A DNA stretch of 64,000 bases from Petrimonas mucosa (lineage in GTDB: Bacteria > Bacteroidota > Bacteroidia > Bacteroidales > Dysgonomonadaceae): NCBI RefSeq assembly GCF_900095795.1, contig NZ_LT608328.1, positions 1,915,001 to 1,979,000 on the forward strand. The letters are read 5' to 3'. Of the stretch, positions 1 to 64,000 are shown one piece after another (within the stretch, counting starts at the first letter, position 1; each line of letters opens with the position of its first letter). The position numbers and the translations under genes are program-made. A model generated the notes under the pieces. That model saw only the letters and a list, made by a program, of their open reading frames with translations. It did no database searches and was not told where the DNA came from.

Positions 1-675
1 GGTACTGGTCTTTTCACCCGGGAGCAGGATGGGTACGGGAATCCACGCCTTGTATGCCGGTTTCCCCTTTCCGTTTTCAAGACGATCGAGCAGGTTGGTT
101 ACCGCCCGTTTTTTCGATTCGATGGCATCCTCGTGCGGAGCCATCCGGTAACAGGTGATCAGGTCGCTATTCTGTATCAGGCGGGGGGAGACACTTCCGT
201 GCAGGTCCATCGAGGTGGAGATCAGTACGTCGGTGCCCACCAGATCACGGATACGCAGCAGGAAGTCCCCTTCGGGATCATCCAGACCCTGAACGCTCAT
301 TGCCCCGTGAATATCGAAGAAGATGGCATCCAGCGGCAGTTTCGCCTTTAGACTGTCCAACGTTTTTGAAACCAGCGATTCGTATGCCTCGCGGGTCACG
401 ATGCCGCCGGGCATGGCATGTCCCCGCAGTGTGGGAAGCCATACGGCACGGTCGATGATACCCGAGTCGGGAGCAAAGAAGGGGTAGTAGGTGAAAACGC
501 TGTCGCCATATCGTGCCCGGAACGCCTCCTCGTTGGAAACGGCGGGCGAAAAGGTGCTCGACTCGATGGCGAGTCCGGCAATGGCAATCCTCGGGAGCTC
601 CTTCTTGCCACTCTCACAACCGATGATTGCGAACAGCAGGGCTGCAAGGAGAAATGTTGAAAAAATCTTATTCAT
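1..675 (-). CDS. M81-family (MlrC-like) lipoprotein, 3' end cut by window edge
   Basis: The gene is open from an ATG at 675 to the window edge, 225 codons, with no stop, so the C-terminus is missing. The N-terminus is a lipoprotein signal (hydrophobic stretch, then IIGC, Cys at residue 20). The mature part resembles the M81 metallopeptidase / microcystinase (MlrC) N-terminal domain: IAGLAIESSTFSP near the start, then an FDIHGAM segment and a GDFLLRIRDLVG segment typical of that family. The family name rests on remembered motifs, so the substrate is unknown. The start lies only 22 nt inside the end of an IS1380 element and, before that insertion, would have sat about 32 nt after the rsmE stop, suggesting a former operon with rsmE. 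Confidence 0.72.
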   Translation of the reverse strand, partial: MNKIFSTFLLAALLFAIIGCESGKKELPRIAIAGLAIESSTFSPAVSNEEAFRARYGDSVFTYYPFFAPDSGIIDRAVWLPTLRGHAMPGGIVTREAYESLVSKTLDSLKAKLPLDAIFFDIHGAMSVQGLDDPEGDFLLRIRDLVGTDVLISTSMDLHGSVSPRLIQNSDLITCYRMAPHEDAIESKKRAVTNLLDRLENGKGKPAYKAWIPVPILLPGEKTST

Positions 676-692
676 CTCTTTTTGGTTTTTTG

Positions 693-697
693 TTTGA
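693..697. repeat. Target-site duplication TTTGA, left copy
   Basis: Identical to 2366-2370 at the other side of IS1380 copy A; direct evidence that the element arrived by transposition and has not been rearranged at its ends since. Confidence 0.9.
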
Positions 698-2365
698 CTT
701 AAAAATCTCATTTAAAATTCCCAACTCAAGTTAATAGTTTTCAAAGCGGAATTTCTCTTTTTTTTCGAGAGATACCGTTTTATTTTCTTTTCATCTTCAC
801 TGTTTCTTGCACGTTTAACGTGTTGATTTACTTTTTATGGTGGCGTTTTTATATATATTAACATTACCACTCTTCCAAGGCATGGCAATTCCTTGTCATA
901 AACCCTTTTACGACACGAAAGATGGCGATGGACGATTAAGTGAAAATCCGTCATCCGGTCATCGTTGTCGTTATTCGCTGCTCAAAATCACGCCACCCCG
1001 CTTTTCGGTAATACTCCTTAGGCATTTTTACCGTGACCTGCCTGCCGGATTTCACCACTTTACCCGGCACTCGGATAAACCATTCTCGGAAGGTAGAGTG
1101 CTCTTGACGCCAAACCCAAAAGTCGCCCCGGTATCGCATGAGCACCGATAAACTGTAGGCAAATGACGAAAGTTGCCAAAGAATATCGTTTACCCAAAAA
1201 TCATGCGTGATGGTTTTTCCCGCACAAAGCGAGTTTTTGGTTTGCTCGATCCAATTCTCACTCTCTGATCGGGATCCATAAAGGGTATGGAGCTGCAAGG
1301 CATCCAATCCTTTCAGGTTCGAGCAATAGCAAAAGTACTCATACTCGGGTACAAATTGTTTTTCGCCAAAATAATCGACTTCAACCATTTGCTTTATGAT
1401 GCGCACGGCATAAAACATGCGGGGATTCCTCCAACCGCTACATTGATGTGTAAACTGACAGGTCGCCGTCCGTGGGCCAATCGGCTGCCAAGTCTGCCCG
1501 GCAAGTAAATCTTTCAGGTTTTTCAGCTTTACTTTCACCAAATATTCATGTTTACCGTCTTCTAACAAATTAAATAATCCACCATTGAAAAAACCGCTGT
1601 CGGCCCTGAAAAACACCTTCTCCACCTTTTGGGGAAGAGCGGCCAAGGTTTCTTTGACAAACTCACAAACTCCGTTTGAGGTGTAAGCTGAACCCGGGCG
1701 GAGCCATGAATTGACAAGCAGTTTCATCTCCGTGACAAAACATAAGATGGGGTGATAGCTTTTCGAACCCTTCTTATGCGAGTTATAACCCACCTCAGCC
1801 CCTTGTTGGTTGCCGTAAACGGTAAATGTGCTTGAGTCGCAATCAAGTGTCAAGCGGCTTAAACCGCAACGGGAAACTTGCATGCCTGTAAAACCCAACA
1901 ACAGCTCGTGAAGCGAACGGGCGCCCCTTTCACCCAAACCTGTCAAATGGCGGCGTATGGTGTCCTCGTCAATGTTCTTGGGTAACTTCAACAAGCGGGC
2001 AACCAAGGCGTCAAAGGTGAAGTTTTCAATCCGCTTCAAACGGTGAACACCGCACAACGATGCCAACAGGATACTTGAGAGTATTTGGGCTGTGCTGAAA
2101 CGGCTTGCATTGTGCCGGATGGTTGGGAAAAGATGTTCCAGCCGGCGATAAATGCCACAATGGTTGATAAAATCAGAGGTTACGCTTAACCCTGAATATG
2201 ACGTTAATTGTTCTGAACTGAACTCTTTCTTTACTGAACTGGCAGTAAATGAGATTTTTTTACTATTTTTGTATTGCATGTGTCGGGTGAGTGTTATTTT
2301 TTATTTAACACCTTAAAGATAAATACTTTATCTGGCACATGCAACTTTTATTTGAGACTTTTAGG
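698..2365 (-). mobile_element. IS1380-family insertion sequence, copy A (complete, 1,668 bp)
   Basis: Both ends are visible. The right end reads CCTAAAAGTCTCAAATAAAA on the minus strand and the left end reads CTTAAAAATCTCATTTAAAA on the plus strand, an imperfect inverted repeat. The element is flanked by a perfect 5-bp direct repeat TTTGA (693-697 and 2366-2370), the duplication size expected for IS1380. It carries one intact transposase gene and about 250 bp of non-coding tail (698-950). A second copy lies at 60040 in the opposite orientation. The insertion separates rsmE from the M81-type gene. Confidence 0.93.
951..2279 (-). CDS. IS1380-family transposase (copy A)
   Basis: 442 residues, ATG at 2279. 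DDE transposase that cuts and joins the ends of its element. Family marks: TLDCDSSTFTVYG with the first catalytic Asp, then QGAEVGYNSHKKG and SYHPILCF, then FFRADSGFF with the second Asp, the usual IS1380 order. The reading frame is intact, so the element could be active. Its product differs from copy B at about two dozen positions, all in the first two thirds; the last roughly 160 residues are identical. Confidence 0.93.
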   Translation of the reverse strand: MQYKNSKKISFTASSVKKEFSSEQLTSYSGLSVTSDFINHCGIYRRLEHLFPTIRHNASRFSTAQILSSILLASLCGVHRLKRIENFTFDALVARLLKLPKNIDEDTIRRHLTGLGERGARSLHELLLGFTGMQVSRCGLSRLTLDCDSSTFTVYGNQQGAEVGYNSHKKGSKSYHPILCFVTEMKLLVNSWLRPGSAYTSNGVCEFVKETLAALPQKVEKVFFRADSGFFNGGLFNLLEDGKHEYLVKVKLKNLKDLLAGQTWQPIGPRTATCQFTHQCSGWRNPRMFYAVRIIKQMVEVDYFGEKQFVPEYEYFCYCSNLKGLDALQLHTLYGSRSESENWIEQTKNSLCAGKTITHDFWVNDILWQLSSFAYSLSVLMRYRGDFWVWRQEHSTFREWFIRVPGKVVKSGRQVTVKMPKEYYRKAGWRDFEQRITTTMTG

Positions 2366-2370
2366 TTTGA
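2366..2370. repeat. Target-site duplication TTTGA, right copy
   Basis: Matches 693-697. Only 15 bp separate the right end of the element from the rsmE stop codon. Confidence 0.9.
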
Positions 2371-2380
2371 TTAAATGTTG

Positions 2381-3091
2381 CTACCGTGCATTCAACACGT
2401 GAATGGTATGGCAGGCCAACAGAGAGGCCGTTTCGGTTCTTAAACGGTTCTCTCCCAGGCTTACCGGTTCAAACCCGAGATCGAGGGCCTGTTGAACCTC
2501 TTCTTCACTGAAATCACCTTCAGGGCCGATAAGTATCAAGGCATCCTCCCCCTTCCGGCAGGTTTTGGCCAACGCCATCTTGTTGGGGTCGGGGCGGCAA
2601 TGTGCGATGAATTTTCGACCTGTAAACGGGTTTTCTACAAACTGACGAAAGGGGATCATAGGGTCAATAATGGGCATGACTGCCTGTTGCGACTGCTTCA
2701 TGGCCGAAACGACAATCTTTTCCACCCTTTCGCCCTTCAGCTCCTTCCTTTCTGAAAAACGGCAAAGCAAAGGCGAGAAGCGGTCCACCCCCAATTCGGT
2801 CGCCTTTTCGGCAAACCACTCTATCCTGTCAATGTTTTTGGTGGGCGCAAAAGCTATGTGCAAGGTGAAGTCCCAGCTTTTCGGGCGGGGAATCTCCTCG
2901 TCGATACTCACAATACAATGTTTGGGATGAGCCTGAAGCAGCGTGCAGGGGTAGAAGAATCCCTTGCCGTCGGTAACGGTCAGCTTGTCGCCCTCTTTCA
3001 TCCGCAGTACTTTTACACAGTGCTGTGATTCCTGCTCCGGCAGCTGTTGTGAAACCCGGATCCCGGGTGAGTAAAAAAACGTATCAGCCAT
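2381..3091 (-). CDS. rsmE: 16S rRNA (uracil1498-N3)-methyltransferase
   Basis: 236 residues, usual length for RsmE. It methylates N3 of U1498 in 16S rRNA using S-adenosylmethionine and belongs to the SPOUT (knotted) class. Visible marks are an N-terminal PUA-like part (HCVKVLRMKEGD), KNIDRIEWFAEKATELGV in the middle, and the C-terminal SAM-binding knot with LIGPEGDFSEEE and SLGENRLRTETA. Its start overlaps the end of the upstream nuclease gene by 8 bp, so the two are co-translated. The IS1380 element sits 15 bp after its stop. Confidence 0.95.
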   Translation of the reverse strand: MADTFFYSPGIRVSQQLPEQESQHCVKVLRMKEGDKLTVTDGKGFFYPCTLLQAHPKHCIVSIDEEIPRPKSWDFTLHIAFAPTKNIDRIEWFAEKATELGVDRFSPLLCRFSERKELKGERVEKIVVSAMKQSQQAVMPIIDPMIPFRQFVENPFTGRKFIAHCRPDPNKMALAKTCRKGEDALILIGPEGDFSEEEVQQALDLGFEPVSLGENRLRTETASLLACHTIHVLNAR

Positions 3092-3686
3092 TTTCTCTTC
3101 CCTGCCGGCGGTTTATCTCGTCGCGAAGCTTTGTCGCCAACTCGTAATCCTCAGCTTTTACAGCCTCTTCCAATCTTTTTTTAAGCGTGTCGATCTTCAC
3201 CTCCTCGATCTTTTCCCCGATCTCTTCCACCTCCATCTCCCTGTTCTGGAGATCAGATGAGAGCACCTCCTGCTCATCGAACACAATGGCCATATTCTGC
3301 ATGATGGTCTCAGTAGTGTAAATGGGCGAATGGGTACGCAATGCAATGGCCACGGCGTCGGATGTGCGGGAATCGATGCGGTATTCCCTGCCGTCCTGTC
3401 TTAACAGCAACTCCGCAAAGAAGGCACCCTCTTCGAATTTGTAAATAAAGACCTCGAGCAACTCGATGCCCAGAGAGTTGAAGATGTTGTATACCAGATC
3501 ATGAGCCAGCGGGCGGGGAGGGGTCATGTTCTCCATTACAATGGCAATGGATTGCGCTTCGGGTGTGCCAATCACAATCGGTAACCGCCGTACACCATTC
3601 TCCTCGGCAAAGATAAGTGCGTAAGCCCCGGCCTGTACCTGACTGAAAGAGATACCCAGTATCGAGAGTTTAACTTTTTTAGTCAC
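3084..3686 (-). CDS. Bifunctional nuclease family protein (DUF151) with UVR motif
   Basis: 200 residues. The N-terminal ~130 residues match the DUF151/BFN fold (LPIVIGTPEAQSIAI, then DSRTSDAVAIALRTHSPIY). The C-terminal ~35 residues form a UVR-type helical hairpin (LKKRLEEAVKAEDYELATKL), the UvrB/UvrC interaction motif. Plant and bacterial relatives are reported to have DNase and RNase activity; the role here is inferred only from the family. First gene of a short operon with rsmE (8-bp overlap). Confidence 0.9.
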   Translation of the reverse strand: MTKKVKLSILGISFSQVQAGAYALIFAEENGVRRLPIVIGTPEAQSIAIVMENMTPPRPLAHDLVYNIFNSLGIELLEVFIYKFEEGAFFAELLLRQDGREYRIDSRTSDAVAIALRTHSPIYTTETIMQNMAIVFDEQEVLSSDLQNREMEVEEIGEKIEEVKIDTLKKRLEEAVKAEDYELATKLRDEINRRQGRENG

Positions 3687-3806
3687 GACTTTTGATCTTT
3701 ATCGGTTGTAACATCAAAAATACAATTTTAAAACCAGAAAAAGGGGTGCCACAACTATTTTTTTTGATTTTTTGGAGAATTGTTGTTGCATTTGAAAAAA
3801 AATAAT

Positions 3807-3814
3807 TATCTTTG
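3807..3814 (+). promoter_or_regulatory. Promoter -7 box for tRNA-His (TATCTTTG)
   Basis: Exact match to the Bacteroidetes sigma-ABfr -7 consensus TAnnTTTG, followed by CACCC, 17 bp before the tRNA. Confidence 0.75.
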
Positions 3815-3831
3815 CACCCACTTTATGACAT

Positions 3832-3906
3832 GGTGGTTATAGCTCAGTTGGTTAGAGCGACGGATTGTGGTTCCGTAGGTCGCGGGTTCGAGTCCCGTTT
3901 TCCACC
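3832..3906 (+). tRNA. tRNA-His (GTG anticodon)
   Basis: Cloverleaf seen by eye: D arm GCTCAGTTGGTTAGAGC, anticodon stem ACGGA/TCCGT around TTGTGGT (anticodon GTG), and T arm GCGGG-TTCGAGT-CCCGT. Position 3832 is the extra G-1 expected of tRNA-His and faces a C discriminator. The acceptor stem GTGGTTA / TTTCCAC would carry two adjacent T-T mismatches, which is unusual. CCA is not encoded. Confidence 0.9.
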
Positions 3907-3953
3907 CGAATTCACTGATAGTAAGTGTTTTCTCTTTTAGATTTGTTTTAGGT

Positions 3954-3986
3954 AATCACGTATTTCACATACGTGATTTTTTTTTT
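3954..3986 (+). terminator. Rho-independent terminator after tRNA-His
   Basis: Perfect 10-bp stem AATCACGTAT / ATACGTGATT with a 5-nt loop, followed by a long T run. Confidence 0.85.
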
Positions 3987-4003
3987 GCACCAACCCGAGA
4001 TCT

Positions 4004-4591
4004 CTACCTGTGTCGTCCTTGCAAAACAGCCTCAATATCTTCCAGCTTTAACGACTTGGTCTTCAGCAGGATCAGGAAGTGGTAGAGCAGGTCTGCCGCC
4101 TCGTTCTTGAAGAGATCGATATTGTTGTCTTTCGCTTCGATAACCAGTTCTACTGCCTCTTCCCCCACCTTTTGTGCCACCTTGTTCACCCCGCTGTTGA
4201 AAAGCCTGCTGGTGTAGGACCCCTCAGCATTGCTCCCGATCCGTTGCTCGATCACACTCTCCAGTTCGTAGATAAACCCTTTGGCAATCTCACCTGAAAA
4301 ACAGCTTGTGGAGCCGGTATGACAGGTGGGACCCTGCGGAAGCGCCTTGATCAGCAGCGTGTCGTTGTCGCAATCTTCAAGAATCTCATCTACTACAAGA
4401 TAGTTACCGGAGCTCTCCCCCTTGGTCCACAACCGGTTTTTGCTTCGGCTGAAGAATGTCACCTTGCCTTCCGATCTGGTCTTTTCGAGTGCCTCTTTGT
4501 TCATATAGCCGAGCATCAGCACTTGCAATGTATGGCTGTTCTGAATGATAACCGGAACCAAACCTCCGGATTTTTCGAAATTGATTGTCAT
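4004..4591 (-). CDS. hisIE: Bifunctional phosphoribosyl-AMP cyclohydrolase / phosphoribosyl-ATP pyrophosphatase
   Basis: 195 residues. The N-terminal HisI domain (to about residue 115) opens the ring of PR-AMP and shows the zinc site: EDCDNDTLLIKA, then GPTCHTGSTSCF. The C-terminal HisE domain (about 118-195) removes pyrophosphate from PR-ATP and shows KVGEEAVELVIEAK and DLLYHFLILL. These are steps 2 and 3 of histidine synthesis. Last gene of the his operon; its ATG is 5 bp after the hisF stop. The fused form is standard in Bacteroidetes. Confidence 0.97.
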   Translation of the reverse strand: MTINFEKSGGLVPVIIQNSHTLQVLMLGYMNKEALEKTRSEGKVTFFSRSKNRLWTKGESSGNYLVVDEILEDCDNDTLLIKALPQGPTCHTGSTSCFSGEIAKGFIYELESVIEQRIGSNAEGSYTSRLFNSGVNKVAQKVGEEAVELVIEAKDNNIDLFKNEAADLLYHFLILLKTKSLKLEDIEAVLQGRHR

Positions 4592-4596
4592 GATTT

Positions 4597-5361
4597 TTAT
4601 GTTTGTTGGATTCTTACTTCAACTTGTTGTTGTCTCAGGAATTGTTTCAACTGGGGAATGGCAATTTCTCCAAAATGGAAAATGCTGGCCGCCAGCGCGG
4701 CACTGGCCTTTGTCTGCTGAAAGAGATCGGCAAAATGGTTCATGGTGCCTGCACCGCCCGAAGCGATGACCGGGATGTTCACCCCGGCGGAGATGGTAGC
4801 CGTGATATCGAGAGCAAAACCGTTTTTGGTTCCATCGTTATTCATCGATGTCAACAGGATCTCACCGGCGCCACGACGCTCCCCCTCCCTTGCCCAGTCG
4901 ACTGCCCTAAGCGGGGTGGGGGTTCTGCCCCCGTGGATATAGACTATCCATTCATCATGTTCCAGTTTCGTGTCGATAGCCAGAACAACGCACTGGCTGC
5001 CAAATTCCGCCGCAATCTCCGTGATGAGTTCGGGATGTTGTACCGCCGCCGTGTTGATGCTTACCTTGTCGGCACCCGCCTTGATGATCGCCTGTGCGTC
5101 TTCCAGCGAGTTGATTCCGCCCCCTACGGTAAAGGGAATGTTGATCTCCCGGGCAATCTTTTCAACCAGTTCCGTCAGGTTCTTACGTTTCTCAACGGTG
5201 GCCGTAATGTCGAGAAAGACCAGTTCGTCCGCCCCCTCCCTGACATAACGTTTAGCCAGTTCCACTGCGTCGCCGGCATCGCGGAGTCCGACAAAGTTTA
5301 CCCCTTTCACCGTTCGCCCGTCCTTGATGTCGAGACAGGGAATAATTCTTTTCCTGAGCAT
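4597..5361 (-). CDS. hisF: Imidazole glycerol phosphate synthase, cyclase subunit
   Basis: 254 residues, full length. A (beta/alpha)8 barrel that uses ammonia from HisH to convert PRFAR to imidazole glycerol phosphate and AICAR. Catalytic aspartates are visible in [10 protein letters not shown] (Asp11 equivalent) and VVLAIDTKL (Asp130 equivalent); phosphate-binding loops FTVGGGI and VIASGGAG are present. Partner hisH lies two genes upstream in the same operon; hisA precedes it by 24 bp. Confidence 0.97.
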
Positions 5362-5385
5362 ATCGTTTGATATTTTAGTCTCACG

Positions 5386-6105
5386 TTACAGAAACCCTGC
5401 AACGCGTAATTCGTTCAGTTCTATCTTGCCTTCGTACAACGCTTTCCCGATGATGGCTCCTTCACATCCCAGCGCCTTCACCGCCTTAAGGTCGTCAATT
5501 GATGTTATGCCGCCGCTGGCAATCAGCTTGACGCCGGTCGCCTGCAGTATCTCCGCATAGAGTTCGATGGAAGTACCTTGCAGCATACCATCCTTCGATA
5601 TATCCGTACAGATCACAAAGCTAACCCCTTTACGTTCGTAACCGGCAATGAAATCCACCACATCCAGGTCAGATTCCTGTTGCCATCCGTGAGTGGCAAT
5701 TTTTCTGCCATGACTGTCGGCACCCAGGATGATCTTGTCGGCACCGTATTGGTCCAGCCACTTCAGAAAGAGATCGGGGTTCCGGGCCGCAATGCTTCCT
5801 GCGGTAACCTGTGCGGCTCCGTTTTCGAAAGCAATACGCAGATCCTCGTCACTTTTGATTCCTCCTCCGAAGTCCACCTGCAGTGAAGTGGCAGTTGCAA
5901 TTTTTCTTAGAACATCCTTGTTTACAATGTGATTCGATTTTGCTCCATCCAGGTCGACCAGGTGCAGGTAGCCGATTCCGCTCGCTTCAAAAGCCTTTGC
6001 CACCTCTACAGGATCTTCGTTATATACCTTTCGGGTGCTGTAGTCGCCTTTGGTCAGGCGTACACACTTCCCGTCGATGATGTCTATGGCTGGAATGATT
6101 CTCAT
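5386..6105 (-). CDS. hisA: ProFAR isomerase
   Basis: 239 residues, full length. A (beta/alpha)8 barrel that carries out the Amadori rearrangement of ProFAR to PRFAR. Marks: [15 protein letters not shown] with the catalytic Asp at the end of strand 1, [18 protein letters not shown], and [13 protein letters not shown] with the second catalytic Asp. Homologous to HisF, next in the operon. It starts 27 bp after the hisH stop. Confidence 0.97.
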
Positions 6106-6132
6106 GCGTTCTCTCCTTTGAATGGGTAGCTT

Positions 6133-6711
6133 TTAGAGTTTCAAAAAATTGCCCAGTATCCTCTCGCCGACACTCGCCGATTTCTCGGGATGAAACTGTG
6201 TGGCAAAGAAATTCCGGTGCTGCATGGCCGCACTGAACGGCAATATGTAATCGCACGTGGCGATGGTCTGGCTGCAGATTTCGGCATAGTAGCTGTGTAC
6301 GAAATATACCGTATCTTCGCTGCCAAAGCCGTCGAACAGCAACGATCGCGTCTGCTTCAGGTCGTTCCATCCGATATGTGGAACGATGTCGGTTGTCGGA
6401 AATCTCTTTACTGAGGTGTCGAAGAGTCCAAGGCAATTGGTGTTTCCCTCTTCCGAATGGCGGCACAACAGCTGCAGTCCGAGGCATATTCCCAGTACGG
6501 GCTGTTCAAGCGATCTGATAAGCCTGTCCATCTTCCGTTCCCTCAGGTACTCCATGGCCGACGATGCTTCACCTACGCCGGGAAAGATCACCTTCGCGGC
6601 CCGCCTGATCTCTATCTCGTCATCGGTAACGGAACAGTTGTATCCCAACCGTTCCACCGCATTCTTTACCGATGCGATATTGCCTGCGTTATATTTGACA
6701 ATGGCTATCAT
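6133..6711 (-). CDS. hisH: Imidazole glycerol phosphate synthase, glutamine amidotransferase subunit
   Basis: 192 residues from the ATG at 6711 (MIAIVKYNAGN), the expected HisH start; an open frame continues upstream but only by running through hisB. Class I glutamine amidotransferase that hydrolyses glutamine and feeds ammonia to HisF. The nucleophile Cys is in VLGICLGLQLL; the His-Glu pair is in TQFHPEKS. Its ATG is one base after the hisB stop, so translation is probably coupled. Confidence 0.96.
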   Translation of the reverse strand: MIAIVKYNAGNIASVKNAVERLGYNCSVTDDEIEIRRAAKVIFPGVGEASSAMEYLRERKMDRLIRSLEQPVLGICLGLQLLCRHSEEGNTNCLGLFDTSVKRFPTTDIVPHIGWNDLKQTRSLLFDGFGSEDTVYFVHSYYAEICSQTIATCDYILPFSAAMQHRNFFATQFHPEKSASVGERILGNFLKL

Positions 6712-6712
6712 G

Positions 6713-7804
6713 TTACAGTACTCCTTTGGTGCTGGGGATACCCCCCTCTTCTCCACGTTCCACGGCCATCCGGACCGATCTGGCAAATGCTTTGAATATC
6801 GCCTCCACCTTGTGGTGGTCGTTATGCCCTTCAGCTTTGATATTGAGGTTGCATCTGGCGTTATCGGAGAAGGATTTGAAGAAGTGGAGAAACATCTCGG
6901 CAGGTACATCGCCGATCATCTCACGGGTGAGATCGACATTCCAGACCAGCCAGGGACGACCGCCGAAATCGATTGCAACCTGCGCCAGACAGTCGTCCAT
7001 CGGCAGCAGGAAGCCGTATCGTGCAATCCCTTTCTTTTTTCCCAGTGCCTGCAGGAAAGCCTCGCCGAGGGCAATGGCCGTATCTTCAACCGTATGGTGC
7101 TCATCGATATGCAGATCGCCCTTGACCCGTATGGTCAGGTCAACCTTCCCGTGGCGTGCAATCTGGTCCAGCATATGGTCGAAGAATCCCAGTCCGGTCG
7201 TAATCTCGCTTTTTCCCGATCCGTCGAGGTTTACCTCCACAAAAACATCGGTCTCGGAAGTTGATCGTCGCACCACACCTCTTCTTGGCTCCTGTTTCAG
7301 GAAGGCGTAGATCTCCCCCCAGTCGGTTGTTGAGAGTACGGCATCACTGCACTTTTCCCGGTTCAGGTATATCGCTTTACAACCGAGGTTGCGGGCCAGC
7401 TGGAGATCGGTTTTCCGGTCGCCGATTACGTAAGAATTTTGCAGGTCATACCCCCCTTTCATGTAGTGGCTCAACATTGCCGTTCCCGGCTTCCGGGTGG
7501 GTAGCTGCTGGTGCTCGAACGAGCGGTCGATCAGGATGTCGCTGAAATAAATTCCCTCGTTTTCAAAAGCCCGCAGCATTTTGTTGTGTGCCGGCCAGAA
7601 ACTCTCTTCGGGAAACGACGCCGTTCCCAGACCATCCTGGTTGGTAACCATCACCAGTTCGTACTCCAGTTCCCGTGCAATCCGCGACAGGTACTGGAAT
7701 ACCTTGGGGTAGAACTCCAGCTTCTCCAGGCTGTCGACCTGATAATCGACAGGAGGCTCGATGATCAATGTACCGTCACGGTCGATAAACAACACTTTTT
7801 TCAT
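6713..7804 (-). CDS. hisB: Bifunctional histidinol-phosphatase / imidazoleglycerol-phosphate dehydratase
   Basis: 363 residues from ATG 7804 ([13 protein letters not shown]); the open frame upstream overlaps hisC and is not used. The N-terminal HAD-type phosphatase (about 1-165) shows DRDGT, MVTNQDG and [12 protein letters not shown]. The C-terminal dehydratase (about 170-363) shows the paired metal-binding motifs [28 protein letters not shown] and [14 protein letters not shown]. It supplies two steps (IGP to IAP, and histidinol phosphate to histidinol), so no separate histidinol phosphatase is needed. Confidence 0.96.
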
Positions 7805-7824
7805 GATCAATATACTATTTTCAT

Positions 7825-8865
7825 TCACCTTGCAGAACCATCCAGAAGGTAGAGCTCCTTCAGCAGTTGCCTGTTTTCGTCGGGAGTGCCGACGGTTATC
7901 CGTACACAATTTGTCACCTGAGTAGTGCGGTTGCGGATAATCACCTGCTTCTCCACCAGATGCCTGTAAACCCGGTCGGCATCCGAAACCTCTACCAGCA
8001 GGAAATTGGCATCCGATGGGTAGATCCTTTTCACGATCTTCAGTTTTGCCAATTCTTCGACAAGGTGGCTGCGCTGCTGAAGGATGATGTTGCGGCGCTT
8101 CTCAAACTCATCTGCATCTGCAAGCGCTTCCAGTGCCGCCTGCTGGTTAAGCACGCTGACGTTGTAAGGCGGTTTGGTCTTCTCCAGCAACGAGATGATC
8201 TTTTTCCCCGCAAAGGCCATTCCAATGCGTACTCCCGCCAATGCCCACGCCTTACTGAACGTCTGCATCACGATAAGATTGGGATGGCTGCCGATCTTCT
8301 CTTTTAGGCTGTACTCCGGGCAAAAATCGATATAGGCTTCGTCTGCCACCACGATCCCGTTAAACCTGTCGAGCAGTTTCCCGATATTGTTTAACCTGTT
8401 TCCAGTAGGATTGTTCGGCGAGCAGATGAAAATCAGCTTTACCGAGCTGTCCGAACCGGCCGTTTGCAGAATCTTCTCCAGATCGAGCTGGAAGTCGTCG
8501 GTCAACGGAATCCGGTGCAATCTGACGTTGTTGATGTTGGCCGACACCTCATACATGCCATAGGTGGGAGGGCAGACGATGGCGCTCGACTCTCCAGGTT
8601 CACAGAAGATCCGGTAAATCAGGTCGATCACCTCATCGCTTCCGTTGCCGATAAATATCTGATCTGCCGATATCTTCTTGATTTCCGACAACTTGCTCTT
8701 TAATGCCTTCTGGTGAGGATCAGGATATCGGTTAAGGTTCCCGTAGGGATTCTCGTTTGCATCGAGGAAGATGCCTTCACTGCCTGAAAACTCGTCGCGG
8801 GCGCTGGAGTAGGGTTTAAGCGCCAGGATATTGGGGCGTACAAATTTTGTTATATCGTCTATCAT
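7825..8865 (-). CDS. hisC: Histidinol-phosphate aminotransferase
   Basis: 346 residues. PLP-dependent class I/II aminotransferase that moves an amino group from glutamate to imidazole acetol phosphate. Marks: [18 protein letters not shown] near the N-terminus, [19 protein letters not shown] with the PLP-ring Asp, and the Schiff-base lysine in [16 protein letters not shown]. It starts 11 bp after hisD and ends 20 bp before hisB. Confidence 0.97.
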
Positions 8866-8876
8866 CTATCATCATC

Positions 8877-10190
8877 TTAATATTGGGACTGTTCACTCTG
8901 AAATCGCTTCGATACCTCCTCAAGCCGCAGTGTCATGGCGTTCTTGTGAGCAATGAGCGCTTCGGCTTCGGCCATGGTTTCGACGGCCGCTCCGATGCTT
9001 GTGATCCCCTCTTCCGTGAGCTGCTGAAAGGTGATCTTCTTTACAAAACTGTCCAGCGAAACGCCGCTGTATGCTCGTGCATGTCCACTTGTGGGAAGTG
9101 TGTGATTGGTTCCGCTGGCGTAATCGCCGGCGCTTTCGCAACTGTAGTTGCCCAGGAAAACGGAACCGGCACTGGTTACCTCCCGGCTGCGCAGTACGGG
9201 ATTCTCCACTGCGAGAATCAGGTGCTCGGGCGCATAGAGGTTGCTGAATCGGATGCAGGTGTCGATATCCTTGAACTGGATGGCCCGGCTGTTTTTCAAC
9301 GCCTTTTCCGCAATATCTTGTCGCGGCAGGTTGCTCAGTTGGATCTCCAGTTCCCTGTTCACCTCCCGGATTACCTGCTTATTGTCCGACAGGAGGATCA
9401 CTTCGCTGTCGGGACCATGTTCGGCTTGCGACAGCAGATCGGCGGCAACGAACGACGGATGGCAGCTGCTGTCCGCCACCACAACCAGCTCGCTGGGACC
9501 GGCAGGCATGTCGATGGCAGTGCCATAATATTGGGCTGCATGCTTTGCCGTCATCACGTACTGGTTTCCCGGGCCGAAGATTTTCTCCACCTTCGGAACC
9601 GAATGGGTACCGAAACACATGGCTCCGATGGCTTGGATCCCTCCAAGTACCACTACACGGGTTACGCCGGCAAGGGATGCCGCATAAAGGATGGCTGGAT
9701 GAACGGTCCCATCCTTGTCGGGTGGTGTACAGAGCACGATCTCGCTGCAACCGGCTATTCTGGCAGGAACGGCCAGCATCAGGACGGTGGAGAAGAGCGG
9801 TGCGGTTCCTCCCGGGACGTAGATCCCCACTTTCTCGATGGGCCGTGCCTCACGCCAGCAAACCACACCGGGGGAGGTCTCCACTTTCAGGGTCTGCTCC
9901 TGTTGCGAAAGGTGGAACTTCTCGATATTCCTTTTTGCAAGGCCGATGGCCTCCTTCAATTGTTCCGGTATCGATGAGGCTGCGGCTGCAATCGTCCCGG
10001 CATCCACCGTAAACTGTTCTGCCGCAAAACCGTCAAATTTCCGTGCATATTTCAGCAAGGCCTTGTCCCCCTTTTTCCGGATATCGTAAAAAACGGTATT
10101 TACCAGCTCCATCAGCTTGGCCTGTTTGATGGCGGACCGTTCTGCCAGTTTCGGCCACCTTTTTTCTGAAGGGTTATTTATCGTCTTCAT
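8877..10190 (-). CDS. hisD: Histidinol dehydrogenase
   Basis: 437 residues, full length. Zinc enzyme that oxidises L-histidinol to L-histidine with two NAD, the last pathway step. Marks: VYVPGGTAPLFSTVLMLAVP, DMPAGPSELVVVAD, the family signature LLSQAEHGPDSEVILLS, and LYAPEHLILAVEN. Separated from hisG by only three bases. Confidence 0.97.
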   Translation of the reverse strand: MKTINNPSEKRWPKLAERSAIKQAKLMELVNTVFYDIRKKGDKALLKYARKFDGFAAEQFTVDAGTIAAAASSIPEQLKEAIGLAKRNIEKFHLSQQEQTLKVETSPGVVCWREARPIEKVGIYVPGGTAPLFSTVLMLAVPARIAGCSEIVLCTPPDKDGTVHPAILYAASLAGVTRVVVLGGIQAIGAMCFGTHSVPKVEKIFGPGNQYVMTAKHAAQYYGTAIDMPAGPSELVVVADSSCHPSFVAADLLSQAEHGPDSEVILLSDNKQVIREVNRELEIQLSNLPRQDIAEKALKNSRAIQFKDIDTCIRFSNLYAPEHLILAVENPVLRSREVTSAGSVFLGNYSCESAGDYASGTNHTLPTSGHARAYSGVSLDSFVKKITFQQLTEEGITSIGAAVETMAEAEALIAHKNAMTLRLEEVSKRFQSEQSQY

Positions 10191-10193
10191 CGA

Positions 10194-11051
10194 TCAGAGT
10201 ATCATCTTTTCAATATTCATCACCAAGATTCCCTGGGCCTCCACATCCTTCAGCGCATCGATCACATCCCAGAACTGGTCTTCCTGTACCACCGAGTGGA
10301 TACTGCTCCATCCCTCCTCGGCAAGCGGCAGGATACTGGGCGACTTCATTCCCGGAAGAATGGCACAGATCCTTGGAATCGACGAATTGGGCGCGTTCAT
10401 CACGATATATTTGCTTTCCACTCCCCGCTTGTAGGCCCTAATACGGAACAGAAGCCTCTCCAGGAGTTCCCGACGGGCAGGAGTGAGCTGCTTGTTTGCA
10501 ATCAGCACTGCCTCGCTCTTGATGATCGCCTCCACCTCCTTCAATCCGTTCATTATTAATGTACTACCGGTGCTTACTATATCGAAGATCCCGTCGGCCA
10601 GGCCGATTCCGGTCGCAATTTCCACACTTCCCCCCAGCTCCTCGATCTTCACATCGATGCCTTTCTTGCTGAAGAATTTCCCAAGGATTTTGGGATAGCT
10701 GGTGGCAATCCGCTTACCTCGGAAATATTCCAGACCGGTATACTCCTCATCTTTGGGAATCGCCAGCGAGAGCCTGCAGTTACCAAAACCGAGCTTCTCA
10801 ATCTCGTCCACCTCCTTCTCTTTTTCCCACACTTCGTTCTCTCCCAGAATACCGATATCAGCAACGCCGTTTTCAACGTATTGCGGAATGTCGTCATCTC
10901 TCAGAAAGAGAATCTCCATGGGGAAATTGCGGGCCTCCGTCCTCAGCTTCCTGTCGCTGTTCGACACCTTGATACCGCATTCGCTCAGCAACTGCAACGA
11001 TTTCTCACTCAATCGCCCTGTTTTCTGGATGGCTATTTTCAGCTTTTCCAT
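10194..11051 (-). CDS. hisG: ATP phosphoribosyltransferase (long form)
   Basis: 285 residues from ATG 11051 (MEKLKIAIQKTGRL); an open frame upstream would start inside the attenuator terminator and is not used. It condenses ATP with PRPP, the first and feedback-controlled step. The catalytic part shows ADIGILGENEVWE and the PRPP loop FDIVSTGSTLIMNGL. At this length a C-terminal ACT-like domain is present (about residues 210-285), so the long HisG form that needs no HisZ applies. First structural gene of the operon, 47 bp after the attenuator's T run. Confidence 0.96.
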   Translation of the reverse strand: MEKLKIAIQKTGRLSEKSLQLLSECGIKVSNSDRKLRTEARNFPMEILFLRDDDIPQYVENGVADIGILGENEVWEKEKEVDEIEKLGFGNCRLSLAIPKDEEYTGLEYFRGKRIATSYPKILGKFFSKKGIDVKIEELGGSVEIATGIGLADGIFDIVSTGSTLIMNGLKEVEAIIKSEAVLIANKQLTPARRELLERLLFRIRAYKRGVESKYIVMNAPNSSIPRICAILPGMKSPSILPLAEEGWSSIHSVVQEDQFWDVIDALKDVEAQGILVMNIEKMIL

Positions 11052-11097
11052 CTGTATCTGTTTTGTGCAAGCGTTTTTCAACCGCTTGGGTGTTAAT

Positions 11098-11127
11098 AAA
11101 AAAAAACCGCCTGAAATCTTCAGACGG
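11098..11127 (-). terminator. Histidine-operon attenuator terminator
   Basis: On the minus strand, CCGTCTGAA-gat-TTCAGGCGG forms a 9-bp stem with one G-T pair and a 3-nt loop, followed at once by nine T. It lies between the leader peptide stop and hisG, so as an ordinary terminator it would silence the operon. Leader segment TCAGGCG (11170-11176) repeats the 3' arm and can pair with the 5' arm instead, giving an anti-terminator. Confidence 0.88.
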
Positions 11128-11163
11128 GTCAATATTGTGGATTGATGCTTCTACATATCCTTA

Positions 11164-11220
11164 TCACCTCGCCTGACAGCAAGTATGAAAATGATGATGG
11201 TGAAGCTTGTTTACTTTCAT
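11164..11220 (-). CDS. His-rich leader peptide of the histidine operon
   Basis: 18 codons from ATG 11220 to TGA at 11164-11166: MKVNKLHHHHFHTCCQAR, with four consecutive His and a fifth two residues later. Too rich in His to be chance at this spot. The stop codon lies just past the segment that competes with the terminator stem. A ribosome waiting for charged tRNA-His at codons 7-12 would leave that segment free; one reaching the stop would cover it. This is the arrangement of a classical amino-acid attenuator. Confidence 0.88.
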   Translation of the reverse strand: MKVNKLHHHHFHTCCQAR

Positions 11221-11239
11221 TTTATCTCATTTAATGTCG

Positions 11240-11247
11240 CAAAGTTA
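11240..11247 (-). promoter_or_regulatory. Promoter -7 box of the his operon (TAACTTTG)
   Basis: Exact TAnnTTTG match on the minus strand, 19 bp before the leader-peptide ATG. TTG-containing -33 candidates lie roughly 15-22 bp further upstream. Confidence 0.7.
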
Positions 11248-11418
11248 ATAGAATAATTTTAACAAGGGGCAAAATTTGCCATTTATTTTTAACTCTGGCC
11301 AAAAAAAGTTGCCGTCGACACCGTTTCTCACTTTTCGCTCTACCTCCCGACACCCTTCTAGAGGGGGCAATTGACCCAAAAAATGGGATCTCCTAAATTA
11401 TATATCGCAAATTTTATG

Positions 11419-11426
11419 TAAGTTTG
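11419..11426 (+). promoter_or_regulatory. Promoter -7 box of the porin gene (TAAGTTTG)
   Basis: Exact TAnnTTTG match ending only 6 nt before the porin ATG at 11433; the transcript would start at or next to the start codon. Confidence 0.6.
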
Positions 11427-11432
11427 CACCCG

Positions 11433-13457
11433 ATGAGAAAAATCATATTCATAGTTTTATGGATAACCGTCTGTGTCTCCGAATCGATGGCTCAGGCGCG
11501 TGTTATTTTGCCTGATTCGTTGCAAGTGACACCCCGACAGGCTCCACATGATCATCAACATGAAATGGAAGAGCCGTTCGACACCGTCAACCTGGTACTG
11601 CCTGCTGCTACAGTCTGGTATCTTCACCCCAGAAGCGGCGACCGCCTTGTCGCAGCCATGGACACGTTGAAGCACAATTACCAGCAGACCACGATCCCCG
11701 ACGGATATTCGGTTGCAGGCGGATATTTGGGACCGATCGGATCGCCCTTCATCTCGAAAATATTTTTCGAACAAGACGAAACCAGCCATTTCCCGTTTTA
11801 CGATGCTTACAGACCCTACAATAAGTCGCCCGAACAACACCTTTTCTACAATACGCGGGTACCGTACGCCAACCTCACTTATCAGACCGCGGGTAGCCGA
11901 CCGGTAAAGGAGCAACGGTTGAAAGCGTTGCTGACGACCAACTTTGGAAAACGTCTCAATGCGGGCATAGAGGGTGACCTGATCAGTGCAAAAGGATTAT
12001 ACAGGTCGCAGGAGAACAAGCACAACGACTGGTCTCTTTTTGGAAACTACCTGAGCGACAAGTTCGAGAGCCATCTTCTGGCGTCGACCTCCACCGTAAA
12101 GCAGTTTGAGAATGGTGGAATTACCGATGAGCGGTTCATCCTCGATCCGGAATCGGTAGGCGAGAACTTCTCGACAGGCGACATTCCCGTGAAATTCACC
12201 AATACCTGGAACAAGATGAAGACCAACCATCTCTTCTTTTCCGGAAAGTACAATATCGGGTATAACGACCGGTCGGCAGATTCGCTTGGCAGCGGCAAGT
12301 TCGTGCCTGTAGCGAGCCTCGTTATTACGTCGCATTATACGGGACAGGACCGGCGGTTTCTCTCCTATGATACGGCACAGGTAACGATTGAGGGCCAGGC
12401 GATGCAACGTATCGACCAGTTCTATACGAACCGTTATTACAATACGGCGGTTGACGACAGTGTCACCTTTTCATCCTTCAAGAACAGTGTCGCACTGTCG
12501 CTTCGTGAAGGATTCAAACCATGGGTGAAATTCGGTCTGACAGGGTATATAGAACATGAAGTGAGGAACTTCTCGATGATCGACTCGGTCGGCGGTAACA
12601 TCGGCCGGAGCAAACACCGCGAAAACTCCCTTTTTATCGGGGGGATACTGAACAAACAGCAGGGAGAGCATTTCCGTTTCAACCTGCAGGCCAACCTGGG
12701 CATGGCGGGAGCCGATCTTGGGGAGGTGAACCTGGAGGGAGAGGTGGAGACCGCCTTCAACCTGGCCGGAAAGCGGACCGAGCTGAGTGGTCATGCCTAT
12801 CTCCGGAACATCACCCCGAATTACCTTCAGAAACATTATCACTCCAAATATTTCTGGTGGGATAAAGAGTTGGAAGATGTGCGCAGGGCATTTGTCGGCG
12901 GCAGGCTTCATATTCCGTTCACGAACACTACGGTGAATGCAGGCGTGGAAAATCTGCAGAACTATATCTATTTCGATCAAGAGAGAACGGTTGCCCAACA
13001 CGCTCCTAACGTACAGGTGTTGACTGCAGGTGTGGATCAGAATATAAGGCTGGGTGTATTCAACTGGGATAATCGGGTAGTCTACCAGACCTCGAGCAAT
13101 CAGGAGGTAATACCGGTGCCCTCTTTAAGTGTTTATTCAAATATGTATTTGAAAGCGCTTATAGTGAATGAGTTGACCTTTCAGTTCGGTGTCGATGCCC
13201 ATTATCATACCACCTATTTCTCTCCCGGTTACGAGCCGGCTTTGCTTCAGTTCTACAACCAGCGTGAGAAAGAGATTGGTAACTATCCCATTGCCACTGT
13301 ATACGCTAACATGCACCTGAAACAGACCCGTTTTTTTGTAATGCTCTACAATGCTGCGTCCGCCGTATTGAAGCCGCGCGAATATTTCTCGTTGCCCAAC
13401 TATCCGGTAAATCCGATGATGTTCAAAATGGGCCTTTCGGTTGACCTGCACAATTAA
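11433..13457 (+). CDS. Putative outer-membrane porin (Porin_10 type)
   Basis: 674 residues. ATG 11433 gives a signal peptide ending at SESMAQ; a TTG nine bases earlier is possible but less likely. The mature protein is long, beta-rich and full of aromatic residues on alternating positions, with the segment PEQHLFYNTRVPYANLTYQT and NAGIEGDLISAKGLYRSQEN typical of the Bacteroidetes putative porin family. Probably a beta-barrel in the outer membrane; substrate unknown. The solute-binding gene follows 15 bp later and may be co-transcribed. Confidence 0.8.
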   Translation: MRKIIFIVLWITVCVSESMAQARVILPDSLQVTPRQAPHDHQHEMEEPFDTVNLVLPAATVWYLHPRSGDRLVAAMDTLKHNYQQTTIPDGYSVAGGYLGPIGSPFISKIFFEQDETSHFPFYDAYRPYNKSPEQHLFYNTRVPYANLTYQTAGSRPVKEQRLKALLTTNFGKRLNAGIEGDLISAKGLYRSQENKHNDWSLFGNYLSDKFESHLLASTSTVKQFENGGITDERFILDPESVGENFSTGDIPVKFTNTWNKMKTNHLFFSGKYNIGYNDRSADSLGSGKFVPVASLVITSHYTGQDRRFLSYDTAQVTIEGQAMQRIDQFYTNRYYNTAVDDSVTFSSFKNSVALSLREGFKPWVKFGLTGYIEHEVRNFSMIDSVGGNIGRSKHRENSLFIGGILNKQQGEHFRFNLQANLGMAGADLGEVNLEGEVETAFNLAGKRTELSGHAYLRNITPNYLQKHYHSKYFWWDKELEDVRRAFVGGRLHIPFTNTTVNAGVENLQNYIYFDQERTVAQHAPNVQVLTAGVDQNIRLGVFNWDNRVVYQTSSNQEVIPVPSLSVYSNMYLKALIVNELTFQFGVDAHYHTTYFSPGYEPALLQFYNQREKEIGNYPIATVYANMHLKQTRFFVMLYNAASAVLKPREYFSLPNYPVNPMMFKMGLSVDLHN

Positions 13458-13472
13458 ACAAACTGTTTGACC

Positions 13473-14258
13473 GTGAAAACGAAAAGGATGCTTATTGTTT
13501 ACAGCATACTTCTGGGGATCGTATTGGCCCTGATGGTTATGCTATATTCCCTTTCCAGGAAGAGTGCCGTTTTGCCCAGGGACTATCCGGAAATAGTGGA
13601 AAGCGGCGAACTCAACATTGTTACCAGCTATGATCCAATCGGATACCATGTGTCGGGTGATACCATCGCCGGATTTCAATATGAGCTTATAAAAATTCTG
13701 GAGCGGGATTGGGGTTTAAAAATCAATATTTTCCTTGAAAACGGCCTGGATAAGAGCCTCGAGGGACTGAAGCAGGGAAAGTATGATGTTGTTGCCCGGA
13801 ACATTCCAGTAAATACAGAGTTGCGGCAGCAGTTCGGTTTTACCCGGTCGATCAACCTGAACAAGCAGGTGCTGGTGCAGCGGAAGGCGGAGTTCAACAA
13901 CGGAGTCGCCCCTATCCGTCAACACCTCGATCTGGCCAAGAGGACCATCCATGTACACCGGAACTCGCCGGTAATCCTGCGCCTGCAAAACCTCTCCCAT
14001 GAGATTGGCGACACCATTTTTGTGGAACAGAACGACCTGTATGAGACGGAGCAGCTTGTAATGATGGTTGCCGGTGGAGATATCGATTTTACGGTTTGCG
14101 ATGAGATCGCTGCCCGGGAACTTGCAGAGAGGATGGTTGAAATTGATGTGGAGACCGATATCAGTTTCACGCAACTGGAGTCGTGGGCAGTCCGGAAAGA
14201 GTCGCCCATCCTGCTGGACAGCCTCGATAGCTGGCTCTCCCGTTATCGCCGCAGGTGA
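13473..14258 (+). CDS. Membrane-anchored solute-binding protein, SBP_bac_3 (MltF-N-like)
   Basis: 261 residues from GTG 13473; TTG 13467 and ATG 13488 are alternatives, and GTG keeps the basic KTKR before the membrane helix (about residues 7-27). The rest matches the family 3 solute-binding fold: GELNIVTSYDP, GFQYELIKILERDWGL, LKQGKYDVVARNIPV, and a final GDIDFTVCDEIAA. No lytic transglycosylase domain follows, so unlike MltF it would only bind a ligand, perhaps an amino acid or a muropeptide. It follows the porin gene closely and converges with hemW one base after its stop. Confidence 0.78.
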   Translation: MKTKRMLIVYSILLGIVLALMVMLYSLSRKSAVLPRDYPEIVESGELNIVTSYDPIGYHVSGDTIAGFQYELIKILERDWGLKINIFLENGLDKSLEGLKQGKYDVVARNIPVNTELRQQFGFTRSINLNKQVLVQRKAEFNNGVAPIRQHLDLAKRTIHVHRNSPVILRLQNLSHEIGDTIFVEQNDLYETEQLVMMVAGGDIDFTVCDEIAARELAERMVEIDVETDISFTQLESWAVRKESPILLDSLDSWLSRYRRR

Positions 14259-14259
14259 T

Positions 14260-15387
14260 CTACTCCACCCACATCAGTTCGCTCATGATCCCGTCGGAGA
14301 TGAAGATTCCTTCCCGGCTAAGTATCAATGAGTTCTCCTTGATGGTCAAAAGATTCTCCCGGATAAACTTCCGTGCATTCTGCAGGCAGTAGTCGTACAT
14401 CTCCTGTCCGAATTGCTCCTTCAGCAGGAGCAGATCCACTCCCCACATTGTCCGTAACCCGGTCAGTACAAACTCGTTGTATTGCTGCGAATGGGTCAAC
14501 CGCTCCCTCTCCTGCGGGAGTTCACCTGCCCCGATTGCAGTGATGTACTTCTCTAGCGAGGCCACATTCCACGACCTGCTCTCCCCGTCGTACGAGTGGG
14601 CAGAGGGACCCAGCCCGAGATATCTCTCGTTTTTCCAGTAGGAGGTGTTGTGTGCGGAGTATTTTCCGTTCCTGGCGAAGTTGGAAATCTCGTAATGCTC
14701 AAATCGGTTCAGGGCAAGCATGTCGATCAGCATGGAGAACATCTCCCTGCTGGTCTCGTCGGTCGCGGGTTGCACCCGTCCCCTTTGCAGTAGCGTGTAG
14801 AGCCTAGTCTGTTTCTCATAGATCAGGTGATAGGCCGAAATATGTTCAATATCCAGTTCACAGGCCTGTATCAGGTTTTCTCTCCACTTTTCGGGCGTTT
14901 GACCAGGCAAGCCGTACATTAGGTCGATGCTGATGTTTCCGAACCCTGCATCGCGACAATGCTTTACCGCACTGACCGCCTGTTGGGCTGAATGGCGCCG
15001 GCTCAGGAACTTCAACTCTTTGTCGTCGAAGCTCTGGATTCCCATGCTGATCCGGTTGAAGGGCAGCCCCTGCAGAAGCTTTGCATAATCTCCCGTCAGA
15101 TCGTCCGGGTTGGCCTCCAGTGTGATTTCGGCATCTGGATCGATCTGGAACAGCGCTGCAAGTTGCTTGAAAATTTCTTCGAAATGATCCCTGCTCAATC
15201 TAGAGGGAGTACCGCCACCGAAATAGATGGTCCTCACCGGCTCTTTCACTTCGTCTCTCCGTAAACCGGCCTCTCTGCAGATAGCCTCCGTGAAGGCATC
15301 CATCTGGCTCTCATCGGTCTCCTTGTAGAAGTCGCAGTAGATACACCTCGTCTTGCAGAATGGGATATGGATGTAGATGCCGGCCAT
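14260..15387 (-). CDS. hemW: Radical SAM heme chaperone HemW (oxygen-independent coproporphyrinogen oxidase-like)
   Basis: 375 residues. The radical-SAM CxxxCxxC site is at the N-terminus in IPFCKTRCIYCDF and the SAM-binding GGGTPS follows. ISMGIQSFDDKELKFLSR and DLMYGLPGQTPEKW fit HemW, and the C-terminal HemN_C region with AHNTSYWKNERYLGLGPSAHS is present. HemW delivers heme to target proteins and does not itself oxidise coproporphyrinogen. Its ATG overlaps the stop of the upstream HD gene (TAATG). Confidence 0.92.
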   Translation of the reverse strand: MAGIYIHIPFCKTRCIYCDFYKETDESQMDAFTEAICREAGLRRDEVKEPVRTIYFGGGTPSRLSRDHFEEIFKQLAALFQIDPDAEITLEANPDDLTGDYAKLLQGLPFNRISMGIQSFDDKELKFLSRRHSAQQAVSAVKHCRDAGFGNISIDLMYGLPGQTPEKWRENLIQACELDIEHISAYHLIYEKQTRLYTLLQRGRVQPATDETSREMFSMLIDMLALNRFEHYEISNFARNGKYSAHNTSYWKNERYLGLGPSAHSYDGESRSWNVASLEKYITAIGAGELPQERERLTHSQQYNEFVLTGLRTMWGVDLLLLKEQFGQEMYDYCLQNARKFIRENLLTIKENSLILSREGIFISDGIMSELMWVE

Positions 15388-15836
15388 TATTCGGTTTGAA
15401 GGGTAGGGGATTCTGTAAGGAATTTATATGCGTTCAGGTATCTTCTGATACGGGCGACGGCTTTATCGTCGAGCTCTTTCAGTCGACGGATATCCATGTT
15501 GTCAGTCAGGTCGTTCAGCTTCACCCTGACGGCCAACGGATTTTTCGCCAGGCGCACCAGATACTCCCCGTATGTTTCCGATTCGTCGTGCGTCAATGCC
15601 TTCACGGCCTCCACAATTTCTGGAGAGAAACCCTCATTTGTCAACGCTTCAAATGTCCAGGCGGAATCCTCCACCACATCGTGCAGTACACCGGCAATCT
15701 TCTCTTTCAGGGTATGGCCGGCACTCATTACCCGCACAACATGTCCCAGGTAGGGCTGTCCGTTCTTGTCGAATTGTCCCGTGTGTGCTTCGGCTGCAAT
15801 TCCGGTCGCCCGTATCAGTTGTTCTTGTAGTGTCAT
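15387..15836 (-). CDS. HD-domain hydrolase, MESH1/SpoT-like (small alarmone hydrolase candidate)
   Basis: 149 residues. HD metal site: AAEAHTGQFDKNGQPYLGHV near the N-terminus, then GVLHDVVEDS (His-Asp pair) and VRVKLNDLTDNM, the order seen in the hydrolase half of RelA/SpoT and in MESH1. No synthetase, TGS or ACT domain is present. Hydrolysis of (p)ppGpp or a related nucleotide is an inference. It overlaps the gene before it by 4 bp (ATGA) and hemW by 3 bp. Confidence 0.82.
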   Translation of the reverse strand: MTLQEQLIRATGIAAEAHTGQFDKNGQPYLGHVVRVMSAGHTLKEKIAGVLHDVVEDSAWTFEALTNEGFSPEIVEAVKALTHDESETYGEYLVRLAKNPLAVRVKLNDLTDNMDIRRLKELDDKAVARIRRYLNAYKFLTESPTLQTE

Positions 15837-16609
15837 TTTGCTTCTTCAATCAGTTTCCTGGTCAGCAATGGCTCGTCGGTGGTGATGTAGTCGACTTTCA
15901 GGTCGATCATCTCCTTGATATCTTCCGCTTTATTTACTGTCCAAACGTTCACTTTCAGTCCCAGATCGTGCGACTCCTTTACCCAATGCGGATTATTTTT
16001 CACCACACTGAAGTGATAGTCGATGCCGGCGGCACCCATCGACTTGATTACCCGGGGTGAGAGATCTCCGTTCAGGTAATAGACCGGTGCGGCAGGATCG
16101 AGCTTCCTCACCTGGTTGACAAGATTGATGCCAAACGAGATGTACTCTACCCGGTTTTGTAACCCCCTGGCGTGTACCATCTTGATCACCTTCTCTGCCA
16201 ACTCGTCTTCCGCCTCCTTTTTCTTGTGTGTCTTGAATTCGACGATCAGCCTGGTATTACCGCATTTTTCAAATGCAGCCAGATACTCTTCCACGGTAGG
16301 CATCGGTTCCCCGTTCGCCAGTTTCACCTGTCTGAGCGTAGCGGCAGGGGTCTCCTGCACCGACACTTTCTTTCCGTCGAGCATGATATCGGCGTCGTGA
16401 TTGACTACCGGAATACCATCAGAGGAAAGCCAGATGTCGACCTCCGAGCCGTAGACCTTCAGGGCATCGGCATTTACCAATGAGGCTATCGAGTTTTGTG
16501 CTGAACCGTCGGTTTTCCAATATCCGCGGTGTGCAATGATCTCCTGTGATGTTGCGTAAAAAGCAACCGACAGGAAGAGCAGAGTAATCATTCCAATTTT
16601 TTGCTTCAT
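15833..16609 (-). CDS. Glycerophosphodiester phosphodiesterase, exported
   Basis: 258 residues from ATG 16609, which opens a signal peptide (MKQKIGMITLLFLSVAFYA, cleavage about TSQ); open sequence upstream lacks any signal. GDPD barrel marks: EIIAHRGYWKTDG with the catalytic His and Arg, EVDIWLSSDGIPVVNHD with metal ligands and second His, VEFKTH, and the C-terminal KVNVWTVNKAEDIKEMIDLKVDYITTD. It would release sn-glycerol 3-phosphate from glycerophosphodiesters in the periplasm. First gene of an operon with the HD hydrolase and hemW. Confidence 0.9.
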   Translation of the reverse strand: MKQKIGMITLLFLSVAFYATSQEIIAHRGYWKTDGSAQNSIASLVNADALKVYGSEVDIWLSSDGIPVVNHDADIMLDGKKVSVQETPAATLRQVKLANGEPMPTVEEYLAAFEKCGNTRLIVEFKTHKKKEAEDELAEKVIKMVHARGLQNRVEYISFGINLVNQVRKLDPAAPVYYLNGDLSPRVIKSMGAAGIDYHFSVVKNNPHWVKESHDLGLKVNVWTVNKAEDIKEMIDLKVDYITTDEPLLTRKLIEEAK

Positions 16610-16829
16610 GATTGTTGAATTTTTATTGTTGAATTTCATGCGTTCGTAATGTTCTCCGACCATATCCGGTTTCAACAACCGGTACGATCCGAACTCAAAG
16701 GTACAGAAATTTATAATTCTTCCGTTCGATAGACAGATAATTACTAAAAAAAAAGAGTTGATTTGGCGGTTTTTGATCATTGCTGATTTGAATATGTTCA
16801 TATATTTGTTGATGTGAGATCGTAGAGAG

Positions 16830-17353
16830 GCATGGGCGTCACCATATTGGCAAACCTGCTGCCTATGCAGGAAAAGCTTTCACCGCACTGTTTGTGGTCT
16901 CAGAAGATCTAATATGGTGGGAGATACTCTCTCCCGAACACAATTATGCGAAAGACCGGTAGACCGCTCCTCACTGCCTGCGATACCTGAACGGTTGGTG
17001 TTATAACTTCAATCTGGAAGCACATGTGGGTTATGAGATGCGTGTCGTCAGATCGCAGGATCTGATCCATTGAGAGGCCACTCCCTTAAATCCGGTATTG
17101 AAAGCTTCTGACGAAGAGAAACAGATAGCCAATAATCAACTTCCACCAGAGTTGCAAAAAAAGATCGACATGGCTGAAAAAATCAACAATTCCGACTTGG
17201 TTTTTTGTGAATATCAGGGAAAACTACTTATCAACTACTTACTCTTTGGGAGATCTGAACGGAACGGAATTCCTGGCAGAGGCCCTCTATGATGATAACA
17301 TGGAACAATTTCTCACCGGATGGTTTCCCGAGTGGTTCAGGTTCATTTTCTAA
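16830..17353 (+). pseudogene. Decayed glycosidase-like gene (propeller GH type)
   Basis: Reading the plus strand gives a continuous family-like peptide broken by two in-frame stops (TAG at 16960, TGA at 17071 where a Trp codon TGG is expected in DLIHW) and a frameshift near 17236, after which GDLNGTEFLAEALYDDNMEQ continues in another frame. Fragments such as YEMRVVRSQDLIH, NPVLKASDEEKQIANNQLPP and INNSDLVFCEYQGKLLINY resemble exported five-bladed-propeller glycosidases (GH43/GH32-like) of Bacteroidetes. The N-terminus is missing. Clearly non-functional. Confidence 0.72.
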
Positions 17354-17389
17354 CTTCAACTCTCTCTGTGAAATTTGGGGCTTCCAATC

Positions 17390-18682
17390 TCACCCCAACC
17401 GCAGTGATTTTCGTGCCCAGACGGTCTGGGTGATGCCTCGTACTGAGAGGTATAGGATAAAGGCCAGCCATAGCCCGTTGTTCCCCAGCAATGGTGTGGT
17501 GAGATAGTAACAGGCAAAGAAGACGATAGCTGCCAGGATCATGGCGTTGCGCATCGCTTTCGAGGCGGTTGCTCCGATGAAAACACCATCCCAGAGGAAA
17601 GCGGCAAATCCGGTTATCGGGATGAGCACTGTCCAGAACAGGAACGATCTGGCAACCGCGATCACCTCCTTGTCGTTGGTAAGCAGTCGCAGAATCGGAT
17701 CGGGGAAGAAGAGGTAAACGACAACCGCGAAGCCACTTACTATAAATCCCCAGAAAAAGAGTCGTTTTAACATATGGACAAGCAATACCCGGTTTTTAGC
17801 TCCCAGATACCTGCCGGTCAGCGCCTCACCGGCATAGGCGAATCCATCCATGAAATAGGAGAAGAACATGAAGAACTGCATCAGCAGTGCGTTGGCGGCC
17901 AGGATCAGATCGCCCATGCCAGACGATACAAAGGTGAAAAAGGTGGTGACCAGCGTCAGCAGGAAGGTACGGACAAATACGTCACCGTTGACACGAAAAT
18001 AGGAGCGGAGGGCCTTGACGTCCAGGATGGAAGGACCGACGATATATCTCCTCAGTCTGCCGTAGAACTTCAGCCACATCAATATGCATACGGCAAGCGT
18101 GATTACCTGCGACAACATCGTCCCGAGTGCGATTCCCTTGACCTTCATGCCAAAACCGAATACAAAAGTTGCACTGAGAGCAATATTCAACAGGTTGTTG
18201 AGAATAGCGATCACCATCGGGGTCTTCGCGTTCTGCATCCCGATGAAAAAACCCTTGAACGCATAGGTTGCGAGCACCGCCGGAGCGCTCCAGATGCACA
18301 TGCGAAAATAGGTCTCCACGGCAGCCCTGCTCTCCTCGCCGGACTGTATCAGGCTTATGGCAAATTTTCCGATCGGATATTGCAGCAGGAGAATCAGCAG
18401 ACCGATTCCCATGCCCACAATCAGAGATCGGATCAACACGTTCATCGCTTCGGTAAAGTTCCGGGCTCCGTATGCCTGTGCGGCAAAACCGCTGCTGCTC
18501 ATCCTGATAAATCCGAAATTCCAGTAGATCATGTTGAAGATGTTGGCCCCTAACGCCACTGCACCGATATATACCGCTGAACCCAGGTGTCCCGCAATGG
18601 CAATATCGATCATGCCCAGCAGCGGAACGGTGATATTGGTGATGATGTTGGGAAGGGCCAGCCGGAAGATCTTTTTGTCCAT
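17390..18682 (-). CDS. MATE-family efflux transporter (DinF-like)
   Basis: 430 residues from ATG 18682 (MDKKIFRLALPNIITNI), with about 12 hydrophobic segments. Start of the MATE fold: ALPNIITNITVPLLGMIDIAIAGHLGS; conserved second-half segments SGFAAQAYGARN and DGFAYAGEALTGRYLGAKN match DinF-type members. It would export organic cations or drugs using a sodium or proton gradient; the substrate cannot be told from sequence. It is divergent from the V-ATPase operon and ends 37 bp past the pseudogene on the other strand. Confidence 0.9.
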   Translation of the reverse strand: MDKKIFRLALPNIITNITVPLLGMIDIAIAGHLGSAVYIGAVALGANIFNMIYWNFGFIRMSSSGFAAQAYGARNFTEAMNVLIRSLIVGMGIGLLILLLQYPIGKFAISLIQSGEESRAAVETYFRMCIWSAPAVLATYAFKGFFIGMQNAKTPMVIAILNNLLNIALSATFVFGFGMKVKGIALGTMLSQVITLAVCILMWLKFYGRLRRYIVGPSILDVKALRSYFRVNGDVFVRTFLLTLVTTFFTFVSSGMGDLILAANALLMQFFMFFSYFMDGFAYAGEALTGRYLGAKNRVLLVHMLKRLFFWGFIVSGFAVVVYLFFPDPILRLLTNDKEVIAVARSFLFWTVLIPITGFAAFLWDGVFIGATASKAMRNAMILAAIVFFACYYLTTPLLGNNGLWLAFILYLSVRGITQTVWARKSLRLG

Positions 18683-18781
18683 GACCACAAAAATAATATA
18701 AACCACCGAATCAAAAAGCCGTCGTTGGCAGGAATGGAAAAATAAACGAAATTATTGTGCAACGCATGTTTCCCTTTTTTG

Positions 18782-18789
18782 TATCTTTG
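18782..18789 (+). promoter_or_regulatory. Promoter -7 box of the V-ATPase operon (TATCTTTG)
   Basis: Exact TAnnTTTG match 61 bp upstream of the subunit E start; leader of about 55 nt. Confidence 0.72.
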
Positions 18790-18850
18790 TCCTCATAATT
18801 TGGGCGTCAATAAGAGATTAACCTTATTGCACAATAACGGAAAAATTTTT

Positions 18851-19438
18851 ATGGACAAGATTCAGGAAATTACCTCTAAATTGTACTCGGAAGGGGTAGA
18901 AAAAGGAAAGAAAGAAGCCGAGATGATCATTGCCGAAGCAAAGGCTACACGTGATCAGATAGTGGCTGAAGCGAAAAAAGAGGCGGAACAGATCCTTGCA
19001 TCGGCAAGGAAAGAGACCGAAGAGTGGAAAAGAAACACGGAATCGGAGTTGAAGCTTTTTGCATCCCAGGCACTGGAGGCTTTAAAAAGCGAAATTACCA
19101 ACCTGGTGACCGGTAAACTTTCAGAAACCAATGTCAAGATTGCCGTTGAAGACAAGAGATTCATGCAACAGCTGATTACTGAATTGGTGCAGAACTGGTC
19201 GAAAAATGAAACATTAACTATCGGGGTCGAGCGTTCCGAGGAGTTGAAGCAATACATTGCAGGAAAAGCAAAAGAGTTGCTCGAAAAAGGAGTGAAAATA
19301 GAATCGGTGAATGGACTGAAGACCGGTTTTATCCTCTCTCCGGAGGATGGTACCTACCGGGTGAAATTCGGAGAAGAGGAGTTCATTGAATATTTCCGTC
19401 AATTCCTTCGTCCACAGATACAGCGGCTGCTTTTCTGA
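18851..19438 (+). CDS. atpE: V-type ATP synthase subunit E (peripheral stalk)
   Basis: 195 residues from ATG 18851. The N-terminal ~80 residues are a long charged coiled coil (GVEKGKKEAEMIIAEAKATR and onward) and the C-terminal half is the globular vATP-synt_E head, ending in GEEEFIEYFRQFLRPQIQRLLF. It connects the catalytic head to the membrane part as peripheral stalk. No separate subunit G partner was seen in this operon. The open frame upstream runs through the promoter and is not coding. Confidence 0.88.
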   Translation: MDKIQEITSKLYSEGVEKGKKEAEMIIAEAKATRDQIVAEAKKEAEQILASARKETEEWKRNTESELKLFASQALEALKSEITNLVTGKLSETNVKIAVEDKRFMQQLITELVQNWSKNETLTIGVERSEELKQYIAGKAKELLEKGVKIESVNGLKTGFILSPEDGTYRVKFGEEEFIEYFRQFLRPQIQRLLF

Positions 19439-19571
19439 CTGATTTGTTCAGGAGTAATCTGGAAGTCATTGGCTCGGCCTCCTCGCATGGAGTTTCCTGA
19501 GATCAGACATTATTTCATGGAAGCGCAGCGCATTTTCCCGGAACCGTTGAATTACAAACTCACAAGGACAT

Positions 19572-20420
19572 ATGCTTTTTAAACATCAATATTACTGTTT
19601 TATAGCAGGGTTGCCCGATTTCTCTTTCGACAGCATGAAGCTTCCGTTTACGGTGGAAGAGTTCAAGGAGATGTTGGACGGAGAACTGAAACCGGATGAT
19701 AACCGGTTGTTAAGTAAATACTTCCTGAAGTATGACAACGACAACCTCCTGCAATTGTTAAAGAACAAGGATAGCGAGCTGAATCCGATGGGAAGCATCT
19801 CCCGTGAGGAGATTCAGGAGACGATCGGGAGGATCAGGGAGGATCTGCCGCTTAAAAACCGGAATATCCCCGCTTTTTATGAGGAGTTCATCCGAACCTG
19901 GCTGAATGAGGAGGCTCAGGACGAAAACCGGTTGTGGGAAGACCTGATCTCCTCGTTGTATATGGATTATGGCATTGAGGTGAAGAATTCGCTCATGTCG
20001 CGCTGGTTTGAACTCAACCTGAATATCGGCAACCTCTTGTCGGCCATCTATGCCCGAAAGTACGGCATGGATGTAACCCGGGTGGTGGTCGGCAACAACC
20101 AGGTGGCCAGGCTGATCCGTGAGAATGCAAATGCACGCGATTTTGGTCTAAGCCAGGAACTGGAGATTTTCGACACCGTTGTACGGATTTCTGAGGAGAG
20201 TGATATCTATGAGCGGGAGAGGAAAATGGACAAATTCCGTTGGGACTGGCTGGAAGAGAACACTGTTTTCGATTATTTCAATATAGAGTATATTTTTGCC
20301 TACCTGTGCAAGCTCCAGATATTGGAGCGTTGGGTAAAACTGAATGCAGAAGAGGGTGAACGTATCTTCCGGGGACTGATTGCTGGATTGAAAAGCGAGG
20401 TAAAAATGCCGGAAGAGTAA
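19572..20420 (+). CDS. DUF2764 family protein, V-ATPase operon member
   Basis: 282 residues, no signal peptide or membrane segment, mostly predicted helix. MLFKHQYYCFIAGLPDFSFDS, LNLNIGNLLSAIYARKYGMD and EYIFAYLCKLQILERWVKLN look like a DUF2764 protein, which in Bacteroidetes sits between V-ATPase subunits E and A. Function is not established. Because no subunit C (central-stalk socket, also all-helical) is found here, it may fill that place. It ends 34 bp before subunit A, and 133 bp separate it from subunit E with no other gene visible. Confidence 0.75.
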   Translation: MLFKHQYYCFIAGLPDFSFDSMKLPFTVEEFKEMLDGELKPDDNRLLSKYFLKYDNDNLLQLLKNKDSELNPMGSISREEIQETIGRIREDLPLKNRNIPAFYEEFIRTWLNEEAQDENRLWEDLISSLYMDYGIEVKNSLMSRWFELNLNIGNLLSAIYARKYGMDVTRVVVGNNQVARLIRENANARDFGLSQELEIFDTVVRISEESDIYERERKMDKFRWDWLEENTVFDYFNIEYIFAYLCKLQILERWVKLNAEEGERIFRGLIAGLKSEVKMPEE

Positions 20421-20454
20421 CATCTATCGACAAAATTAAAAGTACAAACACAAT

Positions 20455-22212
20455 ATGACAAAAGGAACAGTAAAGGGGATCATTTCCAACCTGGTGATCG
20501 TGGAAGTGGATGGTCCTGTTGCGCAGAATGAAATTGCCTACATCAACCTTGACGGTACGCAGCTGATGTCGGAGGTCATCAAGGTTATCGGAAAAAACGT
20601 CTACGTTCAGGTTTTTGAGAGCACACGCGGACTGAAGGTTGGCACCGAGGTGGAGTTTCAGGGACATATGCTCGAAGTAGTCCTTGGCCCCGGTCTTCTC
20701 GAGCGAAACCTGGACGGTTTGGAGAACGACCTGGACAAGATGGATGGTATCTTTCTGAAAAGGGGACAGTACACCTTCCCGCTCAACGAAGAGAAGAAAT
20801 GGGCTTTTAAGCCTATTGCACAGGTTGGTGATACCGTAGCCGCCGGAACCTGGCTGGGTGAAGTGGATGAAAACTTCCAGCCCCACAAGATCATGGTTCC
20901 GTTCGCAATGCGCGGTCAGTACAAACTGAAAAGCATTGCTGTGGAAGGGGAGTACACCATCCGCGAGACCATTGCGGTGGTAGAGGATAAGGATGGAAAG
21001 GAGCATGAACTGAACATGATCCAGAAATGGCCGGTGAAGGTGCCGATCACCCTCTACAAGGAGAAGCCCAGGCCTTATAGACTGCTGGAGACCGGCGTCA
21101 GGACGATTGACACGCTCAACCCGATTGTGGAAGGAGGAACCGGGTTTATCCCCGGTGCTTTTGGAACGGGTAAGACCGTGCTGCAGCATGCCATCTCCAA
21201 ACAGGCCGAGGCAGATATTGTGATCATTGCCGCCTGTGGTGAACGTGCCAATGAGGTGGTGGAGATCTTTACCGAGTTCCCCGAACTGGATGACCCGCAT
21301 ACCGGCCGCAAACTGATGGAACGTACCATCATCGTGGCCAACACCTCGAACATGCCGGTGGCTGCACGTGAAGCTTCGGTATACACAGCGATGACCATCG
21401 GTGAGTATTATCGCTCCATGGGTTTGAAAGTGTTGCTGATGGCCGACTCCACATCCCGTTGGGCACAGGCGCTGCGCGAGATGAGTAACCGTCTGGAGGA
21501 ACTTCCCGGTCCCGACGCTTTCCCGATGGACCTGTCGGCAATCATTTCGAACTTCTACGGGCGTGCGGGACATGTTATCCTGAATAACGGCAAGGAGGGT
21601 TCCATCACCTTTATCGGAACGGTGTCGCCCGCCGGGGGTAACCTGAAGGAACCGGTTACCGAAAACACCAAGAAAGTGGCCCGCTGTTACTATGCGCTTG
21701 AACAGGACCGTGCCGACAGAAAACGGTACCCTGCGATCAACCCGATCGAGTCCTACTCGAAATATATTGAATATCCCGAATTTGAAGCATATATCTCCAA
21801 GGCGATCTCCGACGACTGGACATCGAAAGTGAACGATATCAAAACAAGGTTGCTTCGCGGAAAGGAGATTGCCGAACAGATCAATATCCTCGGTGACGAC
21901 GGCGTTCCGGTCGATTACCATATCACTTTCTGGAAGGCGGAACTGATCGACTTTGTGATTCTGCAGCAGGATGCATTCGACGAGATCGATTCGGTTACCC
22001 CGATCGACAGGCAGAAGTATATCCTGGATATGGTGGTGGATATTTGCCGGACCGAATTTGAGTTCGAGAACTTCAATCAGGTTGCCGAATACTTCAAGAG
22101 AGTGATCGATGTCTGCCGTCAGATGAACTACTCGGAGTTCAAATCGGAAAAATTCTACGATTATCGCAAACAACTGGATGAGTTGATCAAAAGTAAACTG
22201 GAAAACAAGTAG
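20455..22212 (+). CDS. atpA: V-type ATP synthase subunit A (catalytic)
   Basis: 585 residues, full length. Catalytic subunit of the A3B3 head. The P-loop is GAFGTGKT (about 234-241), slightly altered from the usual GPFGSGKT, with Lys and Thr kept. Other marks are CGERANEVVE, the Walker-B region VLLMADSTSRWAQALREMSNRL, and the extra A-subunit domain between about residues 110 and 190. Operon order E-DUF2764-A-B-D-I-K. A long open frame on the opposite strand is only a mirror of this gene. Confidence 0.96.
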   Translation: MTKGTVKGIISNLVIVEVDGPVAQNEIAYINLDGTQLMSEVIKVIGKNVYVQVFESTRGLKVGTEVEFQGHMLEVVLGPGLLERNLDGLENDLDKMDGIFLKRGQYTFPLNEEKKWAFKPIAQVGDTVAAGTWLGEVDENFQPHKIMVPFAMRGQYKLKSIAVEGEYTIRETIAVVEDKDGKEHELNMIQKWPVKVPITLYKEKPRPYRLLETGVRTIDTLNPIVEGGTGFIPGAFGTGKTVLQHAISKQAEADIVIIAACGERANEVVEIFTEFPELDDPHTGRKLMERTIIVANTSNMPVAAREASVYTAMTIGEYYRSMGLKVLLMADSTSRWAQALREMSNRLEELPGPDAFPMDLSAIISNFYGRAGHVILNNGKEGSITFIGTVSPAGGNLKEPVTENTKKVARCYYALEQDRADRKRYPAINPIESYSKYIEYPEFEAYISKAISDDWTSKVNDIKTRLLRGKEIAEQINILGDDGVPVDYHITFWKAELIDFVILQQDAFDEIDSVTPIDRQKYILDMVVDICRTEFEFENFNQVAEYFKRVIDVCRQMNYSEFKSEKFYDYRKQLDELIKSKLENK

Positions 22213-22259
22213 TTATACCGATTGATAGCCGATTGCTATCAATCAAGAGCTGAAAGATT

Positions 22260-23576
22260 ATGGCTAAAGCATTTCAAAAAATATACACCAAGATTACACA
22301 GATCACCAAGGCTACGTGTTCTGTAAAAGCCACCGATGTGGGTTACGAAGAACTGGCAACAGTTCACGGTCGGTTGGCCCAGGTAGTGAAAATCATCAAC
22401 GACGAGGTTACCCTTCAGGTCTTCGAAGGTACTGAAGGGATTCCGACCAATGCGGAGGTGGTCTTTCTCGGAAAGGCTCCCTCGCTGAAGGTGGGTGACC
22501 AGCTTGCCGGACGTTTCTTCAATGCATATGGCGATCCCATTGACGGAGGGCCTATTCCGGAAGGGGAGGAGCGTCAGATCGGGGGACCATCGGTAAACCC
22601 GGTGAGACGTAAACAGCCATCTGAACTTATCGCTACGGGAATCTCGGGAATCGACCTGAACAATACCCTTGTGTCGGGTCAGAAGATTCCGTTTTTTGCC
22701 GATCCCGACCAGCCGTTCAACCAGGTAATGGCAACGGTAGCCCTTCGTGCCAAGGCCGACAAGATCATTCTTGGCGGTATGGGGATGACCAACGACGACT
22801 ACCTCTATTATAAGAATGTGTTCAGCAACGCAGGGGCGCTCGACCGTATCATCAGTTTCATGAACACGACGGAAGACCCGGCAGTTGAACGGTTGCTTGT
22901 ACCCGACATGGCGTTGACCGCAGCCGAGTACTTTGCAGTGGACAAGAATGAACAGGTACTGGTGCTCCTCTCAGACATGACCTCCTATGCCGACGCACTC
23001 TCTATCGTATCGAACCGTATGGACCAGATTCCGTCGAAGGACTCCATGCCAGGATCGCTCTATTCCGACCTGGCCAAGGTGTACGAGAAGGCGGCACAGT
23101 TTCCCGACGGCGGATCGATCACGATCATCGCCGTTACCACGCTCTCCGGAGGCGACATCACGCATGCTGTTCCAGACAATACCGGTTACATTACCGAAGG
23201 TCAGCTCTTCCTCCGCCGTGACAGCGACGTGGGCAAGGTGATTGTCGACCCGTTCCGTTCACTTTCGCGTCTGAAACAGCTGGTACAGGGCAAGAAGACA
23301 CGTGAGGACCATCCGCAGGTAATGAACGCGGCGGTACGTCTCTATGCCGACGCTGCCAACGCGAAGACCAAGCTTGAAAACGGATTCGACCTTACCGATT
23401 ACGACCAGCGGGCATTATCCTTTGCTCGGGATTACTCGGAGTATATTCTTGCCATTGATGTGAATCTCGATACCGTTGAGATGCTGGATACAACCTGGAA
23501 GTTGTTGTCAAAACATTTCAACCCGCAGGAGGTGAACATGAAACGGGAATTGGTAGAGAAGTACTGGAAGCAGTAA
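22260..23576 (+). CDS. atpB: V-type ATP synthase subunit B (regulatory)
   Basis: 438 residues. Non-catalytic partner of A; no P-loop lysine motif, as usual for B. Marks: IDGGPIPEGEERQIGGPSVNP, GQKIPFFADPDQPFNQV, and VLLSDMTSYADALSIVSNRM. The nucleotide-site Arg region PDNTGYITEGQLFLRRD is conserved. It begins 47 bp after A and is followed by D after 21 bp. Confidence 0.96.
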   Translation: MAKAFQKIYTKITQITKATCSVKATDVGYEELATVHGRLAQVVKIINDEVTLQVFEGTEGIPTNAEVVFLGKAPSLKVGDQLAGRFFNAYGDPIDGGPIPEGEERQIGGPSVNPVRRKQPSELIATGISGIDLNNTLVSGQKIPFFADPDQPFNQVMATVALRAKADKIILGGMGMTNDDYLYYKNVFSNAGALDRIISFMNTTEDPAVERLLVPDMALTAAEYFAVDKNEQVLVLLSDMTSYADALSIVSNRMDQIPSKDSMPGSLYSDLAKVYEKAAQFPDGGSITIIAVTTLSGGDITHAVPDNTGYITEGQLFLRRDSDVGKVIVDPFRSLSRLKQLVQGKKTREDHPQVMNAAVRLYADAANAKTKLENGFDLTDYDQRALSFARDYSEYILAIDVNLDTVEMLDTTWKLLSKHFNPQEVNMKRELVEKYWKQ

Positions 23577-23597
23577 CAGGTAACGTTTACTGAAAAT

Positions 23598-24206
23598 ATG
23601 GCCATAAAATTTCAATATAACAAAACATCACGCCAGCAGTTGGAAAAACAACTGAAGATACGCGAGCGGGCTCTTCCCACGTTACAGAACAAGGAGACGG
23701 CTTTGCGTATGGAGGTGAAAAGGGCGAAAAATGAAATCGAAGAGCTGGAAAAGGAGCTCGAGAAGCAGATCCTTTCCTACCAGAAGATGGTGGGCATGTG
23801 GCTTGAGTTTGATGCCAGCTTGATTCGGGTAAAAGATGTCCAGCTCTCCAAAAAGAAGATTGCAGGTGTACTGGTCCCGATACTCGACTCGGTAGATTTC
23901 GACATCAAGCCGTTCAGTCTCTTTAATCGCCCTAAATGGTACCTGGATGGCGTTAAGACCCTCGAAACACTGGCTGAGTTGGGTATACGGCGGGATTTTC
24001 ACGAACTGAGGATCCAGCGGCTCGACTACGCAAGAAAAAAGACGACACAGAAAGTAAACCTTTTCGAAAAAGTGCAGATACCCGGTTATCAGGATGCCAT
24101 CCGGAAAATCAAACGGTACCTCGAGGATGAGGAGAACCTCTCCAAATCCTCGCAAAAAATCATGCGTGCCCATCTGGAGAAAAAGAGAGAGGAGGAGAGC
24201 TTATGA
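23598..24206 (+). CDS. atpD: V-type ATP synthase subunit D (central stalk)
   Basis: 202 residues. A two-helix coiled-coil protein with an N-terminal helix (KTSRQQLEKQLKIRERALPT) and a C-terminal one (KVQIPGYQDAIRKIKRYLED), the layout of the rotor shaft. In known enzymes D works with F; no F was seen. Its stop overlaps the start of subunit I by 4 bp (ATGA). Confidence 0.9.
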   Translation: MAIKFQYNKTSRQQLEKQLKIRERALPTLQNKETALRMEVKRAKNEIEELEKELEKQILSYQKMVGMWLEFDASLIRVKDVQLSKKKIAGVLVPILDSVDFDIKPFSLFNRPKWYLDGVKTLETLAELGIRRDFHELRIQRLDYARKKTTQKVNLFEKVQIPGYQDAIRKIKRYLEDEENLSKSSQKIMRAHLEKKREEESL

Positions 24207-26020
24207 TAGCGAGAATGAAAAAATTCACCTTCCTTACCTATCACAGGGATTACGATACGTTCCTGCACGAGTTGCGCGATCTGGGGTTGATTCATGTGGC
24301 TTCGTCCGACAGATTTGCTGAAGATGACGGAGAACTGAATGATCTCCTGAGCAGGCTGAAGCAGCTGGGGGAGGCACAGAAGATACTGAATAAGCAAATC
24401 GATAAAAAGTCGCCGGTTCCCATGAATGAGCCCGATGTTGAACGGGGATCGGCAATTCCGCGGGAGATCGAGCTTGTCCAGGGTGCAATCACAACACTGA
24501 ACCAGCAATTGCAGGTGAGTCTCAAGGAGCGTGAACTGCTTCGCCCCTGGGGAAATTTCGATCCGGAAAACATTGAACGGTTAAGGAGAGCCGGTTACAG
24601 AGTGAATTTCTTTGTTGTTCCCGATAATCGCTACAATCCCGAATGGGAAACGGTTTACGATGCCGTGGTAGTAAAAAGGGAAACCTCCAGGAGCTATTTC
24701 ATTACCCTTTCCAAAAACGATAATGTTGCTGACGAACTCGACCTGGAAGCAGTGAAACTCCCGGAGGTGTCGCTTGCTCAGCTGGATGAGCTGATCACCA
24801 CTTTACGCAACCGGATTCAAGAAGAGGAGCAGAGACTGAAAGCGCTTACGGCGGACTTGCCATCGCTGAAAGCGGCAATGAGGGAGATCGAACAACGGAT
24901 CAACTACAAGAAGGTGCGTCGATGCGGCGCCTCGCTGGCAGACGACAAACTGATGCTGTTGCAGGGCTGGGCTCCTGAAGATAACCTACAGGAGATCTCC
25001 GACTACCTGGAATCGAAGACTGTCTATTTCGATGTTGCCGATCCCACACCCGATGACGACGTCCCCATCAAGTTCAAAAACAACAGGTTCGCACGGCTCT
25101 TTGAACCTATTGCCGAGCTCTATATGCTTCCAAAGTATAACGAGATTGATCTTACACCCTATTTCGCACCGTTCTACATGCTCTTTTTTGGATTATCGCT
25201 CGGTGATATCGGGTATGGATTGTTTCTCCTTGTAGCAGCCACGGTGGTAAAATTGCTCCAGAAAAACAAGTTGAACTCTTCAATGAAGGCAATTCTGTCG
25301 TTGGTTCAACTGCTGGGTGGATCTACCGTGGTAACCGGTTTCTTGACAGGCGGATTCTTCGGTTTTGCCCTGTATGATCTCGACTGGCCTGTTGTTCAGA
25401 CGTTAAAGGAAAAGGCCTTTTTCGACAACAACCAGATGTTTACCTTGTCGCTTGTGCTCGGTGTCATACAGGTGCTATTCGGTATGGTCATGAAGGTTTT
25501 CAACCGTATCAAACAGCAAGGGTTCAAATACTCCCTCTCTACCATCGGTTGGATCTTACTTCTGGTAAGCTGTATAGTTGCAGCCCTGATGCCGGAAAAA
25601 GTGCCGATGTTCGGTACCGTTCATCTGGCTGTACTGGTGCCTGCCGCATTGCTGATCTTCTTCTACAACTCTCCCGGCAAGAACCCCCTTGTTAATCTGG
25701 GACTCGGGTTGTGGGAGAGCTACAATATGGCAACCGGGTTGCTGGGTGATATCCTCTCCTATGTCCGCCTCTTTGCCTTAGGGTTGTCGGGAGGAATACT
25801 GGCGAGCGTCTTCAACAGCCTGGCAGCGGGCATGAGCCCAGATAACGCTATTGCTAAACCGATTGTATATCTATTGATATTTCTTGTCGGTCATGCTATC
25901 AATATATTTATGAATACTTTGGGAGCGATTGTTCACCCTGTACGTCTTACTTTTGTTGAGTTTTATAAAAATTCAGAATTTGAAGGCGGAGGGAAAAAGT
26001 ATCGCCCATTCAGCAAATAG
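24203..26020 (+). CDS. atpI: V-type ATP synthase subunit I (membrane a subunit)
   Basis: 605 residues. The N-terminal half is cytoplasmic with helical stretches (about 1-310); the C-terminal half has about seven or eight membrane helices. The conserved transport segment SYVRLFALGLSGGILASVFN holds the essential Arg facing the proteolipid ring, and GHAINIFMNTLGAIVHPVRL is typical of the last helices. ATG 24203 overlaps the D stop; the protein ends 39 bp before subunit K. Confidence 0.93.
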   Translation: MIARMKKFTFLTYHRDYDTFLHELRDLGLIHVASSDRFAEDDGELNDLLSRLKQLGEAQKILNKQIDKKSPVPMNEPDVERGSAIPREIELVQGAITTLNQQLQVSLKERELLRPWGNFDPENIERLRRAGYRVNFFVVPDNRYNPEWETVYDAVVVKRETSRSYFITLSKNDNVADELDLEAVKLPEVSLAQLDELITTLRNRIQEEEQRLKALTADLPSLKAAMREIEQRINYKKVRRCGASLADDKLMLLQGWAPEDNLQEISDYLESKTVYFDVADPTPDDDVPIKFKNNRFARLFEPIAELYMLPKYNEIDLTPYFAPFYMLFFGLSLGDIGYGLFLLVAATVVKLLQKNKLNSSMKAILSLVQLLGGSTVVTGFLTGGFFGFALYDLDWPVVQTLKEKAFFDNNQMFTLSLVLGVIQVLFGMVMKVFNRIKQQGFKYSLSTIGWILLLVSCIVAALMPEKVPMFGTVHLAVLVPAALLIFFYNSPGKNPLVNLGLGLWESYNMATGLLGDILSYVRLFALGLSGGILASVFNSLAAGMSPDNAIAKPIVYLLIFLVGHAINIFMNTLGAIVHPVRLTFVEFYKNSEFEGGGKKYRPFSK

Positions 26021-26050
26021 AATTCAGAAATTAATAAACACAATAACTAA

Positions 26051-26521
<471 letters not shown>

Positions 26522-26546
26522 CGGTGATATATAACGCCGTGAACGG

Positions 26547-26580
26547 ACCCCCAAAAGTTAGACAAAAAACTTTTGGGGGT
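26547..26580 (+). terminator. Hairpin after the V-ATPase operon
   Basis: Perfect 13-bp stem ACCCCCAAAAGTT / AACTTTTGGGGGT with an 8-nt loop, followed by TACTTTTATC, a weak T tract. The sequence CCCCCAAAAGTTAGACA also resembles the terminal repeats of IS3-family elements, so it could be a leftover IS end now acting as terminator. Confidence 0.7.
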
Positions 26581-26589
26581 TACTTTTAT

Positions 26590-26730
26590 CTCTAAACAGA
26601 CGTTTGAAAAGAAATTATCAATTGTATCTCCCGGTTGACAGTTCAACGCTTCACAAATGGCCTCGAGCGTGCTGAACCTTAAACGGTTAAATCGTTTTGT
26701 TTTGAAGATCTATCCCTTTCTTGAAGATAG
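26590..26730 (-). pseudogene. Remnant of an XRE-type regulator gene
   Basis: The minus strand reads KTKRFNRLRFSTLEAICEAL followed by NCQPGDTI, the end of a short helix-turn-helix (Cro/C1, HTH_26-like) regulator. A stop (TAG) interrupts just before it and no start or full HTH is present upstream, so the gene is decayed. It lies in the 316-bp gap between atpK and the CDF gene, which holds nothing else recognisable apart from the hairpin. Confidence 0.5.
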
Positions 26731-26837
26731 ATGTCTGGCTATCAGACCCACAAAAATTGCCCACGCCACAATCTGCAGCGATTTAAAAAGGAGATTGCTA
26801 GGTTTTAACATTAAGGATTACCCCGCGGTGGAGCCTC

Positions 26838-27773
26838 CTATTTCCGTTCTGCAGAAAGTGTGGAATAGAAACTCCGGTCGATATTGATATCATTGAGCGA
26901 TAACGGATCTTCGATGGGTTCAATGTGGGTAGTGACGGTGACTGTTCCGTCGAACATCTTCTCGATCTCCTGTTCGATGGTCTCTGCGAAATCGTGACCC
27001 TCCTTCACCGTCCATCTGCCGGGAACCAGTAGATGAAACGATATGAATTTCCGGTAGCCGGCCTGGCGTGTCAACAGTGAGTGGTAATCGATCTCTCTCC
27101 CTTTCAGTGAATCGAAGTAGTCGGTAATCTGCCTGATCTCCTCCTGCGGAATGGAGGCGTCCATCAGTTCACTGGCCGACCGTCCGATGAGTCGGTATCC
27201 GGTATAGACGATATTCAATGCCACGACAATGGCGATAATGGGGTCAAGAACCAGCAATCCGGTAAACTTTACAGCCAGCACACCAGCAATTACGCCTGCC
27301 GATGTCCACACATCGGTCATCAGGTGCTTCCCGTCAGCTTCAAGCACTATCGACTGCTCTTTTTTTCCGGTCCGGATCAGCAGCAAACCGGCAAGGAGGT
27401 TTACTGCTGAAGCAGCGAGAGAGAAGAGTGTTCCGATGCCCAGGCTTTCCAGGGGCTTCGGATCCATAATTCGCAGGATGGAGCTGTAGATAATGCTGAA
27501 GGCGGCTATCAGGATAAGTGCTCCTTCAATGGCACTGGAGAAATATTCGGCCTTGCCGTGACCATATTCATGTCCTTCGTCAGCGGGCTTTTCTGAGATC
27601 TGAAGCAGTACAAGGGCGATAACTGCCGCAAACAAGTTTACCAGAGACTCCAACGCATCGGAGTAGAAACCCATCGATCCGGTCTTTAGATAGGCGGTAA
27701 ACTTCAAACCGATGGTAACCACTGCCGCGGCAATGGAGAGATAGATGAATTTTTTCAGCGACCGGGATTTCAT
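26838..27773 (-). CDS. Cation diffusion facilitator transporter
   Basis: 311 residues from ATG 27773 (MKSRSLKKFIYLSI). About six N-terminal membrane helices hold two DxxxD-type metal sites: FYSDALESLVN and LMTDVWTSAG, plus EYGHGKAEYFSSAIEG, then a cytoplasmic ferredoxin-like domain (about 205-300) with GHDFAETIEQEIEK. FieF-type proteins export Zn, Fe or related divalent metals using the proton gradient; the exact metal is not visible. The divergent neighbour encodes a heavy-metal-binding lipoprotein, which fits metal handling. Confidence 0.92.
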   Translation of the reverse strand: MKSRSLKKFIYLSIAAAVVTIGLKFTAYLKTGSMGFYSDALESLVNLFAAVIALVLLQISEKPADEGHEYGHGKAEYFSSAIEGALILIAAFSIIYSSILRIMDPKPLESLGIGTLFSLAASAVNLLAGLLLIRTGKKEQSIVLEADGKHLMTDVWTSAGVIAGVLAVKFTGLLVLDPIIAIVVALNIVYTGYRLIGRSASELMDASIPQEEIRQITDYFDSLKGREIDYHSLLTRQAGYRKFISFHLLVPGRWTVKEGHDFAETIEQEIEKMFDGTVTVTTHIEPIEDPLSLNDINIDRSFYSTLSAERK

Positions 27774-27963
27774 TTTCCTTACCGATAATGAAACAAAGGT
27801 AATTATTTTAACTGTTTGTATCCAGAATCTCTTCGATTTTAACTCCGATGTCGGATTAAAATGAGGGCGGTCCAACAACAAAAGGACTCTTTCCCGTGTT
27901 AATAGTAGATCAATTACATCTCGATTACAATTTGGATCAATAAAAATCTTTAATTCGGAAAAT

Positions 27964-28356
27964 ATGAATAAGTATCTCTATTTAATGGTAATAGCCCTGT
28001 TTATAACATTTGCCTCATGCAGTTCAAACCGCTCAAAATCTGGCCAGGATGCTCCGGCAAACGCCCAGTCTGAAGAGGTGGCGCATCACGACAAGCATGC
28101 TTTGCTGGGAGTAAGGGGTAGTTGTGAAATGTGCAAGGAGAGGATTGAAAAGGAGGCCAACTCCATTCCTGGAGTCACTTCGGCTTCGTATAACCTGGAG
28201 AAGGAGCAGCTCCATTTTCATTTCGATGAATCAAAAACCTCCGTCGATGCCGTAAGCAAGGCGCTCGCCGCTGTAGGTCACGACACCGAGAGGGATAAGG
28301 CTCCTGACGATGTCTATGATGCCTTGCCCGGTTGTTGCAAGTACAGGGAACTGTAA
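27964..28356 (+). CDS. Lipoprotein with heavy-metal-associated (HMA) domain
   Basis: 130 residues. Lipoprotein signal with lipobox FASC (Cys19). A ferredoxin-like HMA domain follows a His-rich linker (VAHHDKHALLG): GSCEMCKERIEKEANSIPGV carries the metal-binding CxxC, and VSKALAAVGHDTERDK closes the fold. A further CC pair stands near the C-terminus (GCCKYREL). Likely a periplasmic copper or other soft-metal chaperone; the specific metal is inferred. Divergent from the CDF exporter gene. Confidence 0.85.
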   Translation: MNKYLYLMVIALFITFASCSSNRSKSGQDAPANAQSEEVAHHDKHALLGVRGSCEMCKERIEKEANSIPGVTSASYNLEKEQLHFHFDESKTSVDAVSKALAAVGHDTERDKAPDDVYDALPGCCKYREL

Positions 28357-28365
28357 TTTTTTTCT

Positions 28366-28373
28366 TACATTTG
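28366..28373 (+). promoter_or_regulatory. Promoter -7 box of the GH16 gene (TACATTTG)
   Basis: Exact TAnnTTTG match 23 bp before the GH16 ATG and just after the HMA stop, so the GH16 gene has its own promoter. Confidence 0.65.
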
Positions 28374-28396
28374 TGCACAATTAAAATTCCGGAACA

Positions 28397-29203
28397 ATGA
28401 AAAAATTTCTTCTTCTGGCTCTCGTACCGGGCCTGCTGTTAACTCTTTCTGCCTGCACCGAACAAAAAAAGAGCGATCCCAAGGAGGCCAAATGGACTCT
28501 GGTTTGGGAAGACGACTTCAAGAGAAATCAGCTCGACACAACCAAGTGGGCCAAGATTCCGCGTGGAAAAAGCGACTGGAACAACTACATGAGTGATTAC
28601 GACAAACTCTACGAGGTGAAAGAGGGTAATCTGGTGCTGAGGGGAATCCGCAATGAGGTACTGCCTAACGATACGGCGCCATTTCTTACGGGCGGGGTTT
28701 ACACCAAGGGCAAACGGACGTTCGGGTTTGGCCGGCTGGAGATCAGGGCAAAGCTGAATCCGGCGAAAGGAGCCTGGCCTGCATTCTGGATGCTGCCGAA
28801 TGATGCCAAGTGGCCCGACGGTGGTGAGATCGACATCATGGAACGGCTGAGTCACGACAAGCTCATTTACCAGACCGTACATTCCCGGTATACCCAGACC
28901 GACAGCCTGCGGCTCAACCCGCCCGCCAGTTCCATCGTAGGCATGAACCCCAATAACTACAACGTCTATGCCCTGGAAAAGTATCCCGACAGCCTGGTCT
29001 TTTACGTAAACGACACCCGGACAAAAAACTATCCACGAATAAAAACCGACCACGAGGGACAGTTTCCATTCGCGGATCAAGAGTTCTATCTGCTACTCGA
29101 CATGCAACTGGGCGGCAGTTGGGTAGGGGCTGTCAACCCCGACGAGCTGCCAGTGGAGATCTATGTCGACTGGGTACGATATTACGAGCCCAAGGGCAAT
29201 TGA
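28397..29203 (+). CDS. Glycoside hydrolase family 16 lipoprotein (laminarinase-like)
   Basis: 268 residues. Lipoprotein signal (LSAC, Cys20). GH16 jelly-roll: LVWEDDFKRNQLDTTKW at the start, FGFGRLEIRAKL, AWPAFWMLPND, and the catalytic ExDxxE motif in DGGEIDIMERL with nucleophile and acid/base Glu; the end DWVRYYEPK is typical. It would cut beta-1,3- or mixed-linkage glucans at the cell surface. It stands alone and converges with the ThuA gene. Confidence 0.93.
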   Translation: MKKFLLLALVPGLLLTLSACTEQKKSDPKEAKWTLVWEDDFKRNQLDTTKWAKIPRGKSDWNNYMSDYDKLYEVKEGNLVLRGIRNEVLPNDTAPFLTGGVYTKGKRTFGFGRLEIRAKLNPAKGAWPAFWMLPNDAKWPDGGEIDIMERLSHDKLIYQTVHSRYTQTDSLRLNPPASSIVGMNPNNYNVYALEKYPDSLVFYVNDTRTKNYPRIKTDHEGQFPFADQEFYLLLDMQLGGSWVGAVNPDELPVEIYVDWVRYYEPKGN

Positions 29204-29207
29204 GTGC

Positions 29208-30035
29208 TCATTTATAGATGGGGGTGATCCACTTCTCTTTCGGCTGGTATTTGCTTTCCGCAGCCCATCGGATTCCCCGTTTTTGGATCTCCAGGGCCTG
29301 CGGGACGTTGAAATCGGCCATCACGTGTCCCAGTGAAGAGTAGAAGATCCGTCCGTTCCCATAATACTTCTTCCATACAACCGGTACAATGCATCCATCG
29401 ATCCAGGAGGCGTGTTCCCCGGTGAAGGCCGTAGTGGCAAGCACCTTTACGTTGGGATCCACGTGCACGTAGTACTGCTCGGAGTGCATGTCAAAATCGT
29501 TCAATCCCCGGGTTACCTCATCCTTGCGATCGGTAATCCTTACCCGGTAATCGATCACTCCTCCCGGATGTGCTACCCATTGCCCGCCTACCATAAACTG
29601 GTATTCGGTGTTCTCCCGGAATGAGTCTCCAATGCCTCCATGCCAGCCTGCGAAGCCACATCCGTTAGTGACGGCCTCCAATAACCCCTTCTCCTGCTCG
29701 CCGGAGATCTTGGCCATCGTGACAATCTGAACGATAAGATCGAGCGAATCCATCAGCTGCTTGTCGGTATAGGAATCGAGACTGTCTGAAAGAATCACCT
29801 CCGCACCTTCTGACCGGAGCCATGGAACGAAGATATCTACCGACTGCTTGGGCTCATGACCGTCCCAGCCGCCATAAAGGTACAACACCCTCTTTCCTTT
29901 CAAGGTTGTTTTTTCTTCCGGTTTGGAAACTACTTTTTGCGCCAATGTGTTTTCTGGCAGCAGAATGGAACCAACACCCAATGCAACGGATGCCTGGATG
30001 AACTTACGTCGTGACAAGTAATTTTTCATATTCAT
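29208..30035 (-). CDS. ThuA-domain protein with Tat-type signal
   Basis: 275 residues. N-terminus has a twin-arginine motif ([15 protein letters not shown]) and a hydrophobic stretch to about NTLAQ, so Tat export is likely. The rest is a ThuA fold (class I GATase-like): [58 protein letters not shown]. ThuA proteins are linked to trehalose or other sugar use, but the reaction is not known. Overlaps the queF stop by 4 bp and so is transcribed with the queuosine genes, perhaps only by position. Confidence 0.88.
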
Positions 30036-30502
30036 GGTCTATTTATGGGAATTGAATGGTTGAATAGCCTTTGTTCGGCGAACTTCTCGTAACGTGTACC
30101 GGGACGGCCATAATTGGCATAGGGATAGATGCTGATGCCGCCGCGCGGGGTGAAAATTCCGGTTACTTCGATATATTTCGGATCCATCAGTCCAATCAGG
30201 TCTTTCATGATGATGTTGACGCAATCTTCATGGAAGGCGCCGTGATTGCGGAAACTGAACAGGTAGATCTTCAGCGACTTGCTCTCCACCATCTTCACAT
30301 CGGGAATATAATCGATCCGGATGGTTGCGAAGTCGGGCTGCCCGGTGATGGGACAGAGGCTTGTGAACTCAGGACAATCGAAAGTCACCCAGTAGTCGTT
30401 ACCCTGGTGCTTGTTTTCAAATGCCTCCAGTACCTCGGGGGCATAATCCTGCCTGTATGCTGTTTTCTTGCCGAGAAGGCTTAAATTTTCAGTTTGAGAC
30501 AT
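30032..30502 (-). CDS. queF: NADPH-dependent 7-cyano-7-deazaguanine reductase
   Basis: 156 residues, the short single-domain QueF. Reduces preQ0 nitrile to preQ1 for queuosine in tRNA. The catalytic Cys is in [14 protein letters not shown] and the substrate-binding Asp-Tyr region is [30 protein letters not shown] follows. Lies 12 bp after queC, which makes its substrate. Confidence 0.96.
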
Positions 30503-30514
30503 CTTTTCGGTTGT

Positions 30515-31189
30515 TTAAATAGATTTACTTCTTTGATCGAGATACTCCTGCAATCCCCGGTTGCGCAGCTTGCATGCCGGACAGTGCCCGCATCCTTCGG
30601 CCTTGATTCCGTTGTAGCAGGTGAGCGTTTCGTTCCTTACAATATCGAAAACCCCAAGCTCGTCGGCAAACGCCCATACTTTTACCTTGTCCTTGTGCAT
30701 CAAAGGGGTATGTATGATGAAATGTTTATCCATCGCGAGGTTGACTGTTGCATTCAACGAATGGATAAAGGTGTCCCTGCAGTCGGGATAACCGCTGTAG
30801 TCGGCTTCCGAGACGCCGGTTACCAGATGGCGGATATTTTTTGCATAGGCAATGGCCGCCGCAAACGTGATGAACAACATATTCCGTCCGGGCACAAACG
30901 TATTGGGGTATGATCCTGCCGGCTGCTCTTCATCCATGACGATGGAGGAGTCGGTCAATGAATTGGGCGAAAGTTGGGAGATCACGGAGGCATCGAGCAG
31001 CCGGAAAGAGACTTCGGCTATCTTGGCAATGTTCCTAGCAACCTCTATCTCCAGCGAGTGGCGTTGACCGTAGGAAAAACACAATGCTTCGACGTTCCTG
31101 AAGGTCTGTTTTGCCCAGAACAGACAGGTGGTAGAGTCCTGTCCTCCCGAAAAGAGGACAACCGCATCTTCGTTTTTGTAATTTGTCAT
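30515..31189 (-). CDS. queC: 7-cyano-7-deazaguanine synthase
   Basis: 224 residues. ATP-dependent conversion of carboxydeazaguanine to preQ0. The PP-loop is [14 protein letters not shown] and the zinc site is the C-terminal [13 protein letters not shown] cluster. [19 protein letters not shown] and [17 protein letters not shown] are typical QueC segments. Immediately followed by queF; queD and queE are not in the window. Confidence 0.96.
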
Positions 31190-31212
31190 CTCTATATGAA
31201 TTCTATTCGTTG

Positions 31213-31803
31213 TTACATCATGACCGGAATCTCTCCCTGCTCAAATTTAACTGCTGGAGAGGTTGAAATATCCCTTTTGAAAGATTGGATGGCATCGTTG
31301 TTCAAGTCTGTCAGCCGTACAACCACCCGGTTTTCAAAAACATCGGCCCCAGCGCCGGCAAAACGGGCCAGGAAGGGGTGGTCGGCAGGTACAGCCGGAT
31401 TACTCAGGAACTGGTCGATACGATCCATCACCTGCATCATCTCGCGGTAGGAATAGGTGCACGACTCGGTCAGAAAATCGTTGGTTCCAAGTATCGAAGC
31501 CAATACCGGGCGGTACTGTTCCGGATTTCCGACGATGCAGACCACAAATCTCCCCTCGTTGTCGATAAACGAGCCGCCATAGTAAGCCGGATAGTCGGTA
31601 GCTGCAGGCTCCTCCACTTCCCAGTTGGGATTGAAGGACGACATTAACTTGTCGTGGAGATCTCTCGACTGTTGCTCCATTTTTTCAACGACGCTCGTCG
31701 ACTGCTCCTGGTTGTTGTCGGACACTTTCGCTTTCCGGTTGCACGCTGCTCCCAATGAGAGGATCAGGGCAAAAATGATGATGGCGGATATGTTATGTCT
31801 CAT
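31213..31803 (-). CDS. Lipoprotein of unknown function, protease-prodomain-like
   Basis: 196 residues. Lipobox LGAAC (Cys21). The middle, [20 protein letters not shown], and [17 protein letters not shown] with [13 protein letters not shown], resemble alpha-lytic-protease-type prodomains, but no protease domain follows; this is a weak likeness from memory. First gene of the transcript that continues with queC, queF and the ThuA gene. A TACCTTTG promoter box ends six bases before its ATG. Confidence 0.7.
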
Positions 31804-31809
31804 AATTTA

Positions 31810-31817
31810 CAAAGGTA
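31810..31817 (-). promoter_or_regulatory. Promoter -7 box for the lipoprotein-queC-queF-ThuA unit (TACCTTTG)
   Basis: Exact TAnnTTTG on the minus strand, only 6 nt before ATG 31803, predicting a leaderless or nearly leaderless message. No preQ1 riboswitch fits in that space. Confidence 0.58.
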
Positions 31818-31861
31818 TGCATTTTGAGAAATAAAAAGAACTATCCGTAACAACTATTCGC

Positions 31862-31869
31862 TATCTTTG
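31862..31869 (+). promoter_or_regulatory. Promoter -7 box of the DUF4382 gene (TATCTTTG)
   Basis: Exact TAnnTTTG match, 17 bp before ATG 31887; divergent from the lipoprotein promoter about 50 bp away. Confidence 0.7.
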
Positions 31870-31886
31870 CGACAAACAAATAACGC

Positions 31887-32678
31887 ATGAAGGATTCTCT
31901 GACCCTCCTCTCTCTTTTACTTTTCGTGCTCTCATTCACGGGATGCGCGAATAACGATCCGAGTATCAACGCCACCCGGTTAAGGATAAATCTTACGGAT
32001 GCAGCTACCCTGGTGGTGTCGGAGTTCAATGTCGACATCCAGAAGATCGAAGTTGCCACAACCGATAACACAAGCGACGAGGAAAAATGGACTACGCTCG
32101 ATTTCAACGGAGGGGTGTTCGATGTGTTGCCGCTCTCTAACGGTAAGTCAAAACAGATTACCGATCAGTACTTCCCGGCCGGTGTGATGCGGAAGATCAA
32201 AATCACGTTCGGAAATAACTCCACCCTTGCCACCTCAACCGGAGTCAAGCCTCTTGTCTTGGATCCCGAAGTAAAGGATGGGGTTGTGGTAGAGGTCAAT
32301 ACCAACCTCTACGCCAATTATGTCACCAGCATCATGGTGGATATCAATGCGGCACTCTCATTCTACGAACTGAACGGAAATTATTTCTTTAAGCCGGTGC
32401 TGCGGGTTTTCCCCGAAACGTTCGGCGGTTCGCTGAAAGGATATGCCTTGCCTCTTGAGGCTGCACCGGTAGTAGTCATTGTAAAGGACGAGGATACGCT
32501 GCTTACCCTTCCGGAAAGAAGCGACGGGATGTTTCTCTTCAAGGGATTGAAGGAGGGAGACTGGAAAATATTGGTCTATTCAACCACCGACCTGGGTTAC
32601 CGCGACACCCTTTTTGTCGATACCGTCTTTACCGGCAAGACACGGGAGTTGAAATCGAAGATTGTGCTGAAGAGATAA
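31887..32678 (+). CDS. DUF4382 lipoprotein
   Basis: 263 residues. Lipobox FTGC (Cys20). The first ~170 mature residues fit DUF4382 (LRINLTDAATLVVSEFNVDIQKIEV, then PLSNGKSKQITDQYFPAGVMRKIKI), a beta-rich domain of unknown role often found in surface proteins. The C-terminal ~80 residues look like a carboxypeptidase-regulatory / Ig-like sandwich (GMFLFKGLKEGDWKILVYST). Likely displayed outside the cytoplasm. Single gene with its own promoter. Confidence 0.8.
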   Translation: MKDSLTLLSLLLFVLSFTGCANNDPSINATRLRINLTDAATLVVSEFNVDIQKIEVATTDNTSDEEKWTTLDFNGGVFDVLPLSNGKSKQITDQYFPAGVMRKIKITFGNNSTLATSTGVKPLVLDPEVKDGVVVEVNTNLYANYVTSIMVDINAALSFYELNGNYFFKPVLRVFPETFGGSLKGYALPLEAAPVVVIVKDEDTLLTLPERSDGMFLFKGLKEGDWKILVYSTTDLGYRDTLFVDTVFTGKTRELKSKIVLKR

Positions 32679-32769
32679 TCTCGGGCACACTTACTGCAGT
32701 CCATCAAGATGTTTTTAACATTTTAATTTATTTTCACATCTGTAGGAGTCATATTCATTTACTTATTTC

Positions 32770-32777
32770 TATCTTTG
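32770..32777 (+). promoter_or_regulatory. Promoter -7 box of the SPOR gene (TATCTTTG)
   Basis: Exact TAnnTTTG match 37 bp before ATG 32815. Confidence 0.68.
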
Positions 32778-32814
32778 TTTTCAGTTTGGTATTCGAACAA
32801 TAAAACAGAGACAC

Positions 32815-33327
32815 ATGAAAAGATCGATCTATTTGTTGATGGCACTTTCAGCCACATTGGTTTTAGCCATTTCCTGTAAACCGAAACAAAGTGCTTACAA
32901 GCAGGTATATGAAGCCGCCAAGGAAAGAGAAATGCAGCAGACGGCATCACAGCCTACCGTAGTTAAAGATGCTGCCACATTGCCTCCGGTTGAAGTGTCG
33001 GTGAGAAAAGAGAAGGTTGAACCCGTTCTTGCTTCTGATGCTGCCAATTTGAAGAAATATAGTGTAGTCATTGCATCGTTAAGTGTTAAGCTGAATGCCG
33101 AATCGTTGAAAACCAGGATGCAGAACGAAGGCTATCCGGTGATTCTGGCCGAAAACGAACAGGGCATGTACAGGGTTATTGTTGCAAGTTATGACGACAG
33201 GGCCGCAGCAGCCGCTAAGCGTGACGAGATCTACAGGAAATATTCTGCCCTCGGCAATACCGACTATCTGAGGAAAACTTACGGAGTGCCTTTCAACGAC
33301 CTCTGGATTCTGGAGAGACAGTATTGA
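32815..33327 (+). CDS. SPOR-domain lipoprotein
   Basis: 170 residues. Lipobox AISC (Cys21). After a low-complexity linker (residues ~25-80) comes a C-terminal SPOR domain: KKYSVVIASLSVKLNAESLK, MQNEGYPVILAENEQGMYRV and YDDRAAAAAKRDEIYRKY. SPOR domains bind denuded peptidoglycan glycans, so the protein probably sits at division sites or the cell wall. Followed by a terminator. Confidence 0.85.
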   Translation: MKRSIYLLMALSATLVLAISCKPKQSAYKQVYEAAKEREMQQTASQPTVVKDAATLPPVEVSVRKEKVEPVLASDAANLKKYSVVIASLSVKLNAESLKTRMQNEGYPVILAENEQGMYRVIVASYDDRAAAAAKRDEIYRKYSALGNTDYLRKTYGVPFNDLWILERQY

Positions 33328-33371
33328 TAAAAGGCGAATGACCGGGTCGCCGGTTACGATAAACAGACAGT

Positions 33372-33417
33372 AGAGGGGGTGTATCACAAAGTGATTTCAC
33401 CCTCTTTATTTTAAGAT
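33372..33417 (+). terminator. Terminator after the SPOR gene
   Basis: AGAGGGGGTG ... CACCCTCTTT with an inner ATCAC/GTGAT stem, followed by TTATTTT. Confidence 0.7.
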
Positions 33418-33510
33418 ACTCAACTTTTGCAAACTCTTTTCCGGTTCTTGTGTGTCAACGACGGGGTGTTAGCAGGCGAGCGACAGTTGGGTGGCATTTA
33501 TAGCAATAAG

Positions 33511-34269
33511 ATGAAAGTACGGTTTTTAGGCACGGGAACATCTACCGGCGTACCACAAATCGGGTGCAACTGTAGCGTCTGTAGGTCGTCCGATGCCAGG
33601 GATAAAAGGTTACGCTGCTCCGTCCTGGTTGAAACGGACGGTTCGCAAATCATCATCGACTGTACACCCGACTTCAGGCAGCAGATGATGGAGCTCCCTT
33701 TCCGGAAGATCGACGGACTGCTAATAACCCATGAACATTACGATCATGTGGGGGGACTGGATGATTTGAGGCCTTTCTGTCGATTTGGCACCGTTGAGGT
33801 GTTTGCAGAGCCTAAGGTGAAGAATGCGTTGATGCAGCGGATGCCATACTGTTTTGGAGAGAACCGCTATTCAGGTGTTCCCGATATCCGGTTACGAACG
33901 ATCTACAATCTTCTCCCCTTCAGGGTAAACGATACGGAGGTGATTCCCATTCGCGTGCTACACTACAAACTGCCTATTGTTGGTTTCAGGATCAAGAATT
34001 TTGCCTACCTTACCGACGTGAAGCAGCTGCCCGACGAGGAACTCCCCAAACTTGAAGGTCTCGATATTCTGGTGGTGAGCGCGCTGCGTGAAGAGAGACA
34101 CCTGTCGCATCAGACACTGGCGGAGGCCATTTCGCTTGCAAAAGCCATTGGGGCGCAAAAAACCTACTTTACCCATATGAGTCACCAGATCGGCTTGCAT
34201 CAGGTAATCAGCCGGAAATTGCCCCCCTCCTTCGCATTCGCTTATGACGGATTGGAGTTGATACTGTAA
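33511..34269 (+). CDS. MBL-fold metallo-hydrolase (PhnP-like)
   Basis: 252 residues from ATG 33511 (MKVRFLGTGTSTGVPQ); open sequence upstream is not conserved in kind. Metallo-beta-lactamase fold with the metal motif THEHYDHVGGLDDLRPF (HxHxDH) and the later LTDVKQLP and FTHMSHQIG. The N-terminal GCNCSVCRSSDARDKRLR Cys-rich segment resembles PhnP-type phosphodiesterases. A cyclic phosphodiester or nucleic-acid substrate is likely but not shown. Confidence 0.88.
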   Translation: MKVRFLGTGTSTGVPQIGCNCSVCRSSDARDKRLRCSVLVETDGSQIIIDCTPDFRQQMMELPFRKIDGLLITHEHYDHVGGLDDLRPFCRFGTVEVFAEPKVKNALMQRMPYCFGENRYSGVPDIRLRTIYNLLPFRVNDTEVIPIRVLHYKLPIVGFRIKNFAYLTDVKQLPDEELPKLEGLDILVVSALREERHLSHQTLAEAISLAKAIGAQKTYFTHMSHQIGLHQVISRKLPPSFAFAYDGLELIL

Positions 34270-34372
34270 AAAAAAGGAGTTTTTGGTTTTTTTAACTACA
34301 TTGAGTGCAGCGTTTTTTGACCACACGCCATCTTTAGTGTAAACAAACCGGTGGTTTGATGGTTAATTTTAC

Positions 34373-34380
34373 TACATTTG
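34373..34380 (+). promoter_or_regulatory. Promoter -7 box upstream of the Trp/Tyr-Ser-rich gene (TACATTTG)
   Basis: Exact TAnnTTTG match 105 bp before ATG 34485; long leader in which no riboswitch-like fold was recognised. Confidence 0.65.
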
Positions 34381-34484
34381 TGGATCTCAATAGAGTGTCG
34401 GGTTAAACCTGACGAATGATTTTCTGTCAAATAGAGCGGAACAGATTATAAGCAACCAAACAAACAAAAATAGAGGGAAAAGCT

Positions 34485-35810
34485 ATGAAAACTAAAAACG
34501 TAATACTTTCAGGCTTGTTGGTCCTGGCTCCTGTTATAGGCTTTGCCCAGGAGTGGGATGACATCTATGCGGATCCCGCCAAGAAAACGGCAACCCTTCA
34601 GGTTCAGAAGAAAGAGGAACCTCAGAAAAAGAAAATTGTTGTTGTAGAGGGGAAAGCCGACAATATGGAGATTCGCGCCAACGGGCGTGATATCGACGAA
34701 TACAATCGTCGTGGCCAGTATGATCAGGCCGAAAACGATACAGTAGATGTTGAAGGTACCGACTACCAGCAATATGAATATACCGACAGGATAATCAAGT
34801 ACCACGATCCGGCATCAAGCATCAAGATCACCGGTGCGGATGAAGTTACCGTCTACGTGGGTGACGATATCTATGCCGATTATTACGAGAGCCGTGCATG
34901 GGGTCCCAATATCTATTTAGGCATGGGGTGGGGTTGGAGCAGTTTCTATCCATGGTACGACCCATGGTATGATCCCTGGTACTACGGATGGGGATACCCC
35001 TATTACAGCCGTTGGTACAGCCCGTGGTATTATAGCCGCTGGTACAGTCCCTGGTACTACGGATGGCATTCGCCCTGGTACTCTCCCTGGTACTATTCCG
35101 CATTCTACGATCCTTGGTATTATGGTTACGGCGGATGGTACGGTGGTGGATATTACAGGGGATTCCACGACGGATATTACTCGGGGTTGAGCTCAAACCG
35201 TTCAGGCAGGAGCAGCGGTGTCTACAGGACAAGTTCGGCCAACCTCTCTGGCAGGTCATCCCTGGCCAGTGTGGGTAGAGCCTCCAGTGCTACTGCAAGA
35301 CGTTCGTCGGCAAGCGATGCTGTAAGAAGTTCTTCGACCAGAAGTTCCTCGGTAAACAACAGAGGTGCATCAACATCGTCGAGGACCAGAATTATCGATA
35401 GCAACGGTAGGGTCTACGATGCCCGTTCGGGGCAGGTCATCAACCGGAGCTCATCTGTAACCCGCTCATCCAACCTGGGTACAACCAGTACCGTCTCAAG
35501 AGATATGAACAGCAGGAGCAGTAGTCTAAACCGGTACGAAAGCAGTTCCGGAAACCGGAGCAATACCTATACCAGGCCGTCAAGCACTACAAGCTCAAGC
35601 AGGAGTAGTACCTACTCCACATCTTCGGGCAACAGCTCTTCACGAAGCAGCTCCTACTCGACGCCTAGCAGAAGTTCGAGCTCCGGATCAAGCTCCAGCC
35701 GATCTTCATCATATAGCTCTCCGTCCTCCAGCTCATCCAGCAGAAGTTATTCTGTAGGATCATCCAGCAGTGGAAGCAGCGGACGCAGTAGCGGTGGAGG
35801 TCGCCGTTAA
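34485..35810 (+). CDS. Exported protein with Trp/Tyr-rich repeats and Ser/Arg-rich tail
   Basis: 441 residues, no family recognised. Signal peptide ends about GFAQ (residue 22). Residues 23-140 are ordinary and acidic-basic mixed. Residues ~148-232 are almost only Trp, Tyr, Pro, Ser, Gly, Asp, with repeats such as PWYDPWYDPWYYGWGYP and SRWYSPWYYSRWYSPWYYGW. Residues ~233-441 are Ser-rich (SSSRSS-type runs, also Arg, Thr, Gly). No membrane segment or sorting domain is seen. It could be a sticky or cross-linked surface or periplasmic protein, but this is a guess. The FadL-like gene follows 111 bp later. Confidence 0.8.
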   Translation: MKTKNVILSGLLVLAPVIGFAQEWDDIYADPAKKTATLQVQKKEEPQKKKIVVVEGKADNMEIRANGRDIDEYNRRGQYDQAENDTVDVEGTDYQQYEYTDRIIKYHDPASSIKITGADEVTVYVGDDIYADYYESRAWGPNIYLGMGWGWSSFYPWYDPWYDPWYYGWGYPYYSRWYSPWYYSRWYSPWYYGWHSPWYSPWYYSAFYDPWYYGYGGWYGGGYYRGFHDGYYSGLSSNRSGRSSGVYRTSSANLSGRSSLASVGRASSATARRSSASDAVRSSSTRSSSVNNRGASTSSRTRIIDSNGRVYDARSGQVINRSSSVTRSSNLGTTSTVSRDMNSRSSSLNRYESSSGNRSNTYTRPSSTTSSSRSSTYSTSSGNSSSRSSSYSTPSRSSSSGSSSSRSSSYSSPSSSSSSRSYSVGSSSSGSSGRSSGGGRR

Positions 35811-35921
35811 TCCGAAATAACGAAGAATGATGACTGCTTCACAGAATCTCAGAAGGGGTTTATTTGAGGCAGTCATTTTTTGTCCGGTCAATTCGTGAAA
35901 CCAATATAAAAACCATATAAG

Positions 35922-37496
35922 ATGAAAAAAATAGCATATCTTCTATTCTCATTTGCTTTTATTGCACACTATGCCTTTTCGCAGGGTGAGGTGGAGGCTT
36001 TGAAATATTCCCGGACCGAACTTTTCGGCACGGCCCGCTCCATGGCGATGGGCAATGCTTTCGGTGCGCTGGGAGGCGACATCACTGCCCTCTCCATCAA
36101 TCCGGCGGGAGTCGCTGTTTATAGGAGTTCGGAGGTGGTGGGCACATTCGGATTTCAACAAAACAGCGCCAAGGTGGGCGATATCTCCGAGAAGGTAAAC
36201 GATTTCAACCTGCATAACATGGGTTTTGTCGGCTACTTCCCCTTGAGGAATGATGTGATGCCCATGATCAATTTTGGGTTTTCGTACAACAAGCAAAAAA
36301 CATTCAACAACGAGACCCGTGCTATTGGCACTGCCCGCAGCACCATGCTGGAATACATTGCCGACAGGAGTTACGGGGTCGACTCCAGGTTGTTGGAGAT
36401 GGGAGATAACCTGCCTGATCCGTTCATCGATCAGCCGTGGCTCTCCGTGCTGGGTTTCAATGCCTGGTTGATTAACGACTTTCAGGCCGAGGATGGCACA
36501 TTCTATTATGAACCGCTGGATACCAGGGGGGAAACGGCCATACAGGAGATCAGGTCGTCCGAGAGGGGCTATATCGACAGTTATGATTTTACGATAGGTA
36601 CAACCATCAACAATGTCCTGAATATTGGACTTGCCCTGAACATTTCCGACATCCACCACTCACTCTACACCGATTTTCTGGAAGATTTCAACAGCGGCGG
36701 TTATACGTTGAACAATGAGATCGTCACAAACGGTGCCGGTGTAGGTGCGAAGCTGGGTGTGATCTACCGTCCTGTAAATGCATTCAGGTTTGGACTTGCC
36801 TACCATACTCCTACCTGGTACTCCATGTCCGAGATCTATCAGGCCAGGATCGATGACGACCTGGCTGCTTACATCGACGATCCGGACTATGAAAAAGGGT
36901 GGGTCAACTCTGCCAAGTTCACCAATCGTTACGACCTGAAGACTCCAGGCAAGTTGGTGTTGAGCGGCGCCACTGTATTGGGCAGCAATTTTATCTTCAG
37001 TGTCGATTACGAAGTGATGAATTACAAGCAGATGAAGCTGGGTGTTCCATCCGTCAGCTATGGCAGCAAGGAGTGGTATGATATCGATAACGGATACATC
37101 AAGAAGGATTTCAAGACGGCATCGACAGTCAGGTTAGGAACTGAATACCGCTTTACTCCGCAGTTTTACGGCAGACTGGGTTATGCATGGATGCAGAACC
37201 CGTACAACACCGAATTCTCAAAGGCGGGTGATGCAGCAGTCTCCGGATCAAACACCATTTACAGGATGGAGGGAGATACCCACTATGTCACCGGAGGTTT
37301 GGGATACCGTTTCAACCGTAATTTCTATGCCGATCTGGCGGTGGTTTACCAGACACAGAAGGATCAACTCTATCCATTCCCCAACCTCTATACCTATAAC
37401 GGTGACACAAGAGGTGATCTGGTGATCGACGCCTCTCCTTTCGACCTGAAGAACAAGTCGGTAAGAGGACTGTTAACGCTGGGATACAAGTTCTAA
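35922..37496 (+). CDS. OmpP1/FadL-family outer-membrane transport protein
   Basis: 524 residues, signal peptide ending about AFSQG. Family start: FGTARSMAMGNAFGALGGDITALSINPAGVAVYRSSEVV, where NPAG is the hallmark; later GAKLGVIYRPVNAFRFGLAYHTPTWYSM and a C-terminal beta strand ending in LTLGYKF with terminal Phe. A 14-strand barrel for long-chain fatty acids or other hydrophobic compounds is expected from the family. Strong terminator follows. Confidence 0.9.
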   Translation: MKKIAYLLFSFAFIAHYAFSQGEVEALKYSRTELFGTARSMAMGNAFGALGGDITALSINPAGVAVYRSSEVVGTFGFQQNSAKVGDISEKVNDFNLHNMGFVGYFPLRNDVMPMINFGFSYNKQKTFNNETRAIGTARSTMLEYIADRSYGVDSRLLEMGDNLPDPFIDQPWLSVLGFNAWLINDFQAEDGTFYYEPLDTRGETAIQEIRSSERGYIDSYDFTIGTTINNVLNIGLALNISDIHHSLYTDFLEDFNSGGYTLNNEIVTNGAGVGAKLGVIYRPVNAFRFGLAYHTPTWYSMSEIYQARIDDDLAAYIDDPDYEKGWVNSAKFTNRYDLKTPGKLVLSGATVLGSNFIFSVDYEVMNYKQMKLGVPSVSYGSKEWYDIDNGYIKKDFKTASTVRLGTEYRFTPQFYGRLGYAWMQNPYNTEFSKAGDAAVSGSNTIYRMEGDTHYVTGGLGYRFNRNFYADLAVVYQTQKDQLYPFPNLYTYNGDTRGDLVIDASPFDLKNKSVRGLLTLGYKF

Positions 37497-37519
37497 CCAA
37501 CTCATGTACATACTTTCAG

Positions 37520-37557
37520 AACCGGACAGTCGCTATTGGACTGTCCGGTTTTTTTAT
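37520..37557 (+). terminator. Rho-independent terminator after the FadL-like gene
   Basis: Perfect 12-bp stem AACCGGACAGTC / GACTGTCCGGTT with a 7-nt loop and a run of T. Confidence 0.9.
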
Positions 37558-37652
37558 TCCCCTTTCTTGAGAAGGCGCCCGCTGGATATGGAATAACTGG
37601 GACGATCTGGCACGAATTGGCCGTAAAGGGGCAGAATTAGGCTATTTTTGTG

Positions 37653-37660
37653 TATTTTTG
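37653..37660 (+). promoter_or_regulatory. Promoter -7 box upstream of carB (TATTTTTG)
   Basis: Exact TAnnTTTG match; the same box is repeated 10 bp upstream at 37643-37650. The carB start is 115 bp further on. Confidence 0.6.
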
Positions 37661-37676
37661 CAATTGCCGTAATTTT

Positions 37677-37730
37677 ATGGAGAAACTGCAGGATTCTCTC
37701 TCCGGAGCCCGTTGGCAAAGTGATCCGTGA
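37677..37730 (+). CDS. Possible short leader ORF before carB
   Basis: ATG at 37677 opens 17 codons (MEKLQDSLSGARWQSDP) ending in TGA, 17 bp after the promoter box. The stop overlaps a GTG (37727) in the carB frame. It is not enriched for any one residue that would suggest attenuation, so it may be non-coding. Confidence 0.25.
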   Translation: MEKLQDSLSGARWQSDP

Positions 37731-37774
37731 AATCGGGCATTAAACAGATTCAGAAGATTAGCATAAATATAGAC

Positions 37775-40700
37775 ATGGACAAATCAATTAAAAAAGTTAT
37801 CTTGCTGGGTTCGGGAGCGTTGAAGATCGGACAGGCAGGTGAATTCGACTATTCGGGATCGCAGGCGTTAAAGGCATTGAGAGAGGAGGGAATAGAGACC
37901 GTTCTCATCAATCCGAACATCGCCACAATTCAGACCTCTGAAGGGGTGGCAGACAGGGTCTATTTCCTTCCGATCACCCCATTCTTTGTTGAACAGGTAA
38001 TCAAGAAAGAGGGACCCGACGGTATCCTGCTGGCGTTTGGCGGCCAGACGGCACTGAACTGCGGTACTGAACTCTATCAGCGAGGTGTGCTCGAGAAGTA
38101 TGATGTAAAGGTACTGGGCACCTCGGTAGAAGCGATCATGATTACCGAAGATCGTGACCTTTTTGTAAGGAAACTCAATGAGATCGATGCCAAGACACCG
38201 GTCTCGCAGGCGGTGGAAAACATGGAGGATGCACTGAAAGCTGCCCGGGCGATAGGCTTTCCCGTAATGGTACGATCGGCCTATGCGTTGGGGGGACTGG
38301 GATCGGGAATCTGCACCAACGAACAGGAGTTTGTCGCACTTTGCGAAAGTGCCCTTTCGTTCTCGAAACAGATTCTGGTGGAAGAGAGCCTGAAAGGCTG
38401 GAAAGAGATCGAGTTTGAGGTTATCCGCGACAAGAACGATCACTGTTTCACCGTGGTTCCCATGGAGAATTTCGATCCGCTAGGAATCCATACCGGGGAG
38501 AGCATCGTTGTGGCTCCCATCATTACCCTCTCCAAGGAACAGATCTCGCTGCTGGAAGATATCGCACGCCGTGTGGTACGACATATCGGCATTGTGGGTG
38601 AGTGCAACATCCAATACGCCTTCAATGTGGAGACCAACGATTACCGCATTATCGAGATCAATGCCCGGTTGAGCCGTTCATCGGCTCTGGCCTCCAAAGC
38701 GTCCGGATACCCGCTGGCTTTTGTGGCGACCAAACTGGCACTGGGCTATTCGCTCGACCAGATCGGCGAGATGGGCACGCCCAATTCGGCCTATGTGGCC
38801 CCGAAGGTCGACTATATGATCGTGAAGATTCCCCGCTGGGACCTCTCCAAATTTGCCGGGGTGAGCCGCGAGATCGGTTCATCCATGAAGTCGGTGGGGG
38901 AGATCATGTCCATTGGGCGGTCGTTTGAAGAGATTATCCAGAAAGGATTGCGTATGATCGGGCAGGGGATGCACGGCTTCGTCGGCAACCGCGACCTCAC
39001 CTTCGACAATGTAGAAGAGGCGCTCGCCAACCCTACCGACCTGCGCATCTTTGCCATTGCCTACGCTTTTGAAAAGGGCTATACGGTAGACCAGATCGAA
39101 GCACTTACCAGGATCGACAAATGGTTTCTCCAGAAGTTGGAGAATATCTACAGCTATACACATGTACTCTCCAGTTACAACAAGATCGAGGAGCTGCCGA
39201 GGGAGGTGATGGCTGAAGCGAAAAGACTGGGATTCTCAGATTTCCAGATCGCCCGGTATGTGGAGAATCCGCAAGGAACGATGGAGCATGAACTGATCCG
39301 TGTGCGTGAGTGGCGGAAAAAGCTCAATGTGTTGCCCTCGGTACAACGTATCAACACGGTAGCGTCGGAGAACCCCGAAAAGACCAACTACCTCTATTTT
39401 ACCTACGGATCGGAGCGCTCCTACAAGCCGGTGAAGTCGGAAAAGGAGACAATCATCGTACTGGGTTCCGGAGCATACCGAATCGGGTCGTCGGTAGAGT
39501 TCGACTGGTGTTCGGTAAATGCGGTGGAGACTGCGCGGAAGCTGGGGTATGAATCGGTAATGATCAATTATAACCCCGAAACGGTATCAACCGATTACGA
39601 CATGTGCGACAGGCTCTATTTCGACGAACTCTCGTTCGAACGTACGCTCGATGTTGTTGACGTGGAGAGCCCAAAAGGGGTGATCGTCTCGGTGGGTGGC
39701 CAGATCCCTAACAACCTGGCGATGAAACTGCACCGCCAGCAGGTGCCCATACTGGGGACATCACCCGAATCGATAGACCGGGCAGAGAACCGGCACAAAT
39801 TTTCTGCCATGCTCGACCGGCTGGGTATCGACCAGCCACGGTGGAAAGAGCTTTCGAGTTATGATGAGGTGGACAAGTTCGTGGAAGAGGTAGGATTTCC
39901 CGTACTGATCCGTCCCTCCTACGTGCTCTCGGGGGCTGCCATGAACGTCTGCTACGATAAGGAGCAGATGCACCGCTTCCTGGAACTGGCAGCCAACGTA
40001 TCCAAGGAGTATCCCGTGGTAGTTTCGGTATTCATGCAGAACGCCAAGGAGGTGGAGATGGATGCCGTGGCAAAGGAGGGCGAAATTGTGGAATATGCCA
40101 TTTCGGAACATGTGGAGTTTGCCGGAGTCCATTCGGGCGATGCCACACTGGTTTTCCCGGCACAGAAGATCTACTTCGAGACGATGCGCCGCATCAAGAA
40201 AATATCGCGGCAGATCGCCAGGGAGCTGAATATCAGCGGGCCGTTCAATATCCAGTTCCTGGCCAAGAACAACGAGATAAAGGTGATTGAGTGCAACCTG
40301 CGTGCCTCGCGCTCATTCCCGTTTGTATCCAAGGTGATCAAGCGCAATTTTATCGACACGGCAACCCGTGTGATGCTGGGAGCCCCCTACAGTAAACCGG
40401 ACGAAACGGTTTTCGATCTCGAGCATATTGGTGTGAAATCGCCTCAATTCTCCTATTCCCGTCTGCAGAAGTTTGACCCCATCCTCGGTGTGGATATGGC
40501 GTCGACAGGTGAAGTGGGCTGTATCGGTGACGATTTCAACGAGGCTATCCTGAAATCGATGCTGTCGGTAGGATACCGCATTCCGAAGAGAGGCATCCTT
40601 ATCTCGTCGGGCGAAGTGAAATCGAAAGTGGATCTGCTGGAAGCCTGCAAGCTGCTTTATGCCAAGGGATACAAATTATACGCAAGTCACGGGACACGGC

Positions 40701-40987
40701 AATTCCTGGCCGACAACGGTGTGGAGGCGGTCGATGTAAACTGGCCGGATGAAGGGGGTGAGCACAACATCCAGGAGATGATTACACACAACAAGTTCGA
40801 CCTGATTATCAATATTCCGAAGGATATTACCCGGCGTGAACTGACCAACGGTTACATTATCCGGCGCACCGCGGTTGATTTTAACGTTCCGCTTATCACC
40901 AACGCAAGGTTGGCATCGGCTTTCATCACTGCTTTCTGCACGATGGGTGAGGAGCAGCTGAAGATAAAGAGCTGGCAGGAGTATTGA
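37775..40987 (+). CDS. carB: Carbamoyl-phosphate synthase, large subunit
   Basis: 1,070 residues from ATG 37775 (MDKSIKKVILLGSGALKIG); a GTG at 37727 would add 16 residues. Two homologous ATP-grasp halves: the first begins at LLGSGALKIGQAGEFDYSG, the second at VLGSGAYRIGSSVEFDWCSV; ATP-binding segments MVRSAYALGGLGSGI and LIRPSYVLSGAAMNV. The C-terminal MGS-like domain (about 935-1070) includes LYASHGTRQFLADNGVEAV. It makes carbamoyl phosphate from bicarbonate, ATP and ammonia for pyrimidines and arginine. No carA lies next to it, which is unusual but occurs when a second carB exists. Confidence 0.94.
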   Translation: MDKSIKKVILLGSGALKIGQAGEFDYSGSQALKALREEGIETVLINPNIATIQTSEGVADRVYFLPITPFFVEQVIKKEGPDGILLAFGGQTALNCGTELYQRGVLEKYDVKVLGTSVEAIMITEDRDLFVRKLNEIDAKTPVSQAVENMEDALKAARAIGFPVMVRSAYALGGLGSGICTNEQEFVALCESALSFSKQILVEESLKGWKEIEFEVIRDKNDHCFTVVPMENFDPLGIHTGESIVVAPIITLSKEQISLLEDIARRVVRHIGIVGECNIQYAFNVETNDYRIIEINARLSRSSALASKASGYPLAFVATKLALGYSLDQIGEMGTPNSAYVAPKVDYMIVKIPRWDLSKFAGVSREIGSSMKSVGEIMSIGRSFEEIIQKGLRMIGQGMHGFVGNRDLTFDNVEEALANPTDLRIFAIAYAFEKGYTVDQIEALTRIDKWFLQKLENIYSYTHVLSSYNKIEELPREVMAEAKRLGFSDFQIARYVENPQGTMEHELIRVREWRKKLNVLPSVQRINTVASENPEKTNYLYFTYGSERSYKPVKSEKETIIVLGSGAYRIGSSVEFDWCSVNAVETARKLGYESVMINYNPETVSTDYDMCDRLYFDELSFERTLDVVDVESPKGVIVSVGGQIPNNLAMKLHRQQVPILGTSPESIDRAENRHKFSAMLDRLGIDQPRWKELSSYDEVDKFVEEVGFPVLIRPSYVLSGAAMNVCYDKEQMHRFLELAANVSKEYPVVVSVFMQNAKEVEMDAVAKEGEIVEYAISEHVEFAGVHSGDATLVFPAQKIYFETMRRIKKISRQIARELNISGPFNIQFLAKNNEIKVIECNLRASRSFPFVSKVIKRNFIDTATRVMLGAPYSKPDETVFDLEHIGVKSPQFSYSRLQKFDPILGVDMASTGEVGCIGDDFNEAILKSMLSVGYRIPKRGILISSGEVKSKVDLLEACKLLYAKGYKLYASHGTRQFLADNGVEAVDVNWPDEGGEHNIQEMITHNKFDLIINIPKDITRRELTNGYIIRRTAVDFNVPLITNARLASAFITAFCTMGEEQLKIKSWQEY

Positions 40988-41002
40988 ACCGTAGCGGAAA
41001 GT

Positions 41003-41755
41003 TCAACCCCGTCTTCTGAACTCGGAACAGACAATGGCTGCAGCTACGGCCACATTCAATGATTCGGAGGTGCGGGAGTCGGCAGGATAATTGGGAATAA
41101 AGAGTTTATGGGTGACGAGTTGCCGGATATCGGGAGAGATTCCGTTCCCCTCGTTGCCCATTACTATGAATCCGCTCCCGGCCAGTGTTGAACTGTAGAT
41201 GTTTTCACCCTCCAGGAAGGTGCCGTAGACGGGTAGTGTGCGGTTCTTTGCCAGGAACTCCTTCAAGGGGAGGTAGTGAACGTTGACCCGCGCGATTGCA
41301 CCCATGGTCGCCTGTACGGTTTTCGGATTAAAAACGTCGGCGCTGTCGGGCGAACAGAAAATATGCTCAATGCCGAACCAGTCGCACAGCCTGACAATGG
41401 TACCCATATTGCCGGGGTCCTGGATTGCGTCGAGGACCATATGGAGCTTTCCCTCTAGCTTGATCTCGCCGACAACCTGTCTGGGCTGATGGAAGACCCC
41501 TATCAGTTGGGGTACGGTTTTCAGGTTGGAGGCCTTCTTCAACTCCTCGTGAGAGGCGATAACAATCTCTTCTGCCGACCAAGGGGAGATATCACTCAAT
41601 ACCTCCGGTAATCCGGCCAGCAATTGACACCGGCAGTTGCCCAGCAGATCGGTCACCAGTTTCCTGCCCTCGGCAACGAACAGGCCATGCTCATTCCGGT
41701 GCTTCTTTTCGCCCAGCGAGTGAATCAGTTTTATCTTGTTTTTGCTTAATGCCAT
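41003..41755 (-). CDS. TrmH/SpoU-family RNA 2'-O-methyltransferase
   Basis: 250 residues from ATG 41755 (MALSKNKIKLIHSLG). An N-terminal substrate-binding part (HRNEHGLFVAEGRKLVTDLL) precedes the SPOUT domain with LDAIQDPGNMGTIVRLCDWFG (motif 1), VMGNEGNGIS (motif 2) and IPNYPADSRTSESLNVAVA (motif 3). It uses SAM to methylate a ribose 2'-OH in rRNA or tRNA; RlmB-like, but the target is uncertain. Converges with carB, 15 bp apart. Confidence 0.9.
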   Translation of the reverse strand: MALSKNKIKLIHSLGEKKHRNEHGLFVAEGRKLVTDLLGNCRCQLLAGLPEVLSDISPWSAEEIVIASHEELKKASNLKTVPQLIGVFHQPRQVVGEIKLEGKLHMVLDAIQDPGNMGTIVRLCDWFGIEHIFCSPDSADVFNPKTVQATMGAIARVNVHYLPLKEFLAKNRTLPVYGTFLEGENIYSSTLAGSGFIVMGNEGNGISPDIRQLVTHKLFIPNYPADSRTSESLNVAVAAAIVCSEFRRRG

Positions 41756-41857
41756 CTTCTGCTCTCTTGGAGAGAACAAAGGTAGTTAATAAATTAAAAG
41801 AGTCAAATAACCACTAAATGATGTCAATTTTCTCATCCCTTTGTTTTTAAAAAAACG

Positions 41858-41865
41858 TATCTTTG
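41858..41865 (+). promoter_or_regulatory. Promoter -7 box of the tkt gene run (TATCTTTG)
   Basis: Exact TAnnTTTG match, 62 bp before the transketolase ATG at 41928. Confidence 0.7.
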
Positions 41866-41927
41866 TGACAGAAGTTACATCGTGAAAAATCGGTTGAAAA
41901 CTGACACAATTAATATTTTCTAATCTT

Positions 41928-43952
41928 ATGAATGATAATGCACTAATGAAGAAAGCGGCCGATAATATCCGTATATTGTCGGCAGCTATGGTAGAAAAAG
42001 CAAAATCGGGACATCCTGGAGGCCCCATGGGTGGTGCCGATTTTATCAACGTTCTTTACAGCGAATTTCTGGAGTATGATCCCGATAATCCCAGCTGGGA
42101 AGGACGTGACCGTTTCTTTCTCGATGCGGGACACATGTCGCCTATGTTCTATTCGGTCTTGAGCCTGGCAGGCAAGTTCTCGATTGATGAGATCAAGGCA
42201 TTCCGTCAATGGGGCAGCCCCACACCGGGTCACCCGGAACGGGATGTTGAACGTGGAATAGAAAACACCTCAGGCCCCCTCGGACAGGGACATGCCTATG
42301 GCGCCGGAGCCGCAGTGGCTGCTAAATTTCTGAAAGCACGCCTCGGCGATGTTATCGATCACACCATATACGCATATATCACGGATGGAGGTATCCAGGA
42401 AGAGATATCGCAGGGAGTGGGCCGGATTGCTGGTCACCTCGGACTGGATAATCTGATCATGTTCTACGACTCCAACAACATCCAGCTCTCCACTACTACC
42501 AATGCGGTAACCAGTGAAGATGTGGCCAAAAAGTATGAGGCGTGGAACTGGAAAGTGATCACCATCGATGGAAATAATGTGGATGAGATCCGGAGAGCAC
42601 TGAACGAAGCCAAGGCAGAGAAGGAGCGTCCTACACTGATCATCGGAAATACCGTAATGGGACGTGGTGCCGTGAAGGCAGACTTGACATCGTTCGAACA
42701 TCAGATCTCTACCCATGGCCAGCCCTTGAGCGCCGCAGGTGCAGATTTTGCACAAACCGTAAAGAATCTGGGAGGAGATCCGGAAGATCCGTTTGTTATC
42801 TTCCCCGAGGTTGCGGAACTGTATGCCAAACGAAGAGAAGAGCTCAAGGCTATCGTTGCCGCCAAGAAGGCAAAACATGATGAATGGGCTAAAAATAACC
42901 CGGAACTGGCCGAAAAGAAGCGGAAATGGTTTGCAAGGGAATTGCCTGAGATCGATTGGGCATCAATCGTACAGAAACCCGATAACGCTACACGTGCGGC
43001 ATCGGCAGCCGTACTGAGTGTCCTGGCCCAGAAAGTAGAAAACATGATCGTTGCTTCGGCCGACCTGTCCAACTCCGATAAAACGGATGGATTCCTGAAA
43101 CATACCAAGGCTTTCGTGAAGAACGACTTCTCCGGCGCCTTCTTCCAGGCTGGGGTAGCCGAGTTCACCCTGGCTGCCATGTGCATCGGGATGAGTCTGC
43201 ATGGGGGAGTAATTCCTGCCTGCGGAACCTTCTTTGCTTTTTCAGACTACATGAAGCCGGCGATACGTGTAGCCGCCCTGATGGGAACACCTGTCATCTT
43301 CATCTGGACACACGACGCTTTCCGCGTCGGCGAGGATGGTCCTACGCATCAACCCGTTGAACAGGAAGCACAGATCCGACTGTTGGAGAAACTGCAGAAC
43401 CACCACGGAAAAAATTCGATGCTTGTCCTGCGTCCCGCAGATGTGCATGAAACCACGGTTGCATGGAAGATGGCAATGGAGAACGGAGATACTCCTACCG
43501 GCCTGATCCTGTCGAGACAGAACATCAAGGATCTACCGGCGACAGGTTCGCGTTATGAGGCAGCTTTGCAGTCGGAAAAAGGAGCCTACGTGGTGCAGGA
43601 TGAGGAGAACTACGACGTGATTCTGCTTGCATCCGGATCTGAAGTCTCCACGCTCGTGGAGGGGGCAGAACTGCTGAAAGCCGACGGTATCAAATCGCGG
43701 ATCGTATCTGTACCGTCCGAAGGGTTGTTCCGCAGCCAATCTGTTGAATACCAGGAATCGGTTTTACCGAAGGGCAAGCCGAAATTCGGTCTGACAGCCG
43801 GACTTCCCGTAACTTTGGAAGGACTGGTAGGTGCCGACGGCAAGGTATGGGGATTGAACTCCTTCGGTTACTCGGCTCCCTATAAGGTGCTGGACGAAAA
43901 GCTTGGTTATACGGGCAAAAACGTATATGAGCAGGTAAAGAAATTGTGCTGA
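41928..43952 (+). CDS. tkt: Transketolase
   Basis: 674 residues, full length. TPP enzyme moving two-carbon units between sugar phosphates in the pentose phosphate pathway. Marks: KSGHPGGPMGGADFINVLY, GHPERDVERGIENTSGPLGQG, AYITDGGIQEEISQGVG (TPP/Mg part), and WTHDAFRVGEDGPTHQPVEQ in the pyrimidine domain. First of a close run tkt-rpiB-GH25-S41; with rpiB, two pentose-phosphate enzymes stand together. Confidence 0.96.
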   Translation: MNDNALMKKAADNIRILSAAMVEKAKSGHPGGPMGGADFINVLYSEFLEYDPDNPSWEGRDRFFLDAGHMSPMFYSVLSLAGKFSIDEIKAFRQWGSPTPGHPERDVERGIENTSGPLGQGHAYGAGAAVAAKFLKARLGDVIDHTIYAYITDGGIQEEISQGVGRIAGHLGLDNLIMFYDSNNIQLSTTTNAVTSEDVAKKYEAWNWKVITIDGNNVDEIRRALNEAKAEKERPTLIIGNTVMGRGAVKADLTSFEHQISTHGQPLSAAGADFAQTVKNLGGDPEDPFVIFPEVAELYAKRREELKAIVAAKKAKHDEWAKNNPELAEKKRKWFARELPEIDWASIVQKPDNATRAASAAVLSVLAQKVENMIVASADLSNSDKTDGFLKHTKAFVKNDFSGAFFQAGVAEFTLAAMCIGMSLHGGVIPACGTFFAFSDYMKPAIRVAALMGTPVIFIWTHDAFRVGEDGPTHQPVEQEAQIRLLEKLQNHHGKNSMLVLRPADVHETTVAWKMAMENGDTPTGLILSRQNIKDLPATGSRYEAALQSEKGAYVVQDEENYDVILLASGSEVSTLVEGAELLKADGIKSRIVSVPSEGLFRSQSVEYQESVLPKGKPKFGLTAGLPVTLEGLVGADGKVWGLNSFGYSAPYKVLDEKLGYTGKNVYEQVKKLC

Positions 43953-44021
43953 TTGCTAAAATTTTCGGGTTCAAGGTTCTGTCTCAGGATCTTGAACCTG
44001 AATTTCAATACTTCGAACAAG

Positions 44022-44474
44022 ATGTCACTATTTGATAATACTGAGAAACCCATCGGATTGGCCTCCGATCATGCCGGTTATGCAGCCAAGCAGGTTGTAA
44101 TAAGGTTGTTGACTGAAAAGGGAATTCCTTTCAAGGATTTTGGAGCCTATTCGGAGGAGAGTTCAGATTATGCCGATTTCGCCCACCCGCTGGCCATTGC
44201 TGTGGAGAATGGGGAGTGTTATCCCGGAATCGCTATCTGCGGATCGGGAAACGGTATAAATATGGCAATGAACAAACATCGTAATATCCGTTCTGCACTC
44301 TGCTGGAACAGAGAGATAGCCACGCTGGCCCGTGCCCATAACGATGCCAACGTGCTGGCCTTGCCCGGAAGAATGTTGACCGAGCAGGAGATTTACGAAA
44401 TTTTGGTTGCTTTCCTCAATACACCTTTTGAAGGGGGAAGGCATGAGAGAAGAGTCAACAAGATCCCTTGCTGA
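44022..44474 (+). CDS. rpiB: Ribose-5-phosphate isomerase B
   Basis: 150 residues from ATG 44022 (MSLFDNTEKPIGLASDHAGY). RpiB/LacA fold: the phosphate-site LASDHAGYAAKQVV, the active-site Cys in GIAICGSGNGINMAMNKH and RSALCWNREIATLARAHND. It interconverts ribulose 5-phosphate and ribose 5-phosphate, feeding the transketolase 69 bp upstream. Confidence 0.95.
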   Translation: MSLFDNTEKPIGLASDHAGYAAKQVVIRLLTEKGIPFKDFGAYSEESSDYADFAHPLAIAVENGECYPGIAICGSGNGINMAMNKHRNIRSALCWNREIATLARAHNDANVLALPGRMLTEQEIYEILVAFLNTPFEGGRHERRVNKIPC

Positions 44475-44501
44475 TAAAGGGTCTGTTGAGTGTGTGAAGA
44501 G

Positions 44502-45305
44502 ATGGCGAAAAGGAGAAGGAGAGGAAGCAACCGGAGAAAACGGCTGAAGTTGAGTAAAAAAGGACAACGGGTAATCAGGGGTACTGCCTTTGTTTTGGTT
44601 CTCCTTTTCTCCACCATCATTTATCGCTTTTTCAGCAGTTCATCGGAAGAGATCATCCACTCCTTCGACCATCCCCTATTTTCTAAAAAGTATCTAGTGC
44701 GCGGTGTGGATGTTTCGCACCACAACTCCTACATCAACTGGTCCCAGCTCCGGAAGGAGAACATCACATTTGTCTATCTCAAATCTACCGAAGGAACTAG
44801 CCATAATGACCGGGAGTATAAAAAGAATTACCGTCTGGCCCGGGAGGCCGGATTGAGGGTAGGCTCCTACCATTTTTACACCTTCGGCCGGGATGGCCAG
44901 AAACAGGCATCCCACTTTATAAGGCACTCCACATCGGAATCGGGAGATATGATTCCGGCCATTGACGTGGAACACTCCCCCTTCAACCGCCCCTGTAACG
45001 ACAAGGAGTCTTACAGTAAAATGATAAGGGAGCTCAGGATCCTCGAAAATGCCCTCTTCAAGCATTATGGCAAACGTCCGGTAATCTATACCAACAAGGA
45101 GTGTTACCGGATGTATATCAAAGACAACTTCAGGGATAATCCGTTGTGGATTTGTGATCTGGACAATGAACCGGGAAGCGATTATAAGAACTGGGTAATC
45201 TGGCAATTTTCGCATAAAGGAAAAATTGCCGGTGTTGAAGAGATTATCGACCTCAATTATTACCGTCATTCCTTTGACGACTTTAAAAAAATGTTATTAC
45301 CTTAG
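44502..45305 (+). CDS. Membrane-anchored glycoside hydrolase family 25 (lysozyme-like)
   Basis: 267 residues from ATG 44502; a GTG 12 bases earlier is possible. Very basic cytoplasmic N-terminus (KRRRRGSNRRKR), one membrane helix (about 32-47), then an extracytoplasmic GH25 domain: GVDVSHHNSYINW with the first catalytic Asp, FVYLKSTEGTSHND, MIPAIDVEHSP with the catalytic pair, VIYTNKECYRMY and VIWQFSHKGKIAGV. It would cut N-acetylmuramyl bonds of peptidoglycan. 27 bp after rpiB and 4 bp before the S41 gene. Confidence 0.92.
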   Translation: MAKRRRRGSNRRKRLKLSKKGQRVIRGTAFVLVLLFSTIIYRFFSSSSEEIIHSFDHPLFSKKYLVRGVDVSHHNSYINWSQLRKENITFVYLKSTEGTSHNDREYKKNYRLAREAGLRVGSYHFYTFGRDGQKQASHFIRHSTSESGDMIPAIDVEHSPFNRPCNDKESYSKMIRELRILENALFKHYGKRPVIYTNKECYRMYIKDNFRDNPLWICDLDNEPGSDYKNWVIWQFSHKGKIAGVEEIIDLNYYRHSFDDFKKMLLP

Positions 45306-45309
45306 CGCA

Positions 45310-46329
45310 ATGATTGCCAGAAAAATAAAACAGCTGTTTATCGTATCCCTCCTTCTTGCCTTTAATGCGGGATGTGACAACATGCGTTTCGATAATGATC
45401 CGCGGAGTAACTTCGATGCGCTTTGGAAGATTATCGACGAAAACTACTGTTTTTTTGAGTATAAGCAGATCGACTGGGATGCGGTGTACCGGAAGTATGG
45501 CGCAAGGGTGAAAAGCGATATGGGAAATTACGCCCTTTTCGAGCTGATGAGCGAGATGCTTTCGGAGCTGAAAGATGGACATGTAAACCTGATAGCTTCG
45601 CACGACATGTCGCGCTACTGGAACTGGAGCGAGGATTACCCCTCCAATTTCGATGCGGATATTCAGAAAAAATACCTCGGACGCGACTACTCCATTGCAG
45701 GAGGAATGTTCTACAAAATCCTGGAAGACAATGTCGGTTACATCTATTACGGCAGCTTCTCCAATGATGTGGGTGATGGAAACATGTCGCAGATACTTAG
45801 CCAGATGTCGATCTGCAAGGGCATCATCATCGATGTGCGCAATAATGGAGGGGGAAGTTTGACGAACGTGGAGCGGATCGCTTCGCGATTTTTCAACGAG
45901 AAGACGCTGGTTGGGTACATCTCTCACAAGATCGGCAAGGGACATAACGACTTTTCCGATTTTTATCCCAAGTATATAAACAGCCACGACAAGATCAGGT
46001 ATCAGAAACCGGTGATGGTGCTGACCAACAGAAGTTGTTACAGTGCCACCAATGATTTTGTAAACGCCATGAAACATGCCCCCAACGCTACGATTGTGGG
46101 CGATAAGACCGGCGGTGGAAGCGGGTTGCCTTTCTCGTCGGAATTACCCAATGGCTGGTCGGTCCGTTTTTCTGCATCTCCCATGTATGACGCCAACAAA
46201 CAGCACATCGAGTTCGGCATCGACCCCGATGTGCAAGTATCCATGACCGACAGTGACAAATCTAAAGGGAAAGATACCATTATCGAAAAGGCGAGAGAGC
46301 TGATCCAGTCGCAATCTGCAAGCCGCTAA
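45310..46329 (+). CDS. S41-family peptidase lipoprotein (C-terminal processing protease-like)
   Basis: 339 residues from ATG 45310; lipobox NAGC (Cys20). No clear PDZ domain. Tail-specific protease core: GIIIDVRNNGGGSLTNVERIA, then the nucleophile Ser in LTNRSCYSATNDFVNAM and the catalytic Lys in IVGDKTGGGSGLPFS. N-terminal part has DENYCFFEYKQIDWDAVYRKYG, usual in Bacteroidetes S41 lipoproteins. Substrate unknown; likely acts in the periplasm with the cell-wall GH25 enzyme. Confidence 0.9.
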   Translation: MIARKIKQLFIVSLLLAFNAGCDNMRFDNDPRSNFDALWKIIDENYCFFEYKQIDWDAVYRKYGARVKSDMGNYALFELMSEMLSELKDGHVNLIASHDMSRYWNWSEDYPSNFDADIQKKYLGRDYSIAGGMFYKILEDNVGYIYYGSFSNDVGDGNMSQILSQMSICKGIIIDVRNNGGGSLTNVERIASRFFNEKTLVGYISHKIGKGHNDFSDFYPKYINSHDKIRYQKPVMVLTNRSCYSATNDFVNAMKHAPNATIVGDKTGGGSGLPFSSELPNGWSVRFSASPMYDANKQHIEFGIDPDVQVSMTDSDKSKGKDTIIEKARELIQSQSASR

Positions 46330-46478
46330 GACGTTAAGCCAACACTGCTTTAACCGGCTCGGCCATTTACATTAAGATTGCCGCCTTCTACTATATGCAT
46401 CCGGGATTGCAAAATACCACCATTAACATGCATAAAGAAAATTGATCGATGAGAATAATCATCAGTAGTAATATTTCT

Positions 46479-46486
46479 TACATTTG
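46479..46486 (+). promoter_or_regulatory. Promoter -7 box before the glycosidase remnant (TACATTTG)
   Basis: Exact TAnnTTTG match 49 bp before ATG 46535. It may now serve the downstream RbsD-like lipoprotein gene. Confidence 0.55.
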
Positions 46487-46534
46487 TATCTATGTAAGAG
46501 AAGTACCTTAACATCACCATACAAAAGTACGGAT

Positions 46535-47010
46535 ATGCTTGAAAAGATAATTGAATCCAGCATTCGAAACAAACTCATTGTTTTTGAGGAGCGACTGGGT
46601 ACCTATCTGCTGCGACATACCTGCTTTAGGAGAGGGGCAGGGAGAAGACCAGTTTTACTGGACAACAATCATTATCAAATCGCGTTGTCTTTGGACGGGA
46701 TTGGAACAGGCACTGTTTCTCTTGGTGGAGGGGGAGAGCTGCGTGATTGGGAGACCATGAACATTCCGGGGAAAAAATACAGTACTGTTACTCCTGGGGA
46801 ATTTTTGAAGTTGCTGCCGACGATGTCACGATAGAGCTGCTGAAAGATGCTTTGTCGCTGGATAAAATCTTGATCGGCAGAGCAAAAGAGGTCCGCCTGA
46901 AGAAGTTTGCAATTGGAGAAGGAGATAAATGTCTAATACAATTTTTAAAATATGGTCAAACTGAATTCTTTACTGCTGATAGTCGTTCTTGCGCTGGTAA
47001 CCGGATGTGA
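46535..47010 (+). pseudogene. Glycosidase gene remnant (GH116-like start), frameshifted
   Basis: ATG 46535 opens 99 codons in one frame; LDGIGTGTVSLGGGGELRDW resembles the N-terminal part of GH116/GBA2-type glycosidases, which run to many hundreds of residues. Near 46800 (GGGGAATTTTT tract) the likely continuation shifts frame: EVAADDVTIELLKDALSLDK and RAKEVRLKKFAIGEGDKCLI. The second frame ends inside the next gene. Most of the enzyme is missing, so this looks like an internal deletion plus frameshift. Family call is tentative. Confidence 0.45.
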
Positions 47011-47509
47011 TCGCGTGAAAGTCAACCCGGGGAATACAACAACATGGCAAGAACAATTGGAGCAAAGCATGGCGCTCTTGGGACATAGAAACTGGATTGT
47101 CGTCACCGACATGGCTTATCCTCTACAGGTCCGAAATGGAATTACAACTCTATTTGCCGAGGAACCCTATATGGAGGTACTATCGCATGTCAGTGATTTA
47201 ATTGATAGCTCACCGCATCTCTATGCACATGTCTATCTAGATCGGGAGCTCTCAGACCTGAACGAATCGCTCTGTCCGGGAATCGAAAATTTTCGCAAGG
47301 AACATCAACGCGTTATCCCCACTGCAAATATAATATTCACCAAGCATGAGGATCTGATCGACAAGCTCGACAGCACAAGTAATAAATATCAGGTAGTTGT
47401 TATAAAGACCAGACTGGCATTACCCTACACTTCAACTTTCTTTGAGTTGGATTGCAAATACTGGGATGGGGAGAAGCAAAAGAGATTGGAAGAGATCATC
47501 GGTGAATAG
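46952..47509 (+). CDS. RbsD/FucU-like lipoprotein
   Basis: 185 residues. Lipobox VTGC (Cys19). The body resembles RbsD/FucU sugar mutarotase-like proteins: LEQSMALLGHRNWIVVTDMAYP holds the His and Asp region of the pyranase site, and FQ/YQVVVIKTRLALPYTSTFF ends the fold. The exported, lipid-anchored form is a Bacteroidetes variant; whether it acts on free sugars is unknown. Starts inside the end of the glycosidase remnant and converges with the acyl-CoA synthetase gene 7 bp away. Confidence 0.6.
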   Translation: MVKLNSLLLIVVLALVTGCDRVKVNPGNTTTWQEQLEQSMALLGHRNWIVVTDMAYPLQVRNGITTLFAEEPYMEVLSHVSDLIDSSPHLYAHVYLDRELSDLNESLCPGIENFRKEHQRVIPTANIIFTKHEDLIDKLDSTSNKYQVVVIKTRLALPYTSTFFELDCKYWDGEKQKRLEEIIGE

Positions 47510-47516
47510 GAGGTTG

Positions 47517-49166
47517 TCAGATTATCTCGATACCTTCCGCCTTACATATCTCCAGAGCCATTTGCCGTAACCTGTACTTTTGGATCTTGCCGCTTCCTGT
47601 CATCGGGAACTGATCCACAAAGAAAACATATTTCGGAATCTTGTACCTGGCTATGTGATCTCTGCAGAAATCACGTACATCCTCCCGGGTCAGCTCTTTG
47701 CCCTCCTTGAGGATAATAAAGGCTCCCACCTCCTCACCGTACTTGGGCGAGGCTACCGCCACCACCTGGACATCCTTGATCTCCGGGATCTTGTAGAGAA
47801 AATCTTCCACCTCTTTCGGTGAGATGTTCTCGCCACCCCGGATAATCATATCCTTTATCCGCCCCGTGATGCGGAAGTTGCCGTTTTCGTCCTTCATCCC
47901 CAGGTCGCCCGAGTGGAGGAAGCCCTCGGCATCGATCACCTGGGCGGTGGCTTCCGGGTTTTTGTAATACCCTTTCATCACGTTGTAGCCGCGGCAACAC
48001 ATTTCACCTTCAACACCAACGGGACACTCCTTGCCGGTGACCGGGTCGAGCACCTTGACTTCGGTAAACTCATAGGCACCTCCTACAGTTGTACAACGGA
48101 CGTTGAACGGATCTTCGATACGTGTCTGCGTCATTCCCGGCGAAGTCTCGGTCAGCCCGTAGACGCTGGTGACATCCATAAACATCTTTTCATTCACCTG
48201 CTTCATCAGCTCAACGGGACAAAGTGCGCCCGCCATAATCCCGGTCCGCAATGAACTCATGTCGAACATGGGGAACATGGGGTGATTCAGTTCGGCGATA
48301 AACATGGTCGGCACGCCATGGAGGACGGTACACCGCTCCTTGTGGATCGAGGCAAGCACCAGTAACGGATCGAACCGCTCCACCATCACCAGGGTGCTCC
48401 CGTGGGTGAGGCAGCACATGGTTGCCAGCACGATCCCGAAACAGTGAAACAGCGGAACGCAGACACAACACTTGTCCTCTTGTGTAAACTTCATGTGAAC
48501 CCCGGTTAAATAGCCGTTGTTGGTGATGTTGTGGTGACTCAGCATCACCCCTTTCGGAAAGCCTGTCGTACCCGACGTATACTGCATGTTGACAACATCG
48601 TGGCAGCCGGTCTGCTGCCGGAGTGCCATCAATTGATCCTTCGGACGGCTCGAGCCTGCCAGCAGCAGTTCGGCCGTGTTGTACATCCCCCGGTACTTCT
48701 CCTGTCCGATATAGACCACGTTTCTCATCTCGGGAAACCGGCTGCTCTTGAGCTTTCCCCGCTGTGTGCTCCTCAATTCCGGCAGGAGCTCATATATCAT
48801 GTCGATATAGTCGCTGCCGGGAATTCCCTCGGTCAGGCAGAGGGTGTGCATATCGGCATTTTTCAGCACGAAAGCCAGCTCCTCGCTTTTGTAGTTGGTG
48901 TTGACCGTGACCGCTACAGCACCGATTTTAGCGGTGGCATAGAGCAGGGTGAGCCAATCGGGAACATTTTGTGCCCAGATGCCGACATGTGTGCCTTGTG
49001 TAACACCTATCGACAACAGCCCGTTTGCCATGTTGTCTACCCGTTCGTTGAATGTTTTCCAGGTAAAGCGAAGATTTCGATCGGAGTATACAATATGTTC
49101 TCTATCAGGTGTTTTTTCGGCCCAATATTCGAGCCAATCGCTCAAAGTTCTATCAAAAAGTTGCAT
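47517..49166 (-). CDS. AMP-binding acyl-CoA synthetase
   Basis: 549 residues from ATG 49166; a TTG at 49181 overlapping the previous stop would add five. ANL-superfamily enzyme activating an acid as acyl-AMP then acyl-CoA. Marks: [20 protein letters not shown] (P-loop), [45 protein letters not shown], and the C-terminal catalytic Lys in [11 protein letters not shown]. Probably medium- or long-chain fatty acids. The regulator gene lies immediately upstream (stop at 49178). Confidence 0.93.
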
Positions 49167-49177
49167 GGGATGACTGA

Positions 49178-49744
49178 TCAATTTGGGGTATATACTACGG
49201 CAAGCACCTGTGCCGGTTCATCGTTTGCAGAGGTTACCAGATGTTCCACAACCGAGTCGTAGTAAATGCTTTCACCACTGTTCAAAACATATCTATCCAT
49301 ACCGTATTGCACGGTTATTGCTCCCTGCAGGACATAGAGGAACTCTTCACCCTCGTGCGAGGAGGTGCTCATGGGAGATGAACCGGAAGGTTTGATCTCG
49401 ATGAAAAACGGCTCCATATGTCTTCCGGACTTGCTTGCCGCCAGCGAAAAGAAATCGATGTGGGAATTGTCGCGGGTGAGGTGGCTGGTAAAGGTGACCG
49501 GCGTTGATGGCTTGGGACTCCGGTTGACTACTGGGCCAAGCGCCTCGTTGTCGTCGAGGAATGTCCCCAGTCTCACACCCAGCGCCCTTGAAATCTTGAT
49601 AAGCGATGACAATGACGGAATCTTTTCACTGTTAAAGATCAATTCAATCTGCGCCACAGTGAGACCGGCGTTCGACGCAAGATCTTCTGCCGTAATGTTT
49701 TTGCCGGCACATACCGCCTTAATTTTCTCGGTAACTGGATTCAT
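49178..49744 (-). CDS. XRE-family regulator with cupin domain
   Basis: 188 residues. N-terminal helix-turn-helix (about 10-65): [20 protein letters not shown] and [21 protein letters not shown]-terminal cupin (about 110-185): [20 protein letters not shown] and [19 protein letters not shown]. Such fusions sense a small ligand and control a neighbouring gene; here the acyl-CoA synthetase in the same transcript is the natural target, so an acyl compound may be the signal. Confidence 0.92.
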
Positions 49745-49773
49745 GGAATTATAGTGCTTATTTGTTTCAGGCG

Positions 49774-49789
49774 CAAAACTACAAAACTA
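49774..49789 (-). promoter_or_regulatory. Tandem promoter boxes TAGTTTTG for the XRE-cupin / acyl-CoA synthetase unit
   Basis: Two adjacent exact TAnnTTTG matches on the minus strand (49774-49781 and 49782-49789), about 30-45 bp upstream of ATG 49744. Confidence 0.55.
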
Positions 49790-49900
49790 TTATCAAAATG
49801 ACAAATATAATTTTAAATCGATATCAAACAGGCCGGGTGAATAACAAATGGTTTATTTGCTAAAAAAGAGCGGATAGACTCTTCGTTTTACTTTTTTTTG

Positions 49901-49908
49901 TACCTTTG
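49901..49908 (+). promoter_or_regulatory. Promoter -7 box of yidC (TACCTTTG)
   Basis: Exact TAnnTTTG match; predicted leader of about 165 nt up to ATG 50081, containing a 32-codon ORF. Confidence 0.65.
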
Positions 49909-49921
49909 TAACTTCGGAAAA

Positions 49922-50020
49922 ATGAGTTTGCTGAACCAGGGCATCTTTCAGCGGCAATCGAATTCGGAGATGGATGAATTCTGGCCGGGCTGCTTTGCGA
50001 AGATGTCGTTTTTTCCATAA
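49922..50020 (+). CDS. Possible small ORF in the yidC leader
   Basis: 32 codons from ATG 49922 to TAA (starts MSLLNQGIFQRQ, ends AKMSFFP), beginning 14 nt after the promoter box. No known family. It may be a translated leader, a remnant, or chance. Confidence 0.25.
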   Translation: MSLLNQGIFQRQSNSEMDEFWPGCFAKMSFFP

Positions 50021-50080
50021 CAAATAATTTTTAGGTAATTGTGGGAGTGATTCTGTTCGCTCTCTTTTATTGTGCAAAGC

Positions 50081-52045
50081 ATGGACAAAAATACTGTTAT
50101 TGGCTTTTTACTGATTGGCGCAATTATTGTTGCGTTTACCTTTTTGAACCGTCCCACCCAGGAGCAGCTGGCCCAACAGCAGCGGATGCGCGACTCACTT
50201 CAGCAGGTCGAACGGCAGAAAGCAGCGCTGGAGGCGGAACGATCGGCTAACGGCGGTTCGGGAGAGAGTTCCGAGATCAAACAACAAAACAGTGTCGCTG
50301 ATTTTTTTGCTGTCGGACAGGTGCTCGCCAGCGATTCAGTGACCGCTTCACCCGATTCGCTCGACGTGATACAGCCAACAGGGGAGGAGCTTGTCACTCT
50401 GGAAAATGAGAAGCTAAGAGTGACCTTAAGCACATTGGGTGGCAGAATCCACTCCGTACAGCTCAAGGGTGAGAAAAGATACAATGGCGACAGTCTCATC
50501 CTTTTCGAAGGCGACGAAGCCCGCTTCAATCTGGAACTTTTCAATCGCAACAGCGTCCGTCTTTCCACCGAGGATCAGCTCTTTACTCCGATCGTTACAG
50601 CAGATGGCAAGAGTGTGGTGATGCGACTGGGCAGTTCCCCGGAGCGTCATGTCGACCTGGTCTATACACTTCCCGAGAATGAATTCATGCTCGATTTCGA
50701 TATCCGGGTTGTCGGCATGAAGGCCAGTCTCCATTCGGAAAGCCTGACCAACCTCCGTATCAACTGGGAGCAGAAGATCCGTCAACAGGAGAATGGACGT
50801 CAGTTCGAGAACCGTTTTGCACGGCTCAACTACAGATATGTGGGGCAGGATGCCCAGAAGATGAGCGACAGCAAAAACGACAGGAAAGAGCTTACCGAAC
50901 CGATCAAGTGGTTTGCCTTCAAGGATCAGTTCTTCAGTACGGTGATCATCGCCGAAAAGCCCTTCAGCAACACCATCCTTTCGTCGCAACCGCACGTTAC
51001 CGGCGAATATATCAAGAGCTACAAGGCCGAGACCTGGGTGCCGGTGACTGTCGATCCACAAAGGGATGAACTGACAGCATCGTTCAACTACTATTTCGGT
51101 CCAAACCACTTCTACACGCTGAAGAGCTACGACAAGGAGATAAGCGACAGCAGCCAGAAACTCTATCTGGAGGAGCTGGTGGACCTGGGATACCGCTGGT
51201 TGAGCTGGATCAACAAATACTTCACCATCCCGGTATTCAATTACTTCCTCAAGTTTAACTGGGGGATGGGACTCATCATATTTATCATGACGCTCATCAT
51301 CAAGCTGATCATCCTTCCGCTCACCTACAAATCGTTCAAATCGTCTGCCAAGATGCGCGTGCTGCGTCCACAGATCAAGGAGATCGAAGAGAAGTATCCA
51401 GGTCAGGACAAAGAGATGATGCTTAAGCGTCAACAGGCCACCATGGATCTCTATAGCAAGGCAGGAGCCAGCCCGATGAGCGGCTGTTTTCCGATGTTGC
51501 TCCAGATGCCGATTTTGCTGGCTTTCTTCTTCTTCTTCCCGTCGGCAATCGAATTGCGCCACCAGAGCTTTTTGTGGGCGAGCGACCTTTCCACGTTCGA
51601 CTCCCTCATACACTGGGACGCCAACATACCGCTGATCTCGAAATTCCTCGGTAATCACATCAGCCTGTTCTGCTTGTTGATGACGATAGTAAACGTCTTC
51701 TATACCAAGTACAATATGGCTGCAACCGATACTGGCCAGGCCCAGATGCCGGGCATGAAGTCGATGCCGATCCTCATGTCGGTCATGATGTTCTTTTTCC
51801 TGAACTCATACCCTGCAGGGCTTAACTACTACTATTTCCTCTCCACCCTGTTCACTATCGGGTTCACCCTCCTGTTCAAACAGTTGTTGAACGAAGAGAA
51901 GTTGCTTGCCCAGCTGGAGGCAAACAAACGGAAACCGAAAAAACAGTCCGGTTTCATGGCGCGACTGGCCGAAGCCCAGAAGATGCAGGAGAAGCAGGCC
52001 CGTGAAAGAGCTAAGGAGGCGGCAAAGCGTAATTACCGCAGATAA
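50081..52045 (+). CDS. yidC: Membrane protein insertase YidC
   Basis: 654 residues from ATG 50081 (MDKNTVIGFLLIGAIIVA). N-terminal membrane helix, a large periplasmic beta domain (about 60-350), then the five-helix insertase core (about 370-620): NYFLKFNWGMGLIIFIMTLI, PQIKEIEEKYPGQDKEMMLK, GASPMSGCFPMLLQMPILLAF and a final NSYPAGLNYYYFLSTLFTIG. The Lys/Arg-rich tail (QARERAKEAAKRNYRR) fits ribosome contact. Inserts membrane proteins alone or with Sec. Transcribed singly, with a strong terminator. Confidence 0.96.
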   Translation: MDKNTVIGFLLIGAIIVAFTFLNRPTQEQLAQQQRMRDSLQQVERQKAALEAERSANGGSGESSEIKQQNSVADFFAVGQVLASDSVTASPDSLDVIQPTGEELVTLENEKLRVTLSTLGGRIHSVQLKGEKRYNGDSLILFEGDEARFNLELFNRNSVRLSTEDQLFTPIVTADGKSVVMRLGSSPERHVDLVYTLPENEFMLDFDIRVVGMKASLHSESLTNLRINWEQKIRQQENGRQFENRFARLNYRYVGQDAQKMSDSKNDRKELTEPIKWFAFKDQFFSTVIIAEKPFSNTILSSQPHVTGEYIKSYKAETWVPVTVDPQRDELTASFNYYFGPNHFYTLKSYDKEISDSSQKLYLEELVDLGYRWLSWINKYFTIPVFNYFLKFNWGMGLIIFIMTLIIKLIILPLTYKSFKSSAKMRVLRPQIKEIEEKYPGQDKEMMLKRQQATMDLYSKAGASPMSGCFPMLLQMPILLAFFFFFPSAIELRHQSFLWASDLSTFDSLIHWDANIPLISKFLGNHISLFCLLMTIVNVFYTKYNMAATDTGQAQMPGMKSMPILMSVMMFFFLNSYPAGLNYYYFLSTLFTIGFTLLFKQLLNEEKLLAQLEANKRKPKKQSGFMARLAEAQKMQEKQARERAKEAAKRNYRR

Positions 52046-52080
52046 ACGAATACTTACTTTTTTCAATAATTTCAACGACA

Positions 52081-52120
52081 GAAAACAGCCCGGAAGAATT
52101 GTTTCGTTCGGGCTGTTTTC
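52081..52120 (+). terminator. Terminator after yidC
   Basis: Perfect 12-bp stem GAAAACAGCCCG / CGGGCTGTTTTC with a 16-nt loop; T-rich 3' arm then CTTATGG. Confidence 0.8.
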
Positions 52121-52246
52121 CTTATGGAACTCCCCATCGGGGTCACAGAACAACATTTCACCAAAATCGCAACGAGTTGTTGAACTTATTTTTTTGACAG
52201 TTGTTTTATGGTAAAAGTGGAGAAGTAAACATCAAATTCTTACTAT

Positions 52247-52570
52247 ATGAGCAAAGACAAAGCTATTCTTGAGTACGATGAGGACGAATCCGTGAAATTT
52301 ATACGGAAGAGTTTGCCCGAAGAGATGCAAAACGAGTTTTCGGACGACGAAATCAACTACATTGTCGATCTGGTATATGAGTTTTACGAAGAGAAGGGTT
52401 TCCTGGACGAAGATGACGACAAGGACATCGAGATTGATGAAGACGAACTGTTGGACTATGTTATTGAGAATGCCCGCAAAGACAAGATCAGGGAGTTCAC
52501 GGATGAACAGATCGAGGCTATCGTTGCTGGAGAATTGGCATATTGCGACACGTTAAATCTGTTTGACTGA
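52247..52570 (+). CDS. Small acidic protein of unknown function
   Basis: 107 residues, no signal or membrane segment, very rich in Asp and Glu (EEKGFLDEDDDKDIEIDEDE). Predicted helical: SDDEINYIVDLVYEFYEEKG and TDEQIEAIVAGELAYCDTL. No family recognised. It has its own space between the yidC terminator and the OmpA lipoprotein gene, 38 bp before the latter. Start ATG 52247 is the only reasonable one. Confidence 0.75.
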   Translation: MSKDKAILEYDEDESVKFIRKSLPEEMQNEFSDDEINYIVDLVYEFYEEKGFLDEDDDKDIEIDEDELLDYVIENARKDKIREFTDEQIEAIVAGELAYCDTLNLFD

Positions 52571-52608
52571 TTTTTAACATTTAACTATACTTCCTAAAAT
52601 TATTAACT

Positions 52609-53289
52609 ATGAAGCAATTTTCTAAATTATTTGGCATCCTTGTTTTGGGGGGTGCTTTGGTATTGTCCGGTTGCGGTGCAAGCAACACGGTTAAGGGTTC
52701 CGGTATCGGTGCAGGTGCAGGAGCGGCTGTAGGTGCCGGTGTAGGTGCAATTGCCGGCGGCGGCAAGGGTGCTGCCTGGGGTGCCGGAATCGGTGCTATC
52801 CTCGGTGGAACTGCTGGTGCCATTATCGGAAAGAAGATGGATAAGCAGGCTGCTGAACTTGCGCAGATCGAAGGGGCACAGGTGGAGAAGATCAACGAAG
52901 GTGAAGCCATCAAGGTTACTTTCGAATCTGGAATCCTTTTCGCAACCAACTCAAGCACCCTCAATAGCGTATCCCGTGCTTCCCTGGACAAGTTTGCCAC
53001 TTCACTGTTGAACAATCCCGATACCGATGTCAAGATCTACGGACATACCGACAGTACCGGTAGCGATGCGATCAACAATCCACTTTCTGAACGCCGTGCG
53101 GAATCAGTATATAACTATCTGTTGTCTAAAGGTATAGATGGAAGTCGGATGATCTCGCAAGGGTTCGGTTCAACCCAGCCGGTTGCCGATAACAGCACTG
53201 CTGCAGGTAGAGCCCAGAACCGTCGTGTGGAGATCTTCATTCTTCCGAATGCCAAGATGGTGAAAGAGGCGCAGGAGCAGGCAAATTAA
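52609..53289 (+). CDS. OmpA-family lipoprotein with glycine-zipper segment
   Basis: 226 residues. Lipobox LSGC (Cys22). Residues ~28-80 are a Gly/Ala-rich glycine zipper (GAGAGAAVGAGVGAIAGGGK). The C-terminal OmpA-like domain (about 110-215) binds peptidoglycan: IYGHTDSTGSDAINNPLSER, then SQGFGSTQPVADNSTAAGRA and QNRRVEIFI. It likely ties the outer membrane to the cell wall. Followed by a terminator. Confidence 0.93.
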   Translation: MKQFSKLFGILVLGGALVLSGCGASNTVKGSGIGAGAGAAVGAGVGAIAGGGKGAAWGAGIGAILGGTAGAIIGKKMDKQAAELAQIEGAQVEKINEGEAIKVTFESGILFATNSSTLNSVSRASLDKFATSLLNNPDTDVKIYGHTDSTGSDAINNPLSERRAESVYNYLLSKGIDGSRMISQGFGSTQPVADNSTAAGRAQNRRVEIFILPNAKMVKEAQEQAN

Positions 53290-53315
53290 TTTCGTAATCG
53301 TCTAAAAACGTATTT

Positions 53316-53349
53316 AATCGCATTGCCGTGGATCGGCAGTGCGATTTTT
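53316..53349 (+). terminator. Terminator after the OmpA lipoprotein gene
   Basis: 13-bp stem AATCGCATTGCCG / CGGCAGTGCGATT (one T-G pair), 5-nt loop, then TTTTAATTG; ends 14 bp before the next ATG. Confidence 0.8.
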
Positions 53350-53362
53350 AATTGAAAAGAAA

Positions 53363-53839
53363 ATGGCTGAAGAGATCGTTATTCCAAAAGGAGTTTCAAA
53401 AAGAGAGAGATACGAGGCATTGATTCCGCAATTGGAATCGTTGGTGGAGTCTGAAACCGATGTGATAGCTAATATGGCAAACATTGCCGCCGCCTTGAAG
53501 GAGGTTTTCGGCTTCTTCTGGGTCGGATTCTATATCGTCAAGGGAGAGCAGCTGGTGCTCGGTCCTTTTCAGGGTCCTATCGCCTGCACACGCATCCGGT
53601 ATGGGAAAGGGGTCTGCGGAACAGCCTGGAAAGAGCAAAAGAGGATTGTTGTGCCCGATGTTGACAAGTTCCCGGGTCATATTGCCTGCAGCTCCCTCTC
53701 CAGGTCGGAGATCGTGGTGCCAATCTTTCACCAGGGAAATGTAGCGGCAGTACTGGATGTGGATAGTGAACTTCTCGACCATTTTGATGAGACAGACGAA
53801 AAATTCCTCACAAAAATTGCAGAATCGATAAAATTTTGA
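53363..53839 (+). CDS. msrC: GAF-domain free methionine-(R)-sulfoxide reductase
   Basis: 158 residues from ATG 53363. Single GAF domain of the fRMsr type: ALKEVFGFFWVGFYIVKGEQ, GPFQGPIACTRIRYGKGVCG, and FPGHIACSSLSRSEIVVPI. The three cysteines in IACTRI, GVCGTAW and IACSSL match the redox cysteines of E. coli MsrC/YebR. It reduces free methionine-R-sulfoxide in the cytoplasm, probably with thioredoxin. Confidence 0.92.
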   Translation: MAEEIVIPKGVSKRERYEALIPQLESLVESETDVIANMANIAAALKEVFGFFWVGFYIVKGEQLVLGPFQGPIACTRIRYGKGVCGTAWKEQKRIVVPDVDKFPGHIACSSLSRSEIVVPIFHQGNVAAVLDVDSELLDHFDETDEKFLTKIAESIKF

Positions 53840-53872
53840 TGAATAAAATTTCCATATTTCAAAAAAACGACT

Positions 53873-53880
53873 TATCTTTG
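53873..53880 (+). promoter_or_regulatory. Promoter -7 box upstream of the tRNA-Gly region (TATCTTTG)
   Basis: Exact TAnnTTTG followed by CACTC, 80 bp before the duplicated tRNA half and 203 bp before the intact tRNA-Gly. Confidence 0.68.
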
Positions 53881-53946
53881 CACTCGGATTTCGGTTCTGG
53901 ATACCGGATCTGCAAAAATAACGGCAAGCGTGGCCGGTGGTTTTTT

Positions 53947-53997
53947 GAGATAGTATATATTGCGGAAATAGCTCAGTTGGTAGAGCATAACCTTGCC
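53947..53997 (+). repeat. 51-bp direct repeat, copy 1 (tRNA-Gly 5' half plus flank)
   Basis: Identical to 54068-54118, 121 bp downstream. It covers 15 bp of upstream flank and the first 36 nt of tRNA-Gly, up to the anticodon. Confidence 0.92.
53962..53997 (+). pseudogene. Truncated tRNA-Gly (5' half only)
   Basis: Same as the first 36 nt of the tRNA at 54083, then diverges into unrelated DNA. No T arm or 3' acceptor strand follows, so no tRNA can form. Just after it, GGCAAGG (about 54023) can pair with CCTTGCC of the half copy, and the stretch there is the reverse complement of the anticodon-stem region. Confidence 0.88.
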
Positions 53998-54067
53998 CCA
54001 GAGGTATAGAGACTTCTAACCTTGGCAAGGATAAGGAATAGAGATTCCGGAAAGTTTTGCCGAAAGT

Positions 54068-54118
54068 GAGATAGTATATATTGCGGAAATAGCTCAGTTG
54101 GTAGAGCATAACCTTGCC
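54068..54118 (+). repeat. 51-bp direct repeat, copy 2
   Basis: Second copy, containing the 5' half of the intact tRNA-Gly. Confidence 0.92.
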
Positions 54119-54155
54119 AAGGTTAGGGTCGCGAGTTCGAGTCTCGTTTTCCGCT
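54083..54155 (+). tRNA. tRNA-Gly (GCC anticodon)
   Basis: 73 nt. Acceptor GCGGAAA / TTTCCGC, D arm GCTCAGTTGGTAGAGC, anticodon stem AACCT/AGGTT around TGCC with anticodon GCC, T arm GCGAG-TTCGAGT-CTCGT, discriminator T. CCA not encoded. The only complete copy here. Confidence 0.95.
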
Positions 54156-54161
54156 CAACGT

Positions 54162-54197
54162 AAACACTGCAGGAGATGAACCTTGCAGTGTTTTTTT
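54162..54197 (+). terminator. Terminator after tRNA-Gly
   Basis: Stem AAACACTGCA / TGCAGTGTTT with a 12-nt loop and a T run. Confidence 0.85.
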
Positions 54198-54338
54198 GTA
54201 CCCCTGCCACTAATTCGCCACTTCCCACTTGTACGGCTCAAAAAGTATTGTAACTTTGTTTTCCGATAAAATCGATACTATTGTTGATTATAGATTTAAG
54301 ATAAACCATTATATTGAACAAGTTAAAAATCAACCGAC

Positions 54339-55409
54339 ATGAAAAAAATTTCCCTTCTTCTGATGTTAAGTTGTGTACTGTCTCTTCAGGCACAGCTTCG
54401 CAACAATGACGTGTACGAGGTGACCGAGATGGAGCAGTCGCGTGTACGTAGAGAGATCCGTATTCCCAACGTGGATGGTTACAAGGTCCTGAAGTGCGAT
54501 TTCCACACTCACACTGTTTTTTCTGACGGGAAGGTCTGGCCCGACACCCGGGTAATGGAAGCCTGGCAGGAGGGTCTGGATGCAGTAGCCATTACCGATC
54601 ACATCGAGTATCTTCCGCATAAGGAGATCATCAAGGCCGACCTGAACGAATCGTACAAGATTGCAAAGAAGGCGGCTGATGCCAGCGGATTCATTGTCAT
54701 CAAAGGGACAGAGATTACCCGTAGCAAACCGTTGGGACATTTGAACGCTCTCTTTATCAATGACGTCATGCCGATGGATGTGGAAGATCCCCTGAAGGCT
54801 ATCGACGAAGCTGTACGGCAAGGTGCCTTTATCATGTGGAATCATCCCGGATGGCCCGATGACAAATCGACCTTCTACCCAGTTCACGAAGAGCTGATCA
54901 AGGCAGGAAAGATACATGGTTTGGAGGTATTCAACCACATGGAGTATTATCCGGCATGTTTCGACTGGGCCATGGAACATAACCTCGCATTCATGGCCAA
55001 TACAGATAGCCATGATCCCATCAGTAACAACTACGGCAGGGAAAACCAGATGCGCCCCATGACACTTGTTCTGGCCAAAGAACGGAGTGAGGCAAGCATA
55101 AAAGAGGCGCTCTTTGCCAAACGGACGATGGCATTCTTCAACGGTGAGCTGGCAGGCAAACCGGAACACCTGAAAGGATTGCTGAAAGCCTCCCTGAAAA
55201 TCCGGGTCATCAACGAGAAACTGGTTGAAGTGACCAATATCTCCGACATCACCTATCAGGCAACTGGCGGTAAAAAACTCTATATCTTCCCAGCCGGAAA
55301 AACCATCTCCTTTTCCGTCCCGGCATTCGATACGGTCTTCACCGTGGAGAACTGCCATACCGGTACAGGGCAAAAACTGACCGTTACGGCATCGGATTTT
55401 GACTTCTAA
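54339..55409 (+). CDS. Exported PHP-domain phosphodiesterase (Sb-PDE-like)
   Basis: 356 residues with a signal peptide ending about SLQAQ. PHP metal-site motifs in order: CDFHTHTVFSDGKVWP, VAITDHIEYLPH, VIKGTEITRS, MWNHPGW and MANTDSHDP. The C-terminal ~90 residues form a small beta domain. PHP enzymes hydrolyse phosphoesters; relatives of this size in Bacteroidetes are annotated as Sb-PDE family phosphodiesterases. Periplasmic; natural substrate unknown. Stands alone between tRNA genes. Confidence 0.88.
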   Translation: MKKISLLLMLSCVLSLQAQLRNNDVYEVTEMEQSRVRREIRIPNVDGYKVLKCDFHTHTVFSDGKVWPDTRVMEAWQEGLDAVAITDHIEYLPHKEIIKADLNESYKIAKKAADASGFIVIKGTEITRSKPLGHLNALFINDVMPMDVEDPLKAIDEAVRQGAFIMWNHPGWPDDKSTFYPVHEELIKAGKIHGLEVFNHMEYYPACFDWAMEHNLAFMANTDSHDPISNNYGRENQMRPMTLVLAKERSEASIKEALFAKRTMAFFNGELAGKPEHLKGLLKASLKIRVINEKLVEVTNISDITYQATGGKKLYIFPAGKTISFSVPAFDTVFTVENCHTGTGQKLTVTASDFDF

Positions 55410-55507
55410 AAATTGAAGTTGGCGCTTTTTTGATCTGAATGTGAATCTAAACCATTTTTTTCAGTAAATAAAACCTCGAAAATGTTTGCAGGAGATCAAA
55501 AAAGCGT

Positions 55508-55515
55508 TAACTTTG
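55508..55515 (+). promoter_or_regulatory. Promoter -7 box of the tRNA-Leu pair (TAACTTTG)
   Basis: Exact TAnnTTTG followed by CACCC, 63 bp before the first tRNA. Confidence 0.72.
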
Positions 55516-55578
55516 CACCCACAAAAAATAAACAAAGGTGCGGCAGTGGCCGTGCAGCTTCTACAGGTAGTGAAACAT

Positions 55579-55662
55579 GCCCAGATGGCGGAATTGGTAG
55601 ACGCGCTAGTTTCAGGGACTAGTGTCGGTTACGACGTGCAGGTTCGAGTCCTGTTCTGGGCA
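55579..55662 (+). tRNA. tRNA-Leu (CAG anticodon)
   Basis: 84 nt, class II with long variable arm. Acceptor GCCCAGA / TCTGGGC, anticodon stem CTAGT / ACTAG around TTCAGGG (anticodon CAG), T loop TTCGAGT, discriminator A. Confidence 0.94.
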
Positions 55663-55675
55663 CTTCACCATACTT

Positions 55676-55759
55676 GCGCAGGTGGTGAAATTGGTATACA
55701 CGCTACTTTGAGGGGGTAGTGCCGGTTCCGGCGTGTGAGTTCGAGTCTCATCCTGCGCA
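55676..55759 (+). tRNA. tRNA-Leu (GAG anticodon)
   Basis: 84 nt, class II. Acceptor GCGCAGG / CCTGCGC, anticodon loop TTGAGGG (anticodon GAG), T loop TTCGAGT, discriminator A. Lies 13 bp after the previous tRNA-Leu, so both share one transcript. Confidence 0.94.
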
Positions 55760-55763
55760 CTAT

Positions 55764-55791
55764 AAACCACCACATTGCTGGTGGTTTTTTT
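55764..55791 (+). terminator. Terminator after the tRNA-Leu pair
   Basis: Perfect 9-bp stem AAACCACCA / TGGTGGTTT, 6-nt loop, T run. Confidence 0.88.
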
Positions 55792-55807
55792 ATTCCCCAA
55801 ACTGCAA

Positions 55808-56323
55808 TTATTTAAGTTTTCTATCCTCTCTTAATATTTGAACTATTCTTTTATCATTCCTCTTATCCTGAATAATCTTTCCTTGAATTAACCCAGGATA
55901 ACCCAGACTCACTTGCATCGTATTGCCAATACCGGTCATATTGGGATCGACCACAACCCAGTCACAACTGACAGAAGAGTAGCTAGGCCAAAAATATCCG
56001 GTATAAACCAATGTATCATTTGCTTTTATTGCAAATGCCAACCCATATACTGATGTCTCAAGTGCCTTGATGGAATTGATTGCCCTGTCCGATAATTCAA
56101 AAATGCATTCTTTTGAGTCGTACGATAGAATATCATCATATTCGATCAGCGGAATCTCTGCCGTAACTACGCTTGATTCAACTATTTGGTATGAATTATC
56201 AACTGTTGTATAACTTTGAATCAGATAGAGTTCAACTTTTCCATTTGTTGTTACATCACCATCACATCCGTACGTGGATAGAAACATTACCCCAAAAAGT
56301 GAAATGATCAGTTTTCTATTCAT
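55808..56323 (-). CDS. Lipoprotein of unknown function
   Basis: 171 residues. Lipobox TYGC (Cys20). The mature part is beta-rich (VELYLIQSYTTVDNSYQIVE, VYGLAFAIKANDTLVYTGYF) and ends with a charged tail. No family recognised. Its AT content and codon choice look more A/T-rich than neighbouring genes, a possible sign of acquisition. Likely single gene. Confidence 0.7.
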   Translation of the reverse strand: MNRKLIISLFGVMFLSTYGCDGDVTTNGKVELYLIQSYTTVDNSYQIVESSVVTAEIPLIEYDDILSYDSKECIFELSDRAINSIKALETSVYGLAFAIKANDTLVYTGYFWPSYSSVSCDWVVVDPNMTGIGNTMQVSLGYPGLIQGKIIQDKRNDKRIVQILREDRKLK

Positions 56324-56401
56324 CTTTTTCTTTTATTGAGCTTGTATATTTCTACAATTCAAAACCAGCCTGTTTTCGGAAGGAGTTAACTGAAAAACAG
56401 A

Positions 56402-56607
56402 ACTGTCAGATGGATTTCCTCCTTCAATGTAGCCCTCCCCAAATGAGGTGCCGGCTCCCAGAGCAGCGGAGGATATCAGTTCTCAACTTCCGGAAAGAAG
56501 GTGATCGAAGTGCGTTATCAATATGTAGCCATTGGGAAGTACACCATCAATGTGGCAGATGGAAAGAGGCCGAAAGCAGCAAAAACTGTCTCCTCCAACC
56601 GGCGCTA
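56402..56607 (+). pseudogene. Fragment of an unidentified beta-domain gene
   Basis: In one plus-strand frame the peptide GKKVIEVRYQYVAIGKYTIN then VADGKRP reads like the end of a beta-sandwich domain, preceded by an in-frame TGA (56444) and followed by a stop. No start or full gene. The 331-bp gap 56324-56654 holds nothing else recognisable. Confidence 0.35.
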
Positions 56608-56654
56608 GCATGCCGATCCATACGGAAACATCCAGGTGATTACAGTTTTTCCCG

Positions 56655-57155
56655 TTACATCTGACTGTTTGCAATTCTCATGACACCCCGCTTTACTCCG
56701 GGGGATAAGGAATCGGTATAGATCGATTCCGTCAGGAATGTTATCTCATTTGTCAGATCGGGATGTCTCTTTGCGATTTCGCACATCAGCTTAAACGCGT
56801 TGTAGCGGACAGAGGGCTGGCAGCCTATCTTTTCCCAGATATTCATGCAGATGTCAAACACTTTACCCTCCTGATCCTCTTCCAGCTCCATTTGCTGAAC
56901 AATTATCAACAACTCCCTCGCATGACCATCCCGTTTGGCTGGTATGGCATCAATTATCCTGTCCAGGTGCTCCTTGATCCGCCTGTCGTTCCTTTCCATG
57001 CAACCCCTCAATACCCATGCAGCTCTCCATGAATAGGGTTGTCTGTCCGCAATAGCCAGTTCAATTGCTTCCTCAAAATCCTCGGGATGACTGTTCAAAT
57101 AGGAGATCATTTCCGATTTGTAGTGACTCTCCAGGATATGCTTAAATTTAGTCAT
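56655..57155 (-). CDS. Helical-repeat (HEAT-like) protein of unknown function
   Basis: 166 residues, soluble and helical. Paired helices recur: EEAIELAIADRQPYSWRAAW, KEHLDRIIDAIPAKRDGHAR, VRYNAFKLMCEIAKRHPDLT, SLSPGVKRGVMRIANSQM, the spacing of a short alpha-solenoid. Probably a protein-binding scaffold. Neighbouring genes give no clue. Confidence 0.72.
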   Translation of the reverse strand: MTKFKHILESHYKSEMISYLNSHPEDFEEAIELAIADRQPYSWRAAWVLRGCMERNDRRIKEHLDRIIDAIPAKRDGHARELLIIVQQMELEEDQEGKVFDICMNIWEKIGCQPSVRYNAFKLMCEIAKRHPDLTNEITFLTESIYTDSLSPGVKRGVMRIANSQM

Positions 57156-57328
57156 TGTCCGGACTTGTTATCGTTTATCGTATATCGTATTTATCTTGAT
57201 ACGTCTTTAATAATTTCGATTGTGACTTCTCCCTGTTCCGTTTCTCTTGAGCGGTTGCAGTATAGTGTCCCGCTTCGCGACGGAGTTTCAGTTAACTCTC
57301 ATAAAGACCGCTAGGCAACATGTCTTGT

Positions 57329-57343
57329 GGGTGACTGTCACCC
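57329..57343. repeat. Perfect palindrome GGGTGACTGTCACCC
   Basis: 7-bp arms around a central T in the 269-bp gap between the helical-repeat gene and the sialidase stop. Could be an operator or a weak hairpin; no gene obviously depends on it. Nothing else was recognised in the gap. Confidence 0.4.
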
Positions 57344-57424
57344 GTACGTGTGCAAACTCTTTATAGGTTGACTGTTGCTTTTGGTGAAACAGTCCCTCGT
57401 TCCAGCCATATGGTTGTAAATTGC

Positions 57425-58612
57425 TCATCTTCCCAATATCGTTCCGGCAATATGCCGGGTTCCGTTCTCTTTGTTGAAGTAATAGACAATCAGAACCCTC
57501 TTTTCATCGAGCAGCACAGGCCATGTGTATCCAATATCACTATTTCCGCCATCCTCCCGCAAAATCATCTCCGGTGCGGTGGCATAGTCGGTACATTCGG
57601 CGTTAAGTATTCTGGCCCGTATCCCGTATGGTTTGTGACGATAGCCGTAAGTGAGCAATACCCTCTCATCCGGAAGCCGGAGTGCATTAAGGGGATGACC
57701 CTGAAAGCCCATCTTCTCCCATCTGAACGTCTTTCCACCATCTTTGGATCGGGCAATACAAGCCTGATCATCCATATTGGCCGTTCTTAGAAATGCCACC
57801 AGATCACCTTTTGGGGTTTCATAGATGGAAGCCTCGTTAAAGGAGGCATTGTCGTCGCTTGCCACCAGTCCCGAGTAGCTCCAGGTGAGTCCCTTGTCAT
57901 CCGATACAAGCAGGTGATTGGATGTCTTCTTTACCGGTATGGAGTCATTCACGGCAACAACCCAATAGATGCGGCCATTTTTCCCCTCGCACAATGCCCC
58001 TCTATTGTATGCGGGAAGCGGTTCTCCCAAGGCGCTCAGATAAATCTCATCTTCCACGTGAGGCGGATAGATTGGCTCTCCCCACCTCTTTCCTCCATCA
58101 GTTGAGCGCACCAGGTATCCCCCCAGGAAGATGACTCCTCCTCCGATGTTAAAGACGGGTTGTTTCAGGTTCTCAACCCCGTCGGGCCTTAAGAAGGCCC
58201 ATGTGTAGCTGGTGCAGAGTAGGGTGCCGTCACTCAGTCTCAACAGACAGGGATCCTGTGAACCGCCAAAAGGATGCGAATAGATGAGTTGCGGCTCTTT
58301 GCTCCAGTTTTCGCCATCTTTAGAACGTACCATCACCAGGTAACTGTTAGGATCTACATGGTTGTTTCCATATTCACTGAATATTCTTCGGTCCGGAGCA
58401 CGACGAAAGGCGACTATAAAATCGTTTTTCCCGTTCTTCACAACAGACGGAAACGAGGAGTAAAACTGTGGATCCTCATAGATCACAATATCCTTGATCT
58501 TCTTCCACTTCACCTCCTCGGTGCCGCCGTTCTTGCTGTTATTACCAGCGGTGCAACAGGTAAACGTGACGAAGATTCCTATCAATAGCAAGAGTTTGAA
58601 ATGATTTTTCAT
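57425..58612 (-). CDS. Exo-sialidase-like (BNR/Asp-box) lipoprotein
   Basis: 395 residues. Lipobox TCC (Cys19/20). Six-bladed propeller signs: FIVAFRRAPDRR near the start (Arg-rich active-site strand), Asp-boxes MVRSKDGENW, VRSTDGGKRWGEP, VSDDKGLTW and ARSKDGGKTFRWE, and FNEASIYETPKGDLVAFLRT. Family members cleave sialic acid or related sugars; the substrate here may differ. Alone on its strand. Confidence 0.8.
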   Translation of the reverse strand: MKNHFKLLLLIGIFVTFTCCTAGNNSKNGGTEEVKWKKIKDIVIYEDPQFYSSFPSVVKNGKNDFIVAFRRAPDRRIFSEYGNNHVDPNSYLVMVRSKDGENWSKEPQLIYSHPFGGSQDPCLLRLSDGTLLCTSYTWAFLRPDGVENLKQPVFNIGGGVIFLGGYLVRSTDGGKRWGEPIYPPHVEDEIYLSALGEPLPAYNRGALCEGKNGRIYWVVAVNDSIPVKKTSNHLLVSDDKGLTWSYSGLVASDDNASFNEASIYETPKGDLVAFLRTANMDDQACIARSKDGGKTFRWEKMGFQGHPLNALRLPDERVLLTYGYRHKPYGIRARILNAECTDYATAPEMILREDGGNSDIGYTWPVLLDEKRVLIVYYFNKENGTRHIAGTILGR

Positions 58613-58718
58613 GAAGTAAATAACCCTAATATCTTTATATGCAAAACGTCTATTCTCATTAAAGTTTGTCCTAGCATCTCAAAAATCTATTTTAAAATTA
58701 TTAACGATAAATCATTGC

Positions 58719-60023
58719 TGTCCCATTAAAATCTAAAATAGTTCTTTGAAATATTTGAAATTTAGTTAGTTGAAGACAATTTCCGATTAAACGGATTTGA
58801 ATTCTCATCTTTGCGATCCTAATGAAGGGTTGCAAATGCATAAAGATAAATTCGTGTTCTCTCAGCTGGTCGCTTTCTTAGATAGGAAAAAATTCAATTA
58901 CATCGTTCGAAAGTATGATGGCGACAAATATGTGAAGCATCTCACTTGTTGGAATCAGCTCCTCGCATTGATGTTTGGGCAATTGTCTAATCGGGAAAGT
59001 CTGAGAGATTTGATTATCGCTCTTGAGGCTCATAATTCCAAATGCTATCATTTAGGAATGGGCAGAAGTGTTTCAAGATCATCCCTGGCTAGAGCCAATC
59101 AAGACAGGGACTATCTCATCTTTGAAGAATATGCCTATCACCTTGTAAACGAGGCAAGGAAGAAGCGTGTTATAGACATCTTCAAACTCGATGGAAGCGT
59201 ATTCGCTTTTGATTCAACAACCATTGATTTGTGTCTGGCTGTTTTCTGGTGGGCAAAGTTCCGCAGGACTAAAGGTGGTATCAAAGTACACACCCTGTAT
59301 GATCTGGAAACACAGATACCTGCATTCTTTCACATCACCGATGCCGCAGTACACGATTCAAAAGCGATGAAGGAAATTCCTTATGAGCCCGGATCTTATT
59401 ACATATTTGACCGTGCCTACAACAACTTTAAGATGTTGTACAGGATTCACCAGATTGGAGCTTACTTCGTTGTTCGTGCAAAGAAGAACCTGCAGTACAA
59501 GACCATCAAATGGAAGCGAAGGTTGCCAAAGAACGTGCTTTCGGATGGAACAATTGAGTTAACGGGTTTTTATCCAAAGCAATACTACCCTGAGCCTCTT
59601 CGCCTGGTAAGATATTGGGATGAAGAGCAGAAACGTGAATTTGTATTCCTGACAAATGCAATGCACATCTCTTCACATCTAGTTGCCGAACTTTACAAAA
59701 ATAGATGGCAAATAGAACTTTTCTTCAAATGGCTGAAGCAGCATCTTAAAATCAAGAAGTTCTGGGGTACAACTGAGAACGCAGTCCGAATTCAAATCTA
59801 TACTGCAATATGCGCCTACTGCCTTGTGGCAATCGTTCAACACGATATGAAACTTGACAGGAGCACGTACGAGATTCTTCAGATATTAAGCATCTCATTG
59901 ACTGATAAAACTCATCTTAGAGACCTTTTTGACAAAACTAAATTTCAAAATGACAAAGAACGATTTGGACCTAATGGACCAGGTTTATTTGATTATTAAT
60001 AACGTCCTAATTTTAATGGGACA
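58719..60023 (+). mobile_element. IS4-type insertion sequence (1,305 bp)
   Basis: Perfect 14-bp inverted ends TGTCCCATTAAAAT (58719-58732) and ATTTTAATGGGACA (60010-60023) surround one intact transposase gene. No matching direct repeat was found in the flanks, so one side has probably been rearranged; the IS1380 copy B begins just 17 bp after it. Confidence 0.9.
58836..59999 (+). CDS. IS4-family transposase (DDE)
   Basis: 387 residues from ATG 58836 (MHKDKFVFSQLVAF). N-terminal DUF4372-like part (FSQLVAFLDRKKFNYIVRKY), then DDE core: FAFDSTTIDLCL, YYIFDRAYNNFKMLY, and YKNRWQIELFFKWLKQHLKI with the Y-(2)-R-(3)-E-(6)-K signature. Frame intact, so the element may be mobile. Confidence 0.93.
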   Translation: MHKDKFVFSQLVAFLDRKKFNYIVRKYDGDKYVKHLTCWNQLLALMFGQLSNRESLRDLIIALEAHNSKCYHLGMGRSVSRSSLARANQDRDYLIFEEYAYHLVNEARKKRVIDIFKLDGSVFAFDSTTIDLCLAVFWWAKFRRTKGGIKVHTLYDLETQIPAFFHITDAAVHDSKAMKEIPYEPGSYYIFDRAYNNFKMLYRIHQIGAYFVVRAKKNLQYKTIKWKRRLPKNVLSDGTIELTGFYPKQYYPEPLRLVRYWDEEQKREFVFLTNAMHISSHLVAELYKNRWQIELFFKWLKQHLKIKKFWGTTENAVRIQIYTAICAYCLVAIVQHDMKLDRSTYEILQILSISLTDKTHLRDLFDKTKFQNDKERFGPNGPGLFDY

Positions 60024-60125
60024 CTAGTGAAAAAGTATACCTAAAAGTCTCAAATAAAAGTTGCATATGTCAGGTAAAGTATTTATCTTTAAAGTGTTAT
60101 ACAAAAACAAACATTCACCCGACAC

Positions 60126-61454
60126 ATGCAAGACAAAAATAGTGAAAAAATCTCATTTACTGCCTGTTCAGTAAAGAAAAAGTTCAGTTCAGAACAATTA
60201 ACATCATATTCAGGGTTAAGCGTAACCTCTGATTTTATCAACCATTGCGGTATTTATGGCAAGCTGGAACATCTTTTTCCAACCATCCGCCACAATGCAA
60301 GCCGTTTCAGCACAGCCCAAATACTCTCAAGTGTCCTGTTGGCTTCGTTGTGCGGTGTTCACCGTTTGAAGCGGATTGAAAATTTCACCTTTGACGCCTT
60401 GGTTTCCCGCTTGTTGAAGTTACCCAAGAACATTGACGAGGACACCATACGCCGCCATTTGACAGGTTTGGGTGAAAGGGGCGCCCGTTCGCTTCACGAG
60501 TTGTTATTGGATTTTACCGGCTTGCAAGTTTCCCGTTGCGGGTTAAAACGCGTGACGCTTGATTGCGACTCAAGCACATTTACCGTTTACGGCAACCAAC
60601 AAGGAGCTGAAGTGGGTTACAACTCGCATAAAAAGGGCGCGAAAAGCTATCACCCCATCTTATGTTTCGTCACGGAGATGAAACTGCTTGTCAATTCGTG
60701 GCTCCGCCCGGGTTCAAGCTACACCTCAAACGGCGTTTGTGAATTTGTCAAAGAAACCTTGGCCGCTCTTCCCCAAAAGGTGGAGAAGGTTTTTTTCAGG
60801 GCAGACAGCGGCTTTTTCAATGGTGGATTGTTTGATTTGCTGGAAGAGGGCAAACATGAATATTTGGTGAAAGTAAAGCTGAAAAACCTGAAAGATTTGC
60901 TTGCCGGGCAGACATGGCAACCGGTTGACCCACGGACGGCGACCTGCCGGTTTATACATCAATGTAGCGGTTGGAGGAATCCCCGCATGTTTTATGCCGT
61001 GCGCATCATAAAGCAAATGGTTGAAGTCGATTATTTTGGCGAAAAACAATTTGTACCCGAGTATGAGTACTTTTGCTATTGCTCGAACCTGAAAGGATTG
61101 GATGCCTTGCAGCTCCATACCCTTTATGGATCCCGATCAGAGAGTGAGAATTGGATCGAGCAAACCAAAAACTCGCTTTGTGCGGGAAAAACCATCACGC
61201 ATGATTTTTGGGTAAACGATATTCTTTGGCAACTTTCGTCATTTGCCTACAGTTTATCGGTGCTCATGCGATACCGGGGCGACTTTTGGGTTTGGCGTCA
61301 AGAGCACTCTACCTTCCGAGAATGGTTTATCCGAGTGCCGGGAAAAGTGGTGAAATCCGGCAGGCAGGTCACGGTAAAAATGCCAAAGGAGTATTACCGA
61401 AAAGCGGGGTGGCGTGATTTTGAGCAGCGAATAACGACAACGATGACCGGATGA
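60126..61454 (+). CDS. IS1380-family transposase (copy B)
   Basis: 442 residues. Same DDE family marks as copy A (TLDCDSSTFTVYG, FFRADSGFF). Differences from copy A fall in the first ~280 residues; from about residue 282 on the two are identical, with only one silent base change seen in the last ~490 bp. Intact, but its element has lost its right end, so it can act only in trans. Confidence 0.93.
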   Translation: MQDKNSEKISFTACSVKKKFSSEQLTSYSGLSVTSDFINHCGIYGKLEHLFPTIRHNASRFSTAQILSSVLLASLCGVHRLKRIENFTFDALVSRLLKLPKNIDEDTIRRHLTGLGERGARSLHELLLDFTGLQVSRCGLKRVTLDCDSSTFTVYGNQQGAEVGYNSHKKGAKSYHPILCFVTEMKLLVNSWLRPGSSYTSNGVCEFVKETLAALPQKVEKVFFRADSGFFNGGLFDLLEEGKHEYLVKVKLKNLKDLLAGQTWQPVDPRTATCRFIHQCSGWRNPRMFYAVRIIKQMVEVDYFGEKQFVPEYEYFCYCSNLKGLDALQLHTLYGSRSESENWIEQTKNSLCAGKTITHDFWVNDILWQLSSFAYSLSVLMRYRGDFWVWRQEHSTFREWFIRVPGKVVKSGRQVTVKMPKEYYRKAGWRDFEQRITTTMTG

Positions 61455-61462
61455 CGGATTTT

Positions 61463-61468
61463 CACTTA
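61463..61468. repeat. Target-site duplication CACTTA, left copy
   Basis: Matches 63059-63064. Removing the element and one copy restores the continuous IS1380 tail as in copy A. Confidence 0.88.
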
Positions 61469-63058
61469 ATTCAAGTTTCGCAAGTTGCTAACTTGCCGAT
61501 TTTAGTTCATAAAAGTTGATAAAGTGAGCCAGATTATCCGATTTATTAATGATTGCATCGAAGATCTCTTCCTCTTCAATGGAGAAGATCCCGGTCATGA
61601 TTTTCACCATTTCGAGGATAATACCCCATATCCTCTCCGTTACGGAGAGCTCCATGCCAGAGTGTTGCACATCCCTGAAGATTCCGCCAATGGTCTCATA
61701 ACTGGTGAACCTTTTAGCCAGGGAAAGCAAATTGTATTGCAATGCCGTGATCGTGGTTGCGGCAAGCTGCGCCGCGAAGTTCCGGGATTGACACTTGCCC
61801 ATACCCAGCAACCCCTTGGTTTCCTTGAAGAAGACCTCGAGGGACCAACGCATGGCATAAATCCGATAGGCTTCCAGGAACTCCAGGGAGAGGTTGGTCG
61901 TCATTATTCCATTCCAGGACTCCTTTTTTCTCTTCACAAAATAGAGACGTACATCTGTGCCCGCAAAGCGAACGTCAGCGGTAATATACTGACAACCAAG
62001 CTTGCGGCTCCTTCTGGCTTCACCCCTGGCTTCAAGCAGATTGATCAGTGCCCGGGCGGTGAGTTCCTTCCCTTCAAAACCGTATTTTGTAACTCCCTTC
62101 TTCCCAATCTTGATCATACCCAGGTAATGGCACTTGATGTGCCGGGCACGTATGAAGCGAATCACCTCCGAGCAGGTGAACCAGCTGTCGGCAAGCAGGT
62201 AGTCAAAGCGGATGCCCTTTCTAATGGCTCGCTTTATCATGGTTATCATCAACTGGATCTTGCTCTCCCCGTACTCTTTTGCCCGCGTTATAACGGGGGA
62301 GGCTTCGTCCCTATCCTTGGTATACCGCGATTCGAGCTCCTTGTCGCTCATGCTGAAGTTGTTCTTCCTGCCTTTCTCCCCGAGTATGGCGAAGTCGAGT
62401 ACGAACTGGCTCTTGCCATCGGTAATGCCCAGGAAGAGAGATTTGAAACCAAGGATCGTCTTGTGTCTCAGGTGGGAATAGACCCTGCCGATGTTTTCAA
62501 TACGCCTTCCCGTCTTGGGAAAGTCGGTATCGTCCACCATCAGGCAAACAGTTTGATGCTTGTGGTCACTTCTCACGCGAACCTTGTTCCATATTTGAAT
62601 GGTGAAGTGGTAGAGTATCTTGCGCCAATCATAAATTTCGTTGTTTACGAAACGGTAGAAAACATCCTTTTCGCAGCCAAAGAAGCCGCTTAGGGATGAT
62701 CGACAATAATTGTAAGGATTCTTGATCATGAAACAGGGGAACATAATCAGCAACTCGAGCACCTGCAGCAGGGAATACTTGCTGTTGCATTTGCTCCTGC
62801 TCCCGAAGAGGACCTTCTCCGACATGTTGAAACCTTTTAGCATATCCGTCAGGGTAAAAAGGGCACTGTTTGAATCATCTTTCTTGAAAAAAACGCTGAT
62901 TTCTGATAAAATGGAGTTACTTTTGTATATCGGCATAGGGCTGTTAGTATTTTTGGTTTTGACGCTTAAATATACTAATAATCTGTGAATTACAGAAGCC
63001 TCTGTGCCGTTTTTTTATGCGATTATTTTTACTGAATTTTTACTTGCGAAACTTGAAT
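61469..63058 (-). mobile_element. IS4-type insertion sequence nested in IS1380 copy B (1,590 bp)
   Basis: 17-bp perfect inverted repeats ATTCAAGTTTCGCAAGT (61469-61485) and ACTTGCGAAACTTGAAT (63042-63058), flanked by 6-bp direct repeats CACTTA. Carries one intact transposase on the minus strand. Inserted into the tail of the IS1380 element. Confidence 0.95.
61488..62936 (-). CDS. IS4-family transposase (second type)
   Basis: 482 residues, unrelated in detail to the transposase at 58836. DDE marks: CLMVDDTDFPKTGRRIENIG (first Asp), DYLLADSWFTCSEVIRFI (second Asp), and YAMRWSLEVFFKETKGLLGM with Y-(2)-R-(3)-E-(6)-K (Glu). An N-terminal extension of about 110 residues is typical of this IS4 branch. 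Intact. Confidence 0.93.
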   Translation of the reverse strand: MPIYKSNSILSEISVFFKKDDSNSALFTLTDMLKGFNMSEKVLFGSRSKCNSKYSLLQVLELLIMFPCFMIKNPYNYCRSSLSGFFGCEKDVFYRFVNNEIYDWRKILYHFTIQIWNKVRVRSDHKHQTVCLMVDDTDFPKTGRRIENIGRVYSHLRHKTILGFKSLFLGITDGKSQFVLDFAILGEKGRKNNFSMSDKELESRYTKDRDEASPVITRAKEYGESKIQLMITMIKRAIRKGIRFDYLLADSWFTCSEVIRFIRARHIKCHYLGMIKIGKKGVTKYGFEGKELTARALINLLEARGEARRSRKLGCQYITADVRFAGTDVRLYFVKRKKESWNGIMTTNLSLEFLEAYRIYAMRWSLEVFFKETKGLLGMGKCQSRNFAAQLAATTITALQYNLLSLAKRFTSYETIGGIFRDVQHSGMELSVTERIWGIILEMVKIMTGIFSIEEEEIFDAIINKSDNLAHFINFYELKSAS

Positions 63059-63064
63059 CACTTA
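63059..63064. repeat. Target-site duplication CACTTA, right copy
   Basis: Matches 61463-61468. Confidence 0.88.
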
Positions 63065-63271
63065 ATCGTTCATCGCCATCTTTCGTGTCGTAAAAGGGTT
63101 TATGACAAGGAATTGCCATGCCTTGGAAGAGTGATAATGTCAATATATATAAAAATGCCACCATAAAAAGTAAATCAACACGTTAAACGTGCAAGAAACA
63201 GTGAAGATGAAAAGAAAATAAAACGGTATCTCTCGAAAAAAAAGAGAAATTCCGCTTTGAAAACTATTAAC

Positions 63272-64000
63272 GTGAGTTCGGGATAAGAAAAGCATAAAAA
63301 AAGTTGTGATATAGGGAGATTATTTGTACATTTATAGCTGATAATCAAATAAATAACAAACATCAGCCCTATGATCACAACAGACAAAGTTATTGAAATA
63401 TTTTGTATTGCCGACGATTTTTGTGCAGAATATGAGAATGAAATTCAGAATCATCAACTTCAAGCCGGGGGTACAACTAAAAGGAGAAACAGGAAAACGC
63501 AAATGTCCCAGAGCGAGATTATTGCCGTGATGGTCTGTTTCCACTGCGGAACCTTCCATAATTTCAAGAATTATTACCTGTTTTATATTTGCAAACACAT
63601 GAAGAGCTATTTTCCAAATGCCGTTTCCTACAACCGTTTTGTCGAGTTGCAACCCAGGGTGATTGTACCTTTCATGCTCTTGCTCAAACTCTTTGGATTT
63701 GGTGAATGCACAGGCATTACATATGTGGATAGCACTCCCATTAAAGTATGTCATAACAAGCGTATACACTCGAATAAAGTATTCAGGGATCTGGCACAAA
63801 GAGGGAAAAGTACGATGGGCTGGTTTTTTGGATTCAAGCTTCATCTGGTCTGTAACGAAAAGGGTGAATTGCTGAATTTCTCTCTCACAAAAGGCAATGT
63901 CGACGATAGAAACCCTGACGTAATCAATGTTCTTACCAAAGATCTTTTCGGTAAACTATATGCAGACAAGGGTTACATCAGCACAAAGCTCTTCGAGATG
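63272..64000 (+). mobile_element. IS982-family element, left part (runs off window)
   Basis: Begins where IS1380 identity stops, around 63272 (CGTGAGTTCGGGATAAGAAA), and contains the start of an IS982-type transposase gene. The right end is outside the window, so the inverted repeat cannot be checked; the exact left boundary is uncertain by about 10 bp. Confidence 0.72.
63371..64000 (+). CDS. IS982-family transposase, 3' end cut by window edge
   Basis: 210 codons from ATG 63371 to the window edge. Marks: SQSEIIAVMVCFHCGTFHNF, VSYNRFVELQPR, GITYVDSTPIKVCHNKRIH with the first catalytic Asp, GWFFGFKLHLVCNEKGELL, KGNVDDRNPDV and YADKGYIS with the second Asp, the usual IS982 order. The last acidic residue lies outside the window. 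Confidence 0.92.
   Translation, partial: MITTDKVIEIFCIADDFCAEYENEIQNHQLQAGGTTKRRNRKTQMSQSEIIAVMVCFHCGTFHNFKNYYLFYICKHMKSYFPNAVSYNRFVELQPRVIVPFMLLLKLFGFGECTGITYVDSTPIKVCHNKRIHSNKVFRDLAQRGKSTMGWFFGFKLHLVCNEKGELLNFSLTKGNVDDRNPDVINVLTKDLFGKLYADKGYISTKLFEM

Follow-up and report, generated by a model that had tools for sequence, protein, structure and literature searches.

In enterobacteria, the his operon is preceded by HisL, i.e., a short His-rich leader ORF upstream of hisG, with an intrinsic terminator and alternative pairings of the leader RNA. The E. coli trp leader is built on the pairings 1:2, 2:3 and 3:4, in which a protector hairpin overlaps the antiterminator strand and the leader stop codon lies next to segment 2. 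In known attenuators, the antiterminator forms before the terminator. For Bacteroidetes/Chlorobi, Vitreschak et al. are said to have reported, in 2004, candidate attenuators "in some cases", which would lessen the novelty of the system described here.

According to the accessible part of its source, the his leader of Salmonella and E. coli contains an extra hairpin between the pause hairpin and the terminator (PMC1183508). A survey from 2010 states, in its accessible sections, that leader-peptide systems were known only in Proteobacteria and Actinobacteria before its own bacilli cases (PMC2965389), and the accessible part of another paper presents the Bacteroid-trp motif, RF01692, as a candidate cis-regulatory RNA of Bacteroidetes (PMC2864571, 2010). 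A study of Flavobacterium psychrophilum reported strong signs of leader-peptide attenuation ahead of amino-acid biosynthesis operons, together with a structured 5′ element upstream of hisG that is shared with other Flavobacteriaceae genera and has no Rfam hit (PMC9723704, 2021, accessible part). However, that accessible part describes neither an anatomy nor His codons or alternative pairings for these elements, and contains no survey across the phylum. Since it already reports such attenuation in F. psychrophilum, the presence of the mechanism in Bacteroidota is not new, and neither is the mechanism itself. The accessible parts of PMC4833913, PMC6429828 and PMC7366714 contain nothing on a his attenuator in Bacteroidota, and no description of one in Bacteroidales was found in the literature searched, a body of work that excludes most subscription journals. 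Nor did this literature yield a description of the anatomy, the phylum-wide reach or the two sequence types set out below.

The his operon and its leader

The 64-kb window, by which we mean the whole stretch of DNA that was analysed, belongs to a single-contig genome of 3.7 Mb, and the HisG of Petrimonas sp. IBARAKI is that of the nearest named relative (91%). The his operon occupies the minus strand in the order hisG, hisD, hisC, hisB, hisH, hisA, hisF and hisIE, and each of hisD to hisIE scores above the cut-off of an NCBIfam equivalog or equivalog-domain model. We consider it highly likely that the leader of this hisGDCBHAF(IE) operon is a ribosome-mediated, histidine-sensing transcription attenuator. 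The features of the locus are as follows.

11424–13457, plus strand: upstream neighbour gene, divergent from the operon
11247–11240, minus strand: TAACTTTG, probable −7 element (TAnnTTTG) of the operon promoter, from the sequence
11220–11164, minus strand: leader ORF MKVNKLHHHHFHTCCQAR plus stop, 18 codons, from the sequence
11193–11206, minus strand: 5′ strand of the base stem P0 (GCUUC, CAU and AUC in codons 5–10), from the MFE fold and permutation tests
11185–11202, minus strand: five regulatory His codons, 7–10 and 12 (CAC CAT CAT CAT TTT CAT), from the sequence
11179–11183, minus strand: segment 1, CUUGC, which pairs with GCGAG of segment 2
11168–11176, minus strand: segment 2, UCAGGCGAG, antiterminator strand, the 3′ part of which pairs with segment 1; from alignment and covariation
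11147–11159, minus strand: 3′ strand of P0 (GAUAUG...GAAGC), after the leader stop, from the MFE fold and permutation tests
11119–11127, minus strand: segment 3, terminator 5′ arm CCGTCTGAA, whose partner is segment 2 or segment 4; from alignment and covariation
11107–11115, minus strand: segment 4, terminator 3′ arm TTCAGGCGG, from alignment and covariation
11098–11106, minus strand: nine-T run of the intrinsic terminator, from the sequence
10194–11051, minus strand: hisG, first gene of the operon (NCBIfam TIGR00070, 199.3 bits against a cut-off of 75.75; ATG at 11051)
4004–10190, minus strand: hisD, hisC, hisB (bifunctional), hisH, hisA, hisF and hisIE, from NCBIfam models
3833–3907, plus strand: tRNA-His, beyond hisIE

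The first-pass annotation had described an 18-codon leader with five His codons between TAACTTTG and hisG, and a 9-bp terminator stem with nine T ahead of hisG. Both are confirmed in the sequence, the stem including one G–U pair. That the stem is instead the terminator of an upstream minus-strand gene was rejected, because the neighbour upstream is divergent. The tRNA-His gene, which had been placed at the far end of the operon, does lie past hisIE, but it is on the opposite strand and hence outside the operon transcript. A role for this gene was rejected on account of that strand and of its presence in only 2 of 38 relative loci scanned, some of which end less than 9 kb downstream; the two loci (L166, from Petrimonas sp. 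IBARAKI, and L168) are both from the window's own genus. Past the end of the operon, a 442-aa ORF (951–2279, minus strand) looks transposase-like by eye.

Among the ATG ORFs of up to 45 codons in the window, one other contains four His in six codons and no other contains five. Two further ORFs were set aside: a His-rich ORF at 56191 (plus strand), with no terminator by eye in 421 bases, and the mini-ORF ATG AGA TAA just 5′ of the leader ATG, which is absent from the other leaders compared. All 66 family leaders have TAnnTTTG, which we take to be the Bacteroidota −7 motif, in the 70 nt before the leader ATG (57 of 1320 shuffles), and in 65 of them the distance is 18–23 nt. An SD-like 4-mer at −16 to −5 is found in none of these 66 leaders, nor is there one upstream of the window's leader. 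With such a short distance and no SD-like 4-mer, the ribosome must start soon after the RNA appears, presumably on the short, A-rich 5′ end as it emerges. The leader is presumably translated.

Within the leader, TCAGGCG (11176–11170), just before the stop codon, can form seven pairs (one of them G–U) with CGTCTGA (11126–11120). Its proposed role as the antiterminator strand against the terminator 5′ arm is supported by conservation, by co-variation and by the folding model. A further hairpin, 1:2, is possible between 11183–11179 and 11172–11168 (minus strand), in which CUUGC sits in the last leader codons and its partner GCGAG overlaps the antiterminator strand. The MFE fold of the window's leader shows P0 enclosing this hairpin. 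The first-pass description of a single switch between two pairings does not hold, because the 1:2 hairpin and the base stem with the His codons give a 1:2/2:3/3:4 layout. Its assignment to classical leader-peptide attenuation survives for the core mechanism but has to be amended for the layout, which has four segments. In the same way, "simpler than the enterobacterial one" is right insofar as the Salmonella and E. coli his leader has an extra hairpin, but the leader does not consist merely of two pairings.

Leader and pairings among relatives

We call a short ATG ORF a His-rich leader if it lies no more than 300 nt before hisG and has at least four His in six codons. Of 205 distinct Bacteroidota regions, 159 carry one (63/69 in the family, 37/55 in the order, 26/40 in the phylum and 33/41 among further named genomes). 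These 205 regions were used out of 212, with three shorter than 250 nt and four identical ones omitted; in the family, 70 of the 87 hisG matches were taken, with 55 regions from the order and 40 from the phylum, and many of the relatives' genomes are fragmentary. The same criterion applied to any residue other than His is satisfied by at most 5 of the 205 regions, and mononucleotide shuffles of the regions give a His-rich leader in 0 of 1025 cases. The His-rich leader does not stand upstream of hisG by chance. Named carriers include Seramator, Proteiniphilum, Fermentimonas, Empedobacter and Flavobacterium, and MAGs labelled Chitinophagaceae and Saprospiraceae carry it as well. Leader and terminator occur together in 66/70 family, 43/55 order and 26/40 phylum loci. 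Four of the 70 family regions lack the leader: in L026 it lies further upstream, L048 is cut by the contig end and gives a partial covariance-model match, L055 is cut short, and L070 has none within 1.39 kb.

A covariance model of the family element, R1, found matches at E ≤ 0.001 in 58 of 101 family genomes, 53 of these matches having E-values below 1e-15, and those compared by coordinates lie upstream of hisG. Because R1 was built from family leaders, which are most of its matches below 1e-15, this search, which misses most second-branch genomes, tests uniqueness in the genome rather than homology. A second match in genome G082 (E = 9e-4) is weak, has no His leader and looks like chance.

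The family alignment contains 50 leaders, 49 of them distinct. Across the 49 distinct sequences, 98.4% of the cells are paired in 1:2, 99.1% in 2:3 and 97.8% in 3:4, and these values fall to 27–48% when one side is slid; changes in the helices are few because the family leaders are so alike. A wider alignment, A3, holds 96 distinct segments out of 245 loci, leaving out 34 loci without a leader in the searched stretch, 78 with another terminator type, and duplicates for the rest. In these 96 phylum-wide leaders, the paired cells amount to 88.6% (1:2), 95.1% (2:3) and 94.7% (3:4), the last of which is partly by construction because the segments were selected for a leader and a CCG..TG terminator. 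In the same order, 8, 10 and 19 cells are altered on both strands. The percentage paired and the covariation score were reached by 0 of 500 shuffles for each helix (shuffles that do not keep the tree), whereas 55/500 shuffles for 2:3 and 75/500 for 3:4 had at least as many doubly changed pairs. Sliding 2:3 by +1 raises the double-change cells from 10 to 11 and the covariation score from 0.112 to 0.127, although slid versions of 1:2 and 2:3 pair only 30–40% of the cells.

The strongest single fact is one base of segment 3 that co-varies with both of its partners. Together with these partners in segments 2 and 4, it reads G, C, G in 81 of the 96 leaders and A, U, A in six; in three more leaders, segments 2 and 3 have changed jointly and the terminator retains a G–U pair, and the remaining six fit neither pattern, five of them with one broken pair. 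This co-variation of a shared strand supports an antiterminator and a terminator that are mutually exclusive. The first-pass annotation had proposed looking upstream of hisG in relatives for kept His codons and for compensatory changes, and both are there, the latter in 2:3 as well as in 3:4. Taken leader by leader, only 39/66 family, 13/43 order and 16/26 phylum leaders have a 2:3 duplex that is better than shuffles at p ≤ 0.05. In L224 (8854–8954) and L227 (1084–1192), the leader stop precedes segment 2 and the antiterminator strand is still present, which indicates conservation of the RNA, not of the peptide, at these loci, since the frame ends before a strand that remains. The stop of L220 (8860–8960) also precedes the antiterminator strand, which stays with one base changed. 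The three loci amount to a natural experiment on the distance over which the stop can shift.

It may be asked whether only 2:3 and 3:4 matter, i.e., whether the leader is a two-state switch with no working 1:2 or P0, in which segment 1 is conserved for the peptide. With 5 bp, the 1:2 hairpin is short, and it hardly varies within the family, where its covariation comes from one sequence; in the 96 leaders, 1:2 slid by +3 gives 15 doubly changed cells against 8 unslid. However, the eight unslid cells were reached by 0 of 500 shuffles, and codon 14 keeps TGC at its silent position in 48 of the 49 distinct family sequences. In the TGT exceptions, L043 and L215, segment 2 has the matching A, i.e., a C–G pair has become U–A between segments 1 and 2; the 1:2 pair at that position is broken in 7 of the 96 leaders. 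In L253:1–364 (G099), whose contig ends inside hisG, segment 1 reads ACTCCC for ACTTGC and 1:2 is broken, with segments 2, 3 and 4 kept.

The base stem P0 bears on the same question, as, across the family, the bases that immediately precede the His run vary in step with those that follow the stop. The leaders' own P0 pairs have a mean of −5.6 kcal/mol against −4.2 kcal/mol for mixed pairs, a value reached by 0 of 5000 permutations, which ignore relatedness. At fixed register, 170 of 235 cells pair, compared with 39–51% when slid, and 0 of 2000 shuffles reach 170 (47 of the 50 leaders, three without the anchor motif being left out). Only 10 of 47 leaders have their own strand among the best 5%, which is in favour of the two-state explanation, and wider P0 pairing exceeds shuffles of the post-stop region at p < 0.05 in 13 of 50. 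On balance, we regard the two-state switch as improbable. A protector (or pause) hairpin 1:2 overlaps the antiterminator strand, with the reservation that its slid control shows more double changes.

A second branch of the family, which we would guess to be Dysgonomonas and its kin, comprises sixteen leaders (genera g3, g4, g10 and g13) with GGTAAG at or adjoining the leader stop, CTTACC as the terminator 5′ arm and mostly GGTARG as the 3′ arm. Judged by its sequences, this branch appears to keep the four-segment plan with different letters. Its 2:3 helix is paired in 97.9% of the cells, with no double change. RNAalifold finds four terminator pairs with double changes, and it pairs the His codons with a downstream UGAUG, with one pair showing double changes. 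The 1:2 hairpin of this branch, e.g., TTACTGCC...GGTGAGTAA, is better than shuffles (p ≤ 0.05) in 7 of 16 leaders, and its covariation does not exceed shuffles, in part because leaders of unequal length align badly; this, too, is a point for the two-state explanation.

Folding model and proposed working

The ribosome was modelled as a block extending to 12 nt past the A site, on RNA reaching to the end of segment 3; the footprint lengths, whose sizes come from E. coli, and the RNA energies are assumptions of this model. Over the 50 family sequences, the mean P(2:3) of ribosome-free RNA before segment 4 is 0.29, with 0.69 for 1:2. With the A site at His 7, 8, 9 or 10, the mean P(2:3) rises to 0.91, 0.96, 0.97 and 0.98, respectively, and it falls to 0.69 at His 12 and to 0.00 once the A site is at Cys 14 or the stop. 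For the sixteen second-branch sequences, the mean is 0.00 without a ribosome, 0.77 and 0.93 with the A site at the first and the last His, respectively, and 0.00 at the stop, with L069 at zero in all states. Under the assumed footprint, the model therefore agrees with the earlier proposal that a ribosome at the His codons frees TCAGGCG and one at the stop covers it.

In 135 loci with leader and terminator, the pairing of the 5′ arm with upstream RNA was compared between the stalled and the stop states. In the stalled state, it is higher by at least 0.5 in 57/67 CCG-type, 19/36 CTTACC-type, 10/21 other and 0/11 GGTTTGCA-type leaders; the mean stalled pairing is 0.86, 0.82, 0.71 and 0.67 for these groups, compared with 0.44–0.49 when the spacer is shuffled. 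When the full-length RNA is modelled, the terminator wins in every state (means 0.90–0.96), including those with the ribosome stalled; the switch therefore has to be a kinetic one, with the antiterminator forming first.

In the absence of a ribosome, P0, which holds the His codons, and 1:2 would form and segment 2 would mostly be tied up, leaving the terminator 3:4 to form. When His-tRNA is scarce, the ribosome would stall at one of the five His codons and open P0 and 1:2; segment 2 would then be free, 2:3 could form before segment 4 is made, and the polymerase would reach hisG. When His-tRNA is ample, the ribosome would run to the stop codon and cover segments 1 and 2, and 3:4 would end transcription. 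A ribosome stalled on the leader thus very probably switches the operon on, and the supply of histidine would set the read-through into hisG. Such attenuation requires a ribosome close to the RNA polymerase, and coupling of the two at this leader is to be expected.

Divergent leaders and comparison with known systems

Eleven order-level leaders (L074–L077, L079–L082, L084, L094 and L102) have a terminator 5′ arm GGTTTGCA or GGTCTGCA, GGCCTGCG. In the model, none of the 11 GGTTTGCA-type leaders shows an antiterminator beside the leader stop. Either their segment 2 is situated elsewhere, or they function in another way. Another seven His-rich leaders (L146–L149, L126, L157 and L159) lie 67–105 nt upstream of hisG with no intrinsic terminator by the criteria used, and the last His codons of L146 form the hairpin CATCGCCATTGTGGCGAT by eye. 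Their output may be Rho-dependent or translational. In L252 (G071:C75:20800–21560), about 440 nt separate the terminator from hisG, compared with about 46 in the window, and the leader upstream is intact.

Such cases lend something to the explanation that the leader controls hisG translation or works via Rho, the terminator being incidental: by the criteria, an intrinsic terminator is absent from 7 of 33 phylum-wide and 3 of 46 order leaders, which means either another output there or missed terminators (L087 has one by eye). However, a terminator is present in 66 of 66 family leaders, and leader, antiterminator and terminator are tied together by co-variation, which makes this explanation very unlikely. 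At threshold, an Rfam search of the 64-kb window returned four tRNA matches only, with no T-box and no riboswitch; the loci of 20 relatives likewise gave no riboswitch or T-box, and RF00514 (His_leader) reached its gathering threshold in 0 of 20. That the element is a T-box (tRNA-binding) or a protein- or metabolite-binding leader with incidental His codons is scarcely credible given these searches and the short-ORF His codons common to 159 of 205 regions, even though T-boxes are known upstream of hisS in lactobacilli and bacilli (PMC2965389, accessible part).

In many Bacteroidota relatives, the logic of the His leader, read from sequence and predicted folding, seems to be kept with changing letters. 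A tentative reading, which we hold with somewhat less than even confidence, is that an ancestral SD-free His leader in Bacteroidota was re-sequenced into at least two unrelated switches (UCAGGCG/CGUCUGA and GGUAAG/CUUACC) and changed its output in some lineages (the GGTTTGCA-type and the terminator-less leaders). If this is true, tight coupling of ribosome and polymerase would be old and general in Bacteroidota. A his attenuator that selection has kept across the phylum (159/205), SD-free in 66/66 family leaders, is evidence for early initiation and coupling there as well. Histidine sensing in Bacteroidota is now directly testable with reporters.

The best Rfam match of the segment, by bits and by E-value, is RF00514, at 28 bits against a gathering threshold of 49 (E = 0.015). 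Since the element falls below the Rfam threshold in the window and in 20 relatives, it is probably unannotated in many genomes. The Bacteroid-trp motif (RF01692) is a trp motif by name and has no match at threshold in the window. Like enterobacterial HisL, the window's leader places a His-rich ORF before hisG, with an intrinsic terminator and alternative pairings. However, it differs from HisL: it lacks the extra hairpin, it lacks an SD-like 4-mer, and its leader peptide is different. With the E. coli trp leader, it shares the four-segment logic, the protector hairpin and the stop codon beside segment 2, whereas it senses His, has five control codons and possesses an additional base stem that holds these control codons.
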